Shown piece by piece: positions 1-64,000 of a DNA stretch of 64,000 nucleotides. The first letter of the stretch is position 1; each line of letters starts with the position of its first letter. The translations under genes and the position numbers were made by a program. Under the pieces are notes generated by a model. The model was not told the origin of the DNA. It did no database searches and was given only the letters and a program-made list of their open reading frames with translations. Source of the stretch: Pantoea vagans (GTDB taxonomy: Bacteria; Pseudomonadota; Gammaproteobacteria; Enterobacterales; Enterobacteriaceae); assembly GCF_004792415.1 (NCBI RefSeq), contig NZ_CP038854.1, positions 248,001-312,000 on the forward strand, written 5' to 3'.

Positions 1-19
1 TTAATACGCGGAGGCGCAG

Positions 20-1009
20 ATGAGTCTGGAAAGCATCATGACCCGTAACACCAGAATACCGCGGCCCTTCCTGTGGCGCAGTGACCTGGCGCGCCGCATT
101 GTCGGGCGTCTGCTCGGCGGTGTGCTGGTGTTATGGGTAGCCGTCACCCTGGCGTTTCTTGGGATGCATCTGGCGCCGGGTGACATTGTCAGCCTGCTGA
201 TTGGCGAGCAGATACGCACACCGGCGATTGAGGCGGCGATCCGCGCTGAATGGGGACTAAATGAACCGCTGTGGTGGCAGTATCTGCACTATCTGTGGCG
301 GGCGTTGCACGGTGATTTCGGACGCTCATACATCCTTAACACCGAAGTGAGTCAACTGCTCGCCACACAGCTGTGGCCGACCCTGAAACTCACCCTCGCC
401 GCACTGCTGGTCAGTGCGGTGTTTGCCGTGACAATCGCCGTCGCCACTGCGAATCGTCGCTGGGGCAGCCGGATCGCCAATGGGCTGGAGCTGTTGCTGG
501 CCTCCACCCCCTCGTTCTGGATGGGCATCGTGCTGCTGTTTATCTTCAGCTTTACGCTGCGCTGGTTCCCGGTGGCGGGGGACCGTCATCTCTCTTCGCT
601 GGTGCTGCCGGCGCTGTCTCTCGGCCTCGCCCAGGGTGCGGTCATCGCGCAGGTGCTGCGCCGTGAACTCGAACGCGCGCTGGAGTCGCCCTTTACCCTG
701 ACGCTACGCGCCTGGGGTGTAGGTGAAACCACCATTCGCCTGCGTCATGCGTTGCGCCATGCCGCACTGCCAGCGGTGACATTAACTGGCTGGCTGGTCG
801 GCGGGTTGCTGAGCGGGGCGGTGATCACGGAACAGGTGTTTGGCCGTCCTGGTCTCGGCAAGCTGACGGTGGATGCGGTGCTGGCGAAGGATCTGCCGGT
901 AGTGCTGGCGGTTGCCATCCTCTCGGCTCTGATTTACGTGGTGATGAGTACGCTGGTGGACATTCTGGCCCTGTGGATTGATCCGCGTTTACGTGGGGAG
1001 AGCAAATAA
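20..1009 (+). CDS. ABC transporter permease, DppB/OppB type
   Basis: Inner-membrane permease of a peptide/nickel-class ABC importer. The 329-residue protein has a first membrane helix at about residues 30-50, an N-terminal periplasmic region rich in WGLNEP/WWQY (typical of DppB-type permeases), and the EAA loop that contacts the ATPase at about residues 230-250 (ALRHAALPAV). The start at 20 is chosen because GGAGG lies at 10-14; ATG 38 is an alternative. A different reading frame is open from position 1 to TAA at 46-48, so an upstream gene may overlap this start. The stop overlaps the next start (TAATG), so the genes are translationally coupled. Substrate-binding protein and second ATPase are not in the window and may lie upstream. 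Family is sure; substrate is not. Confidence 0.9.
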   Translation: MSLESIMTRNTRIPRPFLWRSDLARRIVGRLLGGVLVLWVAVTLAFLGMHLAPGDIVSLLIGEQIRTPAIEAAIRAEWGLNEPLWWQYLHYLWRALHGDFGRSYILNTEVSQLLATQLWPTLKLTLAALLVSAVFAVTIAVATANRRWGSRIANGLELLLASTPSFWMGIVLLFIFSFTLRWFPVAGDRHLSSLVLPALSLGLAQGAVIAQVLRRELERALESPFTLTLRAWGVGETTIRLRHALRHAALPAVTLTGWLVGGLLSGAVITEQVFGRPGLGKLTVDAVLAKDLPVVLAVAILSALIYVVMSTLVDILALWIDPRLRGESK

Positions 1010-1842
1010 TGCAAGCCATCCTGCAACGTTTTTCTGTTGCGCTACCGGCCTCCGTCTGGAGCGCCATTCTGTTTCTGCTGTTGGTGGCGCTGGCAGTCGT
1101 GGCACCGCACTGGCTGACGCACAGCGATCCCATTTTGGCCGATCCGGTTAATGCGCAGCTACCGCCGTCGGCGCAGCACTGGCTCGGCACCGATCAACTG
1201 GGGCGCGATCTGCTGACGCGCGTGATCTACGGCAGCCGCTATTCGTTGCTGATCAGCGTAGCGGCGATGGCGCTGGCGGTGATCTTCGGTACGCTGCTGG
1301 GCCTGACTGCCGCACTGGCACGTGGCGTTTTAGACGAACTGCTGAGTCGTGCGGTTGATGTTATTTCAGCCTTTCCCGACCTGCTGCTGGCGCTGATGCT
1401 GATTGCGTTTACCGGCCCCGGCACCAACAACCTGATCATTGCGCTCGGTGTGGCGTCGGTGCCGCGCTTTGCGCGCGTGGTGCGCACGCAGACCTACAGC
1501 GTGATGACTTCCGGCTATGTGGAGCAGGCGCGAACCTTTGGGCTGTCGCGCTTTACGCTGACCGTTCGTCATATCCTGCCGCATGCCATCGCACAGGTGC
1601 CTGCGCTGGCGACACTGGGGCTGGGCACCGCGATTATTGGCACCGCAGGTCTCAGCTTCCTTGGCATGGGCCCGCAGCCACCGACGGCGGAATGGGGCCT
1701 GATGCTGGCGGAGGGGCGCAACTATCTGCGTAACGCCTGGTGGATTGCCGTCTGGCCGGGCGTATTTATTACGCTGACGGTGATTGCCGTGAATACGCTG
1801 GGGCGCTACTGGCAGGCGCGTTTTGAAGGGAGAGCCTCATGA
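1009..1842 (+). CDS. ABC transporter permease, DppC/OppC type
   Basis: Second permease of the same peptide-class importer, 277 residues. It begins with a membrane helix (about 17-35), then the conserved periplasmic HWLGTDQLGRDLLTR segment (about 56-70) that marks DppC/OppC proteins, five or six further hydrophobic segments, and an EAA loop at about 171-195 (TFGLSRFTLTVRHILPHA). The ATG shares one base with the stop of the preceding permease and the stop overlaps the ATPase start (ATGA), so the three transport genes form one tightly coupled unit. Pairing with the upstream DppB-like protein as a heterodimer is the family norm. The substrate is inferred from downstream monooxygenase and amidohydrolase genes, not from this protein. 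Confidence 0.92.
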   Translation: MQAILQRFSVALPASVWSAILFLLLVALAVVAPHWLTHSDPILADPVNAQLPPSAQHWLGTDQLGRDLLTRVIYGSRYSLLISVAAMALAVIFGTLLGLTAALARGVLDELLSRAVDVISAFPDLLLALMLIAFTGPGTNNLIIALGVASVPRFARVVRTQTYSVMTSGYVEQARTFGLSRFTLTVRHILPHAIAQVPALATLGLGTAIIGTAGLSFLGMGPQPPTAEWGLMLAEGRNYLRNAWWIAVWPGVFITLTVIAVNTLGRYWQARFEGRAS

Positions 1843-2618
1843 GCCAGCCGGTGATTGATATCCAGAACCTGACCATTCGCTTTGGCCATCATCAGGTAGT
1901 GAAAAACCTGAGTTTGCAGGTGTGGCCGGGCGAGTCCGTGGCGCTGGTGGGGGAGTCTGGTTCAGGCAAAACCTCGCTGGTGAAAGTCGTCATGGGGCTG
2001 ACCGAGCCAGACAGTGGCACGCTGCTGCTGGAAGGTAGCCGCTGGCATGGCATCAGCGAATCAGCACGCCGCGCGCGCCGCGCCCGTCTGCAACTGATTG
2101 CGCAGGATCCTTTCAGCTCGTTCGACCCGCGTTACACGGTGGAAAGAATCATCGGGGAAAGCCTCGACAGCGTGGGTATTTTCGGGGATGCCCGTCGCCA
2201 GCGAGTGCGCCAGTTACTGGACGAAGTACAGCTTGGTGACCGGTTCCTGCAACGTTATCCACAGCAGTTATCCGGTGGTCAGCGGCAGCGTGTGGCCATT
2301 GCCCGCGCGTTTGCGTCTAACCCGGCGTTACTGGTGGCGGATGAACCGGTCAGTGCGCTCGATGTGTCGGTACAGGCACAGGTGCTGGATTTGCTGGCGG
2401 ATATGCAGGCCGAACACGGCACCGCGCTGCTGTTTATTTCTCATGATCTGGGGGTCATCCAGCACCTCGCTGACCGCGTGCTGGTGATGCAGCAGGGGGC
2501 GGTGGTGGAAAGTGGCGCGATCGGCGAGGTCTTTGCCGCGCCGCAACATCCCTGGACGCAAAAACTGTTACAGGCGTTGCCGGTCCTGCCGGACTGGCAG
2601 CCCGCAATCGCCTATTGA
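1839..2618 (+). CDS. ABC transporter ATP-binding protein, DppF/OppF type
   Basis: Cytosolic ATPase energising the importer. In 259 residues it has Walker A GESGSGKT (38-45), Q-loop Gln 89, signature LSGGQ (144-148), Walker B LLVADEP with catalytic Glu 169, and the H-loop His 202; the C-terminal [13 protein letters not shown] segment is the oligopeptide-transporter tail. Only one ATPase is seen, whereas Dpp-type systems usually use two; it is either a homodimer or a partner lies outside the window. Start overlaps the permease stop by four bases, with GGGAG upstream. The stop is ten bases before the monooxygenase start, and GAGGAG spanning the stop serves that gene. Confidence 0.93.
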
Positions 2619-2628
2619 GGAGCATGGA

Positions 2629-3966
2629 ATGAGTCAGACACAACGCCAGCTGCGGCTGGGAGCCATCATTCAGGGCGCATCCGGCAACATGTCGGCGTGG
2701 CGTCACCTGGATGCGGTGGCGGATGCCAGTATTAATGTCGGGTATGTGCTGGATCTGGCGCGCAAAGCGGAACAGGCAAAAATTGACTTTCTGTTTGTCG
2801 CCGATGGTTTATATATCACGCCCCAGTCGATCCCACATTTTCTCAATCGATTTGAACCCATCACCCTGTTGTCAGCGCTGTCGCTGGTGACGAAGAATAT
2901 CGGCCTGGTAGCGACGCTCTCCACCTCCTACAGCGAACCCTTTACCGTGGCGCGCCAGTTTGCCAGCCTTGACCATCTGAGCGGCGGTCGTGTGGGCTGG
3001 AATGTGGTGACTTCGCCGCTGGAAGGCTCAGCCAGGAACTTCTCGCGTGCCACCCATCCCGAACATGACGAACGTTATCGTGTCGCCAGTGAGTATTTAC
3101 AGGTGGTTAAAGGCCTGTGGGATTCCTGGGAAGAGGATGCCTTTGTCAGGGATAAAACCAGCGGTCAGTTTTTCGATCCTGACAAACTGCATACCCTTAA
3201 CCACCAGGGCACCTATTTCTCCGTCCAGGGACCGCTCAATGTCGGGCGTTCACCGCAGGGCAGGCCGATTGTGTTCCAGGCCGGGGCCTCTGAAGCCGGT
3301 AAAGCCTTTGCCGCTGAAGCGGCGGATGCCATCTACACACGCCAGGAGACGCTGGAGCAGGCCCGTGACTTCCGTGAAGACGTGCGCCGTCGCCTGGTGG
3401 CACAGGGGCGCGATGCCGATGATATTCGCGTCTTCCAGGGAATCAGCGTCATCATCGGCACGACCGAGGAGGATGCCGAGCGTCGTTACCAGCAGACCGC
3501 CGAACTGGTGACCATTGAAAAAGCGCTGGAATATCTTGGGCGCTACTTTGAGCATCATGACTTCAGCCAGTACTTGCTGGATGAGCCGTTCCCGGAGATC
3601 GGCGACCTTGGCGAGAACAGCTTCCGCAGCACCACCGACACCATCAAACGCAATGCGCGCGCCCGTGGCCTGACGCTCCGTCAGGCAGCCCTGGAAGAAG
3701 CCACGCCGCGCCCCAGCTTCCTTGGCACCGCACAGCAGGTAGCCGATGGGTTAGCGCAGTGGTTCCTCGCCGGAGCGGCCGATGGATTTATCGTGCGCGG
3801 GGGTACGCCAACGGCCTTTGATGATTTCGTCGAACAGGTTATCCCGCTGCTGCAACAGCGCGGTATTTATCGCAGCGAATATGCCGGTACGACGTTGCGC
3901 GAAAATCTCGGACTCACCACGCCGGAAAATCAATTTGCGCAACAACGTCCTCAACAGGTGGCCTGA
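2629..3966 (+). CDS. NtaA/SnaA/DszA-family FMN-dependent monooxygenase
   Basis: Flavin-dependent monooxygenase of the bacterial-luciferase superfamily (nitrilotriacetate, DszA, SoxA group), 445 residues, using FMNH2 supplied by a separate reductase. The N-terminus LRLGAIIQG...AWRH (about 9-26) and the block [15 protein letters not shown] (115-129) are family hallmarks. ATG 2629 is chosen over upstream in-frame starts because GAGGAG precedes it at 2617-2622 and the homologous region begins there. It is followed after one base by an M20 amidohydrolase and then a second monooxygenase. In Bacillus, similar sets (ytm/ytn and yxe operons) salvage sulfur from S-modified, N-acylated cysteines; the same use here is an inference. 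Exact substrate unknown. Confidence 0.88.
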
Positions 3967-3967
3967 C

Positions 3968-5167
3968 ATGACAACTATCACCGCCTGGCATCAGGCACTG
4001 GATAGCAACCTTGAACACCATGCCGCAACCTATGTGGCAACCGCGCAAGCGATCTTTCAGCGCCCCGAAACCGGCAACAATGAGTACTTCGCCAGCGAAC
4101 AGCTGACCGGTTTGCTGCTGGCGCAGGGATTTCAGGTGACGCGCAACGTTGCGGGTCACGAAACCGCCTTCTATGCCGAGAAGCGTGGCGACAAACCGGG
4201 ACCGACGGTCGCGTTTTTAGCGGAGTATGATGCGCTGTCCGGTATCGGTCATGCCTGCGGCCACAATCTGATTGGCACCACCAGTGTGGCAGCCGCTATC
4301 ACGCTGTCACAGCTGCTGGCGGAAACGGGCGGGCGTGTGGTGGTGCTGGGCACACCGGCGGAAGAGGGTGGTCTGGCAGGACCCGGGGGCCTAAAAGGCA
4401 ATGTGAAAAAACGGTTTGTCGAGGCTGGATTGCTGGAGGGCGTTGATGCCGCACTGATGGTGCATCCCGCCGGGAAAACCCGCCTGACCGAGCATACCCT
4501 GGCGAATAATCACCTCTATTTTCATTTCTACGGAAAGCCGTCGCACGCGGCCAGCGCGCCACACGAAGGGATTAACGCGCTTGATGCACTGGTGCTGCTG
4601 TACAACGGCATCAGCGTACTGCGTCAGCAACTGCCGGATGGCGTGCGCGTGCACGGCATTATTACCAACGGTGGGCAGGCAGCGAATGTGATCCCGGAAT
4701 ATGCCTCGGCGCATTACTACATCCGTGCCGACAGCCGTGAACAAGTGGAATCGCTGGAACCGCGCCTGCGGGCGATTGCCGAAGGCGTTGCGCTGGCTAC
4801 CGGCACCCGCGTGGAAATCGATCATCAGGTTGGCCCGCGCGATTTTCGCCTGAATCCGGCGCTGGATGCCGTGCTGCTGGAAGAACTGACGGCGGCCGGG
4901 GAACAGGTTGATCTGTCGCCACAAAAGAACAAAGTCTCCACGGATGCGGGGGATATCAGCCACGCGGTGCCGACCGCACATCCCTGGCTGAAAATCGGCC
5001 CTGACGATCTCATTTTCCATACCGTGCCATTTCGTGAGGCAGCCAACTCGGAACGGGGTTATCAGGCATTGCTGACTGGTGCGCAGGTGCTGGCCCGGAC
5101 CGGCCTGCGTCTGCTGACCGATGCTGACACCTTACAGAAAATCAAAGCTGATTTTACGCGGCCTTAA
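3968..5167 (+). CDS. M20-family amidohydrolase (N-acyl amino acid deacylase-like)
   Basis: Metal-dependent amidohydrolase of 399 residues, M20D/AbgB-HipO type, expected to remove an acyl group from an N-acyl amino acid or conjugate in the cytosol. Visible metal-site blocks are EYDALSG (86-92), GHACGHN (94-100, the His-Cys-Gly-His centre) and AEEGG (131-135); GKPSHAASAPHEGINALDA marks the dimerisation domain. The start is ATG 3968, one base after the preceding stop; an in-frame extension upstream runs inside the monooxygenase and is ignored. It lies between two FMN monooxygenases, which fits deacylation of an imported N-acyl sulfur compound before or after oxidation. No signal peptide is visible. 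Confidence 0.88.
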   Translation: MTTITAWHQALDSNLEHHAATYVATAQAIFQRPETGNNEYFASEQLTGLLLAQGFQVTRNVAGHETAFYAEKRGDKPGPTVAFLAEYDALSGIGHACGHNLIGTTSVAAAITLSQLLAETGGRVVVLGTPAEEGGLAGPGGLKGNVKKRFVEAGLLEGVDAALMVHPAGKTRLTEHTLANNHLYFHFYGKPSHAASAPHEGINALDALVLLYNGISVLRQQLPDGVRVHGIITNGGQAANVIPEYASAHYYIRADSREQVESLEPRLRAIAEGVALATGTRVEIDHQVGPRDFRLNPALDAVLLEELTAAGEQVDLSPQKNKVSTDAGDISHAVPTAHPWLKIGPDDLIFHTVPFREAANSERGYQALLTGAQVLARTGLRLLTDADTLQKIKADFTRP

Positions 5168-5177
5168 GGAGAATACC

Positions 5178-6482
5178 GTGTCACAACCCTATCGCAGAAA
5201 ACTGAAGACGCTGGTGGGTGCCAGTAGCGTCATCTCGGCAGGCAATGACAGCCAGCCGGGACTGGGCATCGCACGCGCCATTGCGCTGGCGAAAATTGCG
5301 GAGCGCGAGAAAATCACCGGGTTATTTACCGCAGATTTATTGCAGGCCGATCCAGCCGGTCTGTCAGGCACCACCGGCAGCCAGGATCCGCTGATTGCGC
5401 TAGCGGCGTTGAGTCAGGCCACGTCACACATTGGTTTGATCGCCACCGTCAGCACCAGCTGGCTGCACCCGTATAACCTGGCGCGCCAACTGGGTACCCT
5501 CGACCATCTTAGTGGCGGACGTGCCGGCTGGAATGCCGTGACCTCCTCTGTCGGTGAGGAGAATTTTGGTGAAAGCCCGCTACCCGCCCCGCAGGAGCGC
5601 TATGCGCGTGCCACGGAATTTATCGAAGTCATGAATGCGCTTTATGACGCGAATGAACCCGAAGCGGCACAGCGCACGGCCAGCGGCGGGATACGCATCG
5701 ATCCCGCCAGATTGCATCCGATCAACTACCGGGGCGACTATTTTCAGGTGGCGGGCCCGCTGAATGTGCCGCCTTCACCACAGCGTCGTCCGGTTCAGTT
5801 CCAGGCCGGGCAATCGGACGCGGGCGTGACGCTGGGCGCGCGTTATGCCGAGGTGATCTACACGTCGCAACCCACCTTTGTGGCGGCACAGGCGTTTGTG
5901 GCGGATGTACACCAGCGGGCGCAGCGCTTTGGGAGGCAGCATAATCTCCCGCTGATCATGAACTCATTCCATGCGATTATTGGTGAGAGCGAGGCAGATG
6001 TGGCGCGTCGTCTGCGTGAAAAACATGAACGCATCGACTATGAGCAAGGCAGGTTGCGTGTGGCCGATATGCTGGGTGGCGAGCTGGATTTACGCGAACA
6101 TCCGCTGGATCAACCGTTGCCCGCCGCGCTGATCCCGCATGTGAAGCAGGTACAGCGCCGTCAGGGGCGCGCCGCTATTTTCCGCCAGTATGCGCTTGAA
6201 GGACTGACGCTACGCGAGCTGATTATCAAAGCGGAGGAGACCGGGCACTGGTTTGCGGCCGGGACGCCGTCAGCGCTGGCGGATGCGATTGAACAACGTT
6301 ATCAGGCCGGGGTGCTGGATGTGATTTCGTTGCACGGGCTGGGGCAACCGGATCAGCAGGATTTATTACTGAACGGCCTGTTGCCGGAACTGCGTCGAAG
6401 ACAATTGCTGGATACGGATTATCAGGGCTCAGATTTTCGCAGTAGTCTTGAACTGCCTCCGTTGCGGCAGGTTGCGCAGTAA
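5178..6482 (+). CDS. Second NtaA/SnaA/DszA-family FMN-dependent monooxygenase
   Basis: Paralogous flavin monooxygenase, 434 residues, same superfamily as the gene at 2629. It carries DHLSGGRAGWNAVTSS (109-124), the family block, and a C-terminal SLHGLGQPDQQDLLLNGLLP segment. The start is GTG 5178, placed by AAGGAGA at 5166-5172 overlapping the preceding stop. The two paralogues differ clearly, so they probably act on different substrates or successive steps. It is the last gene of the operon and is followed at once by a strong terminator. The flavin reductase these enzymes need is not in the window. Confidence 0.87.
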   Translation: MSQPYRRKLKTLVGASSVISAGNDSQPGLGIARAIALAKIAEREKITGLFTADLLQADPAGLSGTTGSQDPLIALAALSQATSHIGLIATVSTSWLHPYNLARQLGTLDHLSGGRAGWNAVTSSVGEENFGESPLPAPQERYARATEFIEVMNALYDANEPEAAQRTASGGIRIDPARLHPINYRGDYFQVAGPLNVPPSPQRRPVQFQAGQSDAGVTLGARYAEVIYTSQPTFVAAQAFVADVHQRAQRFGRQHNLPLIMNSFHAIIGESEADVARRLREKHERIDYEQGRLRVADMLGGELDLREHPLDQPLPAALIPHVKQVQRRQGRAAIFRQYALEGLTLRELIIKAEETGHWFAAGTPSALADAIEQRYQAGVLDVISLHGLGQPDQQDLLLNGLLPELRRRQLLDTDYQGSDFRSSLELPPLRQVAQ

Positions 6483-6509
6483 AAAATGTCCGGCATCGCC
6501 GGACATTTT
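6483..6509 (+). terminator. Rho-independent terminator of the ABC/monooxygenase operon
   Basis: A perfect 12-bp inverted repeat (AAAATGTCCGGC / GCCGGACATTTT) with a three-base loop begins directly after the stop codon at 6480-6482. The A-run before and T-run after make it a classic terminator that could also work on the other strand. Confidence 0.85.
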
Positions 6510-6598
6510 GCTCTCTGAATAGCGTACTCCAGGTGAAATGATGAACTCGCTAAAAAGTGACATTATCAACCTGGGCTATCATTTAAGGTACGCACAAT

Positions 6599-6727
6599 CT
6601 ATCTTATGTTAAATAGGCTATCCAGCTCATGTTCAGTGGCGTAGTAAACTCCCTCTTTCACTTTTTGCTTAAACGCCGAGTACGTATCACAACTAATCTT
6701 CATGATTATATCGCTCAGGCATTCCAT
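6599..6727 (-). CDS. Hypothetical 42-residue protein downstream of parE
   Basis: A short open frame on the minus strand begins 27 bases after the parE stop (ATG at 6727-6725) and ends with TAG at 6601-6599. The product is polar, with many Lys, Glu and Tyr and the ending HELDSLFNIR; an internal ATG would give a 34-residue version. A weak GAAAG lies upstream. I recognise no family. It could be a third operon member, the tail of an older gene, or chance. Confidence 0.25.
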   Translation of the reverse strand: MECLSDIIMKISCDTYSAFKQKVKEGVYYATEHELDSLFNIR

Positions 6728-6754
6728 ATCTTTCTGAAAAGACCTTTACTCCAC

Positions 6755-7069
6755 TCACAGAGGACTTATCGGCTTATCATGTTCAGAGAACAGCGTGATG
6801 ATATCCCGCGAACCATGAAGGAGCCTCTCTATGCGGACTTCGGTGTCCAGCACCCTGAACACGATAAGATAGCGTCCGTAAGCACAGGTTCTGACGCTTT
6901 GTCCCAGCTCAGGCCTCTCCTTATAGATAACCGGGGACTCTGCTATAAGCAGGCACTGCTGATACAGTTCTTCCGTGAAGCTAGCTGCGCGCACTGGGTT
7001 ATCCTGCGCAATATAGTCACCGATGGCCTCTATATCCTGTTCTGCCAGAGGCGATATACCCAGTTTCAT
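6755..7069 (-). CDS. parE: ParE/RelE-family toxin
   Basis: Toxin component of a type II toxin-antitoxin system, 104 residues, the usual length of the RelE/ParE superfamily. Recognisable features are the N-terminal ISPLAEQDIEAIGDYIAQDNP, the middle RPELGQSVRTCAYGRYLIVFRV and the ending VRIERLLHGSRD, all ParE-type. ParE proteins of this group act on DNA gyrase; whether this one does is not shown by sequence. Its ATG shares one base with the antitoxin stop (TAATG), so it is translated after the antitoxin. Confidence 0.88.
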   Translation of the reverse strand: MKLGISPLAEQDIEAIGDYIAQDNPVRAASFTEELYQQCLLIAESPVIYKERPELGQSVRTCAYGRYLIVFRVLDTEVRIERLLHGSRDIITLFSEHDKPISPL

Positions 7070-7329
7070 TACGCTTTACCACCCTCAGCCTGCCGCCGAT
7101 ATTTTTGCGACAAACGACCGAATACTTCTTCCGCATTTTTGCTTTCGCCGCTGTTAATACCTGCGTTGACCGCTTTTTGCAGAGCGTCAAGTTTGATCTG
7201 TTGTTCGCGTTCTTCCAGTGCTCTCAGACCCGCACGGATCACTTCACTGGTGTTGTTGTATCGTCCGCTTTCGATCTGTTCACGGATAAACGCTTCAAAA
7301 TAAGGTGTTAGTGCTACGCTGGTTGGCAT
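7069..7329 (-). CDS. parD: ParD-family antitoxin
   Basis: Antitoxin of 86 residues that should bind and neutralise the adjacent ParE and repress the operon. The N-terminal half SVALTPYFEAFIREQIESGRYNNTSEVIRAGLR (about 4-36) is the ribbon-helix-helix DNA-binding fold; the Glu/Lys-rich second half (EEREQQIKLDALQKAVNAG) is the toxin-binding tail, ending KYRRQAEGGKA. It is first in the operon. An AT-rich stretch with TAACTGTTATTA lies just upstream, a likely operator/promoter area. Confidence 0.9.
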   Translation of the reverse strand: MPTSVALTPYFEAFIREQIESGRYNNTSEVIRAGLRALEEREQQIKLDALQKAVNAGINSGESKNAEEVFGRLSQKYRRQAEGGKA

Positions 7330-7477
7330 GTTGTTGCTCCCGCCGGATTACTATCAGTTAATAACTGTTATTATTTCAGAGTTATTCTTCTTCATCAACT
7401 TCAGGCTTAATAGTCCGCTACTGCTTTGTCTGCTTAACCTGGTGGCTAAAGTGCATAACCTTCTGAACTCAATAGCG

Positions 7478-7503
7478 AAAACCCCGACATTTGTCGGGGT
7501 TTT
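7478..7503. terminator. Rho-independent terminator
   Basis: An 11-bp perfect inverted repeat (AAAACCCCGAC / GTCGGGGTTTT) with loop ATTT. It sits just downstream of the minus-strand gene ending at 7511 and would end its transcript; the flanking A and T runs make it usable in both directions. Confidence 0.8.
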
Positions 7504-7510
7504 AAGCCAC

Positions 7511-8719
7511 TCACTCCTTCGCTATCGGCGTCTCGCTTACATCAATCTTCGTTTCACCCTGGATAGTCTTAATGCGTTTCTCAACGTCATTCACCTGCTC
7601 GCTGCTGTGCAGCAAGGTGTACGTCAGGTCAAATGCTGTGCTGGCGCCCGGTTGCAGTTGCTTCACGCGCTTTTGCTCGCGTTCAATGGTGACCGGATAG
7701 GCGTAACTGGTGCCTGGCTCGATGCCGGTCACGTAGCCCTGTTTCAGGGTGTCGGTATTTTTCCATAAGGTCAGCATCGGCAGCTGACGGGTATCAAACT
7801 GAATCGATGCGCCGTTGTTTCCGGCTTTGTTAATCACTGCAGCGACAGTCTGGTGATTGCTGTCGGAAAGTGGCTTGATGTTGAATACCATCTCATCAAA
7901 GTCTTTGGTCGGACCTTTGTAGGTCTGCCACTCCTTTAACCCGGATTTTGCATAATCATTGAACGGGCTGATGCCGGACATCGGGGCCAGGAAACGTGCG
8001 CCCTCTTCAAGAATTGGCTGGCCGAAGTTGCTGTGATAGATAATCTGATAATCGTGCGGATAGTCAGCGTGATTAGTTAAAACGTCATGCAGGCTGAAAC
8101 TATTGCTGCCCGGCACATAGCGCAGCTCGGTCATGGTCTGCAAATCCGTCTTCTTAAAGGTGCTCTCTTTAATCAGGCCGCGAATACGGATTTCATGCGG
8201 TGCCGCATCAGCCACTTCAACTTCCAGCTGCGAAACCGGCGTGTTACCCGCTTTACCGTGCAGCGTGTAAATGCGGCCCTGATCGGTAACCGGATGTCCG
8301 GTCCATTCATAGCCGCAGCGCACCATCATCTCGTTGAATCCGTCCAGCCAGCCCAGACCGTTGCGGCTTTCAAGGTTGATATAAGCGGGATTAACCACCT
8401 CTTTTACCGGTGAATCCCAGCCCATACGCGTGCCAAAGCCCTCGACGCGCAGCAAATTCATGCCGCGTGTCGGGCTGAGTGTGATGGTCAGGCCATCCTG
8501 ACTGTGGATGGTGATGATTTTACTGCCTTCCTGCTTGCCACCATGAAGCACTTTTTGCTCAATGCTGAACGGCTTCCCCTGGAACTTCAGCTCACTGCTG
8601 GAAATCTGCCAGTTGCCCTGCTCGGTGCCCTGTTCAGCACTCGTCAGCACCCAGGTTTTCGCCGCTGCTGAACCTGAAACCAGAACCGCCAGTACTGTTA
8701 ACGCCAGTTTAATCTTCAT
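7511..8719 (-). CDS. Exported DUF4432 / aldose-1-epimerase-like protein
   Basis: Periplasmic protein of about 402 residues. The N-terminus KIKLALTVLAVLVSGSAAAK is a signal peptide with an SAA-AK cleavage site. The body matches the DUF4432 group of galactose-mutarotase-like beta-sandwich proteins: GMNLLRVEGFGTRMGWDSP, NGLGWLDGFNEMMVRCGYEW, GRIYTLHGKAGNTPVS and TGIEPGTSYAYP. It probably binds or isomerises a sugar, but the substrate is unknown. Three in-frame ATGs exist (8731, 8722, 8719); 8719 has the best spacing (six bases) from GAGG at 8729-8726. It is monocistronic, with a terminator downstream. Confidence 0.8.
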   Translation of the reverse strand: MKIKLALTVLAVLVSGSAAAKTWVLTSAEQGTEQGNWQISSSELKFQGKPFSIEQKVLHGGKQEGSKIITIHSQDGLTITLSPTRGMNLLRVEGFGTRMGWDSPVKEVVNPAYINLESRNGLGWLDGFNEMMVRCGYEWTGHPVTDQGRIYTLHGKAGNTPVSQLEVEVADAAPHEIRIRGLIKESTFKKTDLQTMTELRYVPGSNSFSLHDVLTNHADYPHDYQIIYHSNFGQPILEEGARFLAPMSGISPFNDYAKSGLKEWQTYKGPTKDFDEMVFNIKPLSDSNHQTVAAVINKAGNNGASIQFDTRQLPMLTLWKNTDTLKQGYVTGIEPGTSYAYPVTIEREQKRVKQLQPGASTAFDLTYTLLHSSEQVNDVEKRIKTIQGETKIDVSETPIAKE

Positions 8720-9085
8720 CATCCGCCTCATTTGCTGAATCGTTTTTTCATTCCATAAAGGGAATCTACTGTCTGAAGCTGACCAGAAACGTGACGATGC
8801 TCACCTGCCAGAAAACCGGTGCTTTTTAACAACATTATTGCGGGTTAAATCACATAAATTTTGTTCAACAAAGAATAACCACGACGCATTTTGTGAGTTA
8901 CAGACGCATGAGCTGTACTCGATTCAGCTGACACGCAATGAAAATTGTAAATCTCTAATCAATGTCTTCTTAAATAAAACGTTAAAAAAATTTCAAAACC
9001 GCGCAACTTTTTCCCGTTTTAAACGAACCTTAGAAAAGAGACGTCAGACAACCCCGTCTGCTCGTTAATGGAGAGAGTCACGCCA
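8720..9085. other. Intergenic region between DUF4432 gene and peroxiredoxin operon
   Basis: 366 bases of divergent promoter space, markedly AT-rich at 8820-9020. It must hold promoters for both flanking units. GAACC at 9025-9029 and CGTCT at 9055-9059 resemble ECF-type elements, but their spacing (25 bases) is wrong. I see no gene here. Confidence 0.5.
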
Positions 9086-9643
9086 ATGAAAAACACCCTG
9101 AAAACCCTGGCCGTCGCTACGCTGCTGGCACTGAGTGTTCCGGCAACATCCGCTTTTGCGGCGTTACAGGTCGGTGAAAAAGCACCGGATTTTAAACTCG
9201 ACGCCGCGCTGGCGGGTAAATCGACCACCTTCTCATTACAGCAGGCGCTGAAGAAAGGCCCGGTTGTTCTTTACTTCTTCCCGGCGGCGTTCAGTGCGGG
9301 TTGTACGCTCGAAGCGCATGACTTTGCTGAAGCGACCGATGAATTTAAAAAACAGGGTGCGACCGTCATTGGTGTCACCGCCGGTAATACCGATCAGATT
9401 GCTAAATTCTCGCAGCTGGAGTGTCGTGACAAATTTACCGTTGCCGCCGATCCGGGTGCCAAAGTTGCCGAAGAATATAAGAGCACAATGGAGATGAAGG
9501 GTCAGAAAGTCTCAGACCGCACCTCGTATGTAATTGCGCCGGACGGCAAAATCCTGCTGAGCTTCACCGATAAAAATCCTGATACGCATATCCAGAAAGC
9601 GATGGATGCCGTTAAAAAATATCGCCAGGCCAATCCGGCATAA
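9086..9643 (+). CDS. Periplasmic peroxiredoxin (AhpC/TSA, PrxQ/BCP-like)
   Basis: Thiol peroxidase of 185 residues with a signal peptide (KTLAVATLLALSVPATSAFA), so it acts in the periplasm. The thioredoxin-fold core runs from QVGEKAPDFKL to the C-terminus. The peroxidatic site is FPAAFSAGCTLEAHDF: a P-x3-S-x2-C arrangement with Ser for the usual Thr, and His where BCP-type proteins often carry the resolving Cys. Another Cys occurs in QLECRDKF and could resolve. ATG 9086 is chosen because GGAGAG precedes it and it gives the signal peptide; ATG 9068 is in frame but overlaps that site. It leads an operon with a DsbD-like protein that could reduce it, plus a sigma/anti-sigma pair. Confidence 0.85.
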   Translation: MKNTLKTLAVATLLALSVPATSAFAALQVGEKAPDFKLDAALAGKSTTFSLQQALKKGPVVLYFFPAAFSAGCTLEAHDFAEATDEFKKQGATVIGVTAGNTDQIAKFSQLECRDKFTVAADPGAKVAEEYKSTMEMKGQKVSDRTSYVIAPDGKILLSFTDKNPDTHIQKAMDAVKKYRQANPA

Positions 9644-9667
9644 CTTCATCATCTGAGCAGGTACATC

Positions 9668-10909
9668 ATGCTGACTGCGATTGCAGCCGCCTTCCTGGGC
9701 GGCATTATTCTGAACCTCATGCCCTGCGTGTTTCCGGTGATCTCGCTGAAAGCACTGAGCCTGATCCGCCATCACGAATCGCCTTCACATGCCCGTGCTG
9801 AAGGCCTGGCCTTTTTGCTCGGTGTCGTGGTGACGATGGTTGCTCTGACCGCCGTTTTGCTGCTGGCCAGGGCGGGCGGTGCGTCGGTGGGCTGGGGATT
9901 TCAGCTGCAATCGCCGCTGGTTATCGCCGCACTGATTCTGGTGATGCTCGGCTCAGCACTGAACTTGCTCGGTCTGTTTGAAGTCGGACTGTCGATCCAG
10001 CGGGTCGGCGAAGTGGGCGGCGATCGCGGTGGGCTGGTTGGTTCAGCCCTGACCGGGGCACTGGCCATCATCGTCGCCACCCCCTGCAGCGCGCCCTTTA
10101 TGGCCAGCGCGGTAGGCTATGCGCTGACCCAGCCTCCGCTGGTCAGTGTGGTGATCTTTATATCGCTGGCGCTGGGCTTTGCTGCGCCCTTTACCCTGAT
10201 CTCATTCTTCCCGGTTCTGGCGAGAATATTGCCAAAGCCCGGTGCCTGGATGATCACTTTAAAACAGGGTATGGCGTTTCCGATGCTGGGAGCGGTGGGC
10301 TGGCTGATCTGGGTACTGGAACGTCAGGCAGGATCGGCGGCGCTGGCCGCGATTCTGGCCTGTTGTTTACTGTTTAGTTTTGCCGCCTGGCTGTATGGCA
10401 TGGCGCAGAAACGCCGTATGATGGGACAGCGTCATGTGGTACTGCATGTTGCCACCGCGTTCTTTCTGGCGCTGGTCGTGGTGCCGTTACTGAATCTGAA
10501 CAGTTTTGCCACGGCACCGGCTGAGACGGAAGCCGCCTCACCGGCTGCCGCCGCGGTGGCCTGGTCGCCACAGAATGTCGATGCAATCAAAGGTCAGGGT
10601 AAGCCTATCCTGGTGAACTTTACCGCGTCCTGGTGTATCACCTGCCAGGTTAACGATCGCACGTCGCTGTCGACGCAGGCGGTAAAAGCGGCGATGGCAC
10701 GTACCAGCACCATTTACATGGTCGCGGACTCAACTAAATACAATCCCGATGTTGAACAAGCGCTGAGTGATTTCGGACGCGGTGGGTTACCTCTCTATGT
10801 GGTCTACCCGGCTGATGGCGGCAAACCGGTGGTACTCCCGCAGGTGCTGACGCCTGGCATCGTGATTTCAGCGCTGGATCAGGCAACGGAAAAAGGAAAG
10901 AAAACCTGA
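9668..10909 (+). CDS. DsbD/ScsB-like membrane thiol-disulfide transporter, short form
   Basis: Inner-membrane electron carrier of 413 residues: a CcdA/DsbD-type membrane domain (about 1-280) with cysteines in NLMPCVFPVISLK (Cys 20) and IIVATPCSAPFMAS (Cys 140), then a thioredoxin-like domain with WCITC (Trp 322, Cys 323, Cys 326). It lacks the N-terminal periplasmic alpha domain of full DsbD. It should move electrons from cytosolic thioredoxin to periplasmic partners; the adjacent exported peroxiredoxin is the obvious candidate. Start 9668 follows GAGCAGG and lies 24 bases after the peroxiredoxin stop. No terminator separates it from the sigma-factor gene. Confidence 0.87.
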   Translation: MLTAIAAAFLGGIILNLMPCVFPVISLKALSLIRHHESPSHARAEGLAFLLGVVVTMVALTAVLLLARAGGASVGWGFQLQSPLVIAALILVMLGSALNLLGLFEVGLSIQRVGEVGGDRGGLVGSALTGALAIIVATPCSAPFMASAVGYALTQPPLVSVVIFISLALGFAAPFTLISFFPVLARILPKPGAWMITLKQGMAFPMLGAVGWLIWVLERQAGSAALAAILACCLLFSFAAWLYGMAQKRRMMGQRHVVLHVATAFFLALVVVPLLNLNSFATAPAETEAASPAAAAVAWSPQNVDAIKGQGKPILVNFTASWCITCQVNDRTSLSTQAVKAAMARTSTIYMVADSTKYNPDVEQALSDFGRGGLPLYVVYPADGGKPVVLPQVLTPGIVISALDQATEKGKKT

Positions 10910-10980
10910 GACGATTGATGAAACGATTTTCTGCTGCGGTATCAGTACACGGCGACAGTGTGCTGATCTGCTGATGACTG

Positions 10981-11535
10981 ATGTCAGACACTGATCAACG
11001 CGCACAGCACTGGCCAGCCTTAATGGCCCGTGCGCAGGCGGGCGACAGAGCAGCCTATAACCAGTTACTTAAAGCGATGGTTCCGGCCATCCGGGCACTG
11101 GTGTGCAGAAAAATCGGTGATGAGGTGCTGGCTGAGGATGTGATTCAGGATACGCTGCTGGCAATCCATCGGGTGCGGCATACCTACGATCCGCAGCGCC
11201 CGATTCTGCCGTGGGTGGCCGCTATTGCTTCTGCCCGAACGATTGACGCGCTGCGCCAGCATGGACGTCGTCAGGAGGTTCAGGATGATGAGGCGCTGCA
11301 GCAGCGGCCCGCTGAAAGTGCAGAAGTCTCAGCCGATCCCGATATCCTCTCAGGCTATCTGGATACCCTTCCGCTACGTCAGCGGGAGATCGTCGAATCC
11401 GTGCATCTGCGCGAGCAGAGCCTGGCGCAGGCAGCCGCTGAAACCAATCAGTCTCTCTCTGCCGTTAAATCCCTGTTGCATCGCGCAATGGTCAATCTTC
11501 GTAAATATGGACGGGGTCATCATGAGAAATCATGA
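10981..11535 (+). CDS. ECF-family RNA polymerase sigma factor (SigF/ECF16-like)
   Basis: Alternative sigma factor of 184 residues. Region 2 is QAGDRAAYNQLL...AEDVIQDTLLAIHRVRHTYDPQRPILPWVAAIA (about 19-83) and region 4 is LDTLPLRQREIVESVHLREQSLAQAAAETNQSLSAVKSLLHRA (about 125-170), joined by a charged linker. It is followed, with a 14-base overlap, by a DUF1109 membrane protein; that pairing is the Caulobacter SigF-NrsF type, which responds to metal and oxidative stress and controls periplasmic redox repair. By analogy it should drive the upstream peroxiredoxin/DsbD-like genes. The Shine-Dalgarno is weak, so its level may depend on coupling. Confidence 0.9.
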   Translation: MSDTDQRAQHWPALMARAQAGDRAAYNQLLKAMVPAIRALVCRKIGDEVLAEDVIQDTLLAIHRVRHTYDPQRPILPWVAAIASARTIDALRQHGRRQEVQDDEALQQRPAESAEVSADPDILSGYLDTLPLRQREIVESVHLREQSLAQAAAETNQSLSAVKSLLHRAMVNLRKYGRGHHEKS

Positions 11536-12163
11536 CCAGTTAATCGATCAGCTCAGCCAGTCTGCCCAGCCGGTGCAGCGTGTCTGGCCCACCGCCTGGC
11601 GCGTTGCGGGCTGGATCGCGCTCGCCCTGCCTTGTGGCGCAATGACCAGTTGGGCGTTTCACAGCAGGTTTACTGACTGGAGCCAGCCTGGCGCATGGCT
11701 GGCATTTGTCGCCGTACTGCTCTCTCTTATCATCGCAGGCAGTACGCTGGCGGCAGCCTTCACGCTGAGTATCGCAGGCAGAAAACCCATCAGCCTGCGC
11801 TGGCCACTGCTGCTGGCGTTGATGTGGCTGGCGCTGAATCTGATGAACATGTCATCTGAGACCCCACATGCGGGCGCGAGCCGCTTTGGTGAAGGGATAC
11901 ACTGCTATCTGTTTATGTTGTCGGCCAGCGTGCCGATGATGCTGATGTCCGTCATCGCCCTGAAACGCACCCGTTCACTCTATCCCGCGCGCAGCCTGGC
12001 GCTGAGCGGCTGTGGCAGTGCGTTTACCTCATCAATGTTGCTGTCGCTGTGCCATGACACCCATCTGCATATGCTCGATTTTTCCATGCATCTGGCGGCA
12101 GGCATCACAATTGTGGTGCTGACGGTGCTGGCAGGACGCCGCTGGGTCCGGCTGGGCGCCTGA
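11522..12163 (+). CDS. DUF1109 (NrsF-type) membrane anti-sigma factor
   Basis: Integral membrane protein of 213 residues with about six hydrophobic helices (about 29-45, 60-80, 93-108, 127-146, 157-175, 185-205) and a short cytosolic N-terminus MRNHDQLIDQLSQSAQPVQRV. This is the DUF1109/NrsF architecture that sequesters the cognate ECF sigma factor. Cysteines occur in ALPCGAM, GIHCYLF, SGCGSAF and SLCHDTHLHM; the last, with neighbouring histidines, could sense metal or oxidant. Its start lies inside the end of the sigma gene, a coupling usual for sigma/anti-sigma pairs. Confidence 0.87.
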   Translation: MRNHDQLIDQLSQSAQPVQRVWPTAWRVAGWIALALPCGAMTSWAFHSRFTDWSQPGAWLAFVAVLLSLIIAGSTLAAAFTLSIAGRKPISLRWPLLLALMWLALNLMNMSSETPHAGASRFGEGIHCYLFMLSASVPMMLMSVIALKRTRSLYPARSLALSGCGSAFTSSMLLSLCHDTHLHMLDFSMHLAAGITIVVLTVLAGRRWVRLGA

Positions 12164-12175
12164 TGGCTTTGTTAA

Positions 12176-12562
12176 TTACTCTGCGATCAGCTCAATCAGG
12201 TTTCCATCCGGATCGCGAATAATCGCTTCATAATAGCCGTCGCCCGTGCGGCGCGGTGCCGCGACCAGAATCCCCTTTTCTGCCGCTCTGGCGGCCATCT
12301 CATCGACCTGCAGCTCATCACCGACGCTTATTGCTATGTGTGCCCAGCCAGTGACTTCCCTGCCCGGCTGTCCCTCTGCCAAATCGGGCAGGGTCATCAG
12401 CTCAATGGTTGCGCCCTGCTCCAGTTGCATAAAGAAGGAGGCGAAGCCGGGACGGTTCCGACTCTGATACCGCGCATTGTTCTCCGCGTTGAACCACTCG
12501 CGCCAGAATTGCTGCTGTACCTCAAGGTGACGTGTCCAGAGTGCGACGTGGGCAATTTTCAT
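12176..12562 (-). CDS. VOC-superfamily protein (glyoxalase/bleomycin resistance fold)
   Basis: A single-module vicinal-oxygen-chelate protein of 128 residues. It shows the paired beta-alpha-beta3 pattern: KIAHVALWTRHLEVQQQFW at the N-terminus, a central GATIELMTL strand, and the second half GWAHIAISVGDELQVDEM...YYEAIIRDPDGNLIELIAE, with the usual terminal Glu metal ligand in NLIELIAE. The reaction is not predictable. Its ATG overlaps the end of the MFS gene by four bases, so the pair is one operon, perhaps modifying and exporting the same molecule. Confidence 0.87.
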   Translation of the reverse strand: MKIAHVALWTRHLEVQQQFWREWFNAENNARYQSRNRPGFASFFMQLEQGATIELMTLPDLAEGQPGREVTGWAHIAISVGDELQVDEMAARAAEKGILVAAPRRTGDGYYEAIIRDPDGNLIELIAE

Positions 12563-13710
12563 CTGTTTTCCTTTGCCGTGTTGTGGCCCAGGTTAAGGGT
12601 AAGAGAAACCGCGCCAACGACCAGCATCAGCGCCATGATCAGTGAAAATGAGAAACCCAGATGGGTGTAATGCGCCACGTAGCCAATGACGGCGGGTCCG
12701 CTCAGCACGCCCAGATAGCCGAGCGTGGTAATAGCCGGTATGGCGACCGCCTGCGGCATCACCGTCTGACGTCCGGCAGCAGAAAACATCACCGGCACGA
12801 TATTGGCGCAGCCTGCACCGACCAGGGTGTAACCCAATAGTGCCAGCGGCCAGGAGGCGATAAAGGTCACCATCGCCATGCCTGCAGCGGCAACCAGTGC
12901 GCCACCCAGCACCACAGGCAGACGACCCAGCGACGAGATGATGCGATCGCCGGTCAGGCGCGCCACCGTCATCGCCACAGCAAAGCAGGTATAACCCAGC
13001 CCGCCCAGTGAGACCGGAATGGCCCGGACGTCGGTCAGATAGACCGCACTCCAGTCCAGCACCGTGCCTTCGGTCAGGAAGACGGCAAAGCAGATGATGC
13101 CGATAATCAGCACGCTGCCACGCGGAACCGCAAATACCGGGCCTTCAGCGGGATTGGCGTAAGTCAGTAAACCCGATACGCTGACCAGCGTCATGATAAT
13201 CACCGCCGCTACCGCGAGTAAGCAGCCGGTCAGCACGCTAAAACCCATCGCCAGTATCAACGTCATAAAGCCAGCACCCGCAATGCCGCCCACGCTGTAC
13301 ATGCCGTGAAAGCCGGACATCACCGGTTTCGCAGCCTGCTTTTCCACCAGGATCGCCTGAATGTTCATGGCACAGTCGGTCACCCCGATGCCGATGCCAA
13401 AAACCAGCAATGCCAGCGCCAGCAGCAGCGGATCGCTAAGCACCGCCAGCCAGGGGGTGCTGATAACGATCAGCGCAACGGCAACCAGGATCACCCGGCG
13501 GCAGCCAAAGCGGCTGGTCAGCCAGCCCGTCACCGGCATTGCAATTAACGCACCGACGCCCAGACAGAGCAGTAACGTGCCCAGTTGTGCTTCATTAACG
13601 CCGGTATTAGCACGCGCGAAAGGCACAATCACGGCCCAGGTCGCAGTAATAAATCCGGCCAGAAAAAAGATGATGCGTGTTGCCTGAGCGGATGAGACGT
13701 TATTAGCCAT
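12559..13710 (-). CDS. MFS transporter, YbjJ-like
   Basis: Inner-membrane major-facilitator protein of 383 residues with 12 predicted helices. The N-terminal FFLAGFITATWAVIVPFARAN, the loop motif GWLTSRFGCRRVIL after helix 2 and the CAMNIQAILVEKQAAKPVMSGFHGMYSVGG segment resemble the E. coli YbjJ group, whose substrates are poorly known. AAGGA precedes the ATG at 13710. It is first in an operon with the VOC gene and is divergent from a DeoR-type regulator, which probably controls it. Direction of transport is not shown by the sequence. Confidence 0.87.
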   Translation of the reverse strand: MANNVSSAQATRIIFFLAGFITATWAVIVPFARANTGVNEAQLGTLLLCLGVGALIAMPVTGWLTSRFGCRRVILVAVALIVISTPWLAVLSDPLLLALALLVFGIGIGVTDCAMNIQAILVEKQAAKPVMSGFHGMYSVGGIAGAGFMTLILAMGFSVLTGCLLAVAAVIIMTLVSVSGLLTYANPAEGPVFAVPRGSVLIIGIICFAVFLTEGTVLDWSAVYLTDVRAIPVSLGGLGYTCFAVAMTVARLTGDRIISSLGRLPVVLGGALVAAAGMAMVTFIASWPLALLGYTLVGAGCANIVPVMFSAAGRQTVMPQAVAIPAITTLGYLGVLSGPAVIGYVAHYTHLGFSFSLIMALMLVVGAVSLTLNLGHNTAKENR

Positions 13711-13833
13711 TACGATCCTTAATCAGATGCTGGAGAGACAAAGTAAGCGTATCGATTAGCCGCTATTGACACCCTGCCGGTAAGTGAACGATCATGCTCA
13801 CTATAGCTCGTTTATGAACACTCTGGAGTTTAC

Positions 13834-14604
13834 ATGCTCGATTATGCAGCTTTCCCGCAGCAGCGGCAAGCCCTTATTCGTGAGATTCTGCAGCAGAATG
13901 GTCGTGTGGTCTGCGTGGATCTGGCCCGGCAGATGGCGGTGTCTGAGCACACGATCAGACGCGATCTGCATGAACTCAGTAAAGAGGGCTTATGCAAAAA
14001 AGTGTATGGCGGCGCAGTTTTACAGTTGCAGGATGCAGGCACGTTTGTCAGCCGAAAAGAGCACGATCACGCAGCAAAAGCCCTGATCGCGCAGCGCTGT
14101 GCCAGTCTGGTGAAAGCCAGCAGCTGTATCTTCATTGATGCCGGCACCACTAATCTGGCGCTGGCAAAGGCGCTTCCGCCTGAGCTGAGTCTAACCGTTG
14201 TCACTAATGCGCCCGATATCGCCGCGCTGTTGATCAATCATCCTGTCGCAGAGGTAATCCTGCTGGGCGGGCAGATACAAAAGAGCACCGGCGGCGCAGT
14301 CGGGCAAACCGCGATTAACCAGATTAAGGGGATACTTTTTGATCAGGCGTTTATCGGCGGCTGCGCCATGAGCCCTGAAGCCGGGCTGACCGGTTTTAAC
14401 TATGCGGATTGTGAATTCAAGAAAGTCGCCATGGCCCAGAGCAATCAGGTTATTGTCGGGCTGACCGCGGATAAAATCCCCGCTGTGGCGCGGTTCAGCG
14501 TGGCGAAATGCCGTGACATTTCAACGCTGGTGGTGGAAGAGAAGCTCGATAAAACCCTGCTTGATGCCTTTGCGGCTGAAGAGATCACGCTTATCACCGT
14601 CTGA
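13834..14604 (+). CDS. DeoR-family transcriptional regulator
   Basis: DNA-binding repressor of 256 residues. The N-terminal winged helix is RQALIREILQQNGRVVCVDLARQMAVSEHTIRRDLHELSKEGLCKKVYGGAV (about 11-62, the DeoR signature). The C-terminal sugar-phosphate sensor domain contains IFIDAGTTNLALAKALP, VVTNAPDIAALL and EVILLGGQIQKSTGGAVG. DeoR proteins usually bind a phosphorylated sugar intermediate. GGAG lies upstream at good spacing. The 123-base divergent gap to the MFS gene holds TATCGATTA and other AT-rich words, likely the operator area. Confidence 0.92.
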   Translation: MLDYAAFPQQRQALIREILQQNGRVVCVDLARQMAVSEHTIRRDLHELSKEGLCKKVYGGAVLQLQDAGTFVSRKEHDHAAKALIAQRCASLVKASSCIFIDAGTTNLALAKALPPELSLTVVTNAPDIAALLINHPVAEVILLGGQIQKSTGGAVGQTAINQIKGILFDQAFIGGCAMSPEAGLTGFNYADCEFKKVAMAQSNQVIVGLTADKIPAVARFSVAKCRDISTLVVEEKLDKTLLDAFAAEEITLITV

Positions 14605-14760
14605 GCCAGGTGCGATGGAGAGCTGCGGACTGTTGTCTGATTTAAAAAACAGGCACGGTTCGAACTGCCTGAATGGGTGACAACCTGGCTCTGATGCTGC
14701 CAAACCACCGGCTTTGGCGTAGGCTGAAAGCTGGCAGTTTAAATGACACAGGAGATCGCG

Positions 14761-15171
14761 ATGCAAACTGAAATGACAGCGCAATGTCACTGCGGCGCAG
14801 TGGCATACCGGGTAACGCTAAAGGATGGATTCAACACCGTGCGCCGCTGCAACTGCTCGTTTTGCCGGATGCGCGGCGCGGTAGTGGTATTTGCGACAAA
14901 GGTCGAGCTGACGCAGGGTGAAGCACAGCTCACAGAGTATCGCTTCAACAGCAAAGAGGTAGGCCACTATTTCTGCTCCGTCTGCGGCATTTATACCTTT
15001 CACCAGAGCCGCTCGCAGCCCGATCAGTTTGGGGTGAACGTCGCCTGCTTAGAAGGTGTTTCACCTTTTGACTTCACCGATGTGCCGGTTTCCGACGGCA
15101 TCAACCACCCTAAAGATGGCGGCGCGGGCGGTGTAGCCGGTCATCTGATCTACACCCCCACACAATCCTGA
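14761..15171 (+). CDS. GFA / CENP-V-fold zinc protein
   Basis: Small zinc-binding protein of 136 residues in the glutathione-dependent formaldehyde-activating (GFA) family. Zinc ligands are visible in AQCHCGAVAYRV, RRCNCSFCRMRGAVVV and HYFCSVCGIYTFHQSR. ATG 14761 is taken because AGGAG lies just before it; an in-frame ATG at 14743 overlaps that site. GFA members are mostly not true formaldehyde enzymes, so function is open. It stands alone, convergent with the DUF1641 gene 17 bases away. Confidence 0.88.
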   Translation: MQTEMTAQCHCGAVAYRVTLKDGFNTVRRCNCSFCRMRGAVVVFATKVELTQGEAQLTEYRFNSKEVGHYFCSVCGIYTFHQSRSQPDQFGVNVACLEGVSPFDFTDVPVSDGINHPKDGGAGGVAGHLIYTPTQS

Positions 15172-15187
15172 ACGATCGCAGGCTGAG

Positions 15188-15673
15188 TTACTCGCGGGTG
15201 GGCTTGCCACTGAAGCGGGTAATTGGCTTCTGCTCTTCACGGTCAATCTGCTGTGAGAAGACCTCCAGCGCGGCCAAGATCGGCCGCAGCCCGCGCCAGA
15301 GATCCTCGTCATTAAGTAACCGGATAATGCCGCGGATGCCTGGCGCGGCTTTATCCTGACGCGCCTCATCGCGCGCCGGTTTGACCGCCATCGCGGCATC
15401 ACGAACCGCCAGCAGCAGATGATTAAATCGCTCTGGTGGGACGCTGCCCAGCGTCATCATCAGCAGCGAAAGATTCTGAAGCGCGTTCTGGGTGCCAGGC
15501 TGGTTAAGACCTGAGACCAGAATTTTCCCCACCTCACTGTTTGACTTAACCAGATCGTTCGCCAGCCGCAGAAAGCCATGCTGGTGGAGATTTTCAAGCA
15601 GATCATCCATCTCCTCGCGGGCGGTCGGCTCGGTGCGTGTCGGCGTGACCTGATATTTCATCCGTTCTGCCAT
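15188..15673 (-). CDS. DUF1641 protein, formate dehydrogenase partner
   Basis: A 161-residue helical protein with the DUF1641 block (LVKSNSEVGKILVSGLNQPGTQNALQNLSLLMMTLGSVPPERFNHLLLAV, about 40-90). DUF1641 proteins are typically encoded next to FdhF-like dehydrogenases (Bacillus yjgC-yjgD). The ATG shares one base with the stop of the dehydrogenase gene (TAATG), so it is co-translated with it. A chaperone or small-subunit role is an inference. No metal-binding cysteines are seen. Confidence 0.87.
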   Translation of the reverse strand: MAERMKYQVTPTRTEPTAREEMDDLLENLHQHGFLRLANDLVKSNSEVGKILVSGLNQPGTQNALQNLSLLMMTLGSVPPERFNHLLLAVRDAAMAVKPARDEARQDKAAPGIRGIIRLLNDEDLWRGLRPILAALEVFSQQIDREEQKPITRFSGKPTRE

Positions 15674-18645
15674 TAAAATTTCTCCGGTTTTTCGACGTGT
15701 TCAGGCGGTTCACGGTAGCCTGCCTGCTGCCATTTTTGTTCAATCGGCAGATGGTCCAGCGGGGTACGACTGCCGTAACGGAAGTTATGTAGCGGCAACG
15801 GATTGGGCTGTGTCCGCCGTTCGATTCGCTTCATGTTCACGGCAAGCTCTTTATAAGCCGGTGTGTTGACGTCGGGATCGTGATGTTCGCCGGTCAGCGC
15901 GTTAACGCCATCTTTACCATGATGAATCGGCATAAACAGCACGTTACCCGCTACGCGTTCGGTGATAACAACCGGGACATCCATCGAGCCGCGCCTTGAG
16001 GTAATGCGCACCCACTCTCCTTCGGTCAGCGCGCGCGAAGCAGCCAGTTCCGGTGAGATCTCAACAAAGGCATTAGGCGACAGCGACATCATGCGGCCAC
16101 CCTGCCCGGTCTGGTTCATCGACTGGAAATGCTCCAGCATCCTGCCGTTATTCAGCAGCAGATTGTACTCTGCATCCTCCTGCTCGGCAGGTGGCTGCCA
16201 GCTCAGCGGATAAAGCCGGGCTTTGCCATCCGGGAAATTGAACCGTTCCGTGTAAAGACGCGGTGTGCTTTCACCTGCGGCACTGACCGGCCAGAGCTGC
16301 GACTGCCAGCCGACCAGTTGCTCATAGCTGACGCCAGCGAAAATATCCGCAATGCCCGCCGCTTCCGCCATAATCGCGCCCGGATTCGGGTAATGCCACG
16401 GGTGACCCAGCCGCGCGGCGAGATCGGTGAAGATCTGCCAGTCGGGACGACTGTCGCCCAGGGGTTTCATGGCCGGGGAAAAGTGCTGAATGCGCCTCTC
16501 AGTGTTTACAAACGTGCCCTCTTTCTCCACGCTGGGCGCACCAGGCAATACCACATCGGCAAATTCAGCCGTACGTGACATGAAAATGTCCTGAACCACC
16601 ATAAACTCCAGTTTGCTGAAGGCGGCATGCACATTATCCGAATCAGCATCGGCAAACGCGGTCTCTTCGCCAGTGATGTACATTGCGCGGATTTTGCCTT
16701 CTCCCGCCTCCTGCACCATTTTGAAGTTATCCGCGCCGGGCTTGTCAGAGAGTGCATCAGGCGCGACGCCCCATGCACGCGCCCATTTTTCCCGCACCGC
16801 GTCGTCAGTGACTTTTTCATAGCCGGGATAGAGGTTGCTCAGGCAGCCGAAGTCGCTGGCACCCTGCACGTTATTATGTCCGCGCATCGGGTAGCCGCCG
16901 GTGCCAGGCCGACCATAGTTGCCGGTGACCAGCAGCAGGTTCGACAGCGCCGTACTGGTGTCGGCCCCGTGGCTGTGCTGGGTAATCCCCATCGCCCACA
17001 AGATACAGGCGCTGCCCGCCTGGCCGATCATCTCCGCCGCCTCTGTGAGTTCGGCTTCACTCAGGCCGCAGATCTCGCTGGCATAGTGGAGCGTAAAGGC
17101 ATCGAGCGAGGCGCGGTACTCTTCAACCTGATTAACTCGCTGTGCCAAAAACGCGTCATCGGCATAACCGTGATCGAACATATATTTCGCCATCGCCGAG
17201 GCCCAGACGAGATCGGTGCCAGGCCGGATGCGCAGATAGCAGTCAGCCCGTTCCGCCATTTCGTGACGACGCGGATCGACTACCAGCAGTTTCTGGCCCT
17301 GATGTTTATGGCTCTGCTTGATGTGCGAAGCGATCACCGGATGGTTCTCAGAGAGATTGCTGCCGACCAGCACAATCAAATCGGTCTGCTGCAGATCCTT
17401 AATCGTTCCGGCATCACCGCCGTAGCCCACGGTGCGGAACAGCCCTTCCGTAGCCGGGTTCTGACAATAGCGGGAAGAGTTATCGACATTGTTTGTGCCG
17501 AAGATTAAGCGGGCGATTTTCTGGGTCAGATAGGCTTCTTCATTACTCGCCTTGCTGGAGCCGATAAAGCCTATCGCGTCACCGCCATAGTTCTGCGCAA
17601 CGCCACGTAATCCATCAGCAACCCGCTGTAATGCCTCATCCCAGCTGGCAGGCCGGAAGCGGCCATTCTCGCGAATCAGCGGCGTTGTCAGGCGCTCCGG
17701 ACTGTTGACGAAATCCCAGCCAAACTTGCCTTTAACACAGGTGGAGATGCCATTAGCTGGCGCTTCGGCGACCGGCTGCACTTTCAGGATATGGCGATCG
17801 CGGGTCCAGATTTCAAAGCTGCAGCCCACACCGCAGTAGGTGCAGACTGTTTTGGTGCGTTTGATCTCTGACTGGCGCAACGCCACGTCAATTTTTGACA
17901 CGCCGGTAATCGGTTCCATGCCGATACTGTTTTCCAGCGTTTTCACAAAGTCGATAAGCGGGCGCTTCAGCCCTTCATCCATGGCGGTAAACGGGCCTGC
18001 ATCGGGCTGCATGGTTTTTTCCAGCAGTGCATTGCACGGGCAGACCGTAACGCAGTGTCCACAGCTTACGCAGCTTGAACCGGCAATTTCAGTTCCGCCA
18101 TCCCACAACACGCGTGGGTGTGCCTGAGTGTAGTCAATGGAGAGCGTCTCGTTGACCTCAACATTCTGGCACGCCTCGACACAGCGACCGCATAAGATGC
18201 ACTGGTCAGGATCGTAGGTGTAAAACGGATTGGAGTGATCTTTCGCGTAAGGCTTGGGCTGATGAGGATAGTACTGAATCGGAATGTGCATATCGGCTAC
18301 GGCGTTATGCAGCGTACAGTCACCGGTATTGTGTTCGCAGACGGTGCAGTAAAGCTCATGACGATTAAGCAGTCGATCCATGCCCTCCTGCTGCGCGGCT
18401 TTCAGCGCACTGCCCTCGCTACGGACCGTCAGACCCTCTTCAGTACGAAGCGTACAGCCGCGAACCCGCTCGCCATTGGCATCGACCCAACAGACATCAC
18501 AGCTTTGCAGCGGCGTTAACGCCGGGTGATAACAGACATGAGGCAGTTTTTTCCCCTGAGCATCCAGAAAATCGATAAGCGGTTGATCAGCTAATCCTTT
18601 TAATCGTTCACCATTGAAAACAATGGTGCAGTAATTTTCACTCAT
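15673..18645 (-). CDS. Cytosolic molybdenum formate dehydrogenase alpha subunit with NuoG-like N-terminus
   Basis: Predicted formate dehydrogenase (YjgC/FdhF-like), 990 residues, oxidising formate to CO2. Domains in order: 2Fe-2S ferredoxin (Cys 38, 49, 52, 64); NuoG-type His-Cys3 4Fe-4S site (His 96, Cys 100, 103, 110); two 4Fe-4S motifs (Cys 149/152/155/159 and 192/195/198/202); Mo-domain 4Fe-4S (Cys 268, 271, 275, 303); molybdopterin domains; C-terminal dinucleotide-binding domain. The Mo ligand is Cys 394 (SSRYCQNPAT), where E. coli FdhF has selenocysteine. No Tat signal, so cytosolic. ATG 18645 is preferred over an upstream in-frame start because of GAGG just before it. The redox partner is unknown. 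Confidence 0.9.
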   Translation of the reverse strand: MSENYCTIVFNGERLKGLADQPLIDFLDAQGKKLPHVCYHPALTPLQSCDVCWVDANGERVRGCTLRTEEGLTVRSEGSALKAAQQEGMDRLLNRHELYCTVCEHNTGDCTLHNAVADMHIPIQYYPHQPKPYAKDHSNPFYTYDPDQCILCGRCVEACQNVEVNETLSIDYTQAHPRVLWDGGTEIAGSSCVSCGHCVTVCPCNALLEKTMQPDAGPFTAMDEGLKRPLIDFVKTLENSIGMEPITGVSKIDVALRQSEIKRTKTVCTYCGVGCSFEIWTRDRHILKVQPVAEAPANGISTCVKGKFGWDFVNSPERLTTPLIRENGRFRPASWDEALQRVADGLRGVAQNYGGDAIGFIGSSKASNEEAYLTQKIARLIFGTNNVDNSSRYCQNPATEGLFRTVGYGGDAGTIKDLQQTDLIVLVGSNLSENHPVIASHIKQSHKHQGQKLLVVDPRRHEMAERADCYLRIRPGTDLVWASAMAKYMFDHGYADDAFLAQRVNQVEEYRASLDAFTLHYASEICGLSEAELTEAAEMIGQAGSACILWAMGITQHSHGADTSTALSNLLLVTGNYGRPGTGGYPMRGHNNVQGASDFGCLSNLYPGYEKVTDDAVREKWARAWGVAPDALSDKPGADNFKMVQEAGEGKIRAMYITGEETAFADADSDNVHAAFSKLEFMVVQDIFMSRTAEFADVVLPGAPSVEKEGTFVNTERRIQHFSPAMKPLGDSRPDWQIFTDLAARLGHPWHYPNPGAIMAEAAGIADIFAGVSYEQLVGWQSQLWPVSAAGESTPRLYTERFNFPDGKARLYPLSWQPPAEQEDAEYNLLLNNGRMLEHFQSMNQTGQGGRMMSLSPNAFVEISPELAASRALTEGEWVRITSRRGSMDVPVVITERVAGNVLFMPIHHGKDGVNALTGEHHDPDVNTPAYKELAVNMKRIERRTQPNPLPLHNFRYGSRTPLDHLPIEQKWQQAGYREPPEHVEKPEKF

Positions 18646-19453
18646 ATGAGCCTCATGACGACATGGCGGATAGCGCTGGGCTGGAAAAAATATCCCCGAA
18701 ATGAAAGGGTTGTCTTCCAAGCGTAGTGAGTATTATCAGCCGCGCCATGAATACCGCTACGCTTATTGAGGTTAATCACTGACAGTTAAGGCTTTTTTAA
18801 AATGTAATGACTTCTTACCGGATGAAATCAGGGGTTTTTACGACTGCCTGACGGGAACGGCGAACAAGAACTCTTATGCTGCTAAGCAATGAACCTCCGG
18901 CTGCCAATCGTCGTGTATAATGAATTAATCTATGTATGTTGTAACTATCACGTGTGGGCAGGAACCCTTTTTTTGTATGACGCGTACATTGCAGCACAGT
19001 TAAGTGCCGGAGAAAGTTAATCACTGATTGCCCGTTACCGTGCCGCTTATTCCAGAGATGAATGATGCACTGGCATGAACTTATTACGGCATTATTAAAG
19101 CGTGGAATATTTAATCCGGTGAGCAGTTTTATGGACTATTTCAGCGAATAGCGATCGCTATTCTGCTGGCCGCAATTGAGCGATCCGTTGATTGCACAAA
19201 CAGGACGCTCTGATGACAGCCCAATAAACATCAGACCGCAAAAACGACGCTCAACCCACAGAACAACGCTCATGATTTAATCATATCTATCAGCAATTTA
19301 TCTTATTTTTAACATGCTTTTAATTATAAGATGATAATGATAACTGTTATGGTAATATCCTGTTAACCCTGCCGGATGCTCACTGTTCAGGGCCTCTTTA
19401 CGCGTCATGTTTAATTTAATTATCAGTAAAACTCTGGCTGGAATGAGGTCACT
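18646..19453. other. 808-base intergenic region
   Basis: AT-rich gap between the divergent formate dehydrogenase and FixJ genes. I find no convincing gene; short frames are broken by stops. It contains the Fur-like site at 19333-19351, an isolated TATAAT at 18916-18921 without a matching -35, and a GCGATCGC word near 19150. The size suggests long regulatory leaders or a lost gene. Confidence 0.5.
19333..19351. promoter_or_regulatory. Fur-box-like site upstream of the FixJ-type regulator
   Basis: GATAATGATAACTGTTATG matches the 19-base Fur consensus at 15 of 19 positions, including the first 11 in a row. It lies about 100 bases before the regulator start, in the promoter area. Iron control is an inference. 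Confidence 0.45.
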
Positions 19454-20074
19454 ATGAACCCCATTGTATATATTGTTGACGACGACGCTGCTGTGACTTC
19501 AGCATTGCGTAATCTGCTCACCGCCGACGATTACACGGTTTTCTCTTTTTCATCGGCAGATGATTTCCTGACTCATGCTATCACTCCCCTTCCCTGTTGC
19601 CTGATTCTGGATATTAATCTGCCCGGCGCAGATGGATTCGATGTTGCTCAGGCGTTGCTCGATCGCGGTTACACGATCCCCACTATCTTTTTAACCGGCT
19701 TCGGGACCATTCCGGTCACGGTGCGGGCGATGAAAACCGGCGCTTATGAGTTTCTGACTAAACCGGTAGATCCCGATCGTATGTTGCAGGCGGTAGCGGA
19801 AGCATTGCGCATCGCAGAACAGAATATGGCGTCCTCTGAGGAGCGGAGAGAGATATTCCAGCGGCACCAGACCCTGACACCGCGTGAAAGCGAGGTAATG
19901 CTGCTGGCAATCAGTGGCCTGCTGAATAAGCAGATTGCCGCCGAAATGGGCGTCAGTGAGATTACGGCTAAAGTCCACAAGCGGCGGGTGATGGAGAAGA
20001 TGAATGCGCGCTCGCTGACCGATCTGGTGCGTGCAGCTGAGCGGCTCAATATTGACCATACCCGCCGTCGTTAA
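19454..20074 (+). CDS. FixJ/NarL-type response regulator
   Basis: Two-component regulator of 206 residues: receiver domain (1-120) with VDDD (8-11), phospho-acceptor Asp 53, Thr 81 and Lys 103, then a LuxR-type helix-turn-helix (LTPRESEVMLLAISGLLNKQIAAEMGVSEITAKVHKRRVMEKM, about 142-184). It has the FixJ-type layout with a Q-linker near 120-140. It is convergent with the giant sensor kinase gene, 28 bases apart, which makes that kinase its probable partner. A Fur-like site lies upstream. Confidence 0.92.
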   Translation: MNPIVYIVDDDAAVTSALRNLLTADDYTVFSFSSADDFLTHAITPLPCCLILDINLPGADGFDVAQALLDRGYTIPTIFLTGFGTIPVTVRAMKTGAYEFLTKPVDPDRMLQAVAEALRIAEQNMASSEERREIFQRHQTLTPRESEVMLLAISGLLNKQIAAEMGVSEITAKVHKRRVMEKMNARSLTDLVRAAERLNIDHTRRR

Positions 20075-20095
20075 GGCCAGCACCTAAAGCTGGCC
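20075..20095. terminator. Stem-loop between convergent genes
   Basis: GGCCAGC and GCTGGCC flank a seven-base loop between the FixJ gene and the sensor kinase stop codons. There is no T-run, so terminator function is uncertain. Confidence 0.35.
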
Positions 20096-20102
20096 CGCAC
20101 GC

Positions 20103-23100
20103 TTATTCCAGTGGCAGCGTAAACCAGAAGCGGCTGCCGCCTTCTGGCCGGTTCTCGGCGCCTAACTCTCCGCAATGCTTTTTGATGATCCCTTTACTGA
20201 TGGTTAATCCCATACCCATGCCGCTTTTCTTGGTGGTGTAGAACGACTCAAAGATCCGTTCACGCACGCCATCAGGCAATCCGCAACCGCTATCCAGCAC
20301 CTCAAATCGCAGCGTGTCATCCGTGGGATTCTCGGAGGTGAGGCGCAGCAGGGCCGCGCGCGGTAAATCATCGGACATGGCATCGATAGCGTTGATGACC
20401 AGATTGAGCAGCACCTGCTGAATCTGAACGCGGTCGCAGAAAATATCTGCCCTGGCCGCTTTGAGTTTCAGTTCCAGTGAAATGCCCCGCCGTTCCAGCT
20501 CAATCCGGGAGAGCGCCAGAATATCACGGGCGATCAGATGCAGGTTTTCCGGCGCAAAGCTCGGTTCATGATTGCGGGTCAGCGCCTGCAGACCACGAAT
20601 AATCTCTCCGGCACGTTTACCCTCTTTAATAATCTCGTTCAGACTGCTGCTGGCATTTTCCAGCATCAACGGTTCACGCTTTAACCAGCGCAGGCTGGCA
20701 CCGGCATTTGCCACGATTGACATCAGCGGCTGGTTAATTTCGTGGGCGATGGAAGCAGTCAGCTGCCCGACGGTGGTGGCCCGTGTGACACGAGCGAGGT
20801 CCGCCTGGGCCATACGCGCGGTATCTTCTGCCTGGCGCTGTAAGGTGATATCCGAAATGGTGCCGAAATACTCTTTCACCTCGGGGAAATTGTCCACTGG
20901 TTCGCCGATGCCCTTGATATAGCGGCATTCCCCATCCGGCCGGAGCACACGGAACTCAGCCTGCATACTGCGCCCCTGGCTGACGCTAAGCGTGACCAGT
21001 TCACTGATGCACGCGTGATCATCGGGATGAACGCGGGTCAGAAAATCTGCCATCGACAGCCCTTTTTGTTCAGCTGGCAGGCCAAGAATACGGCCATATT
21101 CTTCAGAGACCATCATCATGTCCTCTGTCACTTCCCAGCGCCAGGTACCGGTATGGCTGATCTTCTCGCCGAGCATCAGCGAGGTTTTGCTGGCTCGCAG
21201 CTGCTTCTCAACCCGCCGCCGATGGGTGTTCTCCTCCAGCAGCTCCGCGTAGAGCCGTGCGTTTTCCAGGGATACGGCCGCCTGCGCACTCAGGGTTTTC
21301 ACGATGTGGGAGTGCTCAGCTGTAAACGCGTCAGGCATCAGGCGATTCTCCAGATAGAGCACCCCGACCATGTTGGCCTGCCTGAACATCGGGACACACA
21401 ACACCGCTGCGCCCGAAGCCACCAGATAGGGATCCTGGCTGAAGGGACTGAACGCCTCCGGCTTGCCGGTGCGTATCTCCTGACCGGTACGGATCACCGC
21501 TGACAGCACGGATAAAGGCAGGTCGGTGGCGAGAGGTCGCTCTTTGACAATCTGTACCCTTACCCCCTCTGCCATGCTCTCTGCCCAGGCCTGCGTCTCC
21601 GGCAGATTGCCATCCAGAATCCGGATAAGCCGACAGCGCTGAGCACCGGCCCGTTCCAGCAGCATGCGCATCAGGGTATGTATCAACCGATCAAGGTTGA
21701 TCTCCTCCGTCAGGGCGCGCACGGCGGTCAGCACGCTCTCCATGTCATAGAACGCGGCATCCTGAGTAAACGGAATCGTCGCCAGCGCGCTGTTTTGCAG
21801 CGGCGCAGACAGATGCGGATAGCGCTGCTCCAGCTGACGCACCATCGCCTGCGCACCCCAGTTCTCCCAGCTTCCTGTTGCGGCTTTAATATACGCATCT
21901 GCTGCGATATCCAGCTGCAAAGCCTTATAACAGCGGCCTGCCAGCTGATTCGCCAGCGCATGAATGTGCAGATAGCCCGCCTGTCTGGAGAGACGGATGG
22001 CCCGTTCATACTGCTGCAGCGCTTCGCCCGTGTTGCCCTCAAGACGCGCACACTCGGCCCTGAGCAGAGCATATTTGTCTGCAAACAGACCGGGGTTGAG
22101 GTCAGCCCAGTCAGCAAATTTATCGAGATGGCCGCGTAGCGCGTTGCTGTCAGCCGCTTCAGGCTGGTGACTCAGTGACAATGCGCTGTAGAAATGAAAA
22201 TCCATCAGATAGATATAAGCGGGCACTGCGCTAATCAGCGGATGAACCGCCTCAAAACAGCGCAGCGCCTCCCGGTATTCAGCCGCAAAGAAATACGCCA
22301 TTCCCCGATAGAGACCGGCCCAGAACCGCACCATCGCTTTAGGACCGGATATCGGCCCCGGCTCACTGCCCGCCACCAGCGGTAAAGAGGCGACACGATC
22401 CTCTGCCCTGAATCCATTACTGTTACGCAGTTGCATCACCAGTTGCTTCTGCATCACCAGCACGTTCTCGACATCGGGATAATAGGATTTGCGGGTAAAC
22501 GCGAGCCCACGCTCAATGGAGGTCAGCACCGACTCAAGGTGATCGCCGCGTGTCAGCGTATTCATGATCTGATGACGCAGCGAGAGACAGGCAAAAGAGC
22601 GGTCGCCATGCATCACCGCCACGCGAAAGCTTTCGCGGGCACACTCCACGGCGACCTCCAGCGGCTGTGTCCAGATCCCCACCTGATCCAGTGGCAGCAA
22701 CGTGCGTGCTTTGTAGCGGATAAAGTTATGCTCTTCCACCAGCTCACGCGCCACACGGCCACAGGCATAGCTAAACTGCCAGGCCTGATAGCGGTCGCCA
22801 GTCAGTACGCTGAACCAGGCGAGACCAAACGCAGAAGCCCCAGTCATGCCCTGGTCCAGCGTCATCTCCAGCATCCGGCAGACCAGCATCAGATGCAGCT
22901 GCGGGCAGTCGTAGGCGGAAACAAAAATGGTGCTGGCCATCAGGTTCAGCACCGACTCCGTTTCGGCATTGTTGTTCAACGGCAGCCGTGAAAAAGCCGC
23001 TTGCGGGGAGTCGCCAATGCGCGTCCTGAGCGACAGCCAGGCGGCGTCGATCTCCGCGTCATCCGGATTGCGGTTGAAATGCTCACCAAAGACCGCCAGC

Positions 23101-25643
23101 CAGGCGAGTGCGGTTTCCAGCGCCAGATGATTGTCAGACTGGCGCATATGAATTTCAGCGGAGAGACAGGCAGCCCTGGATTTTTCACTGAGTGTGCCAG
23201 GCTCACGCAGCAGTCGGGTACAGAGCGATTGCGCATTGCTGAGATTACCGTGCAGAAACTCGCACTCTGCCTCATCCAGACCCAGCATGAAGTCATTACC
23301 GGTCACCATCCGCTGGCTAAGCCGCTGGGCGGTGCGCAGATAGCGCAGCGCCGAGAGGTAGTCCCCGGCACGCTTAGCCCCCTGTGCAGCGCGCAGACAG
23401 AGCGGATAATAACGCTCCCGCTCTGCGACACTCAGCGGCAGTTCAGCAATCATGCCAATGTGATAAACCGCCCGGAACAGTGTTTCACTGTTATCCGCCG
23501 TGATCACCGCATCTGACAGCCAGGCCGCCGCCTGCTGGTGAAGATGCTGTTGCTGTCGGCGGTCGGGCAGTAAAAATGCCGCGTTGTGGACCCGATCGTG
23601 GGTAAAGGCGTAGTTGCCGCCCGTCAGGGTGATAAAACGGCCACTGACAGCCGGTTCAAGCTGCTGCTGAAGCCGTGTAACAGGCGTTCCGCTGATATGA
23701 CTTATCAGGGAGAGTTCGCCGCTGGCGCCCAGGCAGGCCAGATCGCCCAGCAACTGCCGTGTTATCTCCGGCATCCGTACCAGCTGATTCAGCACCAGCG
23801 TTGCCACGTTGTCGGTGTACTGACGCGCAATCAGTGCCTGGCTGTCGTAATGCCATTTCAGCGGGTTCTGACGAAAGTAGATGACTCCATCGTCCACCGC
23901 CTGACGAAAGAACTCCTGCACAGAGAGCGGATTACCGCCGGTTTTGTCGAAAATAATCTGTGCCAGTTCGCGATGGCCACCGGGACGGGTATGCAGCCTC
24001 CCCGCCAGCCAGCGTCCAATGCTTTTCACACTGAGCGGCTGCGGCGTCAGCGCCACAAGCCGCGCTGCGGATTCTCTGATCCGCAGCAGAAAACCGGCAA
24101 TCATCGGACAGGGCATCGATTCGCCCTCCCGGAAAGCGAGCACCAGCATAAAAGGCAGATGTTCACTACGAGTGATCAGCGTTTCCAGCAGTTGCAACGT
24201 GGCATTATCTGCCCAGTGAACATCATCAATCAGCATCACCAGCGGGCGACCCGGCGTGGCAAAAGCCTCAATCAGCGCACACGCCATCTGGTTAAACTGC
24301 TCGCGGGCGTCAGGGGCGTGGCGCACCACGGACGGCAGCGTCCGGATATTCAGCAGCTGTTTTAGTTCAGGCACCAGCTCGATGGCTAAATCGGCATATC
24401 CGCCCAGTAACCGCAGCAGTCGCCCCCGCCATTTGCTGACTTCCGGAGCGGACAAACCCAGCAGATAGAGCGTGACCGTACGAAACGCGGAGGCGATTGC
24501 GGCATAGGGGGCGGCTGGCGAATGCTGATCGGCCTTGCTGGCGGCCAGCAGAATCTGTCGGTGCTGCAGGTTTTTCAGTGCAGAGGCGATGATGGCAGAT
24601 TTCCCGGAGCCGGGCGCCCCGCTCAGCATCACCAGACTCTGCGTGCCGCTGCGGTTGACTGCCTCCAGTGTGGTCAGTAATGCGCGCGCCTGCGGATGCT
24701 GCGTGAACAGCGTCTCGGGGCGGAAACTGCTGCTGAACCGTTCCTGCAGACCGGGCGTAAACGGCGCAATGGTGTTTTCGGCAGTGAGGGTCGCCTGACA
24801 GCGGCGCAGATCGGCCATCAGTCCCTGCACGCTCTGATATCCCTCTGCGGGCGACTTTGCCAGCAGACGCAACAGAATCACCGAGAGCATCTGCGGCACA
24901 TCGTCTCTGACCTGATCGGCGGGCCGGGGTGCGGTAGCGATGTGATGATGAATCCACTCTGCTTCACCCGCGTCGCGTGAGCCAAATGGCAGTCTGCCGG
25001 TCAGGTACTCATACAGCACGACACCCAGGCTATAAAGATCGCTGAGGCTGCTGACCGGATGCGGCGTGCGGCCGGTATGCTCAGGAGACATATAGGCCAG
25101 CGTACCGCCTGAAGCGCGCAGACTGGTTTTGTCCGCCGACTGCGCGGCCAGCGAGGCCAGTCCAAACCCGCCCAGGCGGAAGCGCCCCTCGTCAGTCACA
25201 AAAAAGTGGCCCGGCTTGATATCGCCATGCACGATGCCCTGATGATGCGCCTGACCGAGCGTGTAGCAAAGCTGCAACGCAACCTGCAGAAAGTCAGCGA
25301 TGTGTTCAGGTGGCGTGGCGAGATTGTGAGCCAGAGTACGAAACGGAAACGAAGGATAAATCAGGGCATAACGATTGTGATAACGGGTGGTGCCGGTCGC
25401 GGTGATTGCCCAGCGCGGTGAAAGATAGCCTGCCAGCGCACGCTCATTTTTGAGCCGCTGCGTCGCCTGAAAGGTGACGTCGTCACTTTGGCCGGTGGCG
25501 ATAATGATGGATTCACCAGACTGGCAGCGCGCCAGCATCCAGAGCAGACAGCCATCCTGCGCCAGCGGCGTCAGCGTGTCGAAATGGTCAATCGCGATCC
25601 CTGCGTCGTCACTTTCCTGGACATTAACCGAAAGCATGCTCAT
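20103..25643 (-). CDS. Giant Ser/Thr-kinase-like, ATPase, GAF, PAS, histidine kinase sensor
   Basis: Multidomain signalling protein of 1846 residues. (1) Protein-kinase-like domain about 20-280, with HGDIKP (139-144) and YMSPEHTG, but the magnesium-binding DFG is GFG (Gly 159), so it is probably a pseudokinase or weak kinase. (2) AAA/STAND ATPase with Walker A GAPGSGKS (342-349) and Walker B LVMLIDDVHW (468-477). (3) A long TPR-like helical region, about 700-1250. (4) GAF, about 1290-1450. (5) PAS, about 1480-1590. (6) Histidine kinase with SIAHEINQP (His about 1634) and ATPase boxes NLVINAIDAM, DSGCGLPDG, GMGMGLTIS. No membrane helices: cytosolic sensor. ATG 25643 overlaps the receiver stop (TGATG) with AGGGGAG upstream; an in-frame TTG at 25673 is rejected. 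Confidence 0.92.
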   Translation of the reverse strand: MSMLSVNVQESDDAGIAIDHFDTLTPLAQDGCLLWMLARCQSGESIIIATGQSDDVTFQATQRLKNERALAGYLSPRWAITATGTTRYHNRYALIYPSFPFRTLAHNLATPPEHIADFLQVALQLCYTLGQAHHQGIVHGDIKPGHFFVTDEGRFRLGGFGLASLAAQSADKTSLRASGGTLAYMSPEHTGRTPHPVSSLSDLYSLGVVLYEYLTGRLPFGSRDAGEAEWIHHHIATAPRPADQVRDDVPQMLSVILLRLLAKSPAEGYQSVQGLMADLRRCQATLTAENTIAPFTPGLQERFSSSFRPETLFTQHPQARALLTTLEAVNRSGTQSLVMLSGAPGSGKSAIIASALKNLQHRQILLAASKADQHSPAAPYAAIASAFRTVTLYLLGLSAPEVSKWRGRLLRLLGGYADLAIELVPELKQLLNIRTLPSVVRHAPDAREQFNQMACALIEAFATPGRPLVMLIDDVHWADNATLQLLETLITRSEHLPFMLVLAFREGESMPCPMIAGFLLRIRESAARLVALTPQPLSVKSIGRWLAGRLHTRPGGHRELAQIIFDKTGGNPLSVQEFFRQAVDDGVIYFRQNPLKWHYDSQALIARQYTDNVATLVLNQLVRMPEITRQLLGDLACLGASGELSLISHISGTPVTRLQQQLEPAVSGRFITLTGGNYAFTHDRVHNAAFLLPDRRQQQHLHQQAAAWLSDAVITADNSETLFRAVYHIGMIAELPLSVAERERYYPLCLRAAQGAKRAGDYLSALRYLRTAQRLSQRMVTGNDFMLGLDEAECEFLHGNLSNAQSLCTRLLREPGTLSEKSRAACLSAEIHMRQSDNHLALETALAWLAVFGEHFNRNPDDAEIDAAWLSLRTRIGDSPQAAFSRLPLNNNAETESVLNLMASTIFVSAYDCPQLHLMLVCRMLEMTLDQGMTGASAFGLAWFSVLTGDRYQAWQFSYACGRVARELVEEHNFIRYKARTLLPLDQVGIWTQPLEVAVECARESFRVAVMHGDRSFACLSLRHQIMNTLTRGDHLESVLTSIERGLAFTRKSYYPDVENVLVMQKQLVMQLRNSNGFRAEDRVASLPLVAGSEPGPISGPKAMVRFWAGLYRGMAYFFAAEYREALRCFEAVHPLISAVPAYIYLMDFHFYSALSLSHQPEAADSNALRGHLDKFADWADLNPGLFADKYALLRAECARLEGNTGEALQQYERAIRLSRQAGYLHIHALANQLAGRCYKALQLDIAADAYIKAATGSWENWGAQAMVRQLEQRYPHLSAPLQNSALATIPFTQDAAFYDMESVLTAVRALTEEINLDRLIHTLMRMLLERAGAQRCRLIRILDGNLPETQAWAESMAEGVRVQIVKERPLATDLPLSVLSAVIRTGQEIRTGKPEAFSPFSQDPYLVASGAAVLCVPMFRQANMVGVLYLENRLMPDAFTAEHSHIVKTLSAQAAVSLENARLYAELLEENTHRRRVEKQLRASKTSLMLGEKISHTGTWRWEVTEDMMMVSEEYGRILGLPAEQKGLSMADFLTRVHPDDHACISELVTLSVSQGRSMQAEFRVLRPDGECRYIKGIGEPVDNFPEVKEYFGTISDITLQRQAEDTARMAQADLARVTRATTVGQLTASIAHEINQPLMSIVANAGASLRWLKREPLMLENASSSLNEIIKEGKRAGEIIRGLQALTRNHEPSFAPENLHLIARDILALSRIELERRGISLELKLKAARADIFCDRVQIQQVLLNLVINAIDAMSDDLPRAALLRLTSENPTDDTLRFEVLDSGCGLPDGVRERIFESFYTTKKSGMGMGLTISKGIIKKHCGELGAENRPEGGSRFWFTLPLE

Positions 25644-26026
25644 CAGCGGGCTTCTCCCCTGGATAACTCGCAACGGATCAGTGTCAGCAGCGTATCAACA
25701 TCAATGGGCTTTCGCAAAAACGTGACCGCACCCAGGGCGATGGCATACCACAGGGTGGTGTCATCCAGGTCTGCCGAAATAAAGATGACCGGGGGCAATT
25801 CTGTCTGCTGTTTCAGGAGAACAAACAACTCAAAGCCGGACATGCCCTTGAGTCCGACATCAATGATCAGCATGCCCGCCTCTGAAAGGGCATCGTCATC
25901 GCTCAGGAGCGCTTCACCGGACTCATATAAGCGCGTCGGGTAGCCGTCTGAGTGCAACAGATTGCTCAGTCCACTGCGGACCGCGCGTTCATCATCAACA
26001 ATGATAATACGCTGTGACAGCGCCAT
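25643..26026 (-). CDS. Stand-alone receiver (response regulator) protein
   Basis: A single receiver domain of 127 residues with no output domain: VDD (10-12), phospho-acceptor Asp 56 (LIIDVGLKGMSGFEL), Ser 84 and Lys 106 (FLRKPID). The sequence is of the FixJ receiver type. GGAG lies nine bases before its ATG. Its stop overlaps the giant kinase start, so the two are translated together. It may act as a phosphate sink or relay between the kinase and the separate FixJ-type regulator. Confidence 0.9.
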   Translation of the reverse strand: MALSQRIIIVDDERAVRSGLSNLLHSDGYPTRLYESGEALLSDDDALSEAGMLIIDVGLKGMSGFELFVLLKQQTELPPVIFISADLDDTTLWYAIALGAVTFLRKPIDVDTLLTLIRCELSRGEAR

Positions 26027-26069
26027 GCCGTTATTCTCCGGAACGCCTCACCGTGCGGTATGCGAGGAC

Positions 26070-26324
26070 TTAAGGGGTGTTATCGCCATCGGGTGGCGGT
26101 GTTCCACTGATTTTTGGCACACACTCATGGCGAAACCACTTCAGCGTCACAGGCTGACGGCGAAGCAGACGTTTAGCCAGCGGAATGACCTGTTCCCCCA
26201 CCAGCATACCGAACAGCCCCACCAGAGCAATAATCGGCGGAGCCGGAGAGTTAACGTTAAACAGCGCATAGATTACCCCGGCAAGCAGGCCCACCGTGAG
26301 AGAAATAATGTAGGATTTCAACAT
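26070..26324 (-). CDS. XapX-domain membrane protein (second copy)
   Basis: Small membrane protein of 84 residues with two hydrophobic helices around the XapX/DUF1427 signature NSPAPPIIALVGLFGMLVGE (about 25-44), then a basic cytosolic tail (KRLLRRQPVTLKWFRHEC) ending in a Pro/Asp-rich stretch. The function of XapX proteins is unknown. It starts two bases after the stop of another XapX gene, so they are tandem paralogues and may form a heteromer. Between an isochorismatase-type hydrolase and the sensor genes. Confidence 0.85.
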   Translation of the reverse strand: MLKSYIISLTVGLLAGVIYALFNVNSPAPPIIALVGLFGMLVGEQVIPLAKRLLRRQPVTLKWFRHECVPKISGTPPPDGDNTP

Positions 26325-26326
26325 GT

Positions 26327-26548
26327 TCAGCTTATCCGCAACGGGTATATTTCAGGCTGATCGCTGAGCGACTGCAGGACGGTCGCATGCGCCGCAGGTA
26401 TCATCGCCTGCACCAGCGCCCCGCCCAGTAACATTCCCAGCAGGCCCACCAGCGCAATCGCAGGCGGAGCGGGTGAACGGACCTTAAGCAGGCCGTACAG
26501 CACGCCAATCAGCACCCCTGCCGCCAGGGAAAGAAGTAAAGGATTCAT
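26327..26548 (-). CDS. XapX-domain membrane protein (first copy)
   Basis: Small membrane protein of 73 residues, with helices at about 4-22 and 29-50 and the signature RSPAPPAIALVGLLGMLLGG (about 24-43). It shares most signature positions with the downstream XapX protein but has a different C-terminus (HATVLQSLSDQPEIYPLRIS). AGGAG lies upstream at good spacing. Operon member between the isochorismatase-type hydrolase and the second XapX gene. A channel or transport-accessory role is possible but unproven. Confidence 0.85.
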   Translation of the reverse strand: MNPLLLSLAAGVLIGVLYGLLKVRSPAPPAIALVGLLGMLLGGALVQAMIPAAHATVLQSLSDQPEIYPLRIS

Positions 26549-26610
26549 GACCGGACTCCTGTGATGCCCGTCTGCTGACCGGCAGCGCGTGCCGATCAGC
26601 AGAGCGACCC

Positions 26611-27303
26611 TTAGCGGACCGGCGCGTGAACCGGTGCCAAAGTACGGTGTTCACTTTTCTGACGCGACGGTGCTTTATGCACCATGGTGTAGGCATAATC
26701 CACACCAATGCCATAGGCACCTGAATGCTCTTTGGCGATGTTCATTACCGCATCGTAAGTGTCACGGTTGGCCCAGTCACGCTGCCACTCCAGCATAACC
26801 TGTTGCCAGGTCACCGGCACCACACCCGCCTGGATCATGCGCTGCATTGCGTAGTCGTGCGCTTCTTTGGTGGTACCGCCTGACGCGTCGGCCACCATAT
26901 AGATTTCGTAGTCGCCTTCCAGCATCGCACACAGGGCAAAGCTGTTGTTACAAACCTCTGTCCAGAGTCCCGACACCACCACTTTTTTCCTGCCGTTCGC
27001 CGCCAGGGCATCACGCACTTTCTGGTCATCCCAGGAGTTCATCGAGCTGCGCTCCAGGATATCCTGACCAGGGAAGACATCCAGCAGCTCCGGATAGGTA
27101 TGACCGGAGAAGCTTTCGGTTTCGACCGTGGTAATGATGGTCGGGATATTGAAGACTTTTGCCGCCTTCGCCAGCGCAACGGTGTTGTTTTTCAGCACCT
27201 GACGGTCAATCGACTGCACGCCAAAGGCCATCTGCGGCTGCTGGTCGATGAAGATAATCTGGCTGTTATGTGGCGTGAGGACTTCAAGCTTTGCGTTGGA
27301 CAT
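26611..27303 (-). CDS. Isochorismatase-family cysteine hydrolase (YcaC-like)
   Basis: Cysteine hydrolase of 230 residues. The N-terminal strand IIFIDQQPQMAF carries catalytic Asp 20, and the nucleophile is Cys 118 in VVVSGLWTEVCNNSFALCAM, the family cis-peptide/cysteine block. It resembles E. coli YcaC (208 residues) with a C-terminal extension YAYTMVHKAPSRQKSEHRTL. ATG 27303 is chosen, with GGTGA upstream; longer in-frame starts give a non-homologous N-terminus. It leads the minus-strand operon that includes XapX and sensor genes and is divergent from a YtcJ-type amidohydrolase. Substrate unknown; an amide or nitrile-derived compound is possible. Confidence 0.85.
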   Translation of the reverse strand: MSNAKLEVLTPHNSQIIFIDQQPQMAFGVQSIDRQVLKNNTVALAKAAKVFNIPTIITTVETESFSGHTYPELLDVFPGQDILERSSMNSWDDQKVRDALAANGRKKVVVSGLWTEVCNNSFALCAMLEGDYEIYMVADASGGTTKEAHDYAMQRMIQAGVVPVTWQQVMLEWQRDWANRDTYDAVMNIAKEHSGAYGIGVDYAYTMVHKAPSRQKSEHRTLAPVHAPVR

Positions 27304-27446
27304 GCGTTCACCCATAGAGGTTAAGTAACGGAATTTCCGCCAACCGGCGCGGAGCAAAAATACGGTCAGGGCAGGTTTATTTTCCTGCTGCTGACTGTCT
27401 GGTCGCAGTGTAGGGCGACGTGCCACGGCAAACTATTATCTCTGCG

Positions 27447-27486
27447 TATAACTATACGAAGGTATAGGTATCCCTCTGTATAACTA
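27447..27486. promoter_or_regulatory. Repeat-containing operator candidate in a divergent promoter
   Basis: TATAACTA occurs twice (27447-27454 and 27479-27486), 32 bases apart or about three helical turns, each followed after one base by ACGA. Between them lies the dyad CTATAC-GAAG-GTATAG (27452-27467). The block sits midway in the 287-base gap between the isochorismatase operon and the amidohydrolase operon, so one regulator could control both. The FixJ-type protein at 19454 is the likely candidate. Confidence 0.5.
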
Positions 27487-27590
27487 GACGATCCCTCAGC
27501 CCGCTCACCATAATCCGGCTTATTCGTGCCCTGCTTATTGCGGCACTTCCTGTCCCGCGCTGAGTCGGACAACCCCGTTGAGGAGGATCT

Positions 27591-29468
27591 ATGGTTACGC
27601 TGGGTAAAGCTGAACTGATACTGACCCATGGCAAATTTCATACTGTTGACCGCAGCAATCCGGTCGCAGAAGCCGTGGCAATTCGTGATGGCAAATTTGT
27701 TGCGGTAGGCACGCTGGCAGAGGCGATGGAGTATCACTGTGACGGCACTAAAGTGATCGATCTTAAAGGCCACACCGCCGTACCGGGCCTGAACGATTCA
27801 CACCTGCATCTGATCCGCGGCGGGCTGAACTACAACCTTGAACTGCGCTGGGAAGGTGTACCGTCGGTGGCCGATGCGCTGCGGATGCTGAAAGCACAGG
27901 CGCTGCGTACTCCATCACCGCAGTGGGTACGTGTCGTCGGTGGCTGGACCGAGTTCCAGTTTGCCGAGCGCCGGATGCCGACGCTGGATGAGATCAACGA
28001 AGCCGCACCCGACACACCGGTTTTCCTGCTGCACCTTTATGACCGCGCGCTGCTCAACCGCGCCGCACTGAAAGTGGTTGGCTACACCAGAGAGACGCCG
28101 AACCCGCCGGGAGGTGAAATCCAGCGCGACAGTAACGGTAATCCCACCGGCCTGCTGATTGCCCGTCCCAATGCGATGATCCTCTACGCCACGCTGGCGA
28201 AAGGCCCGAAGCTGCCGCTGGAACAGCAGATCAACTCCACCCGCCAGTTTATGCGTGAGCTGAACCGTCTGGGCCTGACCAGCGCAATTGACGCCGGCGG
28301 CGGCTTCCAGAACTATCCCGAAGATTATGAAGTGATCGCTGAGCTGCATCAGAAAAAACAGATGACGCTGCGTATCGCCTACAACCTCTTCACGCAGCGT
28401 CCGGGGCATGAACTGGAAGATTTTGAGAAGTGGACGGACATGCTGACGCCAGGCCAGGGCAGCGACTATTTCCGTCACAACGGCGCAGGTGAAATGCTGG
28501 TCTTCTCGGCTGCCGACTTCGAAGATTTCCTGGAGCCGCGTCCCGACCTGGCGCCCGGTATGGAAGATGAGCTGGAGCGCGTAGTGCGTCATCTGGTGGA
28601 GCATCGCTGGCCATTCCGCCTGCATGCGACCTATGACGAGTCGATCAGCCGGATGCTGGATGTCTTCGAGAAGGTCAACCGCGATATCCCGTTCAATGGC
28701 CTGCACTGGTTCTTTGACCACGCGGAAACAGTCACTCAGCGCAATATCGATCGTATTAAAGAGCTGGGCGGTGGCATTGCCGTACAGCACCGCATGGCGT
28801 TTCAGGGGGAATACTTTGCTGAACGCTACGGCATCGAAGCCACCCGCCACACGCCGCCGGTGCAGAAAATGCTGGAGACCGGCGTTCCGGTCGGACTCGG
28901 CACCGATGCGACCCGCGTCGCCAGCTACAACCCCTGGACCGCACTCTACTGGCTGGTTTCCGGCCGCACCGTGGGCGGCATGCAGATGTATGACGTCAGT
29001 GCCCGCCCTGACCGCGAAACGGCGCTGATGCTCTGGACCCAGGGCAGCGCCTGGTTCTCCAGTGAACAGGGTAAAAAAGGCCAGATCAGAATCGGGCAAC
29101 TGGCGGATCTGGCCGTGCTGAGCAAGGACTTCTTCAGCGTGCCGGAAGAAGAAATCAAAGGCATCGAGTCGGTGCTGACCGTGGTGGATGGCAATATTGT
29201 CTATGCCGCTGGTTCGTTCAGCGCGGATGCACCGCCCGCGATTCCGGTCCTGCCTGAGTGGTCGCCAGTGGTTAACGTGCCGGGTCACTATCGCAGCGCC
29301 CCGCCGGTTGCGCAGAGTCGGGCAGGCATGATGCCCGCCGTCCACCACTGCAGCGGTCCGTGTGGGGTTCATCAACACTCGCATGAGATTGCGCGGGGTT
29401 CCAGCGTGCCGGTCGCCGAAGATAACGCCTTCTGGGGCGTGCTCGGCTGCAGCTGCTTCGCGTTTTAA
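27591..29468 (+). CDS. YtcJ-type amidohydrolase
   Basis: Metal-dependent amidohydrolase (amidohydrolase 3/YtcJ family), 625 residues. The N-terminal beta-sandwich LILTHGKFHTVD...AVAIRDGKFVAVG is followed by metal ligands DSHLHL (His 71, His 73), a later His in WFFDHAETVTQRN and Asp in GTDATRVASYNPW. An unusual tail (about 580-625) holds HHCSGPCGVHQHSH and CSC, rich in Cys and His and possibly metal-binding; ordinary YtcJ proteins end earlier. AGGAGG precedes the ATG. It leads the operon with DoxX, MFS and hydrolase genes. The substrate may be an amide or cyclic imide. Confidence 0.88.
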   Translation: MVTLGKAELILTHGKFHTVDRSNPVAEAVAIRDGKFVAVGTLAEAMEYHCDGTKVIDLKGHTAVPGLNDSHLHLIRGGLNYNLELRWEGVPSVADALRMLKAQALRTPSPQWVRVVGGWTEFQFAERRMPTLDEINEAAPDTPVFLLHLYDRALLNRAALKVVGYTRETPNPPGGEIQRDSNGNPTGLLIARPNAMILYATLAKGPKLPLEQQINSTRQFMRELNRLGLTSAIDAGGGFQNYPEDYEVIAELHQKKQMTLRIAYNLFTQRPGHELEDFEKWTDMLTPGQGSDYFRHNGAGEMLVFSAADFEDFLEPRPDLAPGMEDELERVVRHLVEHRWPFRLHATYDESISRMLDVFEKVNRDIPFNGLHWFFDHAETVTQRNIDRIKELGGGIAVQHRMAFQGEYFAERYGIEATRHTPPVQKMLETGVPVGLGTDATRVASYNPWTALYWLVSGRTVGGMQMYDVSARPDRETALMLWTQGSAWFSSEQGKKGQIRIGQLADLAVLSKDFFSVPEEEIKGIESVLTVVDGNIVYAAGSFSADAPPAIPVLPEWSPVVNVPGHYRSAPPVAQSRAGMMPAVHHCSGPCGVHQHSHEIARGSSVPVAEDNAFWGVLGCSCFAF

Positions 29469-29470
29469 TC

Positions 29471-30034
29471 ATGAATAGCGCTATTGCTCTGTCGCCCCGT
29501 ATCAACGCGGGGCTGTTCTTCCTGCGCCTGACCGGCTGCCTGCTGCTGTTGCAGGTGCATGGATTGCCGAAAATTCTCCATTTCAGCGAAGAACTGACGC
29601 GTATCGAAGATCCCTTCGGGCTGGGACCGATGATGAGCCTGCTGCCGGCGATCGTGGCGGAAGTCATCTGCCCGATTTTTATTATCATCGGCTGGGGAAC
29701 CCGGATTGCCTGCCTGCCGATCATCGCGGTGCTGCTGGTGGCGATGCTGGTGGTTCACCCTGGCTGGTCACTGGCTGAAGGCAAGTTCGGCTGGCTGCTG
29801 CTGATTATCTTTACCACGCTGGCGCTGACCGGGCCTGGCGGCTGGCGGCTGGCGCATCGGCGCGATAAAACCTCAGGGGAGACATTATGGCACAGGTTAA
29901 TGATATCCACCAGCTCGATCAGGAACAGCCTGAGGCGACTTCAGGTGAGGTTTCACCACTACAGCCGCTGCGGCAGCCGGTGTTCCGCATGCTCTGGATC
30001 GCTACCGTGGTCTCCAATATCGGCTCCTGGATGA
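29471..30034 (+). CDS. DoxX-family membrane protein, 3' end uncertain
   Basis: Four-helix membrane protein of the DoxX family (INAGLFFLRLTGCLLLLQVHGLPKILHF; IVAEVICPIFIIIGWGTRIACLPII; WLLLIIFTTLALTGPGGWRL). Starts two bases after the amidohydrolase stop. The family-like part ends near residue 135; the frame then stays open for about 50 residues of unlike, Arg/Ser-rich sequence overlapping the first 148 bases of the MFS gene. A lost stop or small frameshift just before the MFS start is likely. DoxX proteins are linked to redox or thiol systems in other bacteria, but the role here is open. Confidence 0.75.
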   Translation: MNSAIALSPRINAGLFFLRLTGCLLLLQVHGLPKILHFSEELTRIEDPFGLGPMMSLLPAIVAEVICPIFIIIGWGTRIACLPIIAVLLVAMLVVHPGWSLAEGKFGWLLLIIFTTLALTGPGGWRLAHRRDKTSGETLWHRLMISTSSIRNSLRRLQVRFHHYSRCGSRCSACSGSLPWSPISAPG

Positions 30035-31512
30035 ACGATGTGGGCGTGAACTGGAGCATGCTGACGCTGAGTGCCGACCCGCTCGCCGTGGCGCTGGTGC
30101 AGGCAGCCAGCAGTCTGCCGATGTTTCTGTTCGCGCTGCCCTCGGGCGTGATGGCGGATATCGTTGATCGCCGCAAATATCTGCTGTTTTCCCAGCTCTG
30201 GACCTTTATCGCCGCAGCCGGGCTGACGGTGCTGGCCTGGACCGGCCATGTGACACCTGAGGTGCTGCTGGGCGCTGCCTTTTTGCTGAGCGCGGGTGCC
30301 GCCATGAGTTCACCGCCCTTCCAGGCGATCGTGCCGGATCTGGTAACTAAACCGGAGCTGGGGGCCGCCATTGCGCTTAACTCGCTCGGCATTAATATCA
30401 GTCGCGCCATCGGTCCGGCGCTGGGCGGTCTGATCCTCTCATTCACCGGCCCCTGGATGGTCTTCCTGCTCAATGCGTTGTCTGTGCTGGGCGTCGCCTG
30501 GGTGCTCTGGCGCTGGAAAGCGGAGCCGAGTGTGCAGCGCCTCCCGCCGGAGCATTTCTTCCCGGCGGTGCGTGCCGGTCTGCGCTACGTGCATGCGGCA
30601 CCGGTTCTGCGTAACGTGCTGGTGCGGACCTTCGCGTTCTTCCTGTCTGGCAGCGCAGGCTGGGCTTTACTGCCGCTGGTGGCGCGTCGAGAGCTCGGCC
30701 TTGGCCCTGGTGGCTACGGCATCATGCTGGCCTGCATCGGTGTCGGCGCGATTACCGGTGCGGTGCTACTGCCGCGTCTGCGTCGTCGCCTGAGCTCCGA
30801 TCGCCTGATGGTGCTTGCCAGTCTGATCTTTGCCCTGACTATGCTGGCGCTGGCTTTTGTGCGGCACTTCTGGCTGCTGAATGCATTCGAGTTCTTTACC
30901 GGCTTCGCCTGGATAGCGGTGCTCTCAACGCTGAATCTCGGCGCACAGCGCAGCGCTGCGAAATGGGTAAAAGCGCGTGCGCTGGCGGTTTATCTGACGG
31001 TCTTCTTTGGCTCTATGACCGCAGGCAGCGCACTCTGGGGACAGCTCGCCTCTCACTTCAGCATTTCGCTGTCGCTCTGTATCGCGGCGCTGGGTATGGT
31101 GCTGGCCAGCAGCACCGTCTGGCGCTGGCGACTCGATCAGGATCCCGATCTCAATCTCGACATGATTGGTGACGGCGTCAATGCACCTGCGCTGGATATT
31201 CGTCACGAACGCGGGCCGGTTATGGTGAATTACGAATACCGGATTACTATTGATGATGCACACGCTTTTACCGTCTGCATGCAGGATATGCGGCGGGTCA
31301 GACGCCGCGGTGGCGCCATCAACTGGTCACTTTATGAAGATATTCTGCAACCCGGCATTTTCGTTGAGACGTTTGTGGTCGGCTCCTGGGTCGAGCATCT
31401 GCGTCAGAAAGAGCGCTACACTATCAATGACAAAAAAATAGAGCGGCGGGTTTTCGCTTTTCATCAGAGCGAAAGCTCACCCGAGGTTCGCTATCTGGTG
31501 GCGCCAGTGTGA
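29887..31512 (+). CDS. MFS transporter with C-terminal soluble domain (TSEF/DUF894 type)
   Basis: Major-facilitator protein of 541 residues. The membrane part (about 30-420) begins PVFRMLWIATVVSNIGSWMNDVGVNWSML and contains SGVMADIVDRRKYLL after helix 2, as in the EntS/DUF894 exporter group. A further 120 residues form a soluble domain (VMVNYEYRITIDDAHAFTVCM ... EERYTINDKK-like) that resembles the antibiotic-biosynthesis-monooxygenase (dimeric alpha-beta barrel) fold often fused in this group. GGGGAG precedes the ATG at 29887. It may export a product of the local hydrolases. Confidence 0.85.
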   Translation: MAQVNDIHQLDQEQPEATSGEVSPLQPLRQPVFRMLWIATVVSNIGSWMNDVGVNWSMLTLSADPLAVALVQAASSLPMFLFALPSGVMADIVDRRKYLLFSQLWTFIAAAGLTVLAWTGHVTPEVLLGAAFLLSAGAAMSSPPFQAIVPDLVTKPELGAAIALNSLGINISRAIGPALGGLILSFTGPWMVFLLNALSVLGVAWVLWRWKAEPSVQRLPPEHFFPAVRAGLRYVHAAPVLRNVLVRTFAFFLSGSAGWALLPLVARRELGLGPGGYGIMLACIGVGAITGAVLLPRLRRRLSSDRLMVLASLIFALTMLALAFVRHFWLLNAFEFFTGFAWIAVLSTLNLGAQRSAAKWVKARALAVYLTVFFGSMTAGSALWGQLASHFSISLSLCIAALGMVLASSTVWRWRLDQDPDLNLDMIGDGVNAPALDIRHERGPVMVNYEYRITIDDAHAFTVCMQDMRRVRRRGGAINWSLYEDILQPGIFVETFVVGSWVEHLRQKERYTINDKKIERRVFAFHQSESSPEVRYLVAPV

Positions 31513-31562
31513 CTGGCGCGATACCAACTTTTCATCCATCACGTCATACAGAGGGCAATACC

Positions 31563-32384
31563 ATGAGCACCTTTAAAACGACCGACGGCACACAAATCTA
31601 CTTCAAGGACTGGGGCACCGGTAAACCTGTGTTGTTCAGCCACGGCTGGCCGCTGGATGCCGATATGTGGGACAGCCAGATGAAATTCCTGGCCGATAAC
31701 GGCTATCGGGTTATTGCGTTTGACCGTCGCGGTTTTGGTCGCTCCGATCAGCCCTGGACCGGTAACGACTACGATACCTTCGCCTCGGATATTAATGACC
31801 TGATCACCCATCTTGACCTGCAGAACGTGACGCTGGTGGGCTTCTCCATGGGTGGCGGCGACGTTACGCGCTACATCGGCAGTTACGGCAGCGATCGCGT
31901 CGCGGCGCTGGTGCTGCTGGGTGCCGTTACGCCTATCTTTGGCAAAACGGCAGACTACCCGCAGGGTGTCGATATGTCGGTATTCGAGGGGATTCGTGAG
32001 GGTCTGCTCAAAGATCGTGCGCAGTTTATCAAAGAGTTCGCCACGCCGTTTTATGGCACTAACGCCGGACAGACCGTTTCAGATGGCGTGATGACGCAGA
32101 CGCTGAATATCGCGCTGCTGGCCTCGCTAAAAAGTACCGTGGACTGCGTTACCGCGTTTGCGGAAACCGATTTCCGTGCTGACGTCGCGAAAGTGAATGT
32201 GCCGACGCTGGTGATTCATGGCAGCAACGACCAGATCGTGCCGTTTGAATCCACCGGCAAAGTGGCGGCGGAGATGATTGAGGGTGCTGAACTCAAGGTC
32301 TATGACAATGCGCCGCATGGTTTCGCGGTAACGCATCAGGATCAGCTGAATCAGGATCTGCTGGCGTTCCTTAACGCGCAGTAA
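31563..32384 (+). CDS. Alpha/beta hydrolase, non-heme haloperoxidase-like
   Basis: Serine hydrolase of 273 residues in the cofactor-free haloperoxidase/arylesterase group. Oxyanion motif FSHGWPLDADMW (25-36), nucleophile Ser 95 in GFSMGGGD, acid Asp in IHGSNDQIVPFE and catalytic His in APHGFAVTHQDQ near the C-terminus. ATG 31563 gives the canonical N-terminus STFKTTDGTQIYFKDWG; GAGGG lies before it. No signal peptide. Last gene of the amidohydrolase-DoxX-MFS operon; probably an ester or lactone hydrolase. Confidence 0.9.
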   Translation: MSTFKTTDGTQIYFKDWGTGKPVLFSHGWPLDADMWDSQMKFLADNGYRVIAFDRRGFGRSDQPWTGNDYDTFASDINDLITHLDLQNVTLVGFSMGGGDVTRYIGSYGSDRVAALVLLGAVTPIFGKTADYPQGVDMSVFEGIREGLLKDRAQFIKEFATPFYGTNAGQTVSDGVMTQTLNIALLASLKSTVDCVTAFAETDFRADVAKVNVPTLVIHGSNDQIVPFESTGKVAAEMIEGAELKVYDNAPHGFAVTHQDQLNQDLLAFLNAQ

Positions 32385-32420
32385 TGCAGTCTGAAGCTGG
32401 CCGCAACAAATAAGCTCAAC

Positions 32421-32533
32421 GAGCAGGTAACACGGCCAGAATTAGGAAAGCGTCCCGCGCCAGGGACGGCGCGGGCCGAGCAGTCATGGATGACAGCTTT
32501 TGCGTCTTTCCGATCTGGCCGTGTTTTCTGCGC
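32421..32533. repeat. Structured intergenic repeat, copy A
   Basis: A 113-base element also found at 62313-62424. It folds as an outer stem (AACACGGCCAGA 32429-32440 with TCTGGCCGTGTT 32514-32525), a second stem (GGAAAG 32445-32450 with CTTTCC 32506-32511), and two inner hairpins (CCCGCGCC/GGCGCGGG at 32454-32475; GTCAT/ATGAC at 32483-32494). Several base pairs differ from copy B but remain paired. It lies between a hydrolase stop and a terminator. Confidence 0.75.
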
Positions 32534-32578
32534 AGGCTCGATCTTAAAGCGGGCATTAGCCGTTGAATCAACCATCAA

Positions 32579-32606
32579 AAACTGCGCGGCGAAAGCCGCG
32601 CAGTTT
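32579..32606. terminator. Bidirectional rho-independent terminator
   Basis: A 12-bp perfect stem (AAACTGCGCGGC / GCCGCGCAGTTT) with a GAAA loop, between the convergent hydrolase and pirin genes. A-runs and T-runs on both sides suit both directions. Confidence 0.85.
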
Positions 32607-32611
32607 CTGTT

Positions 32612-33337
32612 TTAACGGGTTGGATGATTCACTTCATTCGGACGCAGATCGAATAACAGCACTTCTGCCCCGTCACCGTGACTGAACGACAGCGTTTTCT
32701 CATCACGTACCCGCGCGCCGTCTCCGGCATTAAACTGCAGGCCATTGACCCGGACACTGCCCCGCGCCACATGAATATAGGCGTAGCGATCGTCCGGCAG
32801 CGTGATCGTCTGCTGCTCATCGCCCTGGAACAGTCCCGCGTAGATGCGAATATCCTGACGCACCCGCAACGCCCCATTTTCACCCTCTGGCGAAATGATC
32901 AGTCGCAGATTACCGCGTTTATCCGCTTCGCTGACGGAGATCTGCTGATAACCTGGCGGCGTGTTCTTTTCAGCAGGCACCACCCAGATTTGCAGGAAAT
33001 GCACGCCCTCAGTACCTGAGTGGTTGAACTCACTGTGGGTCACACCACTGCCCGCACTCATCAGCTGCACATCACCGGGAACAATCACCGAGCCGGTGCC
33101 CATTGAGTCTTTGTGCTCCAGCGCGCCTTCCAGCACATAAGAGATGATCTCCATATTGCTGTGCGGATGAGCACCAAAACCCCGCCCTTTAGCCACACGA
33201 TCATCATTGATCACCAGCAGATCGGAGAAGCCCGCCTGTTTTGGGTCCCAGTAGTTCGCAAAAGAGAAGGTGTGACGTGAATTCAGCCAGCCGTGATCGC
33301 CCACGCCACGTTGCTCTGACAATCTTTGCTCAATCAT
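32612..33337 (-). CDS. Pirin-family protein (YhhW-like)
   Basis: Bicupin protein of 241 residues, close in type to E. coli YhhW (quercetin 2,3-dioxygenase activity in vitro). Typical blocks: RGVGDHGWLNSRHTFSFANYWDP, FGAHPHSNMEIISYVLEGALEHKDSMG with metal-binding histidines, and MSAGSGVTHSEFNHS. The second cupin is degenerate. ATG 33337 is chosen because AAGGGG lies seven bases before it. Monocistronic. The physiological role of pirins is unsettled; redox sensing or protection is possible. Confidence 0.9.
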   Translation of the reverse strand: MIEQRLSEQRGVGDHGWLNSRHTFSFANYWDPKQAGFSDLLVINDDRVAKGRGFGAHPHSNMEIISYVLEGALEHKDSMGTGSVIVPGDVQLMSAGSGVTHSEFNHSGTEGVHFLQIWVVPAEKNTPPGYQQISVSEADKRGNLRLIISPEGENGALRVRQDIRIYAGLFQGDEQQTITLPDDRYAYIHVARGSVRVNGLQFNAGDGARVRDEKTLSFSHGDGAEVLLFDLRPNEVNHPTR

Positions 33338-33500
33338 ATTCTGCCCCTTCATTGATTCGGGAAGTGCGAATGCCCTTCGATGGAAACAGCATATAAGTAA
33401 ACCAGATAGTCACACAATGGCGTTAAATGGCAATCACTGTCGCTTTTTAGTGGACAATAGAGGCGTGATTAAACGGAGGAATGGCAGGCGGGCCGCGTGT

Positions 33501-34481
33501 TTAGCTGCTGCCCCGAACTACCAGCTCACCCGGCATGATCACGCATTGTGAAGGCGCATCGGGCCGCATGATTTTCTGCAGCACCAGTTCACAGGCCCGA
33601 CGGCCTATCTCCTTTGAGGGCTGCGCCAGCGTTGTCAGTGGCGGTGAGACCATTTCAGCCAGTTCGCTGCCGTCAAACCCCACCACGGCGATATCATCAG
33701 GTATCCGTAACCCCGCCTGCTGAATCGCCGTCATGGCACCAGCGGCAAGCGTATCAGACACAGCAAACACCGCGTCAGGAACGGTTTCCTCCGCCAGCAA
33801 CTGCTCCATCGCCGCTTTTCCGGCGCTGAAGCTTAACTCGCTGGCACAGGCAATCGCCTGCCAGGTCAGGTGCTGTTCTTTGAGCTGGCAGGTGTAGCCC
33901 TGCTGACGCAGACGGGCATATCGGTAGCGGAGGTCGTGATTGATTAACGCGATGCGCTGACGTCCCCGCGCCGCAAGGAACTGCACCACTGACTGCGCAG
34001 CGACATCATCGTCAATACCGACGCAGGAAACCTGGCCAGTGTCATCATGTTCGGCGCACTGAACCCAGGGTGCCGCGCCTATCAGCTGACTCAGCTCCGG
34101 CAGCTTGCTGAAGGCATCCATCGTAATGATACCATCCACCATTTTGCCGGAGAGCAGTTGCAGGCTGGAGCGTGAACGTTCTATCTCCGCGCCCGAGTTG
34201 CACAGCAGGATGCGATAACCATTTTTCTCGGCGTGCGCCTCTATACCTTTAACCACCTCGGCGCAGAACGGGTTAGAGATATCTGAAACCAGCACCAGAA
34301 TCATCGAGCTGCGCGCCGTGCGCAGCTGACGAGCCAGCAGGTTGGGCTGATATTGGCTCTCTTCGATAGCCGCGAGCACCTTCTGACGATTAGCCGGTTT
34401 TACGCTGTCGCTGTTATTCAGCACCCTGGAAACCGTGGCAACTGAAACACCCGCCATCCGGGCGATTTTCTGAACAGACAT
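33501..34481 (-). CDS. LacI/GalR-family transcriptional repressor
   Basis: Repressor of 326 residues: helix-turn-helix SVQKIARMAGVSVATVSRVLNNSDSVKPANRQKVLAAIEE (1-42), then a periplasmic-binding-protein-like domain (about 60-326) with SMILVLVSDISNPFCAEVVKGIE and IAVVGFDGSELAEMVSPPLTTL. It resembles CytR-like regulators. It is the last gene of the operon at 33501-36867, and two perfect palindromes lie before that operon's first gene, so it probably represses its own operon until a sugar or nucleoside ligand binds. Confidence 0.92.
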   Translation of the reverse strand: MSVQKIARMAGVSVATVSRVLNNSDSVKPANRQKVLAAIEESQYQPNLLARQLRTARSSMILVLVSDISNPFCAEVVKGIEAHAEKNGYRILLCNSGAEIERSRSSLQLLSGKMVDGIITMDAFSKLPELSQLIGAAPWVQCAEHDDTGQVSCVGIDDDVAAQSVVQFLAARGRQRIALINHDLRYRYARLRQQGYTCQLKEQHLTWQAIACASELSFSAGKAAMEQLLAEETVPDAVFAVSDTLAAGAMTAIQQAGLRIPDDIAVVGFDGSELAEMVSPPLTTLAQPSKEIGRRACELVLQKIMRPDAPSQCVIMPGELVVRGSS

Positions 34482-34549
34482 AAAGATCCCTCTGGTTTAA
34501 TGCGTGTAAAGCTGACTCACCGCTCATCCGCTGAATCCACACCGCCATT

Positions 34550-35611
34550 TCAGGCGTTGCGATCCAGACCCAGCTGGTGGCGTACCGATGGGGCGTTCTC
34601 TGCTAAAGCAAAATCATCAAACGCGCGGTCAGCCACGGGAATAATATGGCGACGGATAAACGCTGCACCTTCACGCGCCCCGGTTTCGCCCTCCTTCAGG
34701 CAGCACTCCCACTCCAGCACGGCCCAGCCGTCATAGTCATACTGCGCCAGCTTGCTGAAGATACCCTTGAAGTCGATCTGCCCGTCGCCCGGCGAGCGAA
34801 AGCGTCCGGCACGGGCCAGCCAGGGCTGATAACCGCCATAAACGCCGCTGCGCCCGTTAAGCTGATATTCAGCATCCTTAACGTGAAAGGCTTTGATGCG
34901 CGAATGGTAGAGGTCGATGAACTGCAGATAGTCGATGTGTTGCAGCAGCAGATGGCTGGGGTCATACAGAATGTTGCAGCGCAGATGGTGATTCACCTCC
35001 GCCAGAAAACGCTCAAACGTGACACCGTCATGCAGGTCTTCGCCGGGATGAATCTCATAGCAGAGGTCAACGCCGTGATGGTCAAACACATCCAGTACCG
35101 GCAGCCAGCGCCGGGCCAGCTCGGTAAATGCCTCGTCGAACAGCGCTTCATGGTGCGGCGGCCAGGGATAGAACCAGGGCCACGCAAGCGAGCCGGAAAA
35201 CGTCGCGTGTGCGCGCAGACCGAGTTTTTCCGAGGCCGCCGCCGCACGCTTCAGGGCGGCGATAGCCCAGTCGGTGCGTCCGGCAGGATCGCCCCGCAGT
35301 GTTGCTGGCGCAAAATTATCAAATGCAAGGTCGTATGCCGGGTTTACCGCCACCAGCTGCCCTTCAAGATGGGTAGACAGCTCGCTGATCTCCAGTCCGA
35401 AACCGGCCAGCATTCCCCGGACATCATCACAATACGTCTGGCTGACCGCTGCCTGTTCAAGGTCGAATACAGCGGGCTGGTGACAGGGGATCTGCAGCGC
35501 CTGATATCCCAGCGAGGCAGCCCACTCCGCCAGACCCGCCAGCGAATTAAACGGCGGCTGTGAAGTGATAAACTGCGACAGAAAGATGCCCGGGCCCTTA
35601 ACTGTTTTCAT
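34550..35611 (-). CDS. Sugar phosphate isomerase/epimerase-like TIM-barrel protein
   Basis: Xylose-isomerase-like TIM barrel (AP endonuclease 2 family), 353 residues. Metal-site candidates: Glu in LCYEIHPGEDLHDG, Asp/His in NILYDPSHLLLQ, His in IKAFHVKDAEY and Glu near VLEWEC. It probably isomerises or epimerises a sugar or sugar acid; the substrate is not clear. Ends 68 bases before the repressor gene; 26 bases separate it from the upstream transporter, so transporter, enzyme and repressor form one operon. Confidence 0.87.
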   Translation of the reverse strand: MKTVKGPGIFLSQFITSQPPFNSLAGLAEWAASLGYQALQIPCHQPAVFDLEQAAVSQTYCDDVRGMLAGFGLEISELSTHLEGQLVAVNPAYDLAFDNFAPATLRGDPAGRTDWAIAALKRAAAASEKLGLRAHATFSGSLAWPWFYPWPPHHEALFDEAFTELARRWLPVLDVFDHHGVDLCYEIHPGEDLHDGVTFERFLAEVNHHLRCNILYDPSHLLLQHIDYLQFIDLYHSRIKAFHVKDAEYQLNGRSGVYGGYQPWLARAGRFRSPGDGQIDFKGIFSKLAQYDYDGWAVLEWECCLKEGETGAREGAAFIRRHIIPVADRAFDDFALAENAPSVRHQLGLDRNA

Positions 35612-35637
35612 CAGTAGCTCCTGTTTTTCGCTACCGC

Positions 35638-36867
35638 CTAATCACGGTATTTAAACGAGAAGAAGAAGATAATTGCGATCAGCGCGGCGGCAACCGCAGG
35701 TATCCACCAGAAGATTGCCCAGCTCTGCGCGCTGGCGTGACCTGCAACCAGATGGTTGTAAAGTGCGCCGGAGATTTGCGACCCCAGCAGCATGCCTATG
35801 CCGTAGGTGAACATCACCACCATGCTCTGCGCCTGCCCTTTTACCTTTTCACCGGCAATCCGATCGGTGTAAATAAATCCCACTACGAAGAAGAAGTCAT
35901 AGCAGACGCCATGCAGCAGAATGCCGAGGTAGATCAGCGTGCGCGTCTCATCGCTCATGCCCAGCGCGAACAGGGCATAGCGGACAAACCACGCCGTCAT
36001 CCCAATCAGCAGCATGTACTTCACACCCAGGCGACGAAACAGCAGCGGGATGATCAGCATAAAGGCAATTTCAGACATCTGGCCCAGCGACATCAGCGTG
36101 CTGACTTCGCGGATACCGGCATCCGCCAGCCAGGAGGCCGTAAAGGCATAGTAGGTGCCGAGCGGAATGGAGATCAGGGTGGCGCACAGCGCAAAGACCA
36201 TGAAATGCCGCAGCCGCAGCAAGGCGAAGGCGTCGGCGCAGAAGAGATCGCGGACTTTTAACGGTAAACCTTTAGCCGGTGCCGGTGTGTTAGGCAGCGT
36301 CAGGCTATAAATGGCCAGCAGGACCGAACAGAGTGCCGCCAGCTGGAACACCGCCACGCTGTCTGCAATGCCGGTCACGCCGATAAAGATCCCCGCCACA
36401 ATCCAGCCGATGGTGCCGAAGACCCTGACAATAGGGAAACTCTTCTCACTGCTGGCGAGACTGTGAAAGGCGATGTTATTCGAGAGCGCCAGCGTCGGCA
36501 TAAAGCAGAGCGTATAGCCAAATAACAGGGCGATTAGCAACGCGCCGTTCTCTGCGATCAGTGCCTGCGGCACGAACCAGAGAATCGCTGCACCCGCCAG
36601 ATTCATCACGGCCATCACTTTCTGCGAGGGAAAGAAGCGGTCCACCAGCATACCGAGCACAAACGGCGAGAGAATTGACGCAATAGGTCCGGCCGAAAAC
36701 GCATCCCCAATCAGCAACGGCATATTGTGACGGGTCATCACCAGCCCCAGCGTTACCGACCAGCTGCCCCAGATAAAGAACTGCATAAACATCATCAGAG
36801 AGAGGCGCGGCACCAGCAGCTTATGCTGCACCCGCTGACCTGCACTCTCCTGCACCGTTGCAATCAT
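35638..36867 (-). CDS. MFS transporter, nucleoside:H+ symporter (NupG/XapB) type
   Basis: Inner-membrane symporter of 409 residues with 12 helices. The N-terminus RLSLMMFMQFFIWGSWSVTLGLVM, the PFVLGMLVDRFFPSQKVMA loop, FGTIGWIVAGIFIG and the FFFVVGFIYTDRIAGEKVKGQAQSM segment are features of the NHS family. ATG 36867 is preferred, with GAGG six bases before; a longer in-frame start crosses the operators. First gene of the operon with an isomerase-like protein and LacI-type repressor. It may carry a nucleoside or sugar conjugate. Confidence 0.88.
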   Translation of the reverse strand: MIATVQESAGQRVQHKLLVPRLSLMMFMQFFIWGSWSVTLGLVMTRHNMPLLIGDAFSAGPIASILSPFVLGMLVDRFFPSQKVMAVMNLAGAAILWFVPQALIAENGALLIALLFGYTLCFMPTLALSNNIAFHSLASSEKSFPIVRVFGTIGWIVAGIFIGVTGIADSVAVFQLAALCSVLLAIYSLTLPNTPAPAKGLPLKVRDLFCADAFALLRLRHFMVFALCATLISIPLGTYYAFTASWLADAGIREVSTLMSLGQMSEIAFMLIIPLLFRRLGVKYMLLIGMTAWFVRYALFALGMSDETRTLIYLGILLHGVCYDFFFVVGFIYTDRIAGEKVKGQAQSMVVMFTYGIGMLLGSQISGALYNHLVAGHASAQSWAIFWWIPAVAAALIAIIFFFSFKYRD

Positions 36868-36882
36868 GAGAACCTCACGAAT

Positions 36883-36898
36883 AAGTAATCGATTACTT
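36883..36898. promoter_or_regulatory. LacI-type operator O1
   Basis: AAGTAATCGATTACTT is a perfect 16-base palindrome with the central CG usual for LacI-family operators, 15 bases before the symporter start. It probably binds the repressor encoded at 33501. Confidence 0.75.
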
Positions 36899-36914
36899 TC
36901 TGCCGGATTTAAAA

Positions 36915-36926
36915 GTAATCGATTAC
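36915..36926. promoter_or_regulatory. LacI-type operator O2
   Basis: GTAATCGATTAC repeats the core of the neighbouring palindrome. Centre-to-centre distance is 30 bases, close to three turns, so two repressors could bind on the same face of the helix. Confidence 0.75.
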
Positions 36927-37012
36927 AAGCGTTCATTCTTTCGCCGCGATCACAAATTGGTAACAGTACGTTATCATCCTTTCATTATTCATCATTGTGA
37001 TGTGACATCTGC

Positions 37013-37924
37013 TCAGGTCGTGATATCCGCTAATCGCGCTTTACGAAAACGGTAGCGCTCATAAAGCACTGAATAGAGGCCGCCGCACACCACCAGAACC
37101 GCACCGATGACCGTAGTGGTAGTCGGCAGGTTACCCAGCAACAGATAGCCCACCGCGACAGACCAGATCAGCGTGGTGTAATCGAACGGCGCCAGCAGCG
37201 AGGCTTCGGCGTACCGCAGGCTCAGGGTCATCAGAATCTGCGTGATTCCGCCCAGCAGTCCGCAACCTATCAGTAGCGCTACCTGATTACCGTGCGGCAC
37301 TTTCCAGCCGCCCGGCAGCGTGATCAGCGAGGTTAACGCTGTGGTGACGGCGAACCAGAAGGCGATTGCACCCGGCTTCTCTTTGCCGTTAAGAAACCGA
37401 ATCTGGACCAGTGCGCAGGCGGTACAGAAAGCTGCCATCAGCGCCAGCAGAATGCCCGCCGACGCGGAGAGCGAGAATGACGCCGACTGCGTCAGCGAAA
37501 GATGCCCGGAAAACATCACCAGAATGCCGCTGAAACCGGTAAAGACCGCCACCCAGCGATGGTGCCGCACTTTTTCACGCAACAGCAGTGCCGCCAGCAG
37601 CACGGTAAACAGCGGCGCGGCATAGTTAATCGCGGTGGCGTCGGTCAGTGAGATGTAGAGCAGCGACAGATAGCTGAAATAGAGGCCGCCGGTTCCGGCC
37701 AGCCCGCGCACAAAATGCCCGCGAATATTACGGGTGCGAATACCCTCCAGCACGCTGCCCTGAACGCGCAGCCAGATAAGCAGCGGGACCAGTGCCAGCA
37801 CAGAACGGAAAAAGATCACTTCGCCAACCGGGATTGCGCCATCCAGTCCTTTTACACAGGCCAGCATCAGCGTGGAGCTCAACGCAGCTGTGATCTTCAT
37901 CGCTATGCCAGCGGACGCGTTCAT
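37013..37924 (-). CDS. EamA/DMT-superfamily transporter
   Basis: Drug/metabolite transporter of 303 residues with ten predicted helices in two EamA repeats (about 10-140 and 155-285). Examples: EVIFFRSVLALVPLLIWLRV and ATAINYAAPLFTVLLAALLLREK at the end of the first repeat; LLAPFDYTTLIWSVAVGYLLLG in the second. The start at 37924 fits the family length although its Shine-Dalgarno is weak; a longer in-frame start would add 50 unlike residues. Substrate unknown. Monocistronic, divergent from lplA. Confidence 0.85.
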   Translation of the reverse strand: MNASAGIAMKITAALSSTLMLACVKGLDGAIPVGEVIFFRSVLALVPLLIWLRVQGSVLEGIRTRNIRGHFVRGLAGTGGLYFSYLSLLYISLTDATAINYAAPLFTVLLAALLLREKVRHHRWVAVFTGFSGILVMFSGHLSLTQSASFSLSASAGILLALMAAFCTACALVQIRFLNGKEKPGAIAFWFAVTTALTSLITLPGGWKVPHGNQVALLIGCGLLGGITQILMTLSLRYAEASLLAPFDYTTLIWSVAVGYLLLGNLPTTTTVIGAVLVVCGGLYSVLYERYRFRKARLADITT

Positions 37925-38156
37925 AGGTTTTTTAATCTCAGTGGGGAAAATAAGCAGTAAAATCAGCAGACTCAGACAACATACTGGCACAATGCTGTGC
38001 AGCAATCTGCCGTGATCGCGCCGCAGACGGCATATTATCTTTTTTTGCCGCCGCATCACGGCATGAAGAGGCATGTGAGTCCGTGTTCGTGCTGGTAGAC
38101 TTCTGCTCTCTGCCCTGTTTTTATGGGCCGCTTCTCATATGGAACGGGAGTTCATG

Positions 38157-39173
38157 ATGTCCACGCTGCGTTTACTGTTATCGGAATCCAGTGATCCCTG
38201 GTTTAACCTGGCGGTCGAAGAGTGCATTTTCCGGCAGATGCCCGCCACCCAGCGCGTGCTGTTCCTGTGGCGGAATGCGGAAACGGTGGTGATTGGGCGG
38301 GCGCAGAATCCGTGGAAAGAGTGCAACACCCGGCGCATGGCGGAAGATGGCATCCGTCTGGCGCGTCGCAGCAGCGGCGGCGGCGCGGTGTTTCACGATC
38401 TCGGCAACTGTTGTTTCACCTTTATGGCCGGCAAACCGGAGTACGATAAAAGCGTTTCAACTGCCATTATCCTGCGCGCACTGAACGCGCTGGGCGTTCC
38501 GGCGGAAGCATCCGGCCGTAACGATTTAGTGGTGAACACCGCTGACGGACTGCGCAAAATCTCCGGGTCTGCGTACCGTGAAACACCCGATCGCGGTTTT
38601 CATCATGGCACTATTTTGATGGATGCCGATCTTTCCCGGCTGGCAGATTACCTTAATCCTGATGTGAAGAAACTGCAGGCCAAAGGGATTACGTCAGTGC
38701 GCGCCAGGGTCGCCAATCTGACGGAGTTAACGCCGGGTATCAGCTATCAGGCGATCTGCTCCGCTGTGACGGACGCATTTTTCGAACATTTCGGCGAGCA
38801 GTGTGAGCCGGAGATGATCTCTCCCGATGCCCTGCCCGACCTGCCCGGATTTACTGAGCAGTTCGCAAAGCAGAGTAGCTGGGAGTGGAATTTCGGTCAG
38901 GCACCTGACTTCTCGCACCTGCTGGACCAGCGTTTTGTCTGGGGCGGTGTGGAGATTCACTTCGATGTCGAACGCGGCGTGATCAGCCGCTGTCAGATTT
39001 TCAGCGACAGTCTCAATCCCGCGCCGCTCGAAGCGCTGGCCCAGCGAATGCAGAACGTCACTTACCGGCCTGATGCACTGGAGCACGTGCTGAGTCAGCT
39101 GGTTGCCGATTTCCCGGCACAGCAGGCGGAGCTGACAGAATTGCAGCAGTGGCTGATCGCAAGCTTAAGATGA
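38157..39173 (+). CDS. lplA: Lipoate-protein ligase A
   Basis: Activates free lipoate with ATP and joins it to lysine of the E2 subunits of pyruvate and 2-oxoglutarate dehydrogenases and of GcvH. The 338-residue protein has the same length as E. coli LplA and is nearly identical over long stretches: [20 protein letters not shown], the lipoate-binding [15 protein letters not shown] and the [18 protein letters not shown] and FHHGT blocks. ATG 38157 is chosen: GGAG is six bases before it, and E. coli LplA starts with the same residues; ATG 38154 is next to it. A terminator follows about 85 bases later. Confidence 0.97.
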
Positions 39174-39256
39174 ACAGGCTCAGTCTGAGACTCGCCCGCG
39201 CGAAACGCTGTCGCGGACAAAGACATCGCGCATATATTCAGCCAGGCATAAACGCA

Positions 39257-39281
39257 AAAAACCCGCACAAGGCGGGTTTTT
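39257..39281 (+). terminator. Rho-independent terminator after lplA
   Basis: AAAAACCCGC and GCGGGTTTTT form a 10-bp stem around a five-base loop, extended by more T residues. It can also end the convergent cold shock transcript. Confidence 0.85.
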
Positions 39282-39355
39282 TTATTATCAATTCAGGCTT
39301 ATCTGCTCAGGCTGTTGCCGTCATCGCGATTGTAAGCGTTATTGATAACAGAGGC

Positions 39356-39568
39356 TTACATAGGAACTACGTTTGCCGCTGAAGGACCTTTAGCGCCGTT
39401 TTCAATAGTGAATTCGACCTGCTGGCCTTCGTCCAGAGTTTTATAATCGTTGCTCTGGATTGCAGAGAAATGTACGAATACATCTTTGCTGCCGTCCTGA
39501 GGAGAGATAAAACCGAAGCCTTTACCTGCGTCAAACCATTTTACTAAACCAGTCATTTTATTAGACAT
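39356..39568 (-). CDS. CspA-family cold shock protein
   Basis: RNA-binding cold shock protein of 70 residues, a single OB fold that melts mRNA structure. RNP1 KGFGFI (16-21) and RNP2 VFVHF (30-34) are intact; the rest follows E. coli CspA closely ([30 protein letters not shown]). AAGGA lies seven bases before the ATG. A gap of more than 170 bases to a possible promoter suggests a long cold-responsive leader as in cspA. The exact paralogue (CspA, B or G) cannot be decided. Confidence 0.95.
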
Positions 39569-39775
39569 CGATATTTCCTTAATTTATGAGCCACAAGTGG
39601 CGAAGATGGCCTGTCTTCCAGAAGGTTACTTACCAGGATTTTAGGAGGAGACTCATGAAGAAGGGGTATCTTGAGATATCGCTTGCACTGAGGACTGCTT
39701 TACTAAAACTGCTTTGATAAGGTCTGTGTTCCAAACCGAGGTCGCTATTAAGTCATGCCTGAGCGACTTAAGCAA
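39569..39775 (-). promoter_or_regulatory. Promoter and long 5' leader of the cold shock gene
   Basis: On the minus strand TTGCTT (39775-39770) and TTAATA (39751-39746), 18 bases apart, form a possible sigma-70 promoter. A start near 39740 gives a leader of about 170 bases, similar to the 159-base cspA leader that acts as a thermosensor. I did not find a certain cold-box. Confidence 0.4.
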
Positions 39776-39948
39776 ACATTATTTTAATTTAATTTTAACA
39801 TCCAGACGTCCGGAGCGCTCTGATTGATTTTTAAAGCCTTTTCAATTTTCAGGGCTGTCGGATGGATAATGATTGCTGAACGGTCAGATTAATCAAAACG
39901 AAGTGATTTGCGTTGCAGAAAAATAATATGGCAGGTCCGGGCAAATGC

Positions 39949-39977
39949 GGCGCAGCGGCCATGTCTGCCGCTGCGCC
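39949..39977 (-). terminator. Stem-loop downstream of the YdhP-like MFS gene
   Basis: GGCGCAGCGGC and GCCGCTGCGCC form an 11-bp perfect stem with a seven-base loop, 15 bases after the stop of the gene ending at 39992. The following sequence has only a short T-run. Confidence 0.55.
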
Positions 39978-39991
39978 CTGCACTATTTCGG

Positions 39992-41188
39992 TCAGGCTGG
40001 CTGAACCAGCTGACGCGCAGCATGGCGCGCCGTCATCACAAACACCATCAGACCGGCCACACCCAGTGCCACGCCGACCCAGGCCGTTGAGATCCAGCCA
40101 TAGCCCAGCGACACCGTCAGGCCACCGAGATAAGCGCCCATCGCATTGGCTATATTCAGCGCCGAATGGTTCATTGCAGCCGCCAGCGTTTGTGAATCAT
40201 TGGCGACATCCATCAGGCGAATCTGTAACGACGGCAGCAGCACCGAGCAGGTGCCAATCAGGAAGGTCGCCAGCAGTCCGGTTGCCACATGCTGAACCAG
40301 TACCGGGAAGGCCAGCATCACCAGCACGTTCCATAACAGCGTCCAGCCAATAATGTTGAGCACCGAACCATCAGCCAGACGGCCACCGACCAGATTACCG
40401 ATGATCATTCCCAGTCCAAACGCCACCATCGCCCATGGGATGAGTGAAGGAGAGATGCCAGCGATATTAATCAGCGTCGGCGCGATATAGCTGAAGATCG
40501 CGAACATGCCGCCAAAGCCGACCGCGCCCACCAGCAGGGTCAGCAGCACCTGTGGGTTTTTCAGCGCGCCCAGTTCGCGCAGCGGATGTGCATCCGTATC
40601 GCCTGGCGTGTAAGGCACATAGCGACCAATCAGCAGGCAGGTCAGAAGACCAATCGCGCCCACAAAGGTGAATACCACGTGCCAGCTGAATAGCTGCCCA
40701 ATCCACGAGCCCAGCGGCACGCCAATCAGGGTCGCGACCGTCAGTCCCAGCATCAGGGACGCCAGCGCACGACCGCGTCGTTCAAGCGGCACCAGTGAAG
40801 CCGCCACCAGCGATGCCACGCCAAAGTAAGCCCCGTGCGGGAGGCCGGTCAGAAAGCGCGCCACCAGCAGGCCGTGATAGCTGTCGGCCATCGCGCTGGC
40901 GACATTACCGATGCTGAACAGCGCCATCAGGATCAGCAGCAGCGATTTACGCGCCATCCGCGCTGCCAGGACGGCAATAAACGGTGCGCCCACCACCACA
41001 CCCAGCGCGTAACTGGCGATGGCGTTGCCCGCCTGCGGTTCGGTGATCGCCAGAGAGCGTGAAACATCGGGCAGCAGGCCCATCATGATGAACTCACCGG
41101 TTCCGATCCCAAAGCCGCCCAGCGCAAGAGCGAGTAATGCCCAGCGGACAAAACCGGCATCGTCGGTTTTATGATTTTTTCTTAACAA
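39992..41188 (-). CDS. MFS exporter, YdhP/AraJ-like (DHA1)
   Basis: Inner-membrane exporter of about 398 residues with 12 helices. ALALGGFGIGTGEFIMMGLLPDVSRSL (helix 1), YALGVVVGAPFIAVLAARMARKSLLL (helix 2 and motif A) and LTGLPHGAYFGVASLVAASLVP are typical of the AraJ/YdhP group of sugar and drug efflux proteins. The start is uncertain: the frame runs upstream to ATG 41290 without a ribosome site, while TTG 41188 gives the family length and has GGGA upstream; TTG is preferred. Substrate not predictable. Monocistronic. Confidence 0.82.
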   Translation of the reverse strand: MLRKNHKTDDAGFVRWALLALALGGFGIGTGEFIMMGLLPDVSRSLAITEPQAGNAIASYALGVVVGAPFIAVLAARMARKSLLLILMALFSIGNVASAMADSYHGLLVARFLTGLPHGAYFGVASLVAASLVPLERRGRALASLMLGLTVATLIGVPLGSWIGQLFSWHVVFTFVGAIGLLTCLLIGRYVPYTPGDTDAHPLRELGALKNPQVLLTLLVGAVGFGGMFAIFSYIAPTLINIAGISPSLIPWAMVAFGLGMIIGNLVGGRLADGSVLNIIGWTLLWNVLVMLAFPVLVQHVATGLLATFLIGTCSVLLPSLQIRLMDVANDSQTLAAAMNHSALNIANAMGAYLGGLTVSLGYGWISTAWVGVALGVAGLMVFVMTARHAARQLVQPA

Positions 41189-41442
41189 AATGGATTCCCA
41201 ATGGCATGAACTGAAAAGCTGACGTGAGCCGGCGGGAGAAAGCAGAACGTGTTCCCGTCCGGATGAAGCGGTTTGACTATAGAAAGTCATGCCGCGCTAA
41301 GCAACCCATTTTGTGATCTGACGCACAGTTGAGGCTGTTTCAGCGGCACACTTGTACTGTTCAGGTCAGGATCGAATTGCGCTGTGCCCGCTCACAATCC
41401 GGAGAGACCATGCAGGCTTAAGTCGGGAATGTCTGCTTAACT

Positions 41443-41475
41443 GACCGGTTAACGCGTCTTTATTTAACCGGTTAC
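41443..41475. promoter_or_regulatory. Paired ACCGGTTA repeats before the SDR gene
   Basis: GACCGGTTAA (41443-41452) and TTTAACCGGTTAC (41463-41475) form an inverted repeat, each half containing the palindrome ACCGGT. They lie 20-50 bases before the SDR start, where a repressor would act. The regulator is not identifiable. The rest of the 304-base gap shows nothing further. Confidence 0.4.
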
Positions 41476-41492
41476 TGAACAGGAATCAGCAG

Positions 41493-42242
41493 ATGACGAC
41501 CAGAGTGATCCTTCTTACCGGTGCCAGCGGACGCATCGGCCGGACCTTCTTCGCAGCCACCCAGAGTCGCTACCGTTTTATCCTGACGGATGTGCGGGAG
41601 CCCGACTACGCGATCCCTACCCCGCATCGGTTTATCGCAGCGGATTTGTCGCAACCTGATCAGGCGGCGAAGTTGCTGGCCGAAGAACCTGTCGATACCG
41701 TCATCCACCTCGCCTGTATCCCTGATGCACAGGCCAGTTTCGACGATCTGCTGCCCGCGAACATTCTCTCCACCACCTGGTTACTGAAGGCTGCCGCAGA
41801 GCATCGCTGTCGTCATCTGGTATTTGCCAGCAGTGCGCAGACCATCGAGGGCTATCCGACAGATGTTCAGATACATCACGGCATGGCTGTCTGTCCTGCA
41901 AATCTGTATGGCGTCACCAAATGTTATGGGGAAGCCCTTTGCGCTTTCTATGCCAGCCAGCAGGGTCTGAGCTGCGTGGCACTGAGAATCGGAGCGTTTG
42001 AAGCAAAACTGGATAACAGCCAGCACACGGCGCGGGATTACAGCGCCTGGCTGAGTCCGGATGATGCCGTCCGCTTGCTGACCGGCGCTGTCGAGGCAGA
42101 GAACATCACCTTCTTTATTGGCTACGGCATTTCCGATAACCGTTTCAAGCGCTTCGATCTGACCCAGACGCGCGAGGTGCTGGGCTATATACCGTCCGAT
42201 AACGCATTCAGAGCCTTTACACCGGGTGAACTGGATTATTAA
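41493..42242 (+). CDS. NAD-dependent SDR, uronate dehydrogenase-like
   Basis: Extended short-chain dehydrogenase of 249 residues. NAD-binding motif LLTGASGRIGRTF (7-19), VIHLACIPDAQASFDDL with the second cofactor contact, active-site Ser in LVFASSAQTIEGYP and YxxxK in ANLYGVTKCYGEAL. It resembles bacterial uronate dehydrogenases, which oxidise galacturonate or glucuronate to the lactone; this assignment is only probable. AGGAA precedes the ATG. A paired inverted repeat upstream suggests sugar-acid-responsive repression. Confidence 0.8.
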   Translation: MTTRVILLTGASGRIGRTFFAATQSRYRFILTDVREPDYAIPTPHRFIAADLSQPDQAAKLLAEEPVDTVIHLACIPDAQASFDDLLPANILSTTWLLKAAAEHRCRHLVFASSAQTIEGYPTDVQIHHGMAVCPANLYGVTKCYGEALCAFYASQQGLSCVALRIGAFEAKLDNSQHTARDYSAWLSPDDAVRLLTGAVEAENITFFIGYGISDNRFKRFDLTQTREVLGYIPSDNAFRAFTPGELDY

Positions 42243-42344
42243 CCCAGCTCCCGCGGGCGTTGCGGTGCCGGATTCTGGCGCTTTATCTCAACAGCCGCCG
42301 GGCAGTCCGGCGGTTGCTTCAGCTTTGTGCCAGAGATCGGCAAA

Positions 42345-43238
42345 TCAGTGCGTGCCGGTATTCACCCGACGGCCAATGTCTTTGAGCTGTGAATATTTCT
42401 CCAGCAGCTGAGGGCCATCATCCAGGCTCATGGCAAACATCCACATATAGGTCATCACCGAATAGATATGACCGGCATTGGTGCCGCCACGGCCCGACAT
42501 CACCGCAATGGTGACTGCGAACAGCAGTGCCGCCACGCTACCGATAGCCAGATAGCCGCACGCTTCCCGATCCGAGAGGCGGATCCGCAGACTGGCAAGC
42601 ACGCCATAGTGTCGCCCCAGTGACGCGGCGTTCGCGTTACTGACAAAGCTCACCTCTTTCTCCAGCCGGTTGTTAAGACGGCCAAACAGCGCATCGTTCT
42701 TGCGGGTAAATCCCGGCAGGAAACAGGCGAAGAACAGCAGGATCGCCAGACAGGCTGCGCCGGTCCAGAACTCGATGGCCAGCAGCATCACTGCCGCACC
42801 GGTCATTGACGCCAGCGAAGTAATCAGCACCGGAAGATGCTTCTCGAAAAAGTCGACAAACTCGCGAGACAGCGCCACCCGCGCAGCAATCGTCGACGCG
42901 CTCTGTTTTTCGCTGCGCTGTGCCACAATCACCGGCACGGCCAGCTCAGCATAGATGCGGGCAAAAGTACGGGTATCGACACTGCGCCGCGCTGCGCCGA
43001 TGGCCCACATGGTAAAGACCATCGCCGCATAGAGCACCGCATGCCAGGTCCTGCCGGAGAGTATGGCGTTGATAGCGAAGCCCGCCAGCAGCGGATAAAG
43101 CAGATACATGACGTTTTCCGCCACCACCAGCAGCAGCGTGAAGAATAGCTTGCGGCTATGGCGGCGGCCAAGCATTTTTAATGTCAGAATAGCGCTACGG
43201 GGAGCCGCAACGGGCAGAATCGTTTTTGAGGAAGACAT
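42345..43238 (-). CDS. ABC transporter six-transmembrane domain protein lacking an ATPase
   Basis: A 297-residue protein with the helices of an ABC exporter half-transporter (LFFTLLLVVAENVMYLLYPLLAGFAINAIL; MTGAAVMLLAIEFWTGAACLAILLFFACFLPGF) but no nucleotide-binding domain. Such ABC-membrane-only proteins form a small recognised group; how they work is unknown. The C-terminus is intact (LLEKYSQLKDIGRRVNTGTH), so it is not simply cut. ATG 43238 is chosen; the upstream in-frame start overlaps operators. Divergent from a TetR regulator that probably represses it. Confidence 0.8.
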   Translation of the reverse strand: MSSSKTILPVAAPRSAILTLKMLGRRHSRKLFFTLLLVVAENVMYLLYPLLAGFAINAILSGRTWHAVLYAAMVFTMWAIGAARRSVDTRTFARIYAELAVPVIVAQRSEKQSASTIAARVALSREFVDFFEKHLPVLITSLASMTGAAVMLLAIEFWTGAACLAILLFFACFLPGFTRKNDALFGRLNNRLEKEVSFVSNANAASLGRHYGVLASLRIRLSDREACGYLAIGSVAALLFAVTIAVMSGRGGTNAGHIYSVMTYMWMFAMSLDDGPQLLEKYSQLKDIGRRVNTGTH

Positions 43239-43264
43239 AGTTTCTTTTTCTGATAGCGTCACTC

Positions 43265-43280
43265 TTGAGCGGTTGCTCAA
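43265..43280. promoter_or_regulatory. TetR-type operator, site 1
   Basis: TTGAGCGGTTGCTCAA: perfect six-base arms TTGAGC/GCTCAA around four bases, in the 104-base gap between the divergent ABC-membrane and TetR genes. Confidence 0.7.
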
Positions 43281-43298
43281 GTACGAAAAGCAGTCTAT

Positions 43299-43314
43299 TT
43301 GAGCAGTTGCTCAA
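43299..43314. promoter_or_regulatory. TetR-type operator, site 2
   Basis: TTGAGCAGTTGCTCAA repeats site 1 with one base changed in the spacer. Centres are 34 bases apart. It lies just before the TetR start, so it likely serves autoregulation. Confidence 0.7.
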
Positions 43315-43342
43315 AGTCAACGTGGCAGTGATAGAGAGAATA

Positions 43343-43927
43343 ATGAAAGAGTCGGCTGAGGTATTGAGAACCAAAATCCTGGATGCAGCGATAGTGCTGT
43401 TTATTGAGAAAGGGATCGAAAAAGTGACCACCCGTGAACTCACCGAGTCGGTAGGTATTTCACGCAGTCATATTTACCACTACTTCAGCAACTGGCAGAC
43501 ACTCTGCCTGGCGGCGCTGGAACGCTTTATGCGGGTCGATTTTGAAAATTTTGCCGACACACTGGCCTTGCTCACACCGCGTCAGCGGCTGCATACCCTG
43601 TTTGAAAGTCATCTGCCGAGTGCGCCGGATGCCACCTGGCAGCTCTACGCCTCTTTCTGGCAGACGGCAGCGCACAATGATGCTTATGCTGCACTGGCTG
43701 AAGAGATGACTGACGTGTGGCAGGCACTGATGGAGGGGATAATCCGTGACGGTGTCACCGACGGCACGCTGCGGTGTGATGATGTTCCCCGCACCGCCAG
43801 GCAAATCAGCGCCATGCTGAACGGCTATGCGGATTTGCTGACCATAAATCCTTCAGAGTCCAATGCTCGCGAAGCCATGGCAGACCTCGACCAGTTTGTT
43901 GAATTTGCCCTGGGGTCATGCCGTTAA
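43343..43927 (+). CDS. TetR/AcrR-family transcriptional regulator
   Basis: Repressor of 194 residues. N-terminal helix-turn-helix TKILDAAIVLFIEKGIEKVTTRELTESVGISRSHIYHYFSNWQTL (about 11-55); the C-terminal ligand domain is of the BetI-like type (TWQLYASFWQTAAHNDAYAALAEEMTDVWQALM). ATG 43343 is used with AGAGAG upstream; a longer in-frame TTG frame runs through the operators and is rejected. Divergent from the ABC-membrane gene, with two identical-arm palindromes between. Confidence 0.9.
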   Translation: MKESAEVLRTKILDAAIVLFIEKGIEKVTTRELTESVGISRSHIYHYFSNWQTLCLAALERFMRVDFENFADTLALLTPRQRLHTLFESHLPSAPDATWQLYASFWQTAAHNDAYAALAEEMTDVWQALMEGIIRDGVTDGTLRCDDVPRTARQISAMLNGYADLLTINPSESNAREAMADLDQFVEFALGSCR

Positions 43928-44390
43928 TCCCGGTTATTACGGTTTACTCTTCGCCATATATTAATTAAATGTTAAAGAAAGGTTTGTTATTTTAATTAGC
44001 GTGCAGTTTTAAGCGGCTATAAATGCGAGTTCGTCAGTTAAGCTGACTTATGCTTTTTACGTCTGAAAAGCCCCCTTTTTGATAGCGTTTTTCGCCGGAA
44101 ACAGCTGTTTACACAGATTATTATCATTGACTTAGCGCCTGATGAAACGGGTAAGCTGGTGTTTTTACGCCATTTATTAGAAAGCTGTTAGCGTAGCGGC
44201 AATAATGCATGCGGTCATAAACCCACCAACTGATTGATTCCTATAGCAAAGAATCCGTTATCTGCCGACAAAATTAATCATTGAGTCGGACCTGAAAAAC
44301 ACCTATATTGGCCGCGCTTTACACATAGCCACCCATTTTAATTCATTTATTCAACTGTGACGCTACGCCCGTCCCGGTTGTAGGAGAGAT
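43928..44390. other. 463-base intergenic region before dat
   Basis: AT-rich leader space downstream of the TetR gene and upstream of dat. No gene is seen. It holds the promoter at 44281-44309 and a weak Fur-like word around 44115-44133 (12 of 19 matches), too poor and too distant to call. Confidence 0.5.
44281..44309 (+). promoter_or_regulatory. Sigma-70 promoter candidate for dat-ddc
   Basis: TTGAGT and TATATT are separated by 17 bases, about 80 bases before the dat start. Good spacing and boxes; no other candidate in the gap is as good. Confidence 0.5.
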
Positions 44391-45776
44391 ATGATGACGG
44401 ATAAAGTCCGTATTGATAGTTTGAATGCACAGAACTTAAACGCAACCAACGAAACCTATTTAGCCCGTCAGGCTGAATTTGAATCAAACGTTCGAAGTTA
44501 TCCTCGCAAATTGCCGTTCGCGATTGCGAAAGCTCAGGGTGTCTGGATCACCGACGTCGAGAATAATCAGTATCTCGACTGTCTTGCCGGTGCCGGAACG
44601 CTGGCGTTGGGTCATAACCATCCAGACGTTCTGCAGAGCATTCAACATGTCATTACCAGCGGCTTGCCGTTACATACTCTCGATTTAACTACGCCGTTAA
44701 AGGATGAGTTCTCTGAGTACCTGCTCTCGTTATTACCGGGTCAGGGCAAAGAGTACTGCCTGCAGTTTACCGGCCCGTCCGGCGCAGATGCCGTTGAAGC
44801 GGCGCTGAAACTGGCGAAAAAGCACACCGGTCGTTCCGGTATCATCAGCTTCTCGGGTGCCTATCACGGTATGACCCACGGCGCGCTGTCGGTCACCGGC
44901 AACCTGTCACCGAAAGAAGCCGTAGACGGCATGATGCCGGAAGTGCAGTTCATGCCTTATCCGCATCTTTATCGCTGCCCGCTGGGCATTGGCGGTGAAG
45001 CGGGCGTGAAAGCGCTGACCTACTACTTCGAAAACCTGATCAACGACGTTGAAAGCGGCGTTCGCAAACCTGCGGCGGTAATTCTGGAAGCGGTTCAGGG
45101 TGAAGGCGGGGTTAACCCGGCACCAGCTGAGTGGCTGCAGCGCATCCGCAAAGTGACCAAAGAGCACGGTATTCTGCTGATCATCGACGAAGTCCAGGCG
45201 GGTATTGCCCGTACCGGTAAATTCTTCGCCTTTGAGCACGCGGGTATCGAGCCAGACATCATCGTGATGTCCAAAGCGGTCGGCGGCGGTCTGCCACTGG
45301 CGGTACTGGGCATTAAGAAAGAGTTCGACGCCTGGTCTCCGGGTCACCACACCGGCACCTTCCGTGGCAACCAGCTGGCGATGGCTACCGGCCTGACCAC
45401 GCTGAAGCTGCTGAAAGACAACAACATCGCTGACAAAGTCGCGGCACAGGGCGAATGGCTGAAAGGCAAACTGGGCGAGCTGCAGCAGCGCTACCCGGTT
45501 ATCGGCAACGTGCGTGGTCTGGGTCTGATGATCGGCATTGAGCTGGTGAAACCCGATGAGCCTGCTGACCACATGGGCAGCTTCCCGGCAGACGGTGAGC
45601 TTTCTGCGCTGGTACAGAAAAAATGTTTTGAGAACGGCCTGATTCTGGAGCGTGGCGGACGTCACGGCAGCGTATTACGTCTGCTGCCTTCCCTGCTGAT
45701 TACAGATGCAGAACTGGACGTGTTCATGGATAAATTTGAAAACGCCCTGCTGTCCGCTGGCGTGAAAGCAGTTTAA
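44391..45776 (+). CDS. dat: L-2,4-diaminobutyrate:2-oxoglutarate aminotransferase
   Basis: PLP enzyme making L-2,4-diaminobutyrate from aspartate semialdehyde with glutamate as amino donor. Class III aminotransferase of 461 residues: [56 protein letters not shown]-ring Asp 266 in IIDEVQAG and PLP-binding Lys 295 in [11 protein letters not shown]. It closely resembles the Acinetobacter/Pantoea-type Dat. AGGAG precedes two adjacent ATGs (44391, 44394); either could start. It is followed after 14 bases by ddc, completing the 1,3-diaminopropane pathway. Confidence 0.93.
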
Positions 45777-45790
45777 GTGGAGTGAATGCA

Positions 45791-47257
45791 ATGTCCCGGT
45801 TAAACCCGATTCTGGCGGCCTCAGCACAGAGTACCGAGGCCTACCAGCAGGCGATTGCCCAGAGTAGCGCGGCCGTCGTTAAGTGGCTGGAACAACCTGA
45901 GATGTATCAGGGAAAAACCGTCGCAGAACTGCGCGAGCGCATCACGCTGGACTTCAATCCTCAGGGCCTGGGTAACCAGGCCGCGATTGAACGCGCCATT
46001 GAGTACTTCCTCAAAGACAGCCTGTCGGTGCATCACCCGCAGTGTGTGGCGCACCTGCACTGTCCGAGCCTGGTCATCAGCCAGGCGGCGGAAGTGCTGA
46101 TCAACGCCACCAACCAGAGCATGGATTCATGGGATCAGGCACCGTCTGCCACCCTGATTGAGATGAAGCTGATTGAGTGGCTGCGCACCCAGGTGGGTTA
46201 TCAGCTTGGCGACGCGGGCGTCTTCACCAGCGGCGGCACCCAGAGCAACCTGATGGGGCTGATGCTGGCGCGTGACGCCTGGTTTGCGCGTCAGGGGCAT
46301 TCTGTTCAGCAGGATGGCTTAACCGGCGATCTGAAGAAGATTAAAGTCTTCTGCTCAGAGAACGCGCACTTCTCCGTACAGAAGAACATGGCGCTGCTGG
46401 GTCTGGGCTATCAGTCCGTCACACAGGTGAAATGTGATCAGTTTGCCCGCATGGATATGGATGACCTGCGTCAGAAGCTGGCCGCATCCAAAGCTAACGG
46501 CGAAAACATCCTGGCGATCGTTGCCACGGCGGGAACTACCGATGCCGGTGCAATTGATCCGCTGCGTGAAATCGCGGCGCTGGCGGCGGAAGAGAACATC
46601 TGGGTGCATGTCGATGCGGCCTGGGGCGGCGCGCTGCTGCTTTCAGAGAAGTATCGTGACTATCTGGATGGCATTGAGCTGGTCGACTCCATTACGCTGG
46701 ACTTCCACAAGCAGTTCTTCCAGACCATCAGCTGTGGTGCCTTCCTGCTGAAGGAAGCACGTCACTATGAGCTGATGCGCTACCAGGCGGCCTATCTGAA
46801 CTCGGAGTTTGATGAAGCACAGGGCGTGCCGAATCTGGTCTCCAAATCGCTGCAGACCACCCGTCGTTTTGATGCACTGAAACTGTGGATGGGTCTGGAA
46901 GCGCTGGGTCAGAAGCAGTATGCCGAAATCATCGATCACGGTGTGACGCTGGCCCAGCAGGTGGCACAGTACGTTGAAGAGCAGCCTGCTCTGGAGCTGG
47001 TGATGAAACCGCAGCTCGCCAGCGTGCTGTTCCGCTATCGTCCGGCGCATCTGGCGCACCTCAGCAGTGCGGATATCGCCCTGCTGAACCAGCGCATCGG
47101 GGATGCCCTGCTGGAGTCAGGCCGCGCTAACGTCGGCGTGACCGAGCACGATGGCGTGACCTGCCTGAAGATGACCCTGCTGAACCCAACGGTAACGCTG
47201 GAAGATATCAAGGTGTTGCTGACGCTGATGGAAACGACGGCACAGCAGCTGGTGTAA
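45791..47257 (+). CDS. ddc: L-2,4-diaminobutyrate decarboxylase
   Basis: Group II PLP decarboxylase of 488 residues converting L-2,4-diaminobutyrate to 1,3-diaminopropane. Visible sites: GVFTSGGTQSNLMGLMLARD, His 193 in SENAHFSVQK (PLP stacking), Asp 275 in HVDAAWGGALL and Lys 307 in LDFHKQFFQ. ATG 45791 is chosen, eight bases after GTGGAG; an in-frame GTG at 45782 overlaps that site. Forms an operon with dat and ends at a strong terminator. The diamine may serve as polyamine or precursor for other products. Confidence 0.93.
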   Translation: MSRLNPILAASAQSTEAYQQAIAQSSAAVVKWLEQPEMYQGKTVAELRERITLDFNPQGLGNQAAIERAIEYFLKDSLSVHHPQCVAHLHCPSLVISQAAEVLINATNQSMDSWDQAPSATLIEMKLIEWLRTQVGYQLGDAGVFTSGGTQSNLMGLMLARDAWFARQGHSVQQDGLTGDLKKIKVFCSENAHFSVQKNMALLGLGYQSVTQVKCDQFARMDMDDLRQKLAASKANGENILAIVATAGTTDAGAIDPLREIAALAAEENIWVHVDAAWGGALLLSEKYRDYLDGIELVDSITLDFHKQFFQTISCGAFLLKEARHYELMRYQAAYLNSEFDEAQGVPNLVSKSLQTTRRFDALKLWMGLEALGQKQYAEIIDHGVTLAQQVAQYVEEQPALELVMKPQLASVLFRYRPAHLAHLSSADIALLNQRIGDALLESGRANVGVTEHDGVTCLKMTLLNPTVTLEDIKVLLTLMETTAQQLV

Positions 47258-47282
47258 TTCATTACATCGGTTCACACCACAG

Positions 47283-47305
47283 AGGCGCCTTCGGGCGCCT
47301 TTTTA
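47283..47305 (+). terminator. Rho-independent terminator of dat-ddc
   Basis: AGGCGCC and GGCGCCT form a 7-bp stem closed by a TTCG loop and followed by TTTTATTTTT, 25 bases after the ddc stop. Confidence 0.88.
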
Positions 47306-47960
47306 TTTTTCTGCCGCGCTCTTTGCTTTCAATATCATGATGACCTGTTCATCCCTGATCACTCCGATCCGTTACCTGGCTTCTTCATCTCAGGTCCTGT
47401 ACTGGCTGATCCATTCAGTAAAAAATCGAAGTTGAGGTAGTAATAATGAATGAGCTGCGTGATCCTGAAATACTCAGCGTCTTGAAACAGCACTGCATTT
47501 AATTATTTATCGTGCGCTGACGCCCGATATCACCCATTCACAGCAGGTCGAAAAGCCTGGTGCCGGTATTATTGTCGCTACCAGATTGGATGAGGTCGGC
47601 ATTATACCCTCCGCATTATCATTACCTTTAGCAATGTCCCCATGATGGCTGACAATGTGAAGATTCCGATGCAAACAGCCGTTGGCATGGCTGACGTGCG
47701 GAGAATACAGGCAGAGCTGGCCTCACGCGCAGAAGGTGTCGGGAAGAGAAACCGACGGATTTAATGATTCTGTTTAGCGCGAGTTTAATATAGAACCCGC
47801 CCAGATTCTTTATTTCATCTTATATGAATAAACCGCATCACGATCAAAAAATAACGTTTACCTTTCAGCCATAATAGACCAATATTCAACTTAACTCTTT
47901 GATTAAGCCACAATAACGGTTATTCACCTGGGTTAATTAATTCAACAGGAGTCATGGCTT
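47306..47960. pseudogene. Probable decayed gene remnants, no intact gene
   Basis: About 650 bases with no full-length gene. At 47446, ATG with GAGG nine bases before opens a coding-like start (18 residues, MNELRDPEILSVLKQHCI) that meets TAA at 47500-47502; a shifted frame then stays open for about 50 residues (RALTPDITHSQQVEKPGAG...). A further 39-residue frame at 47645-47764 (VGMADVRRIQAELASRAEGV) ends at TAA. The pattern of a real ribosome site followed by frame breaks suggests an eroded gene. I recognise no parent family. Confidence 0.3.
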
Positions 47961-48095
47961 ATGCTGCTGCGTAAATTAATCATCATAATTATGGGCCTGA
48001 TTATGGCGGCCGTGATTATCATTGCCGATAACCATGCTGATAAAGTCCGCTCGCGCGATCAGGTTTTCAGTTTATCGTCATCGCAGGATCGCTGA
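47961..48095 (+). CDS. Small single-pass membrane protein, 44 residues
   Basis: A short gene that starts at ATG 47961, nine bases after AGGAG (47947-47951). The product is a Lys/Arg-flanked hydrophobic helix (LIIIIMGLIMAAVIIIAD, about 6-23) and a polar C-terminal tail (NHADKVRSRDQVFSLSSSQDR). Positive-inside charge would leave the tail outside if the N-terminal Arg-Lys is cytosolic. An AT-rich promoter-like zone lies just before. I recognise no family. The ribosome site, codon use and helix argue for a real small protein. Confidence 0.5.
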   Translation: MLLRKLIIIIMGLIMAAVIIIADNHADKVRSRDQVFSLSSSQDR

Positions 48096-48144
48096 TCTGT
48101 TCTGAATAACCAACGCCTGCACCCTCGCGGGCGTTCACGCTAAC

Positions 48145-48169
48145 AGGCTGCCTGATGCACAGGCAGCCT
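48145..48169. terminator. Stem-loop between small ORF and MHS transporter
   Basis: AGGCTGCCTG and CAGGCAGCCT form a perfect 10-bp stem with a five-base loop, between convergent genes. No strong T-run, so termination would be weak. Confidence 0.5.
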
Positions 48170-48198
48170 GCCCGATTATCCTTTACCGCTCACAGAAC

Positions 48199-49512
48199 TT
48201 AGCGCGACGGAGGCTCATCCAGCAGTCGCAGATGATCATCTTTATTCAGCGTCATCAACCCAACAATACTGACCAGCGCAGTCGCCATCACATACCAGGC
48301 GGGAATATCAGGATTACCGGTCTCTTTGATCAGGCTGGTAATGATCAATCCGGCACAGCCGGAAAAGACCGCGTTGGAGAGCGAATAGGCCAAGCCCAGC
48401 CCGGTGTAACGCACGCGCGTCGGAAACATCTCGGCCAGCATCGCGGGCCCTGGCCCCGCCAGCAACCCGACCACGCCACCTGCGATAAAGACCACCAGCG
48501 CTTTGGGCAGCAGTCCGGTACTCTCTGCCTGCAAAACGTTTAACAGCGGCAGAGAGAGCACCAGCAACAGTACCGCCGCTGCGACCATCACGGCGCGGCG
48601 GCCAATCCTGTCGCTCAGCATCCCGGCCGGGATAATGGTGGCGGCAAAGCCGAGGTTCGATATCACCGCAATCAGCAGTGCCTGGTTAAAACCGGTGTGC
48701 AGCGATGCCTGCAGATAAGTCGGCATGATCACCAGCCAGGTATAACCTGCCGCCGACCACACCATCAGCCGGCAGATGCCCAACAGAATCGTTTTCAGCG
48801 TGTCACCCAGGCTGGCGTTCACTTTTGCCTGAGGCTGTGCCTGCTGCTGAACAAACGCGGGCGTCTCTTCCATCTGCACCCGCAGCCAGAGTGCCAGCGC
48901 GCCCAGCGGCAGTGCGATAAAGAACGGGATGCGCCAGCCCCAGCTCAGCATCTGCTCTGGTGTCAGTAACACTGAAAGCAGCGCCACAATGCCCGCGCCT
49001 GCCAGCAATCCCAGCGCCACGGTAAAGGATTGCCATGCGCCATACAGGCCGCGCTTTCCGCGTGGTGCAAACTCGGTCATCAGCGACACCGCCCCGCCGT
49101 ACTCGCCTCCCGCGAACAGGCCCTGCAGAATACGCAGACCGGTAACGATCAGCGGCGCTACGATACCCAGCTGGGCATAGGTCGGAACCAGACCAATGGC
49201 GGCTGTCGCCAGCGTCATCATTATCAATACAAAAATCAGTGTGGGTTTTCGCCCGATGCGATCGCCCATCCGGCCAAAAACAATGGCACCCAGTGGACGG
49301 AAGAAGAAGGCGATGGCAAACGACGCATAGGTCAGCAGCAACCCGGTCAGCGCTGACTCGCCCTCCAGCCGGAAAAAGTTCTGCGCAATCACTGTGGCCA
49401 GAAAGCCATAGACCGCAAACTCATACCATTCAATGAAATTACCGACCGAACCGGCAAGCAGAGCACGTTTTCGGCTGGCGGAGGAGAGCAGATTATCAGC
49501 AGGAGCAGACAT
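48199..49512 (-). CDS. MHS-family MFS transporter (ProP/KgtP/ShiA type)
   Basis: Metabolite:H+ symporter of 437 residues with 12 helices. SVGNFIEWYEFAVYGFLATVIAQNFF (helix 1), FFFRPLGAIVFGRMGDRIGRKPTL (motif A) and LRILQGLFAGGEYGGAVSLMTEFAPRGKRGLYGAWQ are strong MHS-family blocks. Family members carry proline/betaine, 2-oxoglutarate, citrate, shikimate or dicarboxylates; which one cannot be told. Monocistronic, downstream of a small membrane ORF on the opposite strand. Confidence 0.9.
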   Translation of the reverse strand: MSAPADNLLSSASRKRALLAGSVGNFIEWYEFAVYGFLATVIAQNFFRLEGESALTGLLLTYASFAIAFFFRPLGAIVFGRMGDRIGRKPTLIFVLIMMTLATAAIGLVPTYAQLGIVAPLIVTGLRILQGLFAGGEYGGAVSLMTEFAPRGKRGLYGAWQSFTVALGLLAGAGIVALLSVLLTPEQMLSWGWRIPFFIALPLGALALWLRVQMEETPAFVQQQAQPQAKVNASLGDTLKTILLGICRLMVWSAAGYTWLVIMPTYLQASLHTGFNQALLIAVISNLGFAATIIPAGMLSDRIGRRAVMVAAAVLLLVLSLPLLNVLQAESTGLLPKALVVFIAGGVVGLLAGPGPAMLAEMFPTRVRYTGLGLAYSLSNAVFSGCAGLIITSLIKETGNPDIPAWYVMATALVSIVGLMTLNKDDHLRLLDEPPSR

Positions 49513-49716
49513 GGCAGGCGATCCTTTTTAAAGCCTCATCAGTCGCTTATGATTAGCACAATCGCTGCTCATCTGCGCAAACTTCTGCCCGTCGCGTTAC
49601 TTCAGGCACATAAATCTGCGGTTGCAGACCCCCACACGCTCTTTTTCACCTTCAGTTCTTGCACAACCGCTTTGCGATTGTCAGGATACGCGGCATTGAA
49701 TGAATCAGGCGGATAG

Positions 49717-50031
49717 ATGATGAACGCACACACCTCAAAAGATCCTCTGCATGGCATCACGCTGGAGATGCAGATAAACAGTTTAGTCGCGCAGTATGGC
49801 TGGGCAGAGCTGGCAAAACGGATCAACATTAACTGCTTTAAAAGCGATCCCAGCGTTAAATCGAGCCTGAAGTTTTTACGCCGTACGCCCTGGGCGCGTG
49901 CTGAAGTCGAAGCGCTCTATCTGGCTTCGTTAAATGCACAACCGGCAGCACGCGAAGAACCGGCTGAAGAAGCCGATCGGCCACCTGCTGAAGATCCGTG
50001 GGGCAAGTGGCGCGGCAACACGCCGGAGTAA
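49717..50031 (+). CDS. VF530-family (DUF2132) DNA-binding-like protein
   Basis: Small protein of 104 residues. The core [62 protein letters not shown] (about 8-70) is the VF530 fold, named from Vibrio fischeri and proposed to bind DNA. The tail is acidic and Pro-rich and is probably disordered. Two adjacent ATGs (49717, 49720) follow an AGGCGG site. Convergent with mqo across a bidirectional terminator. Confidence 0.88.
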
Positions 50032-50049
50032 CACTGAAAACGAAGCAAT

Positions 50050-50087
50050 AAAAAAGCCCGCGCAGGTAAACCTGGGCGGGCTTTTTT
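50050..50087. terminator. Bidirectional rho-independent terminator
   Basis: AAAAAAGCCCGC pairs with GCGGGCTTTTTT; after one mismatch CAGG pairs with CCTG around a TAAA loop. It serves both the VF530 gene and mqo. Confidence 0.9.
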
Positions 50088-50102
50088 TACGTCAGGCTGC
50101 TG

Positions 50103-51752
50103 TTACAGCGCCATGTCGTGTTTCGCTGAAGGCGCAGCCTGCTCAGGCTGTGCTGCCGGCGCGTCTGCGGTTTTGCCTTCCATGTTGATCACGGGCGGCG
50201 TGGTCAGCTGCAGGGTCGCTGCGGTCTCATTCCAGACCTGCTGCAGCAACGGCACGTTGTCATTCAGTTTCTGACCGTAGCCTGGGATCATTTTGTGGAT
50301 CTTCGCCTGCCATTCCGGTGACTTAAACTCTTCCGGGAACAGTTTCTGCATCACGCTCAGAGAGATTGGCGCTGCGGTTGATGCACCAGGAGAAGCACCC
50401 AGCAGAGCCGCGACAGTTTTCTGCTGATCGGTCACAATTTCTGTACCCAGTTTCAGCACGCCACCTTTATCAGCATCTTTCTTGATAATCTGCACACGCT
50501 GACCGGCCTGAATCAGTTTCCAGTCCTCTTTCTTCGCGTCCGGGTAGTACTCTTTCAGCGACTCGAAGCGATCTTCATCACTCAGCATCACCTGTCCAAT
50601 CAGGTATTTCACCAGATCGAAGTTATCCATACCCACATCCGTCATTGGCACGATGTTATGGGTAGTGGTGGTGCTCAGCAGATCAAACAGCGAGCCGTTT
50701 TTCAGGAACTTGGTTGAGAAGGTCGCAAACGGTCCAAACAGCACGACGCGTTTGCCATCCAGATAACGGGTATCCAGATGCGGAACGGACATCGGCGGTG
50801 CACCGGTTGAAGCCTGACCGTAGACTTTCGCCAGATGACGATCGGCGATAGCACTGTTTTCGGTGACCAGGAAAGAACCACCGACCGGGAAGCCTGCATA
50901 ATTATCGGCTTCCGGGATGCCGGTCTTCTGCAGTAATTTCAGCGCGCCGCCGCCTGCACCGATAAAGACATATTTCGCGTCAACCGCACGTTCGTTACCG
51001 TTTTTGGCATCTTTAATCGTGACGTGCCATGAGTTGTCGCCGTTACGTTTGAAGTCGGTCACTTCCGATGAGGTTTCCAGACGGAAGTTGTCATTCTTTT
51101 TCAGGCTGCCGATCAGCTGACGGGTAATTTCACCGTAGTTAACGTCGGTGCCGACTGGCGTCCAGGTAGCGGCCACTTTCTGCTGTGGATCACGACCTTC
51201 CATTACCAGCGGTGCCCATTGCTCGATCTGTTTGTGATCGGTAGAGAACTTCATCCCCTGGAACAGCGCAGTTTTCTGCAGTGCCGCATAGCGTTTGGTC
51301 AGGAAGTCGACATTGTCGCCCCAGACAAAGCTCATGTGTGGCGTTGAGTTGATGAAAGAGCGCGGGTCGTGCATTACGCCCTCTTTAATCTGAGAGCTCC
51401 AGAACTGACGTGAAATCATAAAGGCTTCATTGATTTCCAGCGCTTTGGACACGTCGATCGAGCCGTCTTTACGCTCAGGCGTATAGTTCAGCTCCATGTT
51501 GGCAGAGTGACCGGTACCGGCGTTATTCCAGCCGTTAGAGGATTCCAGCGCCACGCCATCCAGCTTCTCGACCATGATCTGTTTCCAGCCAGGCTGCAGC
51601 TCTTCCAGCATGGTGCCCATTGAGGCGCTCATAATGCCGCCGCCAATTAACAGGACATCGGTTTTCTCTGGTGAGGTTTCAGCGTGGAGGGCTGAAGAAA
51701 CTAACAAGGCCGCGAGGGAAAGGGTGGGAATAACTTTCTTTGAATTCATCAT
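50103..51752 (-). CDS. mqo: Malate:quinone oxidoreductase
   Basis: FAD-dependent peripheral membrane enzyme oxidising malate to oxaloacetate and passing electrons to quinone. The 549-residue protein follows E. coli Mqo along its length: FAD motif [70 protein letters not shown] and [17 protein letters not shown]. As in E. coli the N-terminus looks like a signal or anchor ([15 protein letters not shown]), and an Ala/Pro-rich tail precedes the KHDMAL end. ATG 51752 or 51749 may start; the ribosome site is weak. Divergent from dcuS. Confidence 0.96.
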
Positions 51753-52058
51753 TTTAATCTACAGCTCAGACGGTACTGGTTAAAAAAAGTCCTTAAAGTT
51801 TAAAATAATGTTATTTATGAGTTAATGTGAAAATAGTTATAAAATTAAAAATAGCAATTTAGCCTTAATTTAATTACAAAAGGCTTACCAAATTGCTCAC
51901 ATATTTTAACCACACATTAAGGGTGTCCTTTGAATTATACAATCCCCTAACCCAAATATTGTTATTGCGCTGTCGCCCGCGCGCAGACTGCTAAAACTGT
52001 ACTGATGCGGTGAGTTAGCGTATGTTTCCAGCCGATCCCCCACCCGCACTGAACATCG
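51753..52058. other. Divergent mqo/dcuS promoter region
   Basis: 306 AT-rich bases with promoters for both genes. GTTAT at 51810 and GTTAA at 51821 are spaced 11 bases apart, as in ArcA direct repeats; weak evidence only. No gene seen. Confidence 0.4.
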
Positions 52059-53693
52059 ATGACAAGCCAACCACAGAACCGACATGCCGTGACGAAACGA
52101 CCCATGAAACTCAGTACCCTGACCACCCTCATGATGACTGCGGTGATCGTTACCGTGCTGCTCGCTGTCCATCTGCTCTATTTCGTTCAGATTGATAACT
52201 TTGCCCAGTCGCATCTTAAAGATAAAGCGATGGCGGTGGCACGAACGCTGGCAGACAGCCCGGAAGTGCAGCGCGGCTTACTCTTACCAGACGGCAGCAG
52301 CCAGATTCAGCCACTGGCGGAAGCCGCGCGCAAACGCAACGGCCTGCTATTTGTGGTAGTGACGGATATGCGCGGCATTCGCTTTTCGCATCCCAATGCC
52401 GCGGTGATCGGCAAACATTTTGTCGGCAATGACATCTATCCCACGCTGAGTGGCCGGGAAAATGTGGCTGTCAATCATGGCGTGCTGGTGGAGGCACTGC
52501 GGGTGTTTACGCCGGTCTATAACGCACAGCATCAGCAGATTGGCGTGGTGGCAATCGGCATTGCGCTGAACGATGTGGCGGCCCAGATTGCGAAGAGCCG
52601 CTGGAATATCGTCTGGACCGTCCTGTTTGGCGGTGTGGTCGGGCTGCTGGGTATTCTGATTCTGGTCACGCGACTCAAGAAAATATTGCTGGGGCTGGAG
52701 CCGCACGAAATCTCCAGCCTGTTTGAACAGCGCCAGGCGATCCTGAATTCTATTAAAGAAGGAGTGATTGCGGTCGATGATCAGTCACGCGTCAGCCTGA
52801 TTAACCACGCGGCTCAGCAGTTGCTGCATGAAACCACCCGCAGGATGCCGTTAAGCGGTGACCTGATTGCTGAGGAGAGCGTCATGCATCGCCATCAGCA
52901 GGATGCGCTGCATGCGGGTAAAGCCTGGCACGATCAGGAGCTGACGCTGGGTAATCGCATCCTGATCAGCAACACCGTTCCGGTGCGCAGTCGTGACCGC
53001 ATTATCGGCGCGGTAACGACGTTCAGGGATAAGACCGAAATCAGCCAGCTGATGCAGCGTCTGGACGGCATGGTAAACTATGTTGATGCGTTACGTGAGC
53101 GGTCCCATGAGTTCATGAATAAGCTGCATGTGATTCTGGGCCTGCTGCATATGAAAAATTATGCACAGATGGAAGAGTACATCCTGAAAACCGCTAACGC
53201 CTATCAGACGGAGATCGGTTCGCTGCTGCAAAAGATCAAATCGCCGATCATTGCCGGTTTCCTGCTCAGCAAAATCAACCGGGTAACCGATGAAGGTCAT
53301 CAGCTGATTATCGATGAGGCGAGCTTTCTGCCTGACTGCGGCAGCGAGGAGCAGAGCGCGGTTCTGATTACCGTGCTGGGCAATTTAATTGAAAATGCCC
53401 TTGAGGCGCTGGACCCGGAAACCGAAGGGGAAATTCACCTCATGCTGCATTATCAGAATGGCTGGTTAGCCTGCGAAGTGAGTGATGACGGGCCGGGCAT
53501 CGACAGCTCCCAGCTCAGCGCCATTTTTGAGCGCGGCGTCTCGTCAAAAGGTGACGATCGCGGTGTCGGACTGTTTCTGGTTAAGCAGCAAACCGAAAGC
53601 CTGGGCGGCAATGTCAGTGTTGAGTCGGAACCCGGTGTATTTACCCAATTTTTAGTGCAACTTCCGTGGGAGAGAGGAATGATTACCCAATGA
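52059..53693 (+). CDS. dcuS: C4-dicarboxylate sensor histidine kinase
   Basis: Membrane sensor of external fumarate, succinate and malate; orthologue of E. coli DcuS (544 versus 543 residues). TM1 at about 21-42, periplasmic PASp (about 43-180) with ARTLADSPEVQRG and RKRNGLLFVVVTDMRGIRFSHP, TM2 about 182-203, cytosolic PAS with FEQRQAILNSIKEGVIAVDDQ, and kinase core with RERSHEFMNKLHVILGLLHMKNY and ATPase boxes NLIENALEAL, DDGPGI, GVGLFLVKQQ. The upstream start is kept since E. coli DcuS also has about 14 residues before RPMKLS. dcuR overlaps its end by four bases. Confidence 0.95.
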   Translation: MTSQPQNRHAVTKRPMKLSTLTTLMMTAVIVTVLLAVHLLYFVQIDNFAQSHLKDKAMAVARTLADSPEVQRGLLLPDGSSQIQPLAEAARKRNGLLFVVVTDMRGIRFSHPNAAVIGKHFVGNDIYPTLSGRENVAVNHGVLVEALRVFTPVYNAQHQQIGVVAIGIALNDVAAQIAKSRWNIVWTVLFGGVVGLLGILILVTRLKKILLGLEPHEISSLFEQRQAILNSIKEGVIAVDDQSRVSLINHAAQQLLHETTRRMPLSGDLIAEESVMHRHQQDALHAGKAWHDQELTLGNRILISNTVPVRSRDRIIGAVTTFRDKTEISQLMQRLDGMVNYVDALRERSHEFMNKLHVILGLLHMKNYAQMEEYILKTANAYQTEIGSLLQKIKSPIIAGFLLSKINRVTDEGHQLIIDEASFLPDCGSEEQSAVLITVLGNLIENALEALDPETEGEIHLMLHYQNGWLACEVSDDGPGIDSSQLSAIFERGVSSKGDDRGVGLFLVKQQTESLGGNVSVESEPGVFTQFLVQLPWERGMITQ

Positions 53694-54409
53694 TCAATGT
53701 GTTAGTTGTCGATGATGACGCCATGGTAGCCGAGCTGAATCGCTGTTATATCGGGCAGATTCCAGGCTTCACCTGCTGCGGCACCGCCTCAACCTTACAG
53801 CAGGCCAAAGAGCGGCTGGCCGAGGCTGAACCACAGGTTGATCTGATCCTGCTGGATATCTATATGCAGCAGGAAAACGGTCTCGACCTGCTGCCGGAGC
53901 TGCGCAGCGCCGGACGCCCGGTTGACGTGATTATCATCTCGTCAGCGGCGGATGCCGCCACGATCAAGACTTCGCTCAACTATGGCGTAGTGGATTATCT
54001 GATCAAGCCTTTCCAGTTTGCCCGCTTTGAAGAGGCGCTGACCGGCTGGCGTCAGAAAAAATCGCTGATGGACAATCATCAGTTCTATCAGCAGTCGGAC
54101 GTTGATCAGCTGTTGCATGGTAACCCGCCTGGTGCCAGCGAACAGAAACGCCTGCCGAAAGGATTAACGCCGCAGACGCTGCGTACCCTGTGCCTGTGGA
54201 TCGACGCCCATCCCGGCACCGAGTTCTCTACCGACGAACTGGCGACCGAAGTGAATATCTCGCGCGTTTCGTGCCGTAAATACCTGATCTGGCTGGCTCA
54301 GATTAATATTCTGTTCACCAGCATTCATTATGGGGTCACGGGCCGTCCGGTTTACCGCTATCGCCTGCAGCCGGAGTATCACACCTTACTCAAACAATAC
54401 TGTCAGTGA
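53690..54409 (+). CDS. dcuR: C4-dicarboxylate response regulator
   Basis: Response regulator of 239 residues, the same length as E. coli DcuR. Receiver with VVDDDAMVAELNR, phospho-acceptor Asp in DLILLDIYMQQENGLDLLP (about 58), conserved YGVVDYLIKPFQ, and the C-terminal helix-turn-helix LPKGLTPQTLRTLC...FSTDELATEVNISRVSCRKYLIWL. ATG 53690 overlaps the dcuS stop. In E. coli DcuR activates fumarate respiration and transport genes (dcuB-fumB, frdABCD, dctA); here the nearby apbE-reductase operon, DASS transporter and fumarase are the natural targets. Confidence 0.96.
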   Translation: MINVLVVDDDAMVAELNRCYIGQIPGFTCCGTASTLQQAKERLAEAEPQVDLILLDIYMQQENGLDLLPELRSAGRPVDVIIISSAADAATIKTSLNYGVVDYLIKPFQFARFEEALTGWRQKKSLMDNHQFYQQSDVDQLLHGNPPGASEQKRLPKGLTPQTLRTLCLWIDAHPGTEFSTDELATEVNISRVSCRKYLIWLAQINILFTSIHYGVTGRPVYRYRLQPEYHTLLKQYCQ

Positions 54410-55365
54410 ACCAGCCGGTAGTCCGTGTCGAGTAACTGAAACCAAAAGTGACGTTGTGACGAGCAGATGATCTGCCTGTCACGGGTCACAAAGATAGCTT
54501 CAATACCCGGTTTATCGGCCAGACAGGCGATGCCCTTTTCAACGCCCAGTCCGTACAGCAGCGTCGTGTAGATGTCGCCATCCAGCGAGCGATCGGAAAT
54601 CACGGTCACGCTCAGCAGCTCGTTATCCAGCGGATAACCGGTCTGGGGATCCAGGATGTGGTGATAACAGACCTCATCCAGTTCGAAATAGCGCTCATAG
54701 ATACCGGACGTCACGACCGAACGGTTATTCACACCGATGACACCGATCAGCGCATCGGCCTCACCAAACGGCTTTTTCAGACCGATTGCCCAGCCCGCCT
54801 CTTCAGGCGGCGCGCCTACCGTCTGAACGTTGCCGCCCAGATTGATCAGCGCACTGCTGACCTGCTGCTGACGCAAAAAGGCCTGGACTACGTCGGCGAT
54901 ATAGCCTTTAGCGATGGCACCCAGGTCAATCTCCATTCCTGGCCGTGCCAGCATCACGCTGCGGGTTGCAGCATCAAGGATCACGTCCTGCGGATTAATC
55001 AGCGTCATACGCGCCTGAAGATCGGCTTCTGACGGAACGCTATGGCCCTGAAAACCAATTTTCCAGCACTTCACCAGCGGACCGATAGCCAGATTAAACA
55101 GGCTGTCGGGCAACAGGCTCACCGCATGCGCACAGGCGATCAAATCAAACACGGGCTGACTGACGACCACCGCATGCTCTCCTGCCGCGTGGTTAATCGC
55201 CATGACTTCCGATGCAGCGCGATTTACCGTGAAGAGATTCTCCTGCTGTTTGATCAGGCGGAAAACCTGTCCGGCCAGCATCTGGTTGTCTTCGAAGAGT
55301 TTGAGCAGGATGGGCGAACCCATTAATACAGCGGAGTAAGCATAGACACGCGCATCAGTTAACAT
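54403..55365 (-). CDS. apbE: FAD:protein FMN transferase
   Basis: Transfers FMN from FAD to a Thr/Ser of target flavoproteins. Protein of 320 residues: SAVLMGSPILLKLF at the N-terminus, EIDLGAIAKGYIADVV (about 165-180), ALINLGGNVQTVGAPP and HHILDPQTGYP with the magnesium site residues downstream. No clear signal peptide, so it would act in the cytosol, matching the cytosolic reductase upstream. ATG 55365 is chosen over an in-frame GTG at 55398. The ends of apbE and dcuR overlap by seven bases. Its target carries the motif DAITGATT. Confidence 0.93.
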   Translation of the reverse strand: MLTDARVYAYSAVLMGSPILLKLFEDNQMLAGQVFRLIKQQENLFTVNRAASEVMAINHAAGEHAVVVSQPVFDLIACAHAVSLLPDSLFNLAIGPLVKCWKIGFQGHSVPSEADLQARMTLINPQDVILDAATRSVMLARPGMEIDLGAIAKGYIADVVQAFLRQQQVSSALINLGGNVQTVGAPPEEAGWAIGLKKPFGEADALIGVIGVNNRSVVTSGIYERYFELDEVCYHHILDPQTGYPLDNELLSVTVISDRSLDGDIYTTLLYGLGVEKGIACLADKPGIEAIFVTRDRQIICSSQRHFWFQLLDTDYRLVH

Positions 55366-55386
55366 AGGCGACTCTGCTTTATAGGG

Positions 55387-55418
55387 AAAAACCGGCACCC
55401 GCAGGATGCGGATGCCGG
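55387..55418 (-). terminator. Attenuating terminator between fumarate reductase and apbE
   Basis: On the minus strand CCGGCA-T-CCGC, loop ATCCT, GCGG-G-TGCCGG folds into an 11-bp hairpin with one T-G pair (55418-55392), followed by TTTTT. It should stop part of the transcription from the reductase into apbE. Confidence 0.7.
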
Positions 55419-55427
55419 AGACTGCCG

Positions 55428-58208
55428 TTAACGTCGGGCGTAGGCGGCGGCGTTACCGCCGGCCAGGATACCGAAGATGATGATATCTGCAACGGCGTTA
55501 CCGCCAATACGGTTCGCGCCGTGAATGCCGCCAACCACCTCGCCACACGCCCAGGCACCGTTAATCACCTGTTTCTGGCTGTCCAGCACCGCGGTGGTGG
55601 TGTCGATGGTGACGCCGCCCATGGTGTGGTGCACGCCAGGTGCGACACGAATCGCGTAGAACGGCGCTTCGCTCAGCGGATGACGCAGTGCAGTCTGGCG
55701 ACCGAAGTCTTCATCTTTCTGCATGATGACGAAGTTGTTGTAACGGGCCAGCGTCGCTTCCAGCGTGTGATGCTCACTCATGTTGAGTTTCACCGCCAGT
55801 TCCGCCACGGTTGGCGCGCTGACCACAAAGCCTTTGGCGATATATTCATCAGCCGCTTTGTTGTTCATGCGCACCTGCTCGTCAAACACAATCCAGGCAC
55901 TCTTCTCTGGCAGGGCAATAATCTGCGCCGAGACTTTGTCGCGGGTCTCCATTTCGTTGTAGAAACGCTTGCCGGCCTGACTGACCAGGATAGCGCCGCC
56001 GCCACGAATCGATTCAGAAACCAGATACGACGTCGTCTGTTCAACCGTCGGGTGAATCTGGATTTCCTTCATATCCACGGTATCGGCACCAATTTTTTGC
56101 AACATCGCAATGCCGCTGCCGGTCGCGCCTGCGTGGTTGGTAGTCACGAAGCCATCCAGTTCAGGACGGTATTTCACCACCAGCTCACGGTTCGCACTGA
56201 AGCCACCGGTCGCTACAATCACGCTTTTAGCGTTCAGGATACGGCTGTCGTTATATTCATCGACGACTTTCACGCCCGCGACTGCGCCATTCTCATAGAG
56301 GATCTCAGCAACCGAGGTTTCCAGCAGCACTTCGATGTTGCGGCTGTTGATGTTTTTTACCAGGCCGCTGATCAGGAAGCCACCCACCGCTGAGCGGTCA
56401 GCCGGACGGTGCGTACGGTCGATGCTCATCCCGCCGGTAATGGTGATGTCGTTAAGCTCAATGCCTTTACCCGCCAGCCACTCTATCGCCTCAGGTGCCA
56501 GGTCAACAAACTCACGCAGTAGCACCGGATTGTTTTTGAACTGACCGCCCTTCAGCGTCTCCTCATAGAACAGCTCTTTGCTGTCTTCGATGCCTTTGAG
56601 TTTCTGGAAACGGGTTTCAGCGGCGTTCATGCCCACAGATGCTTTGATGGTGTTGCCGCCAATAGTCGGCATCTTTTCGATGATGACCACGCGTGCGCCT
56701 TCATCATGCGCCTGAATCGCGGCCGCCAGACCGGCACCGCCGCTGCCCACAACTACCACATCGTAGTTCTGCGGTGCGTTAGGGTTACCACCCTCTTCAA
56801 TCACATGCTCTTTGCTGGAGGTGGTCAGCGCACGGGAAACCGCTTTTTTCAGCGCTTCACTCTGGGTGGTCGCGCCGGTAATCGCATCAACGTGAGGACT
56901 GTTAGCCACCAGAATGCGGTTACGCAGGCTTTCAAAGGTGGTGGTGAAGTCCACATCCAGCGTGTCGTCCGGCACCAGCGAGATGTCGGTAATACGGTCG
57001 GTATCCAGTGTGACGTTGATTTTCAGCTTCAGCGCTTCGGCTTCCACTTTCTCCTGATAAACACCCGCTTTGTATTTACGGCCCGATTCGCTCATGTCGC
57101 GAATCATTGCGTCAACCAGAGAGAAGCGCCACAGCGGTTCCGGGATCTGCAGCTCTTCGCGTTTGTTGCTGTCGATGTAGAGTTCGAGATGTTCGTTATT
57201 GATGATGCGGTCAGCCCAGTTCGGATAGGCGATACAGGCTTTACCAATCGCTACCAGATCGTAGCCTTTTTCCAGCGCCAGCTCGGCGTCGGCTTTATTT
57301 ACCACGCCGCCCACACCAATCACCGGCACTTTTGCCAGCACAGGCGAACGCATCGCAACGAATTTCTCGATCAGCGGCGTCGGGTCCTGCGTATCGACAA
57401 TGGACGGGCGCAGCAGCTGACCGACAGAGAAGTGAACATAGTCGAGTCCGCGCGCAGCCAGTTTTTCCAGCAGATAGAGGGTGTCATCAAAGCGGATGCC
57501 TGGGACTTCGATCTCTTCCGGCGAGAAGCGATAGCCGATGATGAACGAATTATGGGCGAAGCGCTCCGCCATCTTGTGGGTGATTTCCAGCACTTCCAGC
57601 GGGAAGCGTGCGCGGTTATCGCGGCTGCCACCCCACTTGTCATCACGCTGGTTAGAATTCGGAGAATAGAACTGCTGAATCAGATAGGTGTTAGCACCAT
57701 GAATTTCGACGCCGTCGAAACCGGCTTTAATAGCACGGTTCACCGCGTCACCAAATTTGGTGATCATGGTTTCGACTTCTTCAGCGCTCAGCGCCAGAGG
57801 TTTAGTTGCCCCTTCACGCGGTGCGGCAATGGCGCTCGGTGCAACCGGTGTTTTCCCGCCGATCAGTTCCGGCTCGACCATGCGGCCACCGTGATAGATC
57901 TGCAGAATGGCCGTAGAGCCTTCAGATTTAATCGCGTCCGCGATGCGTTTCAGACCGGGAATTTTGTTGTCGCTGTCGATAGCAATGGCACCCGGAAACG
58001 CCGGGCCGCGGTTATCAATGAAGCAGCACTCGACGATCACGGTTCCGATGCTGCCTGCACGTGCGCGGTAATATTCGACCAGTTCGCTGGTGACCGTTCC
58101 GTCATAAAAACCGGTACAGGTGGTCATGGGAGCCATCACCAGTCGGTTTTTCAACACAGCGCCGCCAGGCAGGGTAAGGGGATTAAGGATGGGGGTGAGA
58201 GATTTCAT
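55428..58208 (-). CDS. Soluble NADH:fumarate reductase (OYE, FMN-bind and flavocytochrome-type FAD domains)
   Basis: Cytosolic flavoprotein of 926 residues. Domains: old-yellow-enzyme-type NAD(P)H:FMN domain (1-360; LKNRLVMAPMTTCTGFYDG, FDGVEIHGANTYLIQQFYSP); FMN_bind domain (about 380-470) with the flavinylation motif DAITGATT (441-448), FMN on Thr 447; fumarate-reductase FAD domain (about 480-926; VVVVGSGGAGLAAA at 484-497, EKMPTIGGNTIKASVGMNA, active-site HTMGGVTID and ending IGGNAVADIIIFG). This is the layout of the Klebsiella NADH-dependent fumarate reductase, which needs ApbE. No signal peptide. ATG 58208 follows GGAG. Likely reoxidises NADH with fumarate in anaerobic cells. Confidence 0.92.
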   Translation of the reverse strand: MKSLTPILNPLTLPGGAVLKNRLVMAPMTTCTGFYDGTVTSELVEYYRARAGSIGTVIVECCFIDNRGPAFPGAIAIDSDNKIPGLKRIADAIKSEGSTAILQIYHGGRMVEPELIGGKTPVAPSAIAAPREGATKPLALSAEEVETMITKFGDAVNRAIKAGFDGVEIHGANTYLIQQFYSPNSNQRDDKWGGSRDNRARFPLEVLEITHKMAERFAHNSFIIGYRFSPEEIEVPGIRFDDTLYLLEKLAARGLDYVHFSVGQLLRPSIVDTQDPTPLIEKFVAMRSPVLAKVPVIGVGGVVNKADAELALEKGYDLVAIGKACIAYPNWADRIINNEHLELYIDSNKREELQIPEPLWRFSLVDAMIRDMSESGRKYKAGVYQEKVEAEALKLKINVTLDTDRITDISLVPDDTLDVDFTTTFESLRNRILVANSPHVDAITGATTQSEALKKAVSRALTTSSKEHVIEEGGNPNAPQNYDVVVVGSGGAGLAAAIQAHDEGARVVIIEKMPTIGGNTIKASVGMNAAETRFQKLKGIEDSKELFYEETLKGGQFKNNPVLLREFVDLAPEAIEWLAGKGIELNDITITGGMSIDRTHRPADRSAVGGFLISGLVKNINSRNIEVLLETSVAEILYENGAVAGVKVVDEYNDSRILNAKSVIVATGGFSANRELVVKYRPELDGFVTTNHAGATGSGIAMLQKIGADTVDMKEIQIHPTVEQTTSYLVSESIRGGGAILVSQAGKRFYNEMETRDKVSAQIIALPEKSAWIVFDEQVRMNNKAADEYIAKGFVVSAPTVAELAVKLNMSEHHTLEATLARYNNFVIMQKDEDFGRQTALRHPLSEAPFYAIRVAPGVHHTMGGVTIDTTTAVLDSQKQVINGAWACGEVVGGIHGANRIGGNAVADIIIFGILAGGNAAAYARR

Positions 58209-58797
58209 TGCGATAAACTCCAAGATTTAAAAGTCTGGAAATTTTTTAGCGGACGCAAATTATCGCTTAATTAAGTGGTCCGATGTCATGCGCCTAATAT
58301 ACCCTTTTCTTTGCTTTCATAAGCGATAAATTTACTTTTTTAACTTTTAAACGATTCAGAGTTTTTATTTGCTGAATTCAGGAAGTGAAGTTATATTAAT
58401 TGTTAACCATGGGTAACTAAAAATCAACCATTCATTTACATAAATAATTTACCCTTCATGATCAGGATGTTAAGATGGATTCTTCGGCTCAGGCCTTCCG
58501 GGGATTTGTCGATCGGCTTCACAAAACTGTCAGAATGTCGATGCCAGAAATATAAATAAAAAATAAATGTTAAAAATGGGGAATAATGAATAAATTTCTT
58601 TGATCTGGATCAAAATCTATATTTGCAAAAATCGCATCATATTTACATGGATTTAAATATGCTGCTCAATAGTCCAGCAGCAGATTAAAAAAATCAGTGC
58701 ATCGCGGTTTATTCACACTATTAAGAATAAATAAGAAAGTCATCAGTGAAGGTCCGGGGCGCAAATCGCATTCTTCTCAACTTGCAGATAAAATACT
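58209..58797. other. 589-base divergent regulatory region
   Basis: Very AT-rich gap between the divergent fumarate reductase and DASS transporter genes. It holds a perfect FNR site and probably the DcuR and CRP-type sites, which I cannot assign. No gene seen. Confidence 0.5.
58600..58613. promoter_or_regulatory. FNR-binding site
   Basis: TTGATCTGGATCAA matches the FNR consensus TTGAT-N4-ATCAA at all ten fixed positions. A -10-like TCATAT at 58637-58642 places a start near 58648, so the site would be centred close to -41.5, the class II activator position, for the DASS transporter gene. Confidence 0.85.
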
Positions 58798-60306
58798 ATG
58801 AAACCACTCTCAGCTGTAACTGAACCCCCTAAAGCCGCACCTGCGGCGGCGGGTAAAAAGAAAGCTATCATGCTGGCGCTGCCAGTCATCGTTGCCGTGT
58901 TGCTGTTGCTGGTGCCGACGCCGGCCGGTCTCGAACCCTACGCCTGGCACTTCTTCGCCATCTTTGTCGGCGTGATTGTCGGATTGATCTTTGAACCGCT
59001 GCCGGGTGCTGTTATCGGCCTGACCGGCGTCGTGGCCATCGCCCTGTTCAGTCAGTTTGTCCTCTTCAGCCCGGCGGAACTGGCTGACCCGAAATTTAAA
59101 GTCGCCAGTGAATCCTTCAAGTGGGCGGTCAGCGGTTTCGGCAACTCCACGGTCTGGCTCATCTTCGGTGCCTTTATGTTCGCCGCCGGATATGACAAGA
59201 CGCAGTTTGGTCGTCGTCTGGCCCTGATTCTGGTGAAGTATCTGGGTCGCCGCAGCCTGACGCTGGGTTATGCCATTACCTTTGCTGACCTGCTTCTGGC
59301 TCCGTTTACCCCGTCCAACACCGCGCGCAGTGGCGGTACTATCTATCCGATTATCGCTAACCTGCCTCCGCTTTATGGCTCTAAACCCAACGACCCGAGC
59401 GCCCGTAAGATCGGTTCGTATCTGATGTGGGTTGCCATCACCGCAGCCTGTATTACCAGCTCAATGTTCCTGTCAGCGCTGGCACCTAACCTGCTGGCAC
59501 TGGCGCTGGTGAAAAGCATTATCGGTTTCGATATCTCATGGGGTATGTGGTTCCTGGCCTTCCTGCCGCTGGGCGTGCTGCTGATTCTGACTATGCCGCT
59601 GCTGGCTTACTGGTTCTATCCGCCTGAAGTCAAAATCAACGATGAAGTGCCGAAATGGGCTATCGCTGAACTGGAAAAACTGGGCCGCCTGACCCGTAAC
59701 GAAATCCTGCTGCTGGTGTTCGTGGTCTGTGCCCTGCTGATGTGGATTTTCGCCACCTCGTGGATTGAGCCTGCGATGGCTGCACTGCTGGTGGTGGTAC
59801 TGATGCTGTGGACCGGCGTCCTGAACTGGAACGACATTACCAGCAATAAACCGGCCTGGAACACCTTTGCCTGGTTCGCAACGCTGGTGGCGCTGGCTGA
59901 TGGTCTGGCCCGTGTCGGCTTTATCGCCTGGTTAGGTAAAGAAGGTGGCATGCTGCTGCAGGGGTACGACCCGCAGATTTCAGCCGTAGTGCTGTTAATC
60001 GCCTTCTTCCTGCTGCACTACCTGTTTGCCAGTACCACCGCGCATACCACCGCCCTGTTACCGGCCATGCTCACCATTGCAGCCTCAATCCCGGGCATCA
60101 ATATGCCGGTCTTCTGCCTGATGCTGTGTACCTCTCTGGGTGTGATGGGCATCATCACCCCTTACGGCACTGGCCCAAGCCCGATTTATTACGGCAGCGG
60201 TTATCTGCCGACTAAAGATTACTGGCGTCTGGGTACCATCTTTGGTGCCATCTTCCTGGTCTCCATGATGGTGATTGCTTATCCGTGGATGGTGTGGATG
60301 TTCTGA
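58798..60306 (+). CDS. DASS-family dicarboxylate/anion transporter (CitT/TtdT-like)
   Basis: Inner-membrane transporter of 502 residues with about 12-14 helices, of the divalent anion:Na+ symporter/antiporter family. The conserved substrate motifs TPSNTARSGGTIYP (about 171-184) and, in the second repeat, STTAHTTALLPAM (about 414-426) are both present. Relatives exchange citrate, tartrate or fumarate for succinate. Next to DcuSR, fumarase and fumarate reductase, it is probably a C4-dicarboxylate:succinate exchanger; no Dcu-type carrier is in the window. The Shine-Dalgarno is weak. A FNR site lies upstream. Confidence 0.9.
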   Translation: MKPLSAVTEPPKAAPAAAGKKKAIMLALPVIVAVLLLLVPTPAGLEPYAWHFFAIFVGVIVGLIFEPLPGAVIGLTGVVAIALFSQFVLFSPAELADPKFKVASESFKWAVSGFGNSTVWLIFGAFMFAAGYDKTQFGRRLALILVKYLGRRSLTLGYAITFADLLLAPFTPSNTARSGGTIYPIIANLPPLYGSKPNDPSARKIGSYLMWVAITAACITSSMFLSALAPNLLALALVKSIIGFDISWGMWFLAFLPLGVLLILTMPLLAYWFYPPEVKINDEVPKWAIAELEKLGRLTRNEILLLVFVVCALLMWIFATSWIEPAMAALLVVVLMLWTGVLNWNDITSNKPAWNTFAWFATLVALADGLARVGFIAWLGKEGGMLLQGYDPQISAVVLLIAFFLLHYLFASTTAHTTALLPAMLTIAASIPGINMPVFCLMLCTSLGVMGIITPYGTGPSPIYYGSGYLPTKDYWRLGTIFGAIFLVSMMVIAYPWMVWMF

Positions 60307-60352
60307 CGGATACAACATGCAGATCAACGCGTTATAAGATACCATTCCTTCA

Positions 60353-60380
60353 CTTCCCCGCCGCATCCGCGGCGGGGAAG
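60353..60380 (+). terminator. Strong hairpin between transporter and fumarase genes
   Basis: CTTCCCCGCCGC and GCGGCGGGGAAG form a perfect 12-bp stem around ATCC. No T-run follows (CATAATAAAC), so it may stabilise or process the mRNA, or only partly terminate. Confidence 0.6.
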
Positions 60381-60462
60381 CATAATAAACAATGAATTCG
60401 CCTATGATGTTGCGCCCCGCAGCCTGCCCGCGGAGGTTCAGCCGGTCATTAAGTGAGAAAAA

Positions 60463-62109
60463 ATGTCGAACAAACCTTTTGTCTATCAGAACCCTTTTCC
60501 GCTGTCCCACGAAGATACTGAATACTATTTGCTGACTCGCGAGCATGTCTCGGTCGCCGAGTTTGAGGGTCAGGAGATCCTTAAAGTCGACCCGCAGGCG
60601 CTGACCCTGCTGAGCCAGCAGGCGTTCCACGACGCCTCTTTCATGCTGCGTCCGGCCCACCAGCAGCAGGTGGCTTCCATCCTTCATGACCCGGAAGCCA
60701 GCGACAATGACAAATATGTCGCCCTGCAGTTTTTAAGAAACTCTGAAATTGCCGCCAAAGGCGTGCTGCCAACCTGTCAGGATACCGGCACCGCGATCAT
60801 CATGGGCAAAAAGGGCCAGCGCGTCTGGACCGGCGGCGGCGATGAAGCCGCACTGTCACAGGGTATCTACAACACCTATATCGAAGATAACCTGCGCTAT
60901 TCACAGAATGCCGCGCTGGATATGTACAAAGAGGTGAACACCGGCACTAACCTGCCGGCGCAGATCGACCTCTACAGCGTCGATGGCGATGAGTATAAAT
61001 TCCTCTGTATCGCTAAAGGTGGCGGCTCCGCTAACAAAACCTATCTCTATCAGGAAACCAAAGCGCTGCTGAGTCCGGGCAAGCTGAAAAATTACCTGGT
61101 AGATAAGATGCGCACCCTCGGCACCGCAGCCTGCCCGCCTTACCATATTGCGTTTGTTATCGGCGGCACCTCGGCAGAAAGCACCCTGAAAACCGTTAAG
61201 CTCGCCTCTACGCACTACTACGACGGCTTACCAACCGAAGGCAACGAGCACGGTCAGGCTTTCCGCGACGTTCAGCTGGAGCAGGAACTGCTGGAAGCGG
61301 CGCAGCAGCTCGGCCTTGGCGCGCAGTTTGGCGGCAAATATTTCGCGCACGACATCCGCGTGGTACGTCTGCCGCGTCACGGCGCCTCCTGCCCGATTGG
61401 CATGGGCGTCTCCTGCTCGGCTGACCGTAATATCAAAGCGAAGATCAACCGCGAAGGTATCTGGATTGAGAAACTGGAAGCCAACCCAGGCCGCCTGATC
61501 CCGGAAGCGCTGCGTCAGCAGGGCGAAGGTGAGGTGTTACAGGTTGATCTCAACCGTCCAATGGAGCAGATTCTGGCGCAGCTTTCTGCGTATCCGGTTT
61601 CTACCCGTCTGTCACTGACCGGCACCATTATCGTGGCGCGAGACATTGCTCATGCCAAACTCAAAGAGCGCATCGATAACGGCGAAGGATTACCGCAGTA
61701 CATTAAAGATCATCCGGTCTATTACGCTGGTCCGGCCAAAACGCCTGAAGGTTATGCATCCGGTTCACTCGGCCCGACCACCGCAGGCCGCATGGACTCC
61801 TACGTTGATTTGCTGCAGGCCCACGGCGGCAGCAAGATCATGCTGGCAAAAGGTAACCGTAGCCAGCAGGTGACGGATGCGTGTCATAAACATGGCGGCT
61901 TCTATCTGGGCAGCATCGGTGGCCCGGCTGCGGTGCTGGCGCAACAGAGCATCAAGAGTCTGGAATGCGTGGAGTATCCTGAGCTGGGCATGGAAGCAAT
62001 CTGGAAAATCGAGGTGGAGAACTTCCCTGCCTTTATCCTGGTCGATGACAAAGGTAATGACTTCTTCCAGCATATTGAGCGCGCACACTGCGCGAAATGC
62101 GTGAAGTAA
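60463..62109 (+). CDS. Class I fumarate hydratase (FumA/FumB type)
   Basis: Oxygen-sensitive 4Fe-4S fumarase interconverting fumarate and malate. At 548 residues it equals E. coli FumA and FumB. Cluster cysteines are Cys 105 ([11 protein letters not shown]), Cys 224 (TAACPPYH) and Cys 318 ([11 protein letters not shown]). Long identical blocks such as [14 protein letters not shown] and [16 protein letters not shown] leave no doubt about family. Sequence does not separate FumA from FumB, but the setting beside a dicarboxylate transporter and DcuSR suggests a FumB-like anaerobic role. A terminator follows at once. Confidence 0.95.
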
Positions 62110-62126
62110 AAACTGCGTCAGATAAG

Positions 62127-62156
62127 AAAAAAGCCCCGGTCTCGGGGCTTTTTTTT
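62127..62156 (+). terminator. Rho-independent terminator after fumarase
   Basis: AGCCCCG and CGGGGCT around GTCT, extended by A-T pairs and ending in eight T residues, 18 bases after the fumarase stop. Confidence 0.92.
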
Positions 62157-62312
62157 GATGTGGACTGACAGATTAAGGACCAGATAGCTGTAAGAGTAAG
62201 CATGCGCAGGAAACGGACTTTCAACTCAAGACAAATCCAGCAGCAACTTTTTAGCCCGGCGCATAGCGACAATGAAAGCAGCATAATTCTGACAGCAACA
62301 CCTTAGCTTTAC

Positions 62313-62424
62313 GCGCAGGAAACGCGGTCAGAGGAGGAAAGCGTCCCGCGCCAGGACGGCGCGGGCCGAGCGTGCCATGGATGGCGGCTTTTGCGTCTTT
62401 CCGATCTGACCGCGTTTCCTGAGC
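62313..62424. repeat. Structured intergenic repeat, copy B
   Basis: Second copy of the element at 32421-32533. Outer stem GCGCAGGAAACGCGGTCAGA pairs with its partner ending at 62424 with one mismatch; then GGAAAG/CTTTCC, CCCGCGCC/GGCGCGGG (62345-62365) and GCCAT/ATGGC (62374-62385). Where the sequence differs from copy A the pairs change together. The rest of the 62110-62492 gap shows no gene. Confidence 0.75.
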
Positions 62425-62492
62425 AGCCTCGATCTAAGCGCTAACCCACCCCTACCTTCCCGGGTAAACTAAAGCGCCGCTATCGGACCCTG

Positions 62493-63149
62493 TTAACCGC
62501 GCTGCAACCGCTGCAACGCCACATCGATCTGCTCATCGCCTTGGGTGAGTTCGATGATCTGATACTTAATCGCCGGATTCTCAATCAGCCCGACCAGCGT
62601 CGCCGCCACATCTTCGCGCGGGATCTCACCATAGGGGATCGCCAGATCGGCACGCACCCGACCCGTACCAGCTTCATCGGTCAGCGTTCCCGGCCGCAGG
62701 ACCACCCACTCCAGCTTACTCGCCACCAGCTCCGCATCTGCCAGACGCTTCACCCGCATGTAGTTCTCAAATCCCTCAGACGGCGTTTTACCGCGGCCTG
62801 CATCCGGAAAAGCGGATACCAGCATAAAGCGCGACACGCCAGCCTGCTCTGCAGCGGCGACCGCCAGCTTCAGCCCTTCACCGTCGATGGCATTGGTCAG
62901 CGCGATACCGGCACCGCCCGCACCCGCTGTAAAGACCGCTACGTCGTGACCGGCCATCAGCTCTGCCAGCGCCGTCACGCTCAGCTGCTGAATATCGCCC
63001 GCGACAGGCTTAGCGCCTGCGGCCTGCAGGGTATCAGCCTGTTCCGGCTTGCGGTGCAATGCCGTGACAGTGTGACCTTTACTGCTCAGCTGACGGGTGA
63101 GCTTTTGGCCCACCTTGCCTGCTGCGCCGATAATGAAACATGTCGCCAT
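62493..63149 (-). CDS. NAD(P)H-binding SDR protein (YwnB/YhfK-like)
   Basis: Atypical short-chain dehydrogenase of 218 residues with the N-terminal nucleotide motif FIIGAAGKVGQKLTRQLSSKGHTVTALHR (5-33), AVFTAGAGG, RFMLVSAFPDAGRGKTP and WVVLRPGTLTDEAGTGRV. Related proteins (NAD(P)H-binding, NmrA-like) act as redox-dependent reductases or sensors. ATG 63149 is chosen with GGAGG eight bases before it. Substrate unknown. Separated from the next minus-strand SDR gene by a stem-loop. Confidence 0.87.
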   Translation of the reverse strand: MATCFIIGAAGKVGQKLTRQLSSKGHTVTALHRKPEQADTLQAAGAKPVAGDIQQLSVTALAELMAGHDVAVFTAGAGGAGIALTNAIDGEGLKLAVAAAEQAGVSRFMLVSAFPDAGRGKTPSEGFENYMRVKRLADAELVASKLEWVVLRPGTLTDEAGTGRVRADLAIPYGEIPREDVAATLVGLIENPAIKYQIIELTQGDEQIDVALQRLQRG

Positions 63150-63207
63150 AAGATTTCCTCCATTCACTGATCAGGTGTCAGAGTATAGCTATCTGCCAGA
63201 AACGAAA

Positions 63208-63229
63208 CAGGCGCCTGATGCGGCGCCTG
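63208..63229 (-). terminator. Terminator of the PRISE-family SDR gene
   Basis: CAGGCGCC and GGCGCCTG form a perfect 8-bp stem around six bases, just after the stop at 63236; on the minus strand it is followed by TTTCGTTTC. Confidence 0.65.
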
Positions 63230-63235
63230 CTGGGT

Positions 63236-64000
63236 TTATTCCGGAATCACTTTTTCCGCTTTCAGTTTATCAAACAGCTGCGTAAAGGAGTCCAGCGTAC
63301 TGCGGTAGCCGGTAAAGCCCGCTTTGCGGCTCTTACTCATGTCGGTGAAAGCTTCCATTGGGCGGCCCAGGTCGGCATCGGTATGCCACCATGAAGCCAG
63401 CTTAGTGACATCGGCCTCACGCAGCTGGTGCTGTTCTGCAATCGCCCGCCATGCGCTGTCAGCTTCCTGCATGCGATTTTCCAGCGGCATCATCTGCGCC
63501 GGGTAGTCTGCGGCTTCGATATCGAAATAGTCAGCCAGTTTTGGCCACATCCAGTTCCAGCGGAACACATCGCCGTTGACTGCGTTGAAATCCTGATTCG
63601 CGGCGTTAGGTGACGTTGCCGCCCAGCGCAGTTGCTCGGCCAGCAGACCGGCATCGGTCATATCTGCGACACCATTCCACTGCTCCGGCGAACCCGGGAA
63701 GATAAACGGCCAGCCCTTCTCTTTGCACAATGTTGCATAAACCGCCAGTGTCTGCCCCATGTTCATCGCGTTGCCTACGGCATAGCCGATGATGGTGTGC
63801 GGACGGTGCACGCTCCAGCGGTAGTCATACTTCTCTGCGCCCGCGAACACTTCATCTTCCTGCGCATAGTAGAAGTTATCGACCGGCTGACGCCCCTGCT
63901 CTTCACGGAACGGTGTCACCGGCACGGCACCTTTGCCGTACGCTTCAAACGGACCCAGGTAGTGTTTCAGCCCGGTCACCAGCGCGACGTGCGAACCTTT
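63236..64000 (-). CDS. PRISE-family SDR oxidoreductase, partial (5' end outside window)
   Basis: C-terminal 254 residues of a short-chain dehydrogenase; the frame is open to the last base, so the N-terminal NAD(P)-binding part lies beyond the window. The active-site block NFYYAQEDEVF is the NFYYxxED signature of the PRISE group (progesterone 5-beta-reductase/iridoid synthase-like enone reductases), followed by YRWSVHRPHTIIGYAVGNAMNMG. Ends VIPE with TAA at 63236-63238. Bacterial members reduce activated enones; physiological substrate unknown. Confidence 0.87.
   Translation of the reverse strand, partial: KGSHVALVTGLKHYLGPFEAYGKGAVPVTPFREEQGRQPVDNFYYAQEDEVFAGAEKYDYRWSVHRPHTIIGYAVGNAMNMGQTLAVYATLCKEKGWPFIFPGSPEQWNGVADMTDAGLLAEQLRWAATSPNAANQDFNAVNGDVFRWNWMWPKLADYFDIEAADYPAQMMPLENRMQEADSAWRAIAEQHQLREADVTKLASWWHTDADLGRPMEAFTDMSKSRKAGFTGYRSTLDSFTQLFDKLKAEKVIPE

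Follow-up and report, generated by a model that had tools for sequence, protein, structure and literature searches.

Sequence comparison places a structured Pantoea mini-element among the YPAL-type repeats and links its ends to an IS1182-family branch

The closest described relative of the element studied here is the YPAL/RU-2 repeat. In the passages of PMC2229807 considered, YPAL duplications are given as 3-26 bp long, at or adjoining dyad symmetry, and empty as well as filled sites are known; RU-2/YPAL as printed in the relevant passage of PMC2759123 starts TTCAGACTGCTGACAAACCCC and finishes CACTTTGTCAATAACCTCA. ERIC, REP, Correia and RUP are likewise small palindromic intergenic repeats, but they have TA targets or other partners, that of RUP being IS630-Spn1 (PMC2229807), and hairpin duplication is not among the features described for them in the passages considered. 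ERIC was rejected as an identity for the Pantoea element on account of its TA target duplication, that of the element being a hairpin. Within the IS1182 family, IS1272 reportedly targets inverted repeats by "inverted repeat-replacing" transposition; its target is said to be replaced, whereas that of the Pantoea element is duplicated.

The Pantoea element resembles YPAL/RU-2, as presented in those passages, in its ends, core order, size class and intergenic multicopy occurrence, and in having target duplication at dyad symmetry and empty and filled sites. Alignment of RU-2/YPAL with element copy L042 gave identity at 136 of 164 aligned positions (gaps omitted) and a score of 174.5, compared to 85.5 for the best of 300 shuffles. 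The Pantoea element differs in length (~215 bp vs. the 168 bp of YPAL/RU-2), in an extra spacer and other stem sequences, and in duplicating whole hairpins rather than the 3-26 bp reported for YPAL in the PMC2229807 passages. The same passages term the YPAL inverted repeats internal, whereas in the Pantoea element and in RU-2 as printed the ends themselves are inverted repeats. Judged by sequence, the element is a new, genus-level Pantoea branch of the known YPAL-type MITE, with a partner family that sequence likewise identifies. The first-pass annotation had seen no match to ERIC, REP or an IS end; the alignment supplies a known repeat family, an outcome that this annotation had itself named as refuting its reading, the ends are of YPAL/RU-2 and IS1182 type, and the small RNA Ysr224 matches below threshold. 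In a limited literature search covering passages of PMC2267715, PMC10969869, PMC2759123, PMC2229807 and PMC2864571, we found no link drawn between IS1182 and YPAL.

The element, its extent and its copies

Two copies, A and B, lie in the window, by which we mean the whole 64,000-nucleotide stretch of Pantoea vagans DNA analyzed (Table 1). The letters given there for the stem arms and inner hairpins were checked. The first-pass annotation had placed copy A at 32421..32533, an extent of 113 bp. When 35 insert-free copies were aligned with their flanks, conservation extended past both of these ends, and the full element measures ~215 bp (216 bp in L042) with the layout TCAGACTGCTGACAAACCC...core...GACTTTGTCAACAATCTCA. 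Immediately outside it, many copies have the same intrinsic-terminator hairpin on the left and on the right.

Table 1. Coordinates of the element copies and neighboring features in the window
Feature	Position	Strand	Basis or remark
Mini-transposon copy A, full extent	32387..~32577	+	Ends by eye against L072 and family alignment; left end degenerate, right end ...GTTGAATCAACCATCA
Copy A, profile match	32385-32554		
Copy A outer stem, 5' arm GCAGGTAACACGGCCAGA	32423..32440	+	Fold, covariation
Copy A outer stem, 3' arm TCTGGCCGTGTTTTCTGC	32514..32531	+	Fold, covariation
Copy A inner hairpin 1 (CCCGCGCC/GGCGCGGG)	32454..32475	+	Fold, covariation
Copy A inner hairpin 2, GTCAT/ATGAC (copy B: GCCAT/ATGGC)	32483..32494	+	Fold, covariation
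Terminator hairpin AACTGCGCGGCGAAAGCCGCGCAGTTT, surviving copy of duplicated target	32580..32606	.	Sequence comparison
Alpha/beta hydrolase gene, flanks copy A	31563..32384	+	Annotation of orthologous plasmid region; stop codon checked, start set from homologue length
Pirin family gene, convergent, flanks copy A	32612..33337	-	Annotation of orthologous plasmid region; stop codon checked, start set from homologue length
Mini-transposon copy B, degenerate ends	62270..62456	+	Matches profile positions 17-204 of 227 at 174.8 bits

A two-copy repeat, as originally proposed, is ruled out by the at least 53 matches present in the window's own genome (4.79 Mb in 3 contigs; 40 of 86 candidates scored). 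The 40 loci fetched from this genome hold 41 copies. Measured between anchor points, five of these are 228-229 bp long and carry an internal insert, one is 176 bp and the others are 143-151 bp. By a crude longest-ORF test, 27 of the 41 stand between convergent genes, with ten in ++, three in -- and one in -+ context. Matches to one subfamily were present in 38 of the 61 genomes of the genus and to another in 48 of 61, with no more than 12 candidates evaluated in each genome. When 119 genomes of the family were searched under strict filters with a covariance model, 10 had the element, its own genome included; this search, the copy count and the survey of gene position had all been proposed in the first-pass annotation. 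A search of a phage collection gave no match to the element.

No Rfam family matched at its gathering score at the element. RF02770 (the Yersinia sRNA Ysr224), which covers the same core and right end, matched on the minus strand at 37.5 bits, under the gathering score of 70, and the element is counted as a relative and not a member of that family. RF02770 exceeded its cut-off in 3 of 247 genomes of the order; in two of these three, presumably Yersinia, loci L382, L403, L383 and L404 show the same end type beside hairpins when inspected by eye. Ysr224-like cores elsewhere in the order (L386, L392, L393 and others) are mostly without IS1182-type ends, and 22 of 28 Ysr224-like loci had neither TGACAAA nor TTTGTCA within the searched spans.

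Empty sites, filled sites and terminator hairpins

The site of copy A matched 178 plasmid records; among the 60 listed, 13 were full-length (H41-H53) and 33 showed a gap of ~187 bp (H54-H86). In the four gapped plasmids that we fetched (L071, L074, L075 and L080), the hydrolase gene and the pirin gene convergent to it are separated by exactly one terminator. In contrast, the filled P. agglomerans plasmid CP016890 (L072) has a 27-bp hairpin, including the loop, on both sides of the element. The window copy and that of Lij88 are like the CP016890 insertion but without the left hairpin, so that copy A keeps only its right terminator hairpin. P. vagans C9-1 is empty at this site although its flanks are 98.4% identical to those of the window, and more distant P. 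agglomerans strains are filled. The empty site of C9-1 may reflect precise loss through recombination between the hairpins, or DNA exchange.

We compared further sites in the same manner. Three of 30 loci at the site of copy L004 have a core match: the locus in the window's own genome, which has two hairpins, and L192 and L199, which have one each. Among the 27 loci without a core match, the searched hairpin pattern occurs exactly once in 20; L197, which belongs to these 27, appears by eye to hold a divergent, insert-bearing copy. In L192, L199 and L197, which represent other lineages of the genus, family insertions adjoin the same terminator as copy L004, making it a repeated target. At the site of L012, the single locus with a core match among 30 has two hairpins, and 18 of the other 29 have exactly one of the pattern. 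Three of 30 loci have a core match at the site of L003. By eye, the closest relatives that lack the core, L210 and L212 among them, show a single hairpin there; in L211, two hairpins enclose a decayed remnant. A second plasmid site (L026) yielded only filled or rearranged relatives and no clean empty site. At the other four sites, those of copy A, L004, L012 and L003, there are relatives without the element, and the nearest of those carry one terminator by sequence comparison.

To assess duplication more broadly, left and right flanks were compared in 152 copies, of which 108 remained once near-identical flanks had been removed. The direct repeat between the two flanks outscored 99% of cross-copy pairs in 19 of the 108 (~1 expected) and 99.9% in nine; counting direct or inverted duplication, 25 passed at the 99% level. 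The flanks of the remaining 83 did not reach significance at that level in either orientation, and these may be old copies. Two of the 25 passing copies, L112 and L064, do not stand at terminators. The inverted score exceeded the direct one in ten copies (L016, L012, L015, L028, L110, L089, L043, L106, L022 and L061), in part because an inverted alignment extends into the terminal inverted repeats. Asymmetric loops that recur in direct orientation in L042, L119, L004, L123, L003, L115, L046 and L021 favor true target duplication. The sequence comparisons thus show that copies with intact flanks stand at intrinsic terminators, and that what is duplicated at the target is the terminator hairpin from one base to the other.

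Ends and targets of IS1182-type insertion sequences

A PF13751 transposase is present in 5 of the 61 genomes of the genus. The window's own genome (G000) gave no PF13751 match, and we therefore make no claim of current mobility in this strain. Genome G013 carries a 1.6-kb insertion sequence (L081) with TCAGACTGCTGAC at each end, flanked left and right by directly repeated copies of the hairpin ACAAAGGCATAACCAAATGGTTATGCCTTTGT. Its 469-aa protein is an IS1182 transposase, matching the IS1182 equivalog (NCBIfam NF033551) at 498.7 bits (cut-off 270). G013 itself had no match to either subfamily of the mini-element, and by eye the core between the element ends is not part of the L081 insertion sequence. 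L082-L085, the four remaining PF13751 elements found in the genus, were rejected as partners, as their ends differ (CAGGCTGTGTGAAAAC) and no hairpin duplicates are visible.

The L081 protein has named relatives in Izhakiella, Serratia, Providencia, Photorhabdus and elsewhere (50 loci). Of 30 PF13751 loci sampled order-wide from 247 genomes, several of them truncated at the end of a contig, three (L273, L274 and L281) had an exact flanking direct repeat of at least 14 bp, and each such repeat is a hairpin; with this proportion, the hairpin-duplication rule is not established for the IS1182 family at large. We assembled 56 loci, consisting of L081, L273, L274, L281, 32 of the 50 named loci and 20 further copies from two of the genomes with such repeats; L081 was typed to IS1182 as above, and the other loci were recovered by PF13751 or tblastn. 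A pair of terminal inverted repeats was recognized in 48 of the 56, and 33 of these 48 have an exact junction duplication of at least 12 bp, counts to which the 20 copies contribute after being selected because their genomes already showed hairpin duplication. All 33 duplications are hairpins with a symmetric stem of 6-15 bp. Choosing the best pair of ends adds L306, giving 34 copies with exact hairpin duplications of 17-34 bp; copies within one genome occupy different sites, yet are not independent samples of the family. The 14 loci with a pair of ends but no exact duplication include eight from Photorhabdus. Around position 2053 of L299, two adjacent IS1182-type copies have a duplicated terminator in common, as though the second insertion had taken place at the copy produced by the first.

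The ends of these insertion sequences are unequal, one of AAAG type and one of AACC type, and the mini-element has the same two: an ...AACCC end and an ...AAAGTC end occur in both, so that left and right can be distinguished. By sequence, the mini-element therefore has as its ends the two distinct ends of one IS1182-family branch, whose target duplication rule the mini-element also follows. It differs from the IS1182 elements in lacking a transposase gene and in its internal core, which was not seen in the insertion sequences; hairpin target duplication in turn was seen in one branch of the family. The common ends and common target rule point to this branch, suggesting that IS1182-type transposases are probably the mover of the element. 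It is very probably a non-autonomous MITE of the YPAL/RU-2 kind that borrows transposases of the IS1182 branch cutting at the base of terminator hairpins.

Fold, covariation and the proposed route of insertion

Copies A and B were confirmed at the positions first reported for them and share a fold composed of two stems, the outer one long and the inner one short, together with two hairpins. Its stability z-scores are -5.78 and -6.67, with 0 of 200 shuffles as stable. To describe covariation, we aligned 47 of 54 non-redundant copies with the two window copies, omitting seven that were divergent, nested or insert-bearing. Over these 49 rows, 93.7% of cells pair and double changes occur at 25 of 45 pairs, a level reached by 0 of 500 shuffles and far above slid controls, although the structure was taken from copy B, which favors such a result, and related copies are not independent. 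The compensatory changes noted in the first-pass annotation are thus real. Arms vary in sequence between subfamilies while complementarity is retained; the stem positions AAAG/CTTT are invariant in the alignment, and both inner loops (window 32461-32466 and 32485-32490) retain A-N-GGA or A-GGA in 44 of 49 rows.

Several side observations concern structure. The loops recall the TwoAYGGAY motif (RF01731), which was rejected as an identity: the Rfam match was weak (E 0.77), and none was listed when the three further Pantoea copies were searched at E 0.1. An extra stretch of ~78 bp with several small hairpins lies within inner hairpin 1 in L031, L032 and L034-L036, and in L073 near 1067-1146. L016 has a ROSE_2-like thermoregulator match at 956-1026 (+), with 41.9 bits under a gathering score of 65, and the window has a cspA thermoregulator match at 39319-39740 (-) with 187.2 bits.

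The pairing had originally been read as selection on RNA, and one could suppose that a functional RNA, either an sRNA or a 3'-UTR element, is kept for its structure and spread by duplication, with mobility secondary. The strong covariation, the retained loop motifs and the filing of the Yersinia relative in Rfam as the sRNA Ysr224 all speak for this, yet it seems unlikely to us, as copies lie at dozens of genome positions and presence differs between closely related strains. Nor does the mutational pattern favor it. At paired sites, G.U pairs outnumber A.C mismatches (76 vs. 27, or 54 vs. 27 once a single column contributing 22 G.U is set aside), but a similar strand asymmetry is seen at unpaired sites (C>T 41/296, G>A 31/587; A>G 38/440, T>C 3/149). 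The comparison of paired and unpaired sites thus revealed no strand preference beyond background, and since unpaired sites are similarly asymmetric, selection on one RNA strand is not supported. Strong covariation does not prove RNA function.

Covariation could also arise without selection, if replication template switching corrected the palindrome arms onto each other and so made compensatory changes in one step. Palindromes are classic substrates for template switching, and some duplicated terminators fit better when inverted (in L016, 48 inverted vs. 25 direct), but terminal repeats also raise inverted scores, and the invariant AAAG/CTTT positions and conserved loops point to some constraint; we regard this origin as possible, if rather doubtful. 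A further reading dispenses with a transposase: the element would be a passenger, and the terminator duplicates would be products of recombination at palindromes or of replication slippage there. The failure to find the partner transposase in the window's genome and the scarcity of flanking repeats in the order-wide sample are in line with it. However, exact hairpin duplicates of this kind also flank full insertion sequences that share the ends of the element, which already largely refutes this reading and makes it highly improbable. Under the preferred reading of a borrowed IS1182-branch transposase, the structured, conserved core is best explained as cargo.

In the route that we propose, a transposase of the IS1182 branch would recognize the terminator hairpin, possibly in single-stranded form or extruded into a cruciform, would cut each strand at the 5' base of the hairpin and insert the element, and gap filling would then copy the hairpin. 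Targets of 17-34 bp that span the hairpin fit cutting at its base. The U-tract would remain with the far copy on each side, which would weaken the near terminator. In the insertion sequences (as distinct from the mini-element), the T-rich tail is indeed weaker at the near copy, with 4.0 vs. 6.3 T in 10 (n = 34, p ~1e-5), as is the A-rich tract on the other side (3.5 vs. 6.3; n = 34, p ~2e-6). With the near terminator weakened, transcripts of both flanking genes are predicted to cross the element to the far terminator and to end in folded 3' ends.

Taken as a whole, the wider proposal that the IS1182 branch reads DNA shape, that transcription enters the insert from either side and that the YPAL core is a separate structured module captured by this mobility is plausible but tentative. 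If it is true, target length would follow hairpin length, both genes would be spared with the working terminator of each shifted to the far side, and the YPAL core, which is found without these ends in other gammaproteobacteria, would have been captured by the mobility system. The pointer to the IS1182 branch makes the question directly testable, and target duplication of hairpin length suggests a shape-directed insertion that may avoid damage to genes.
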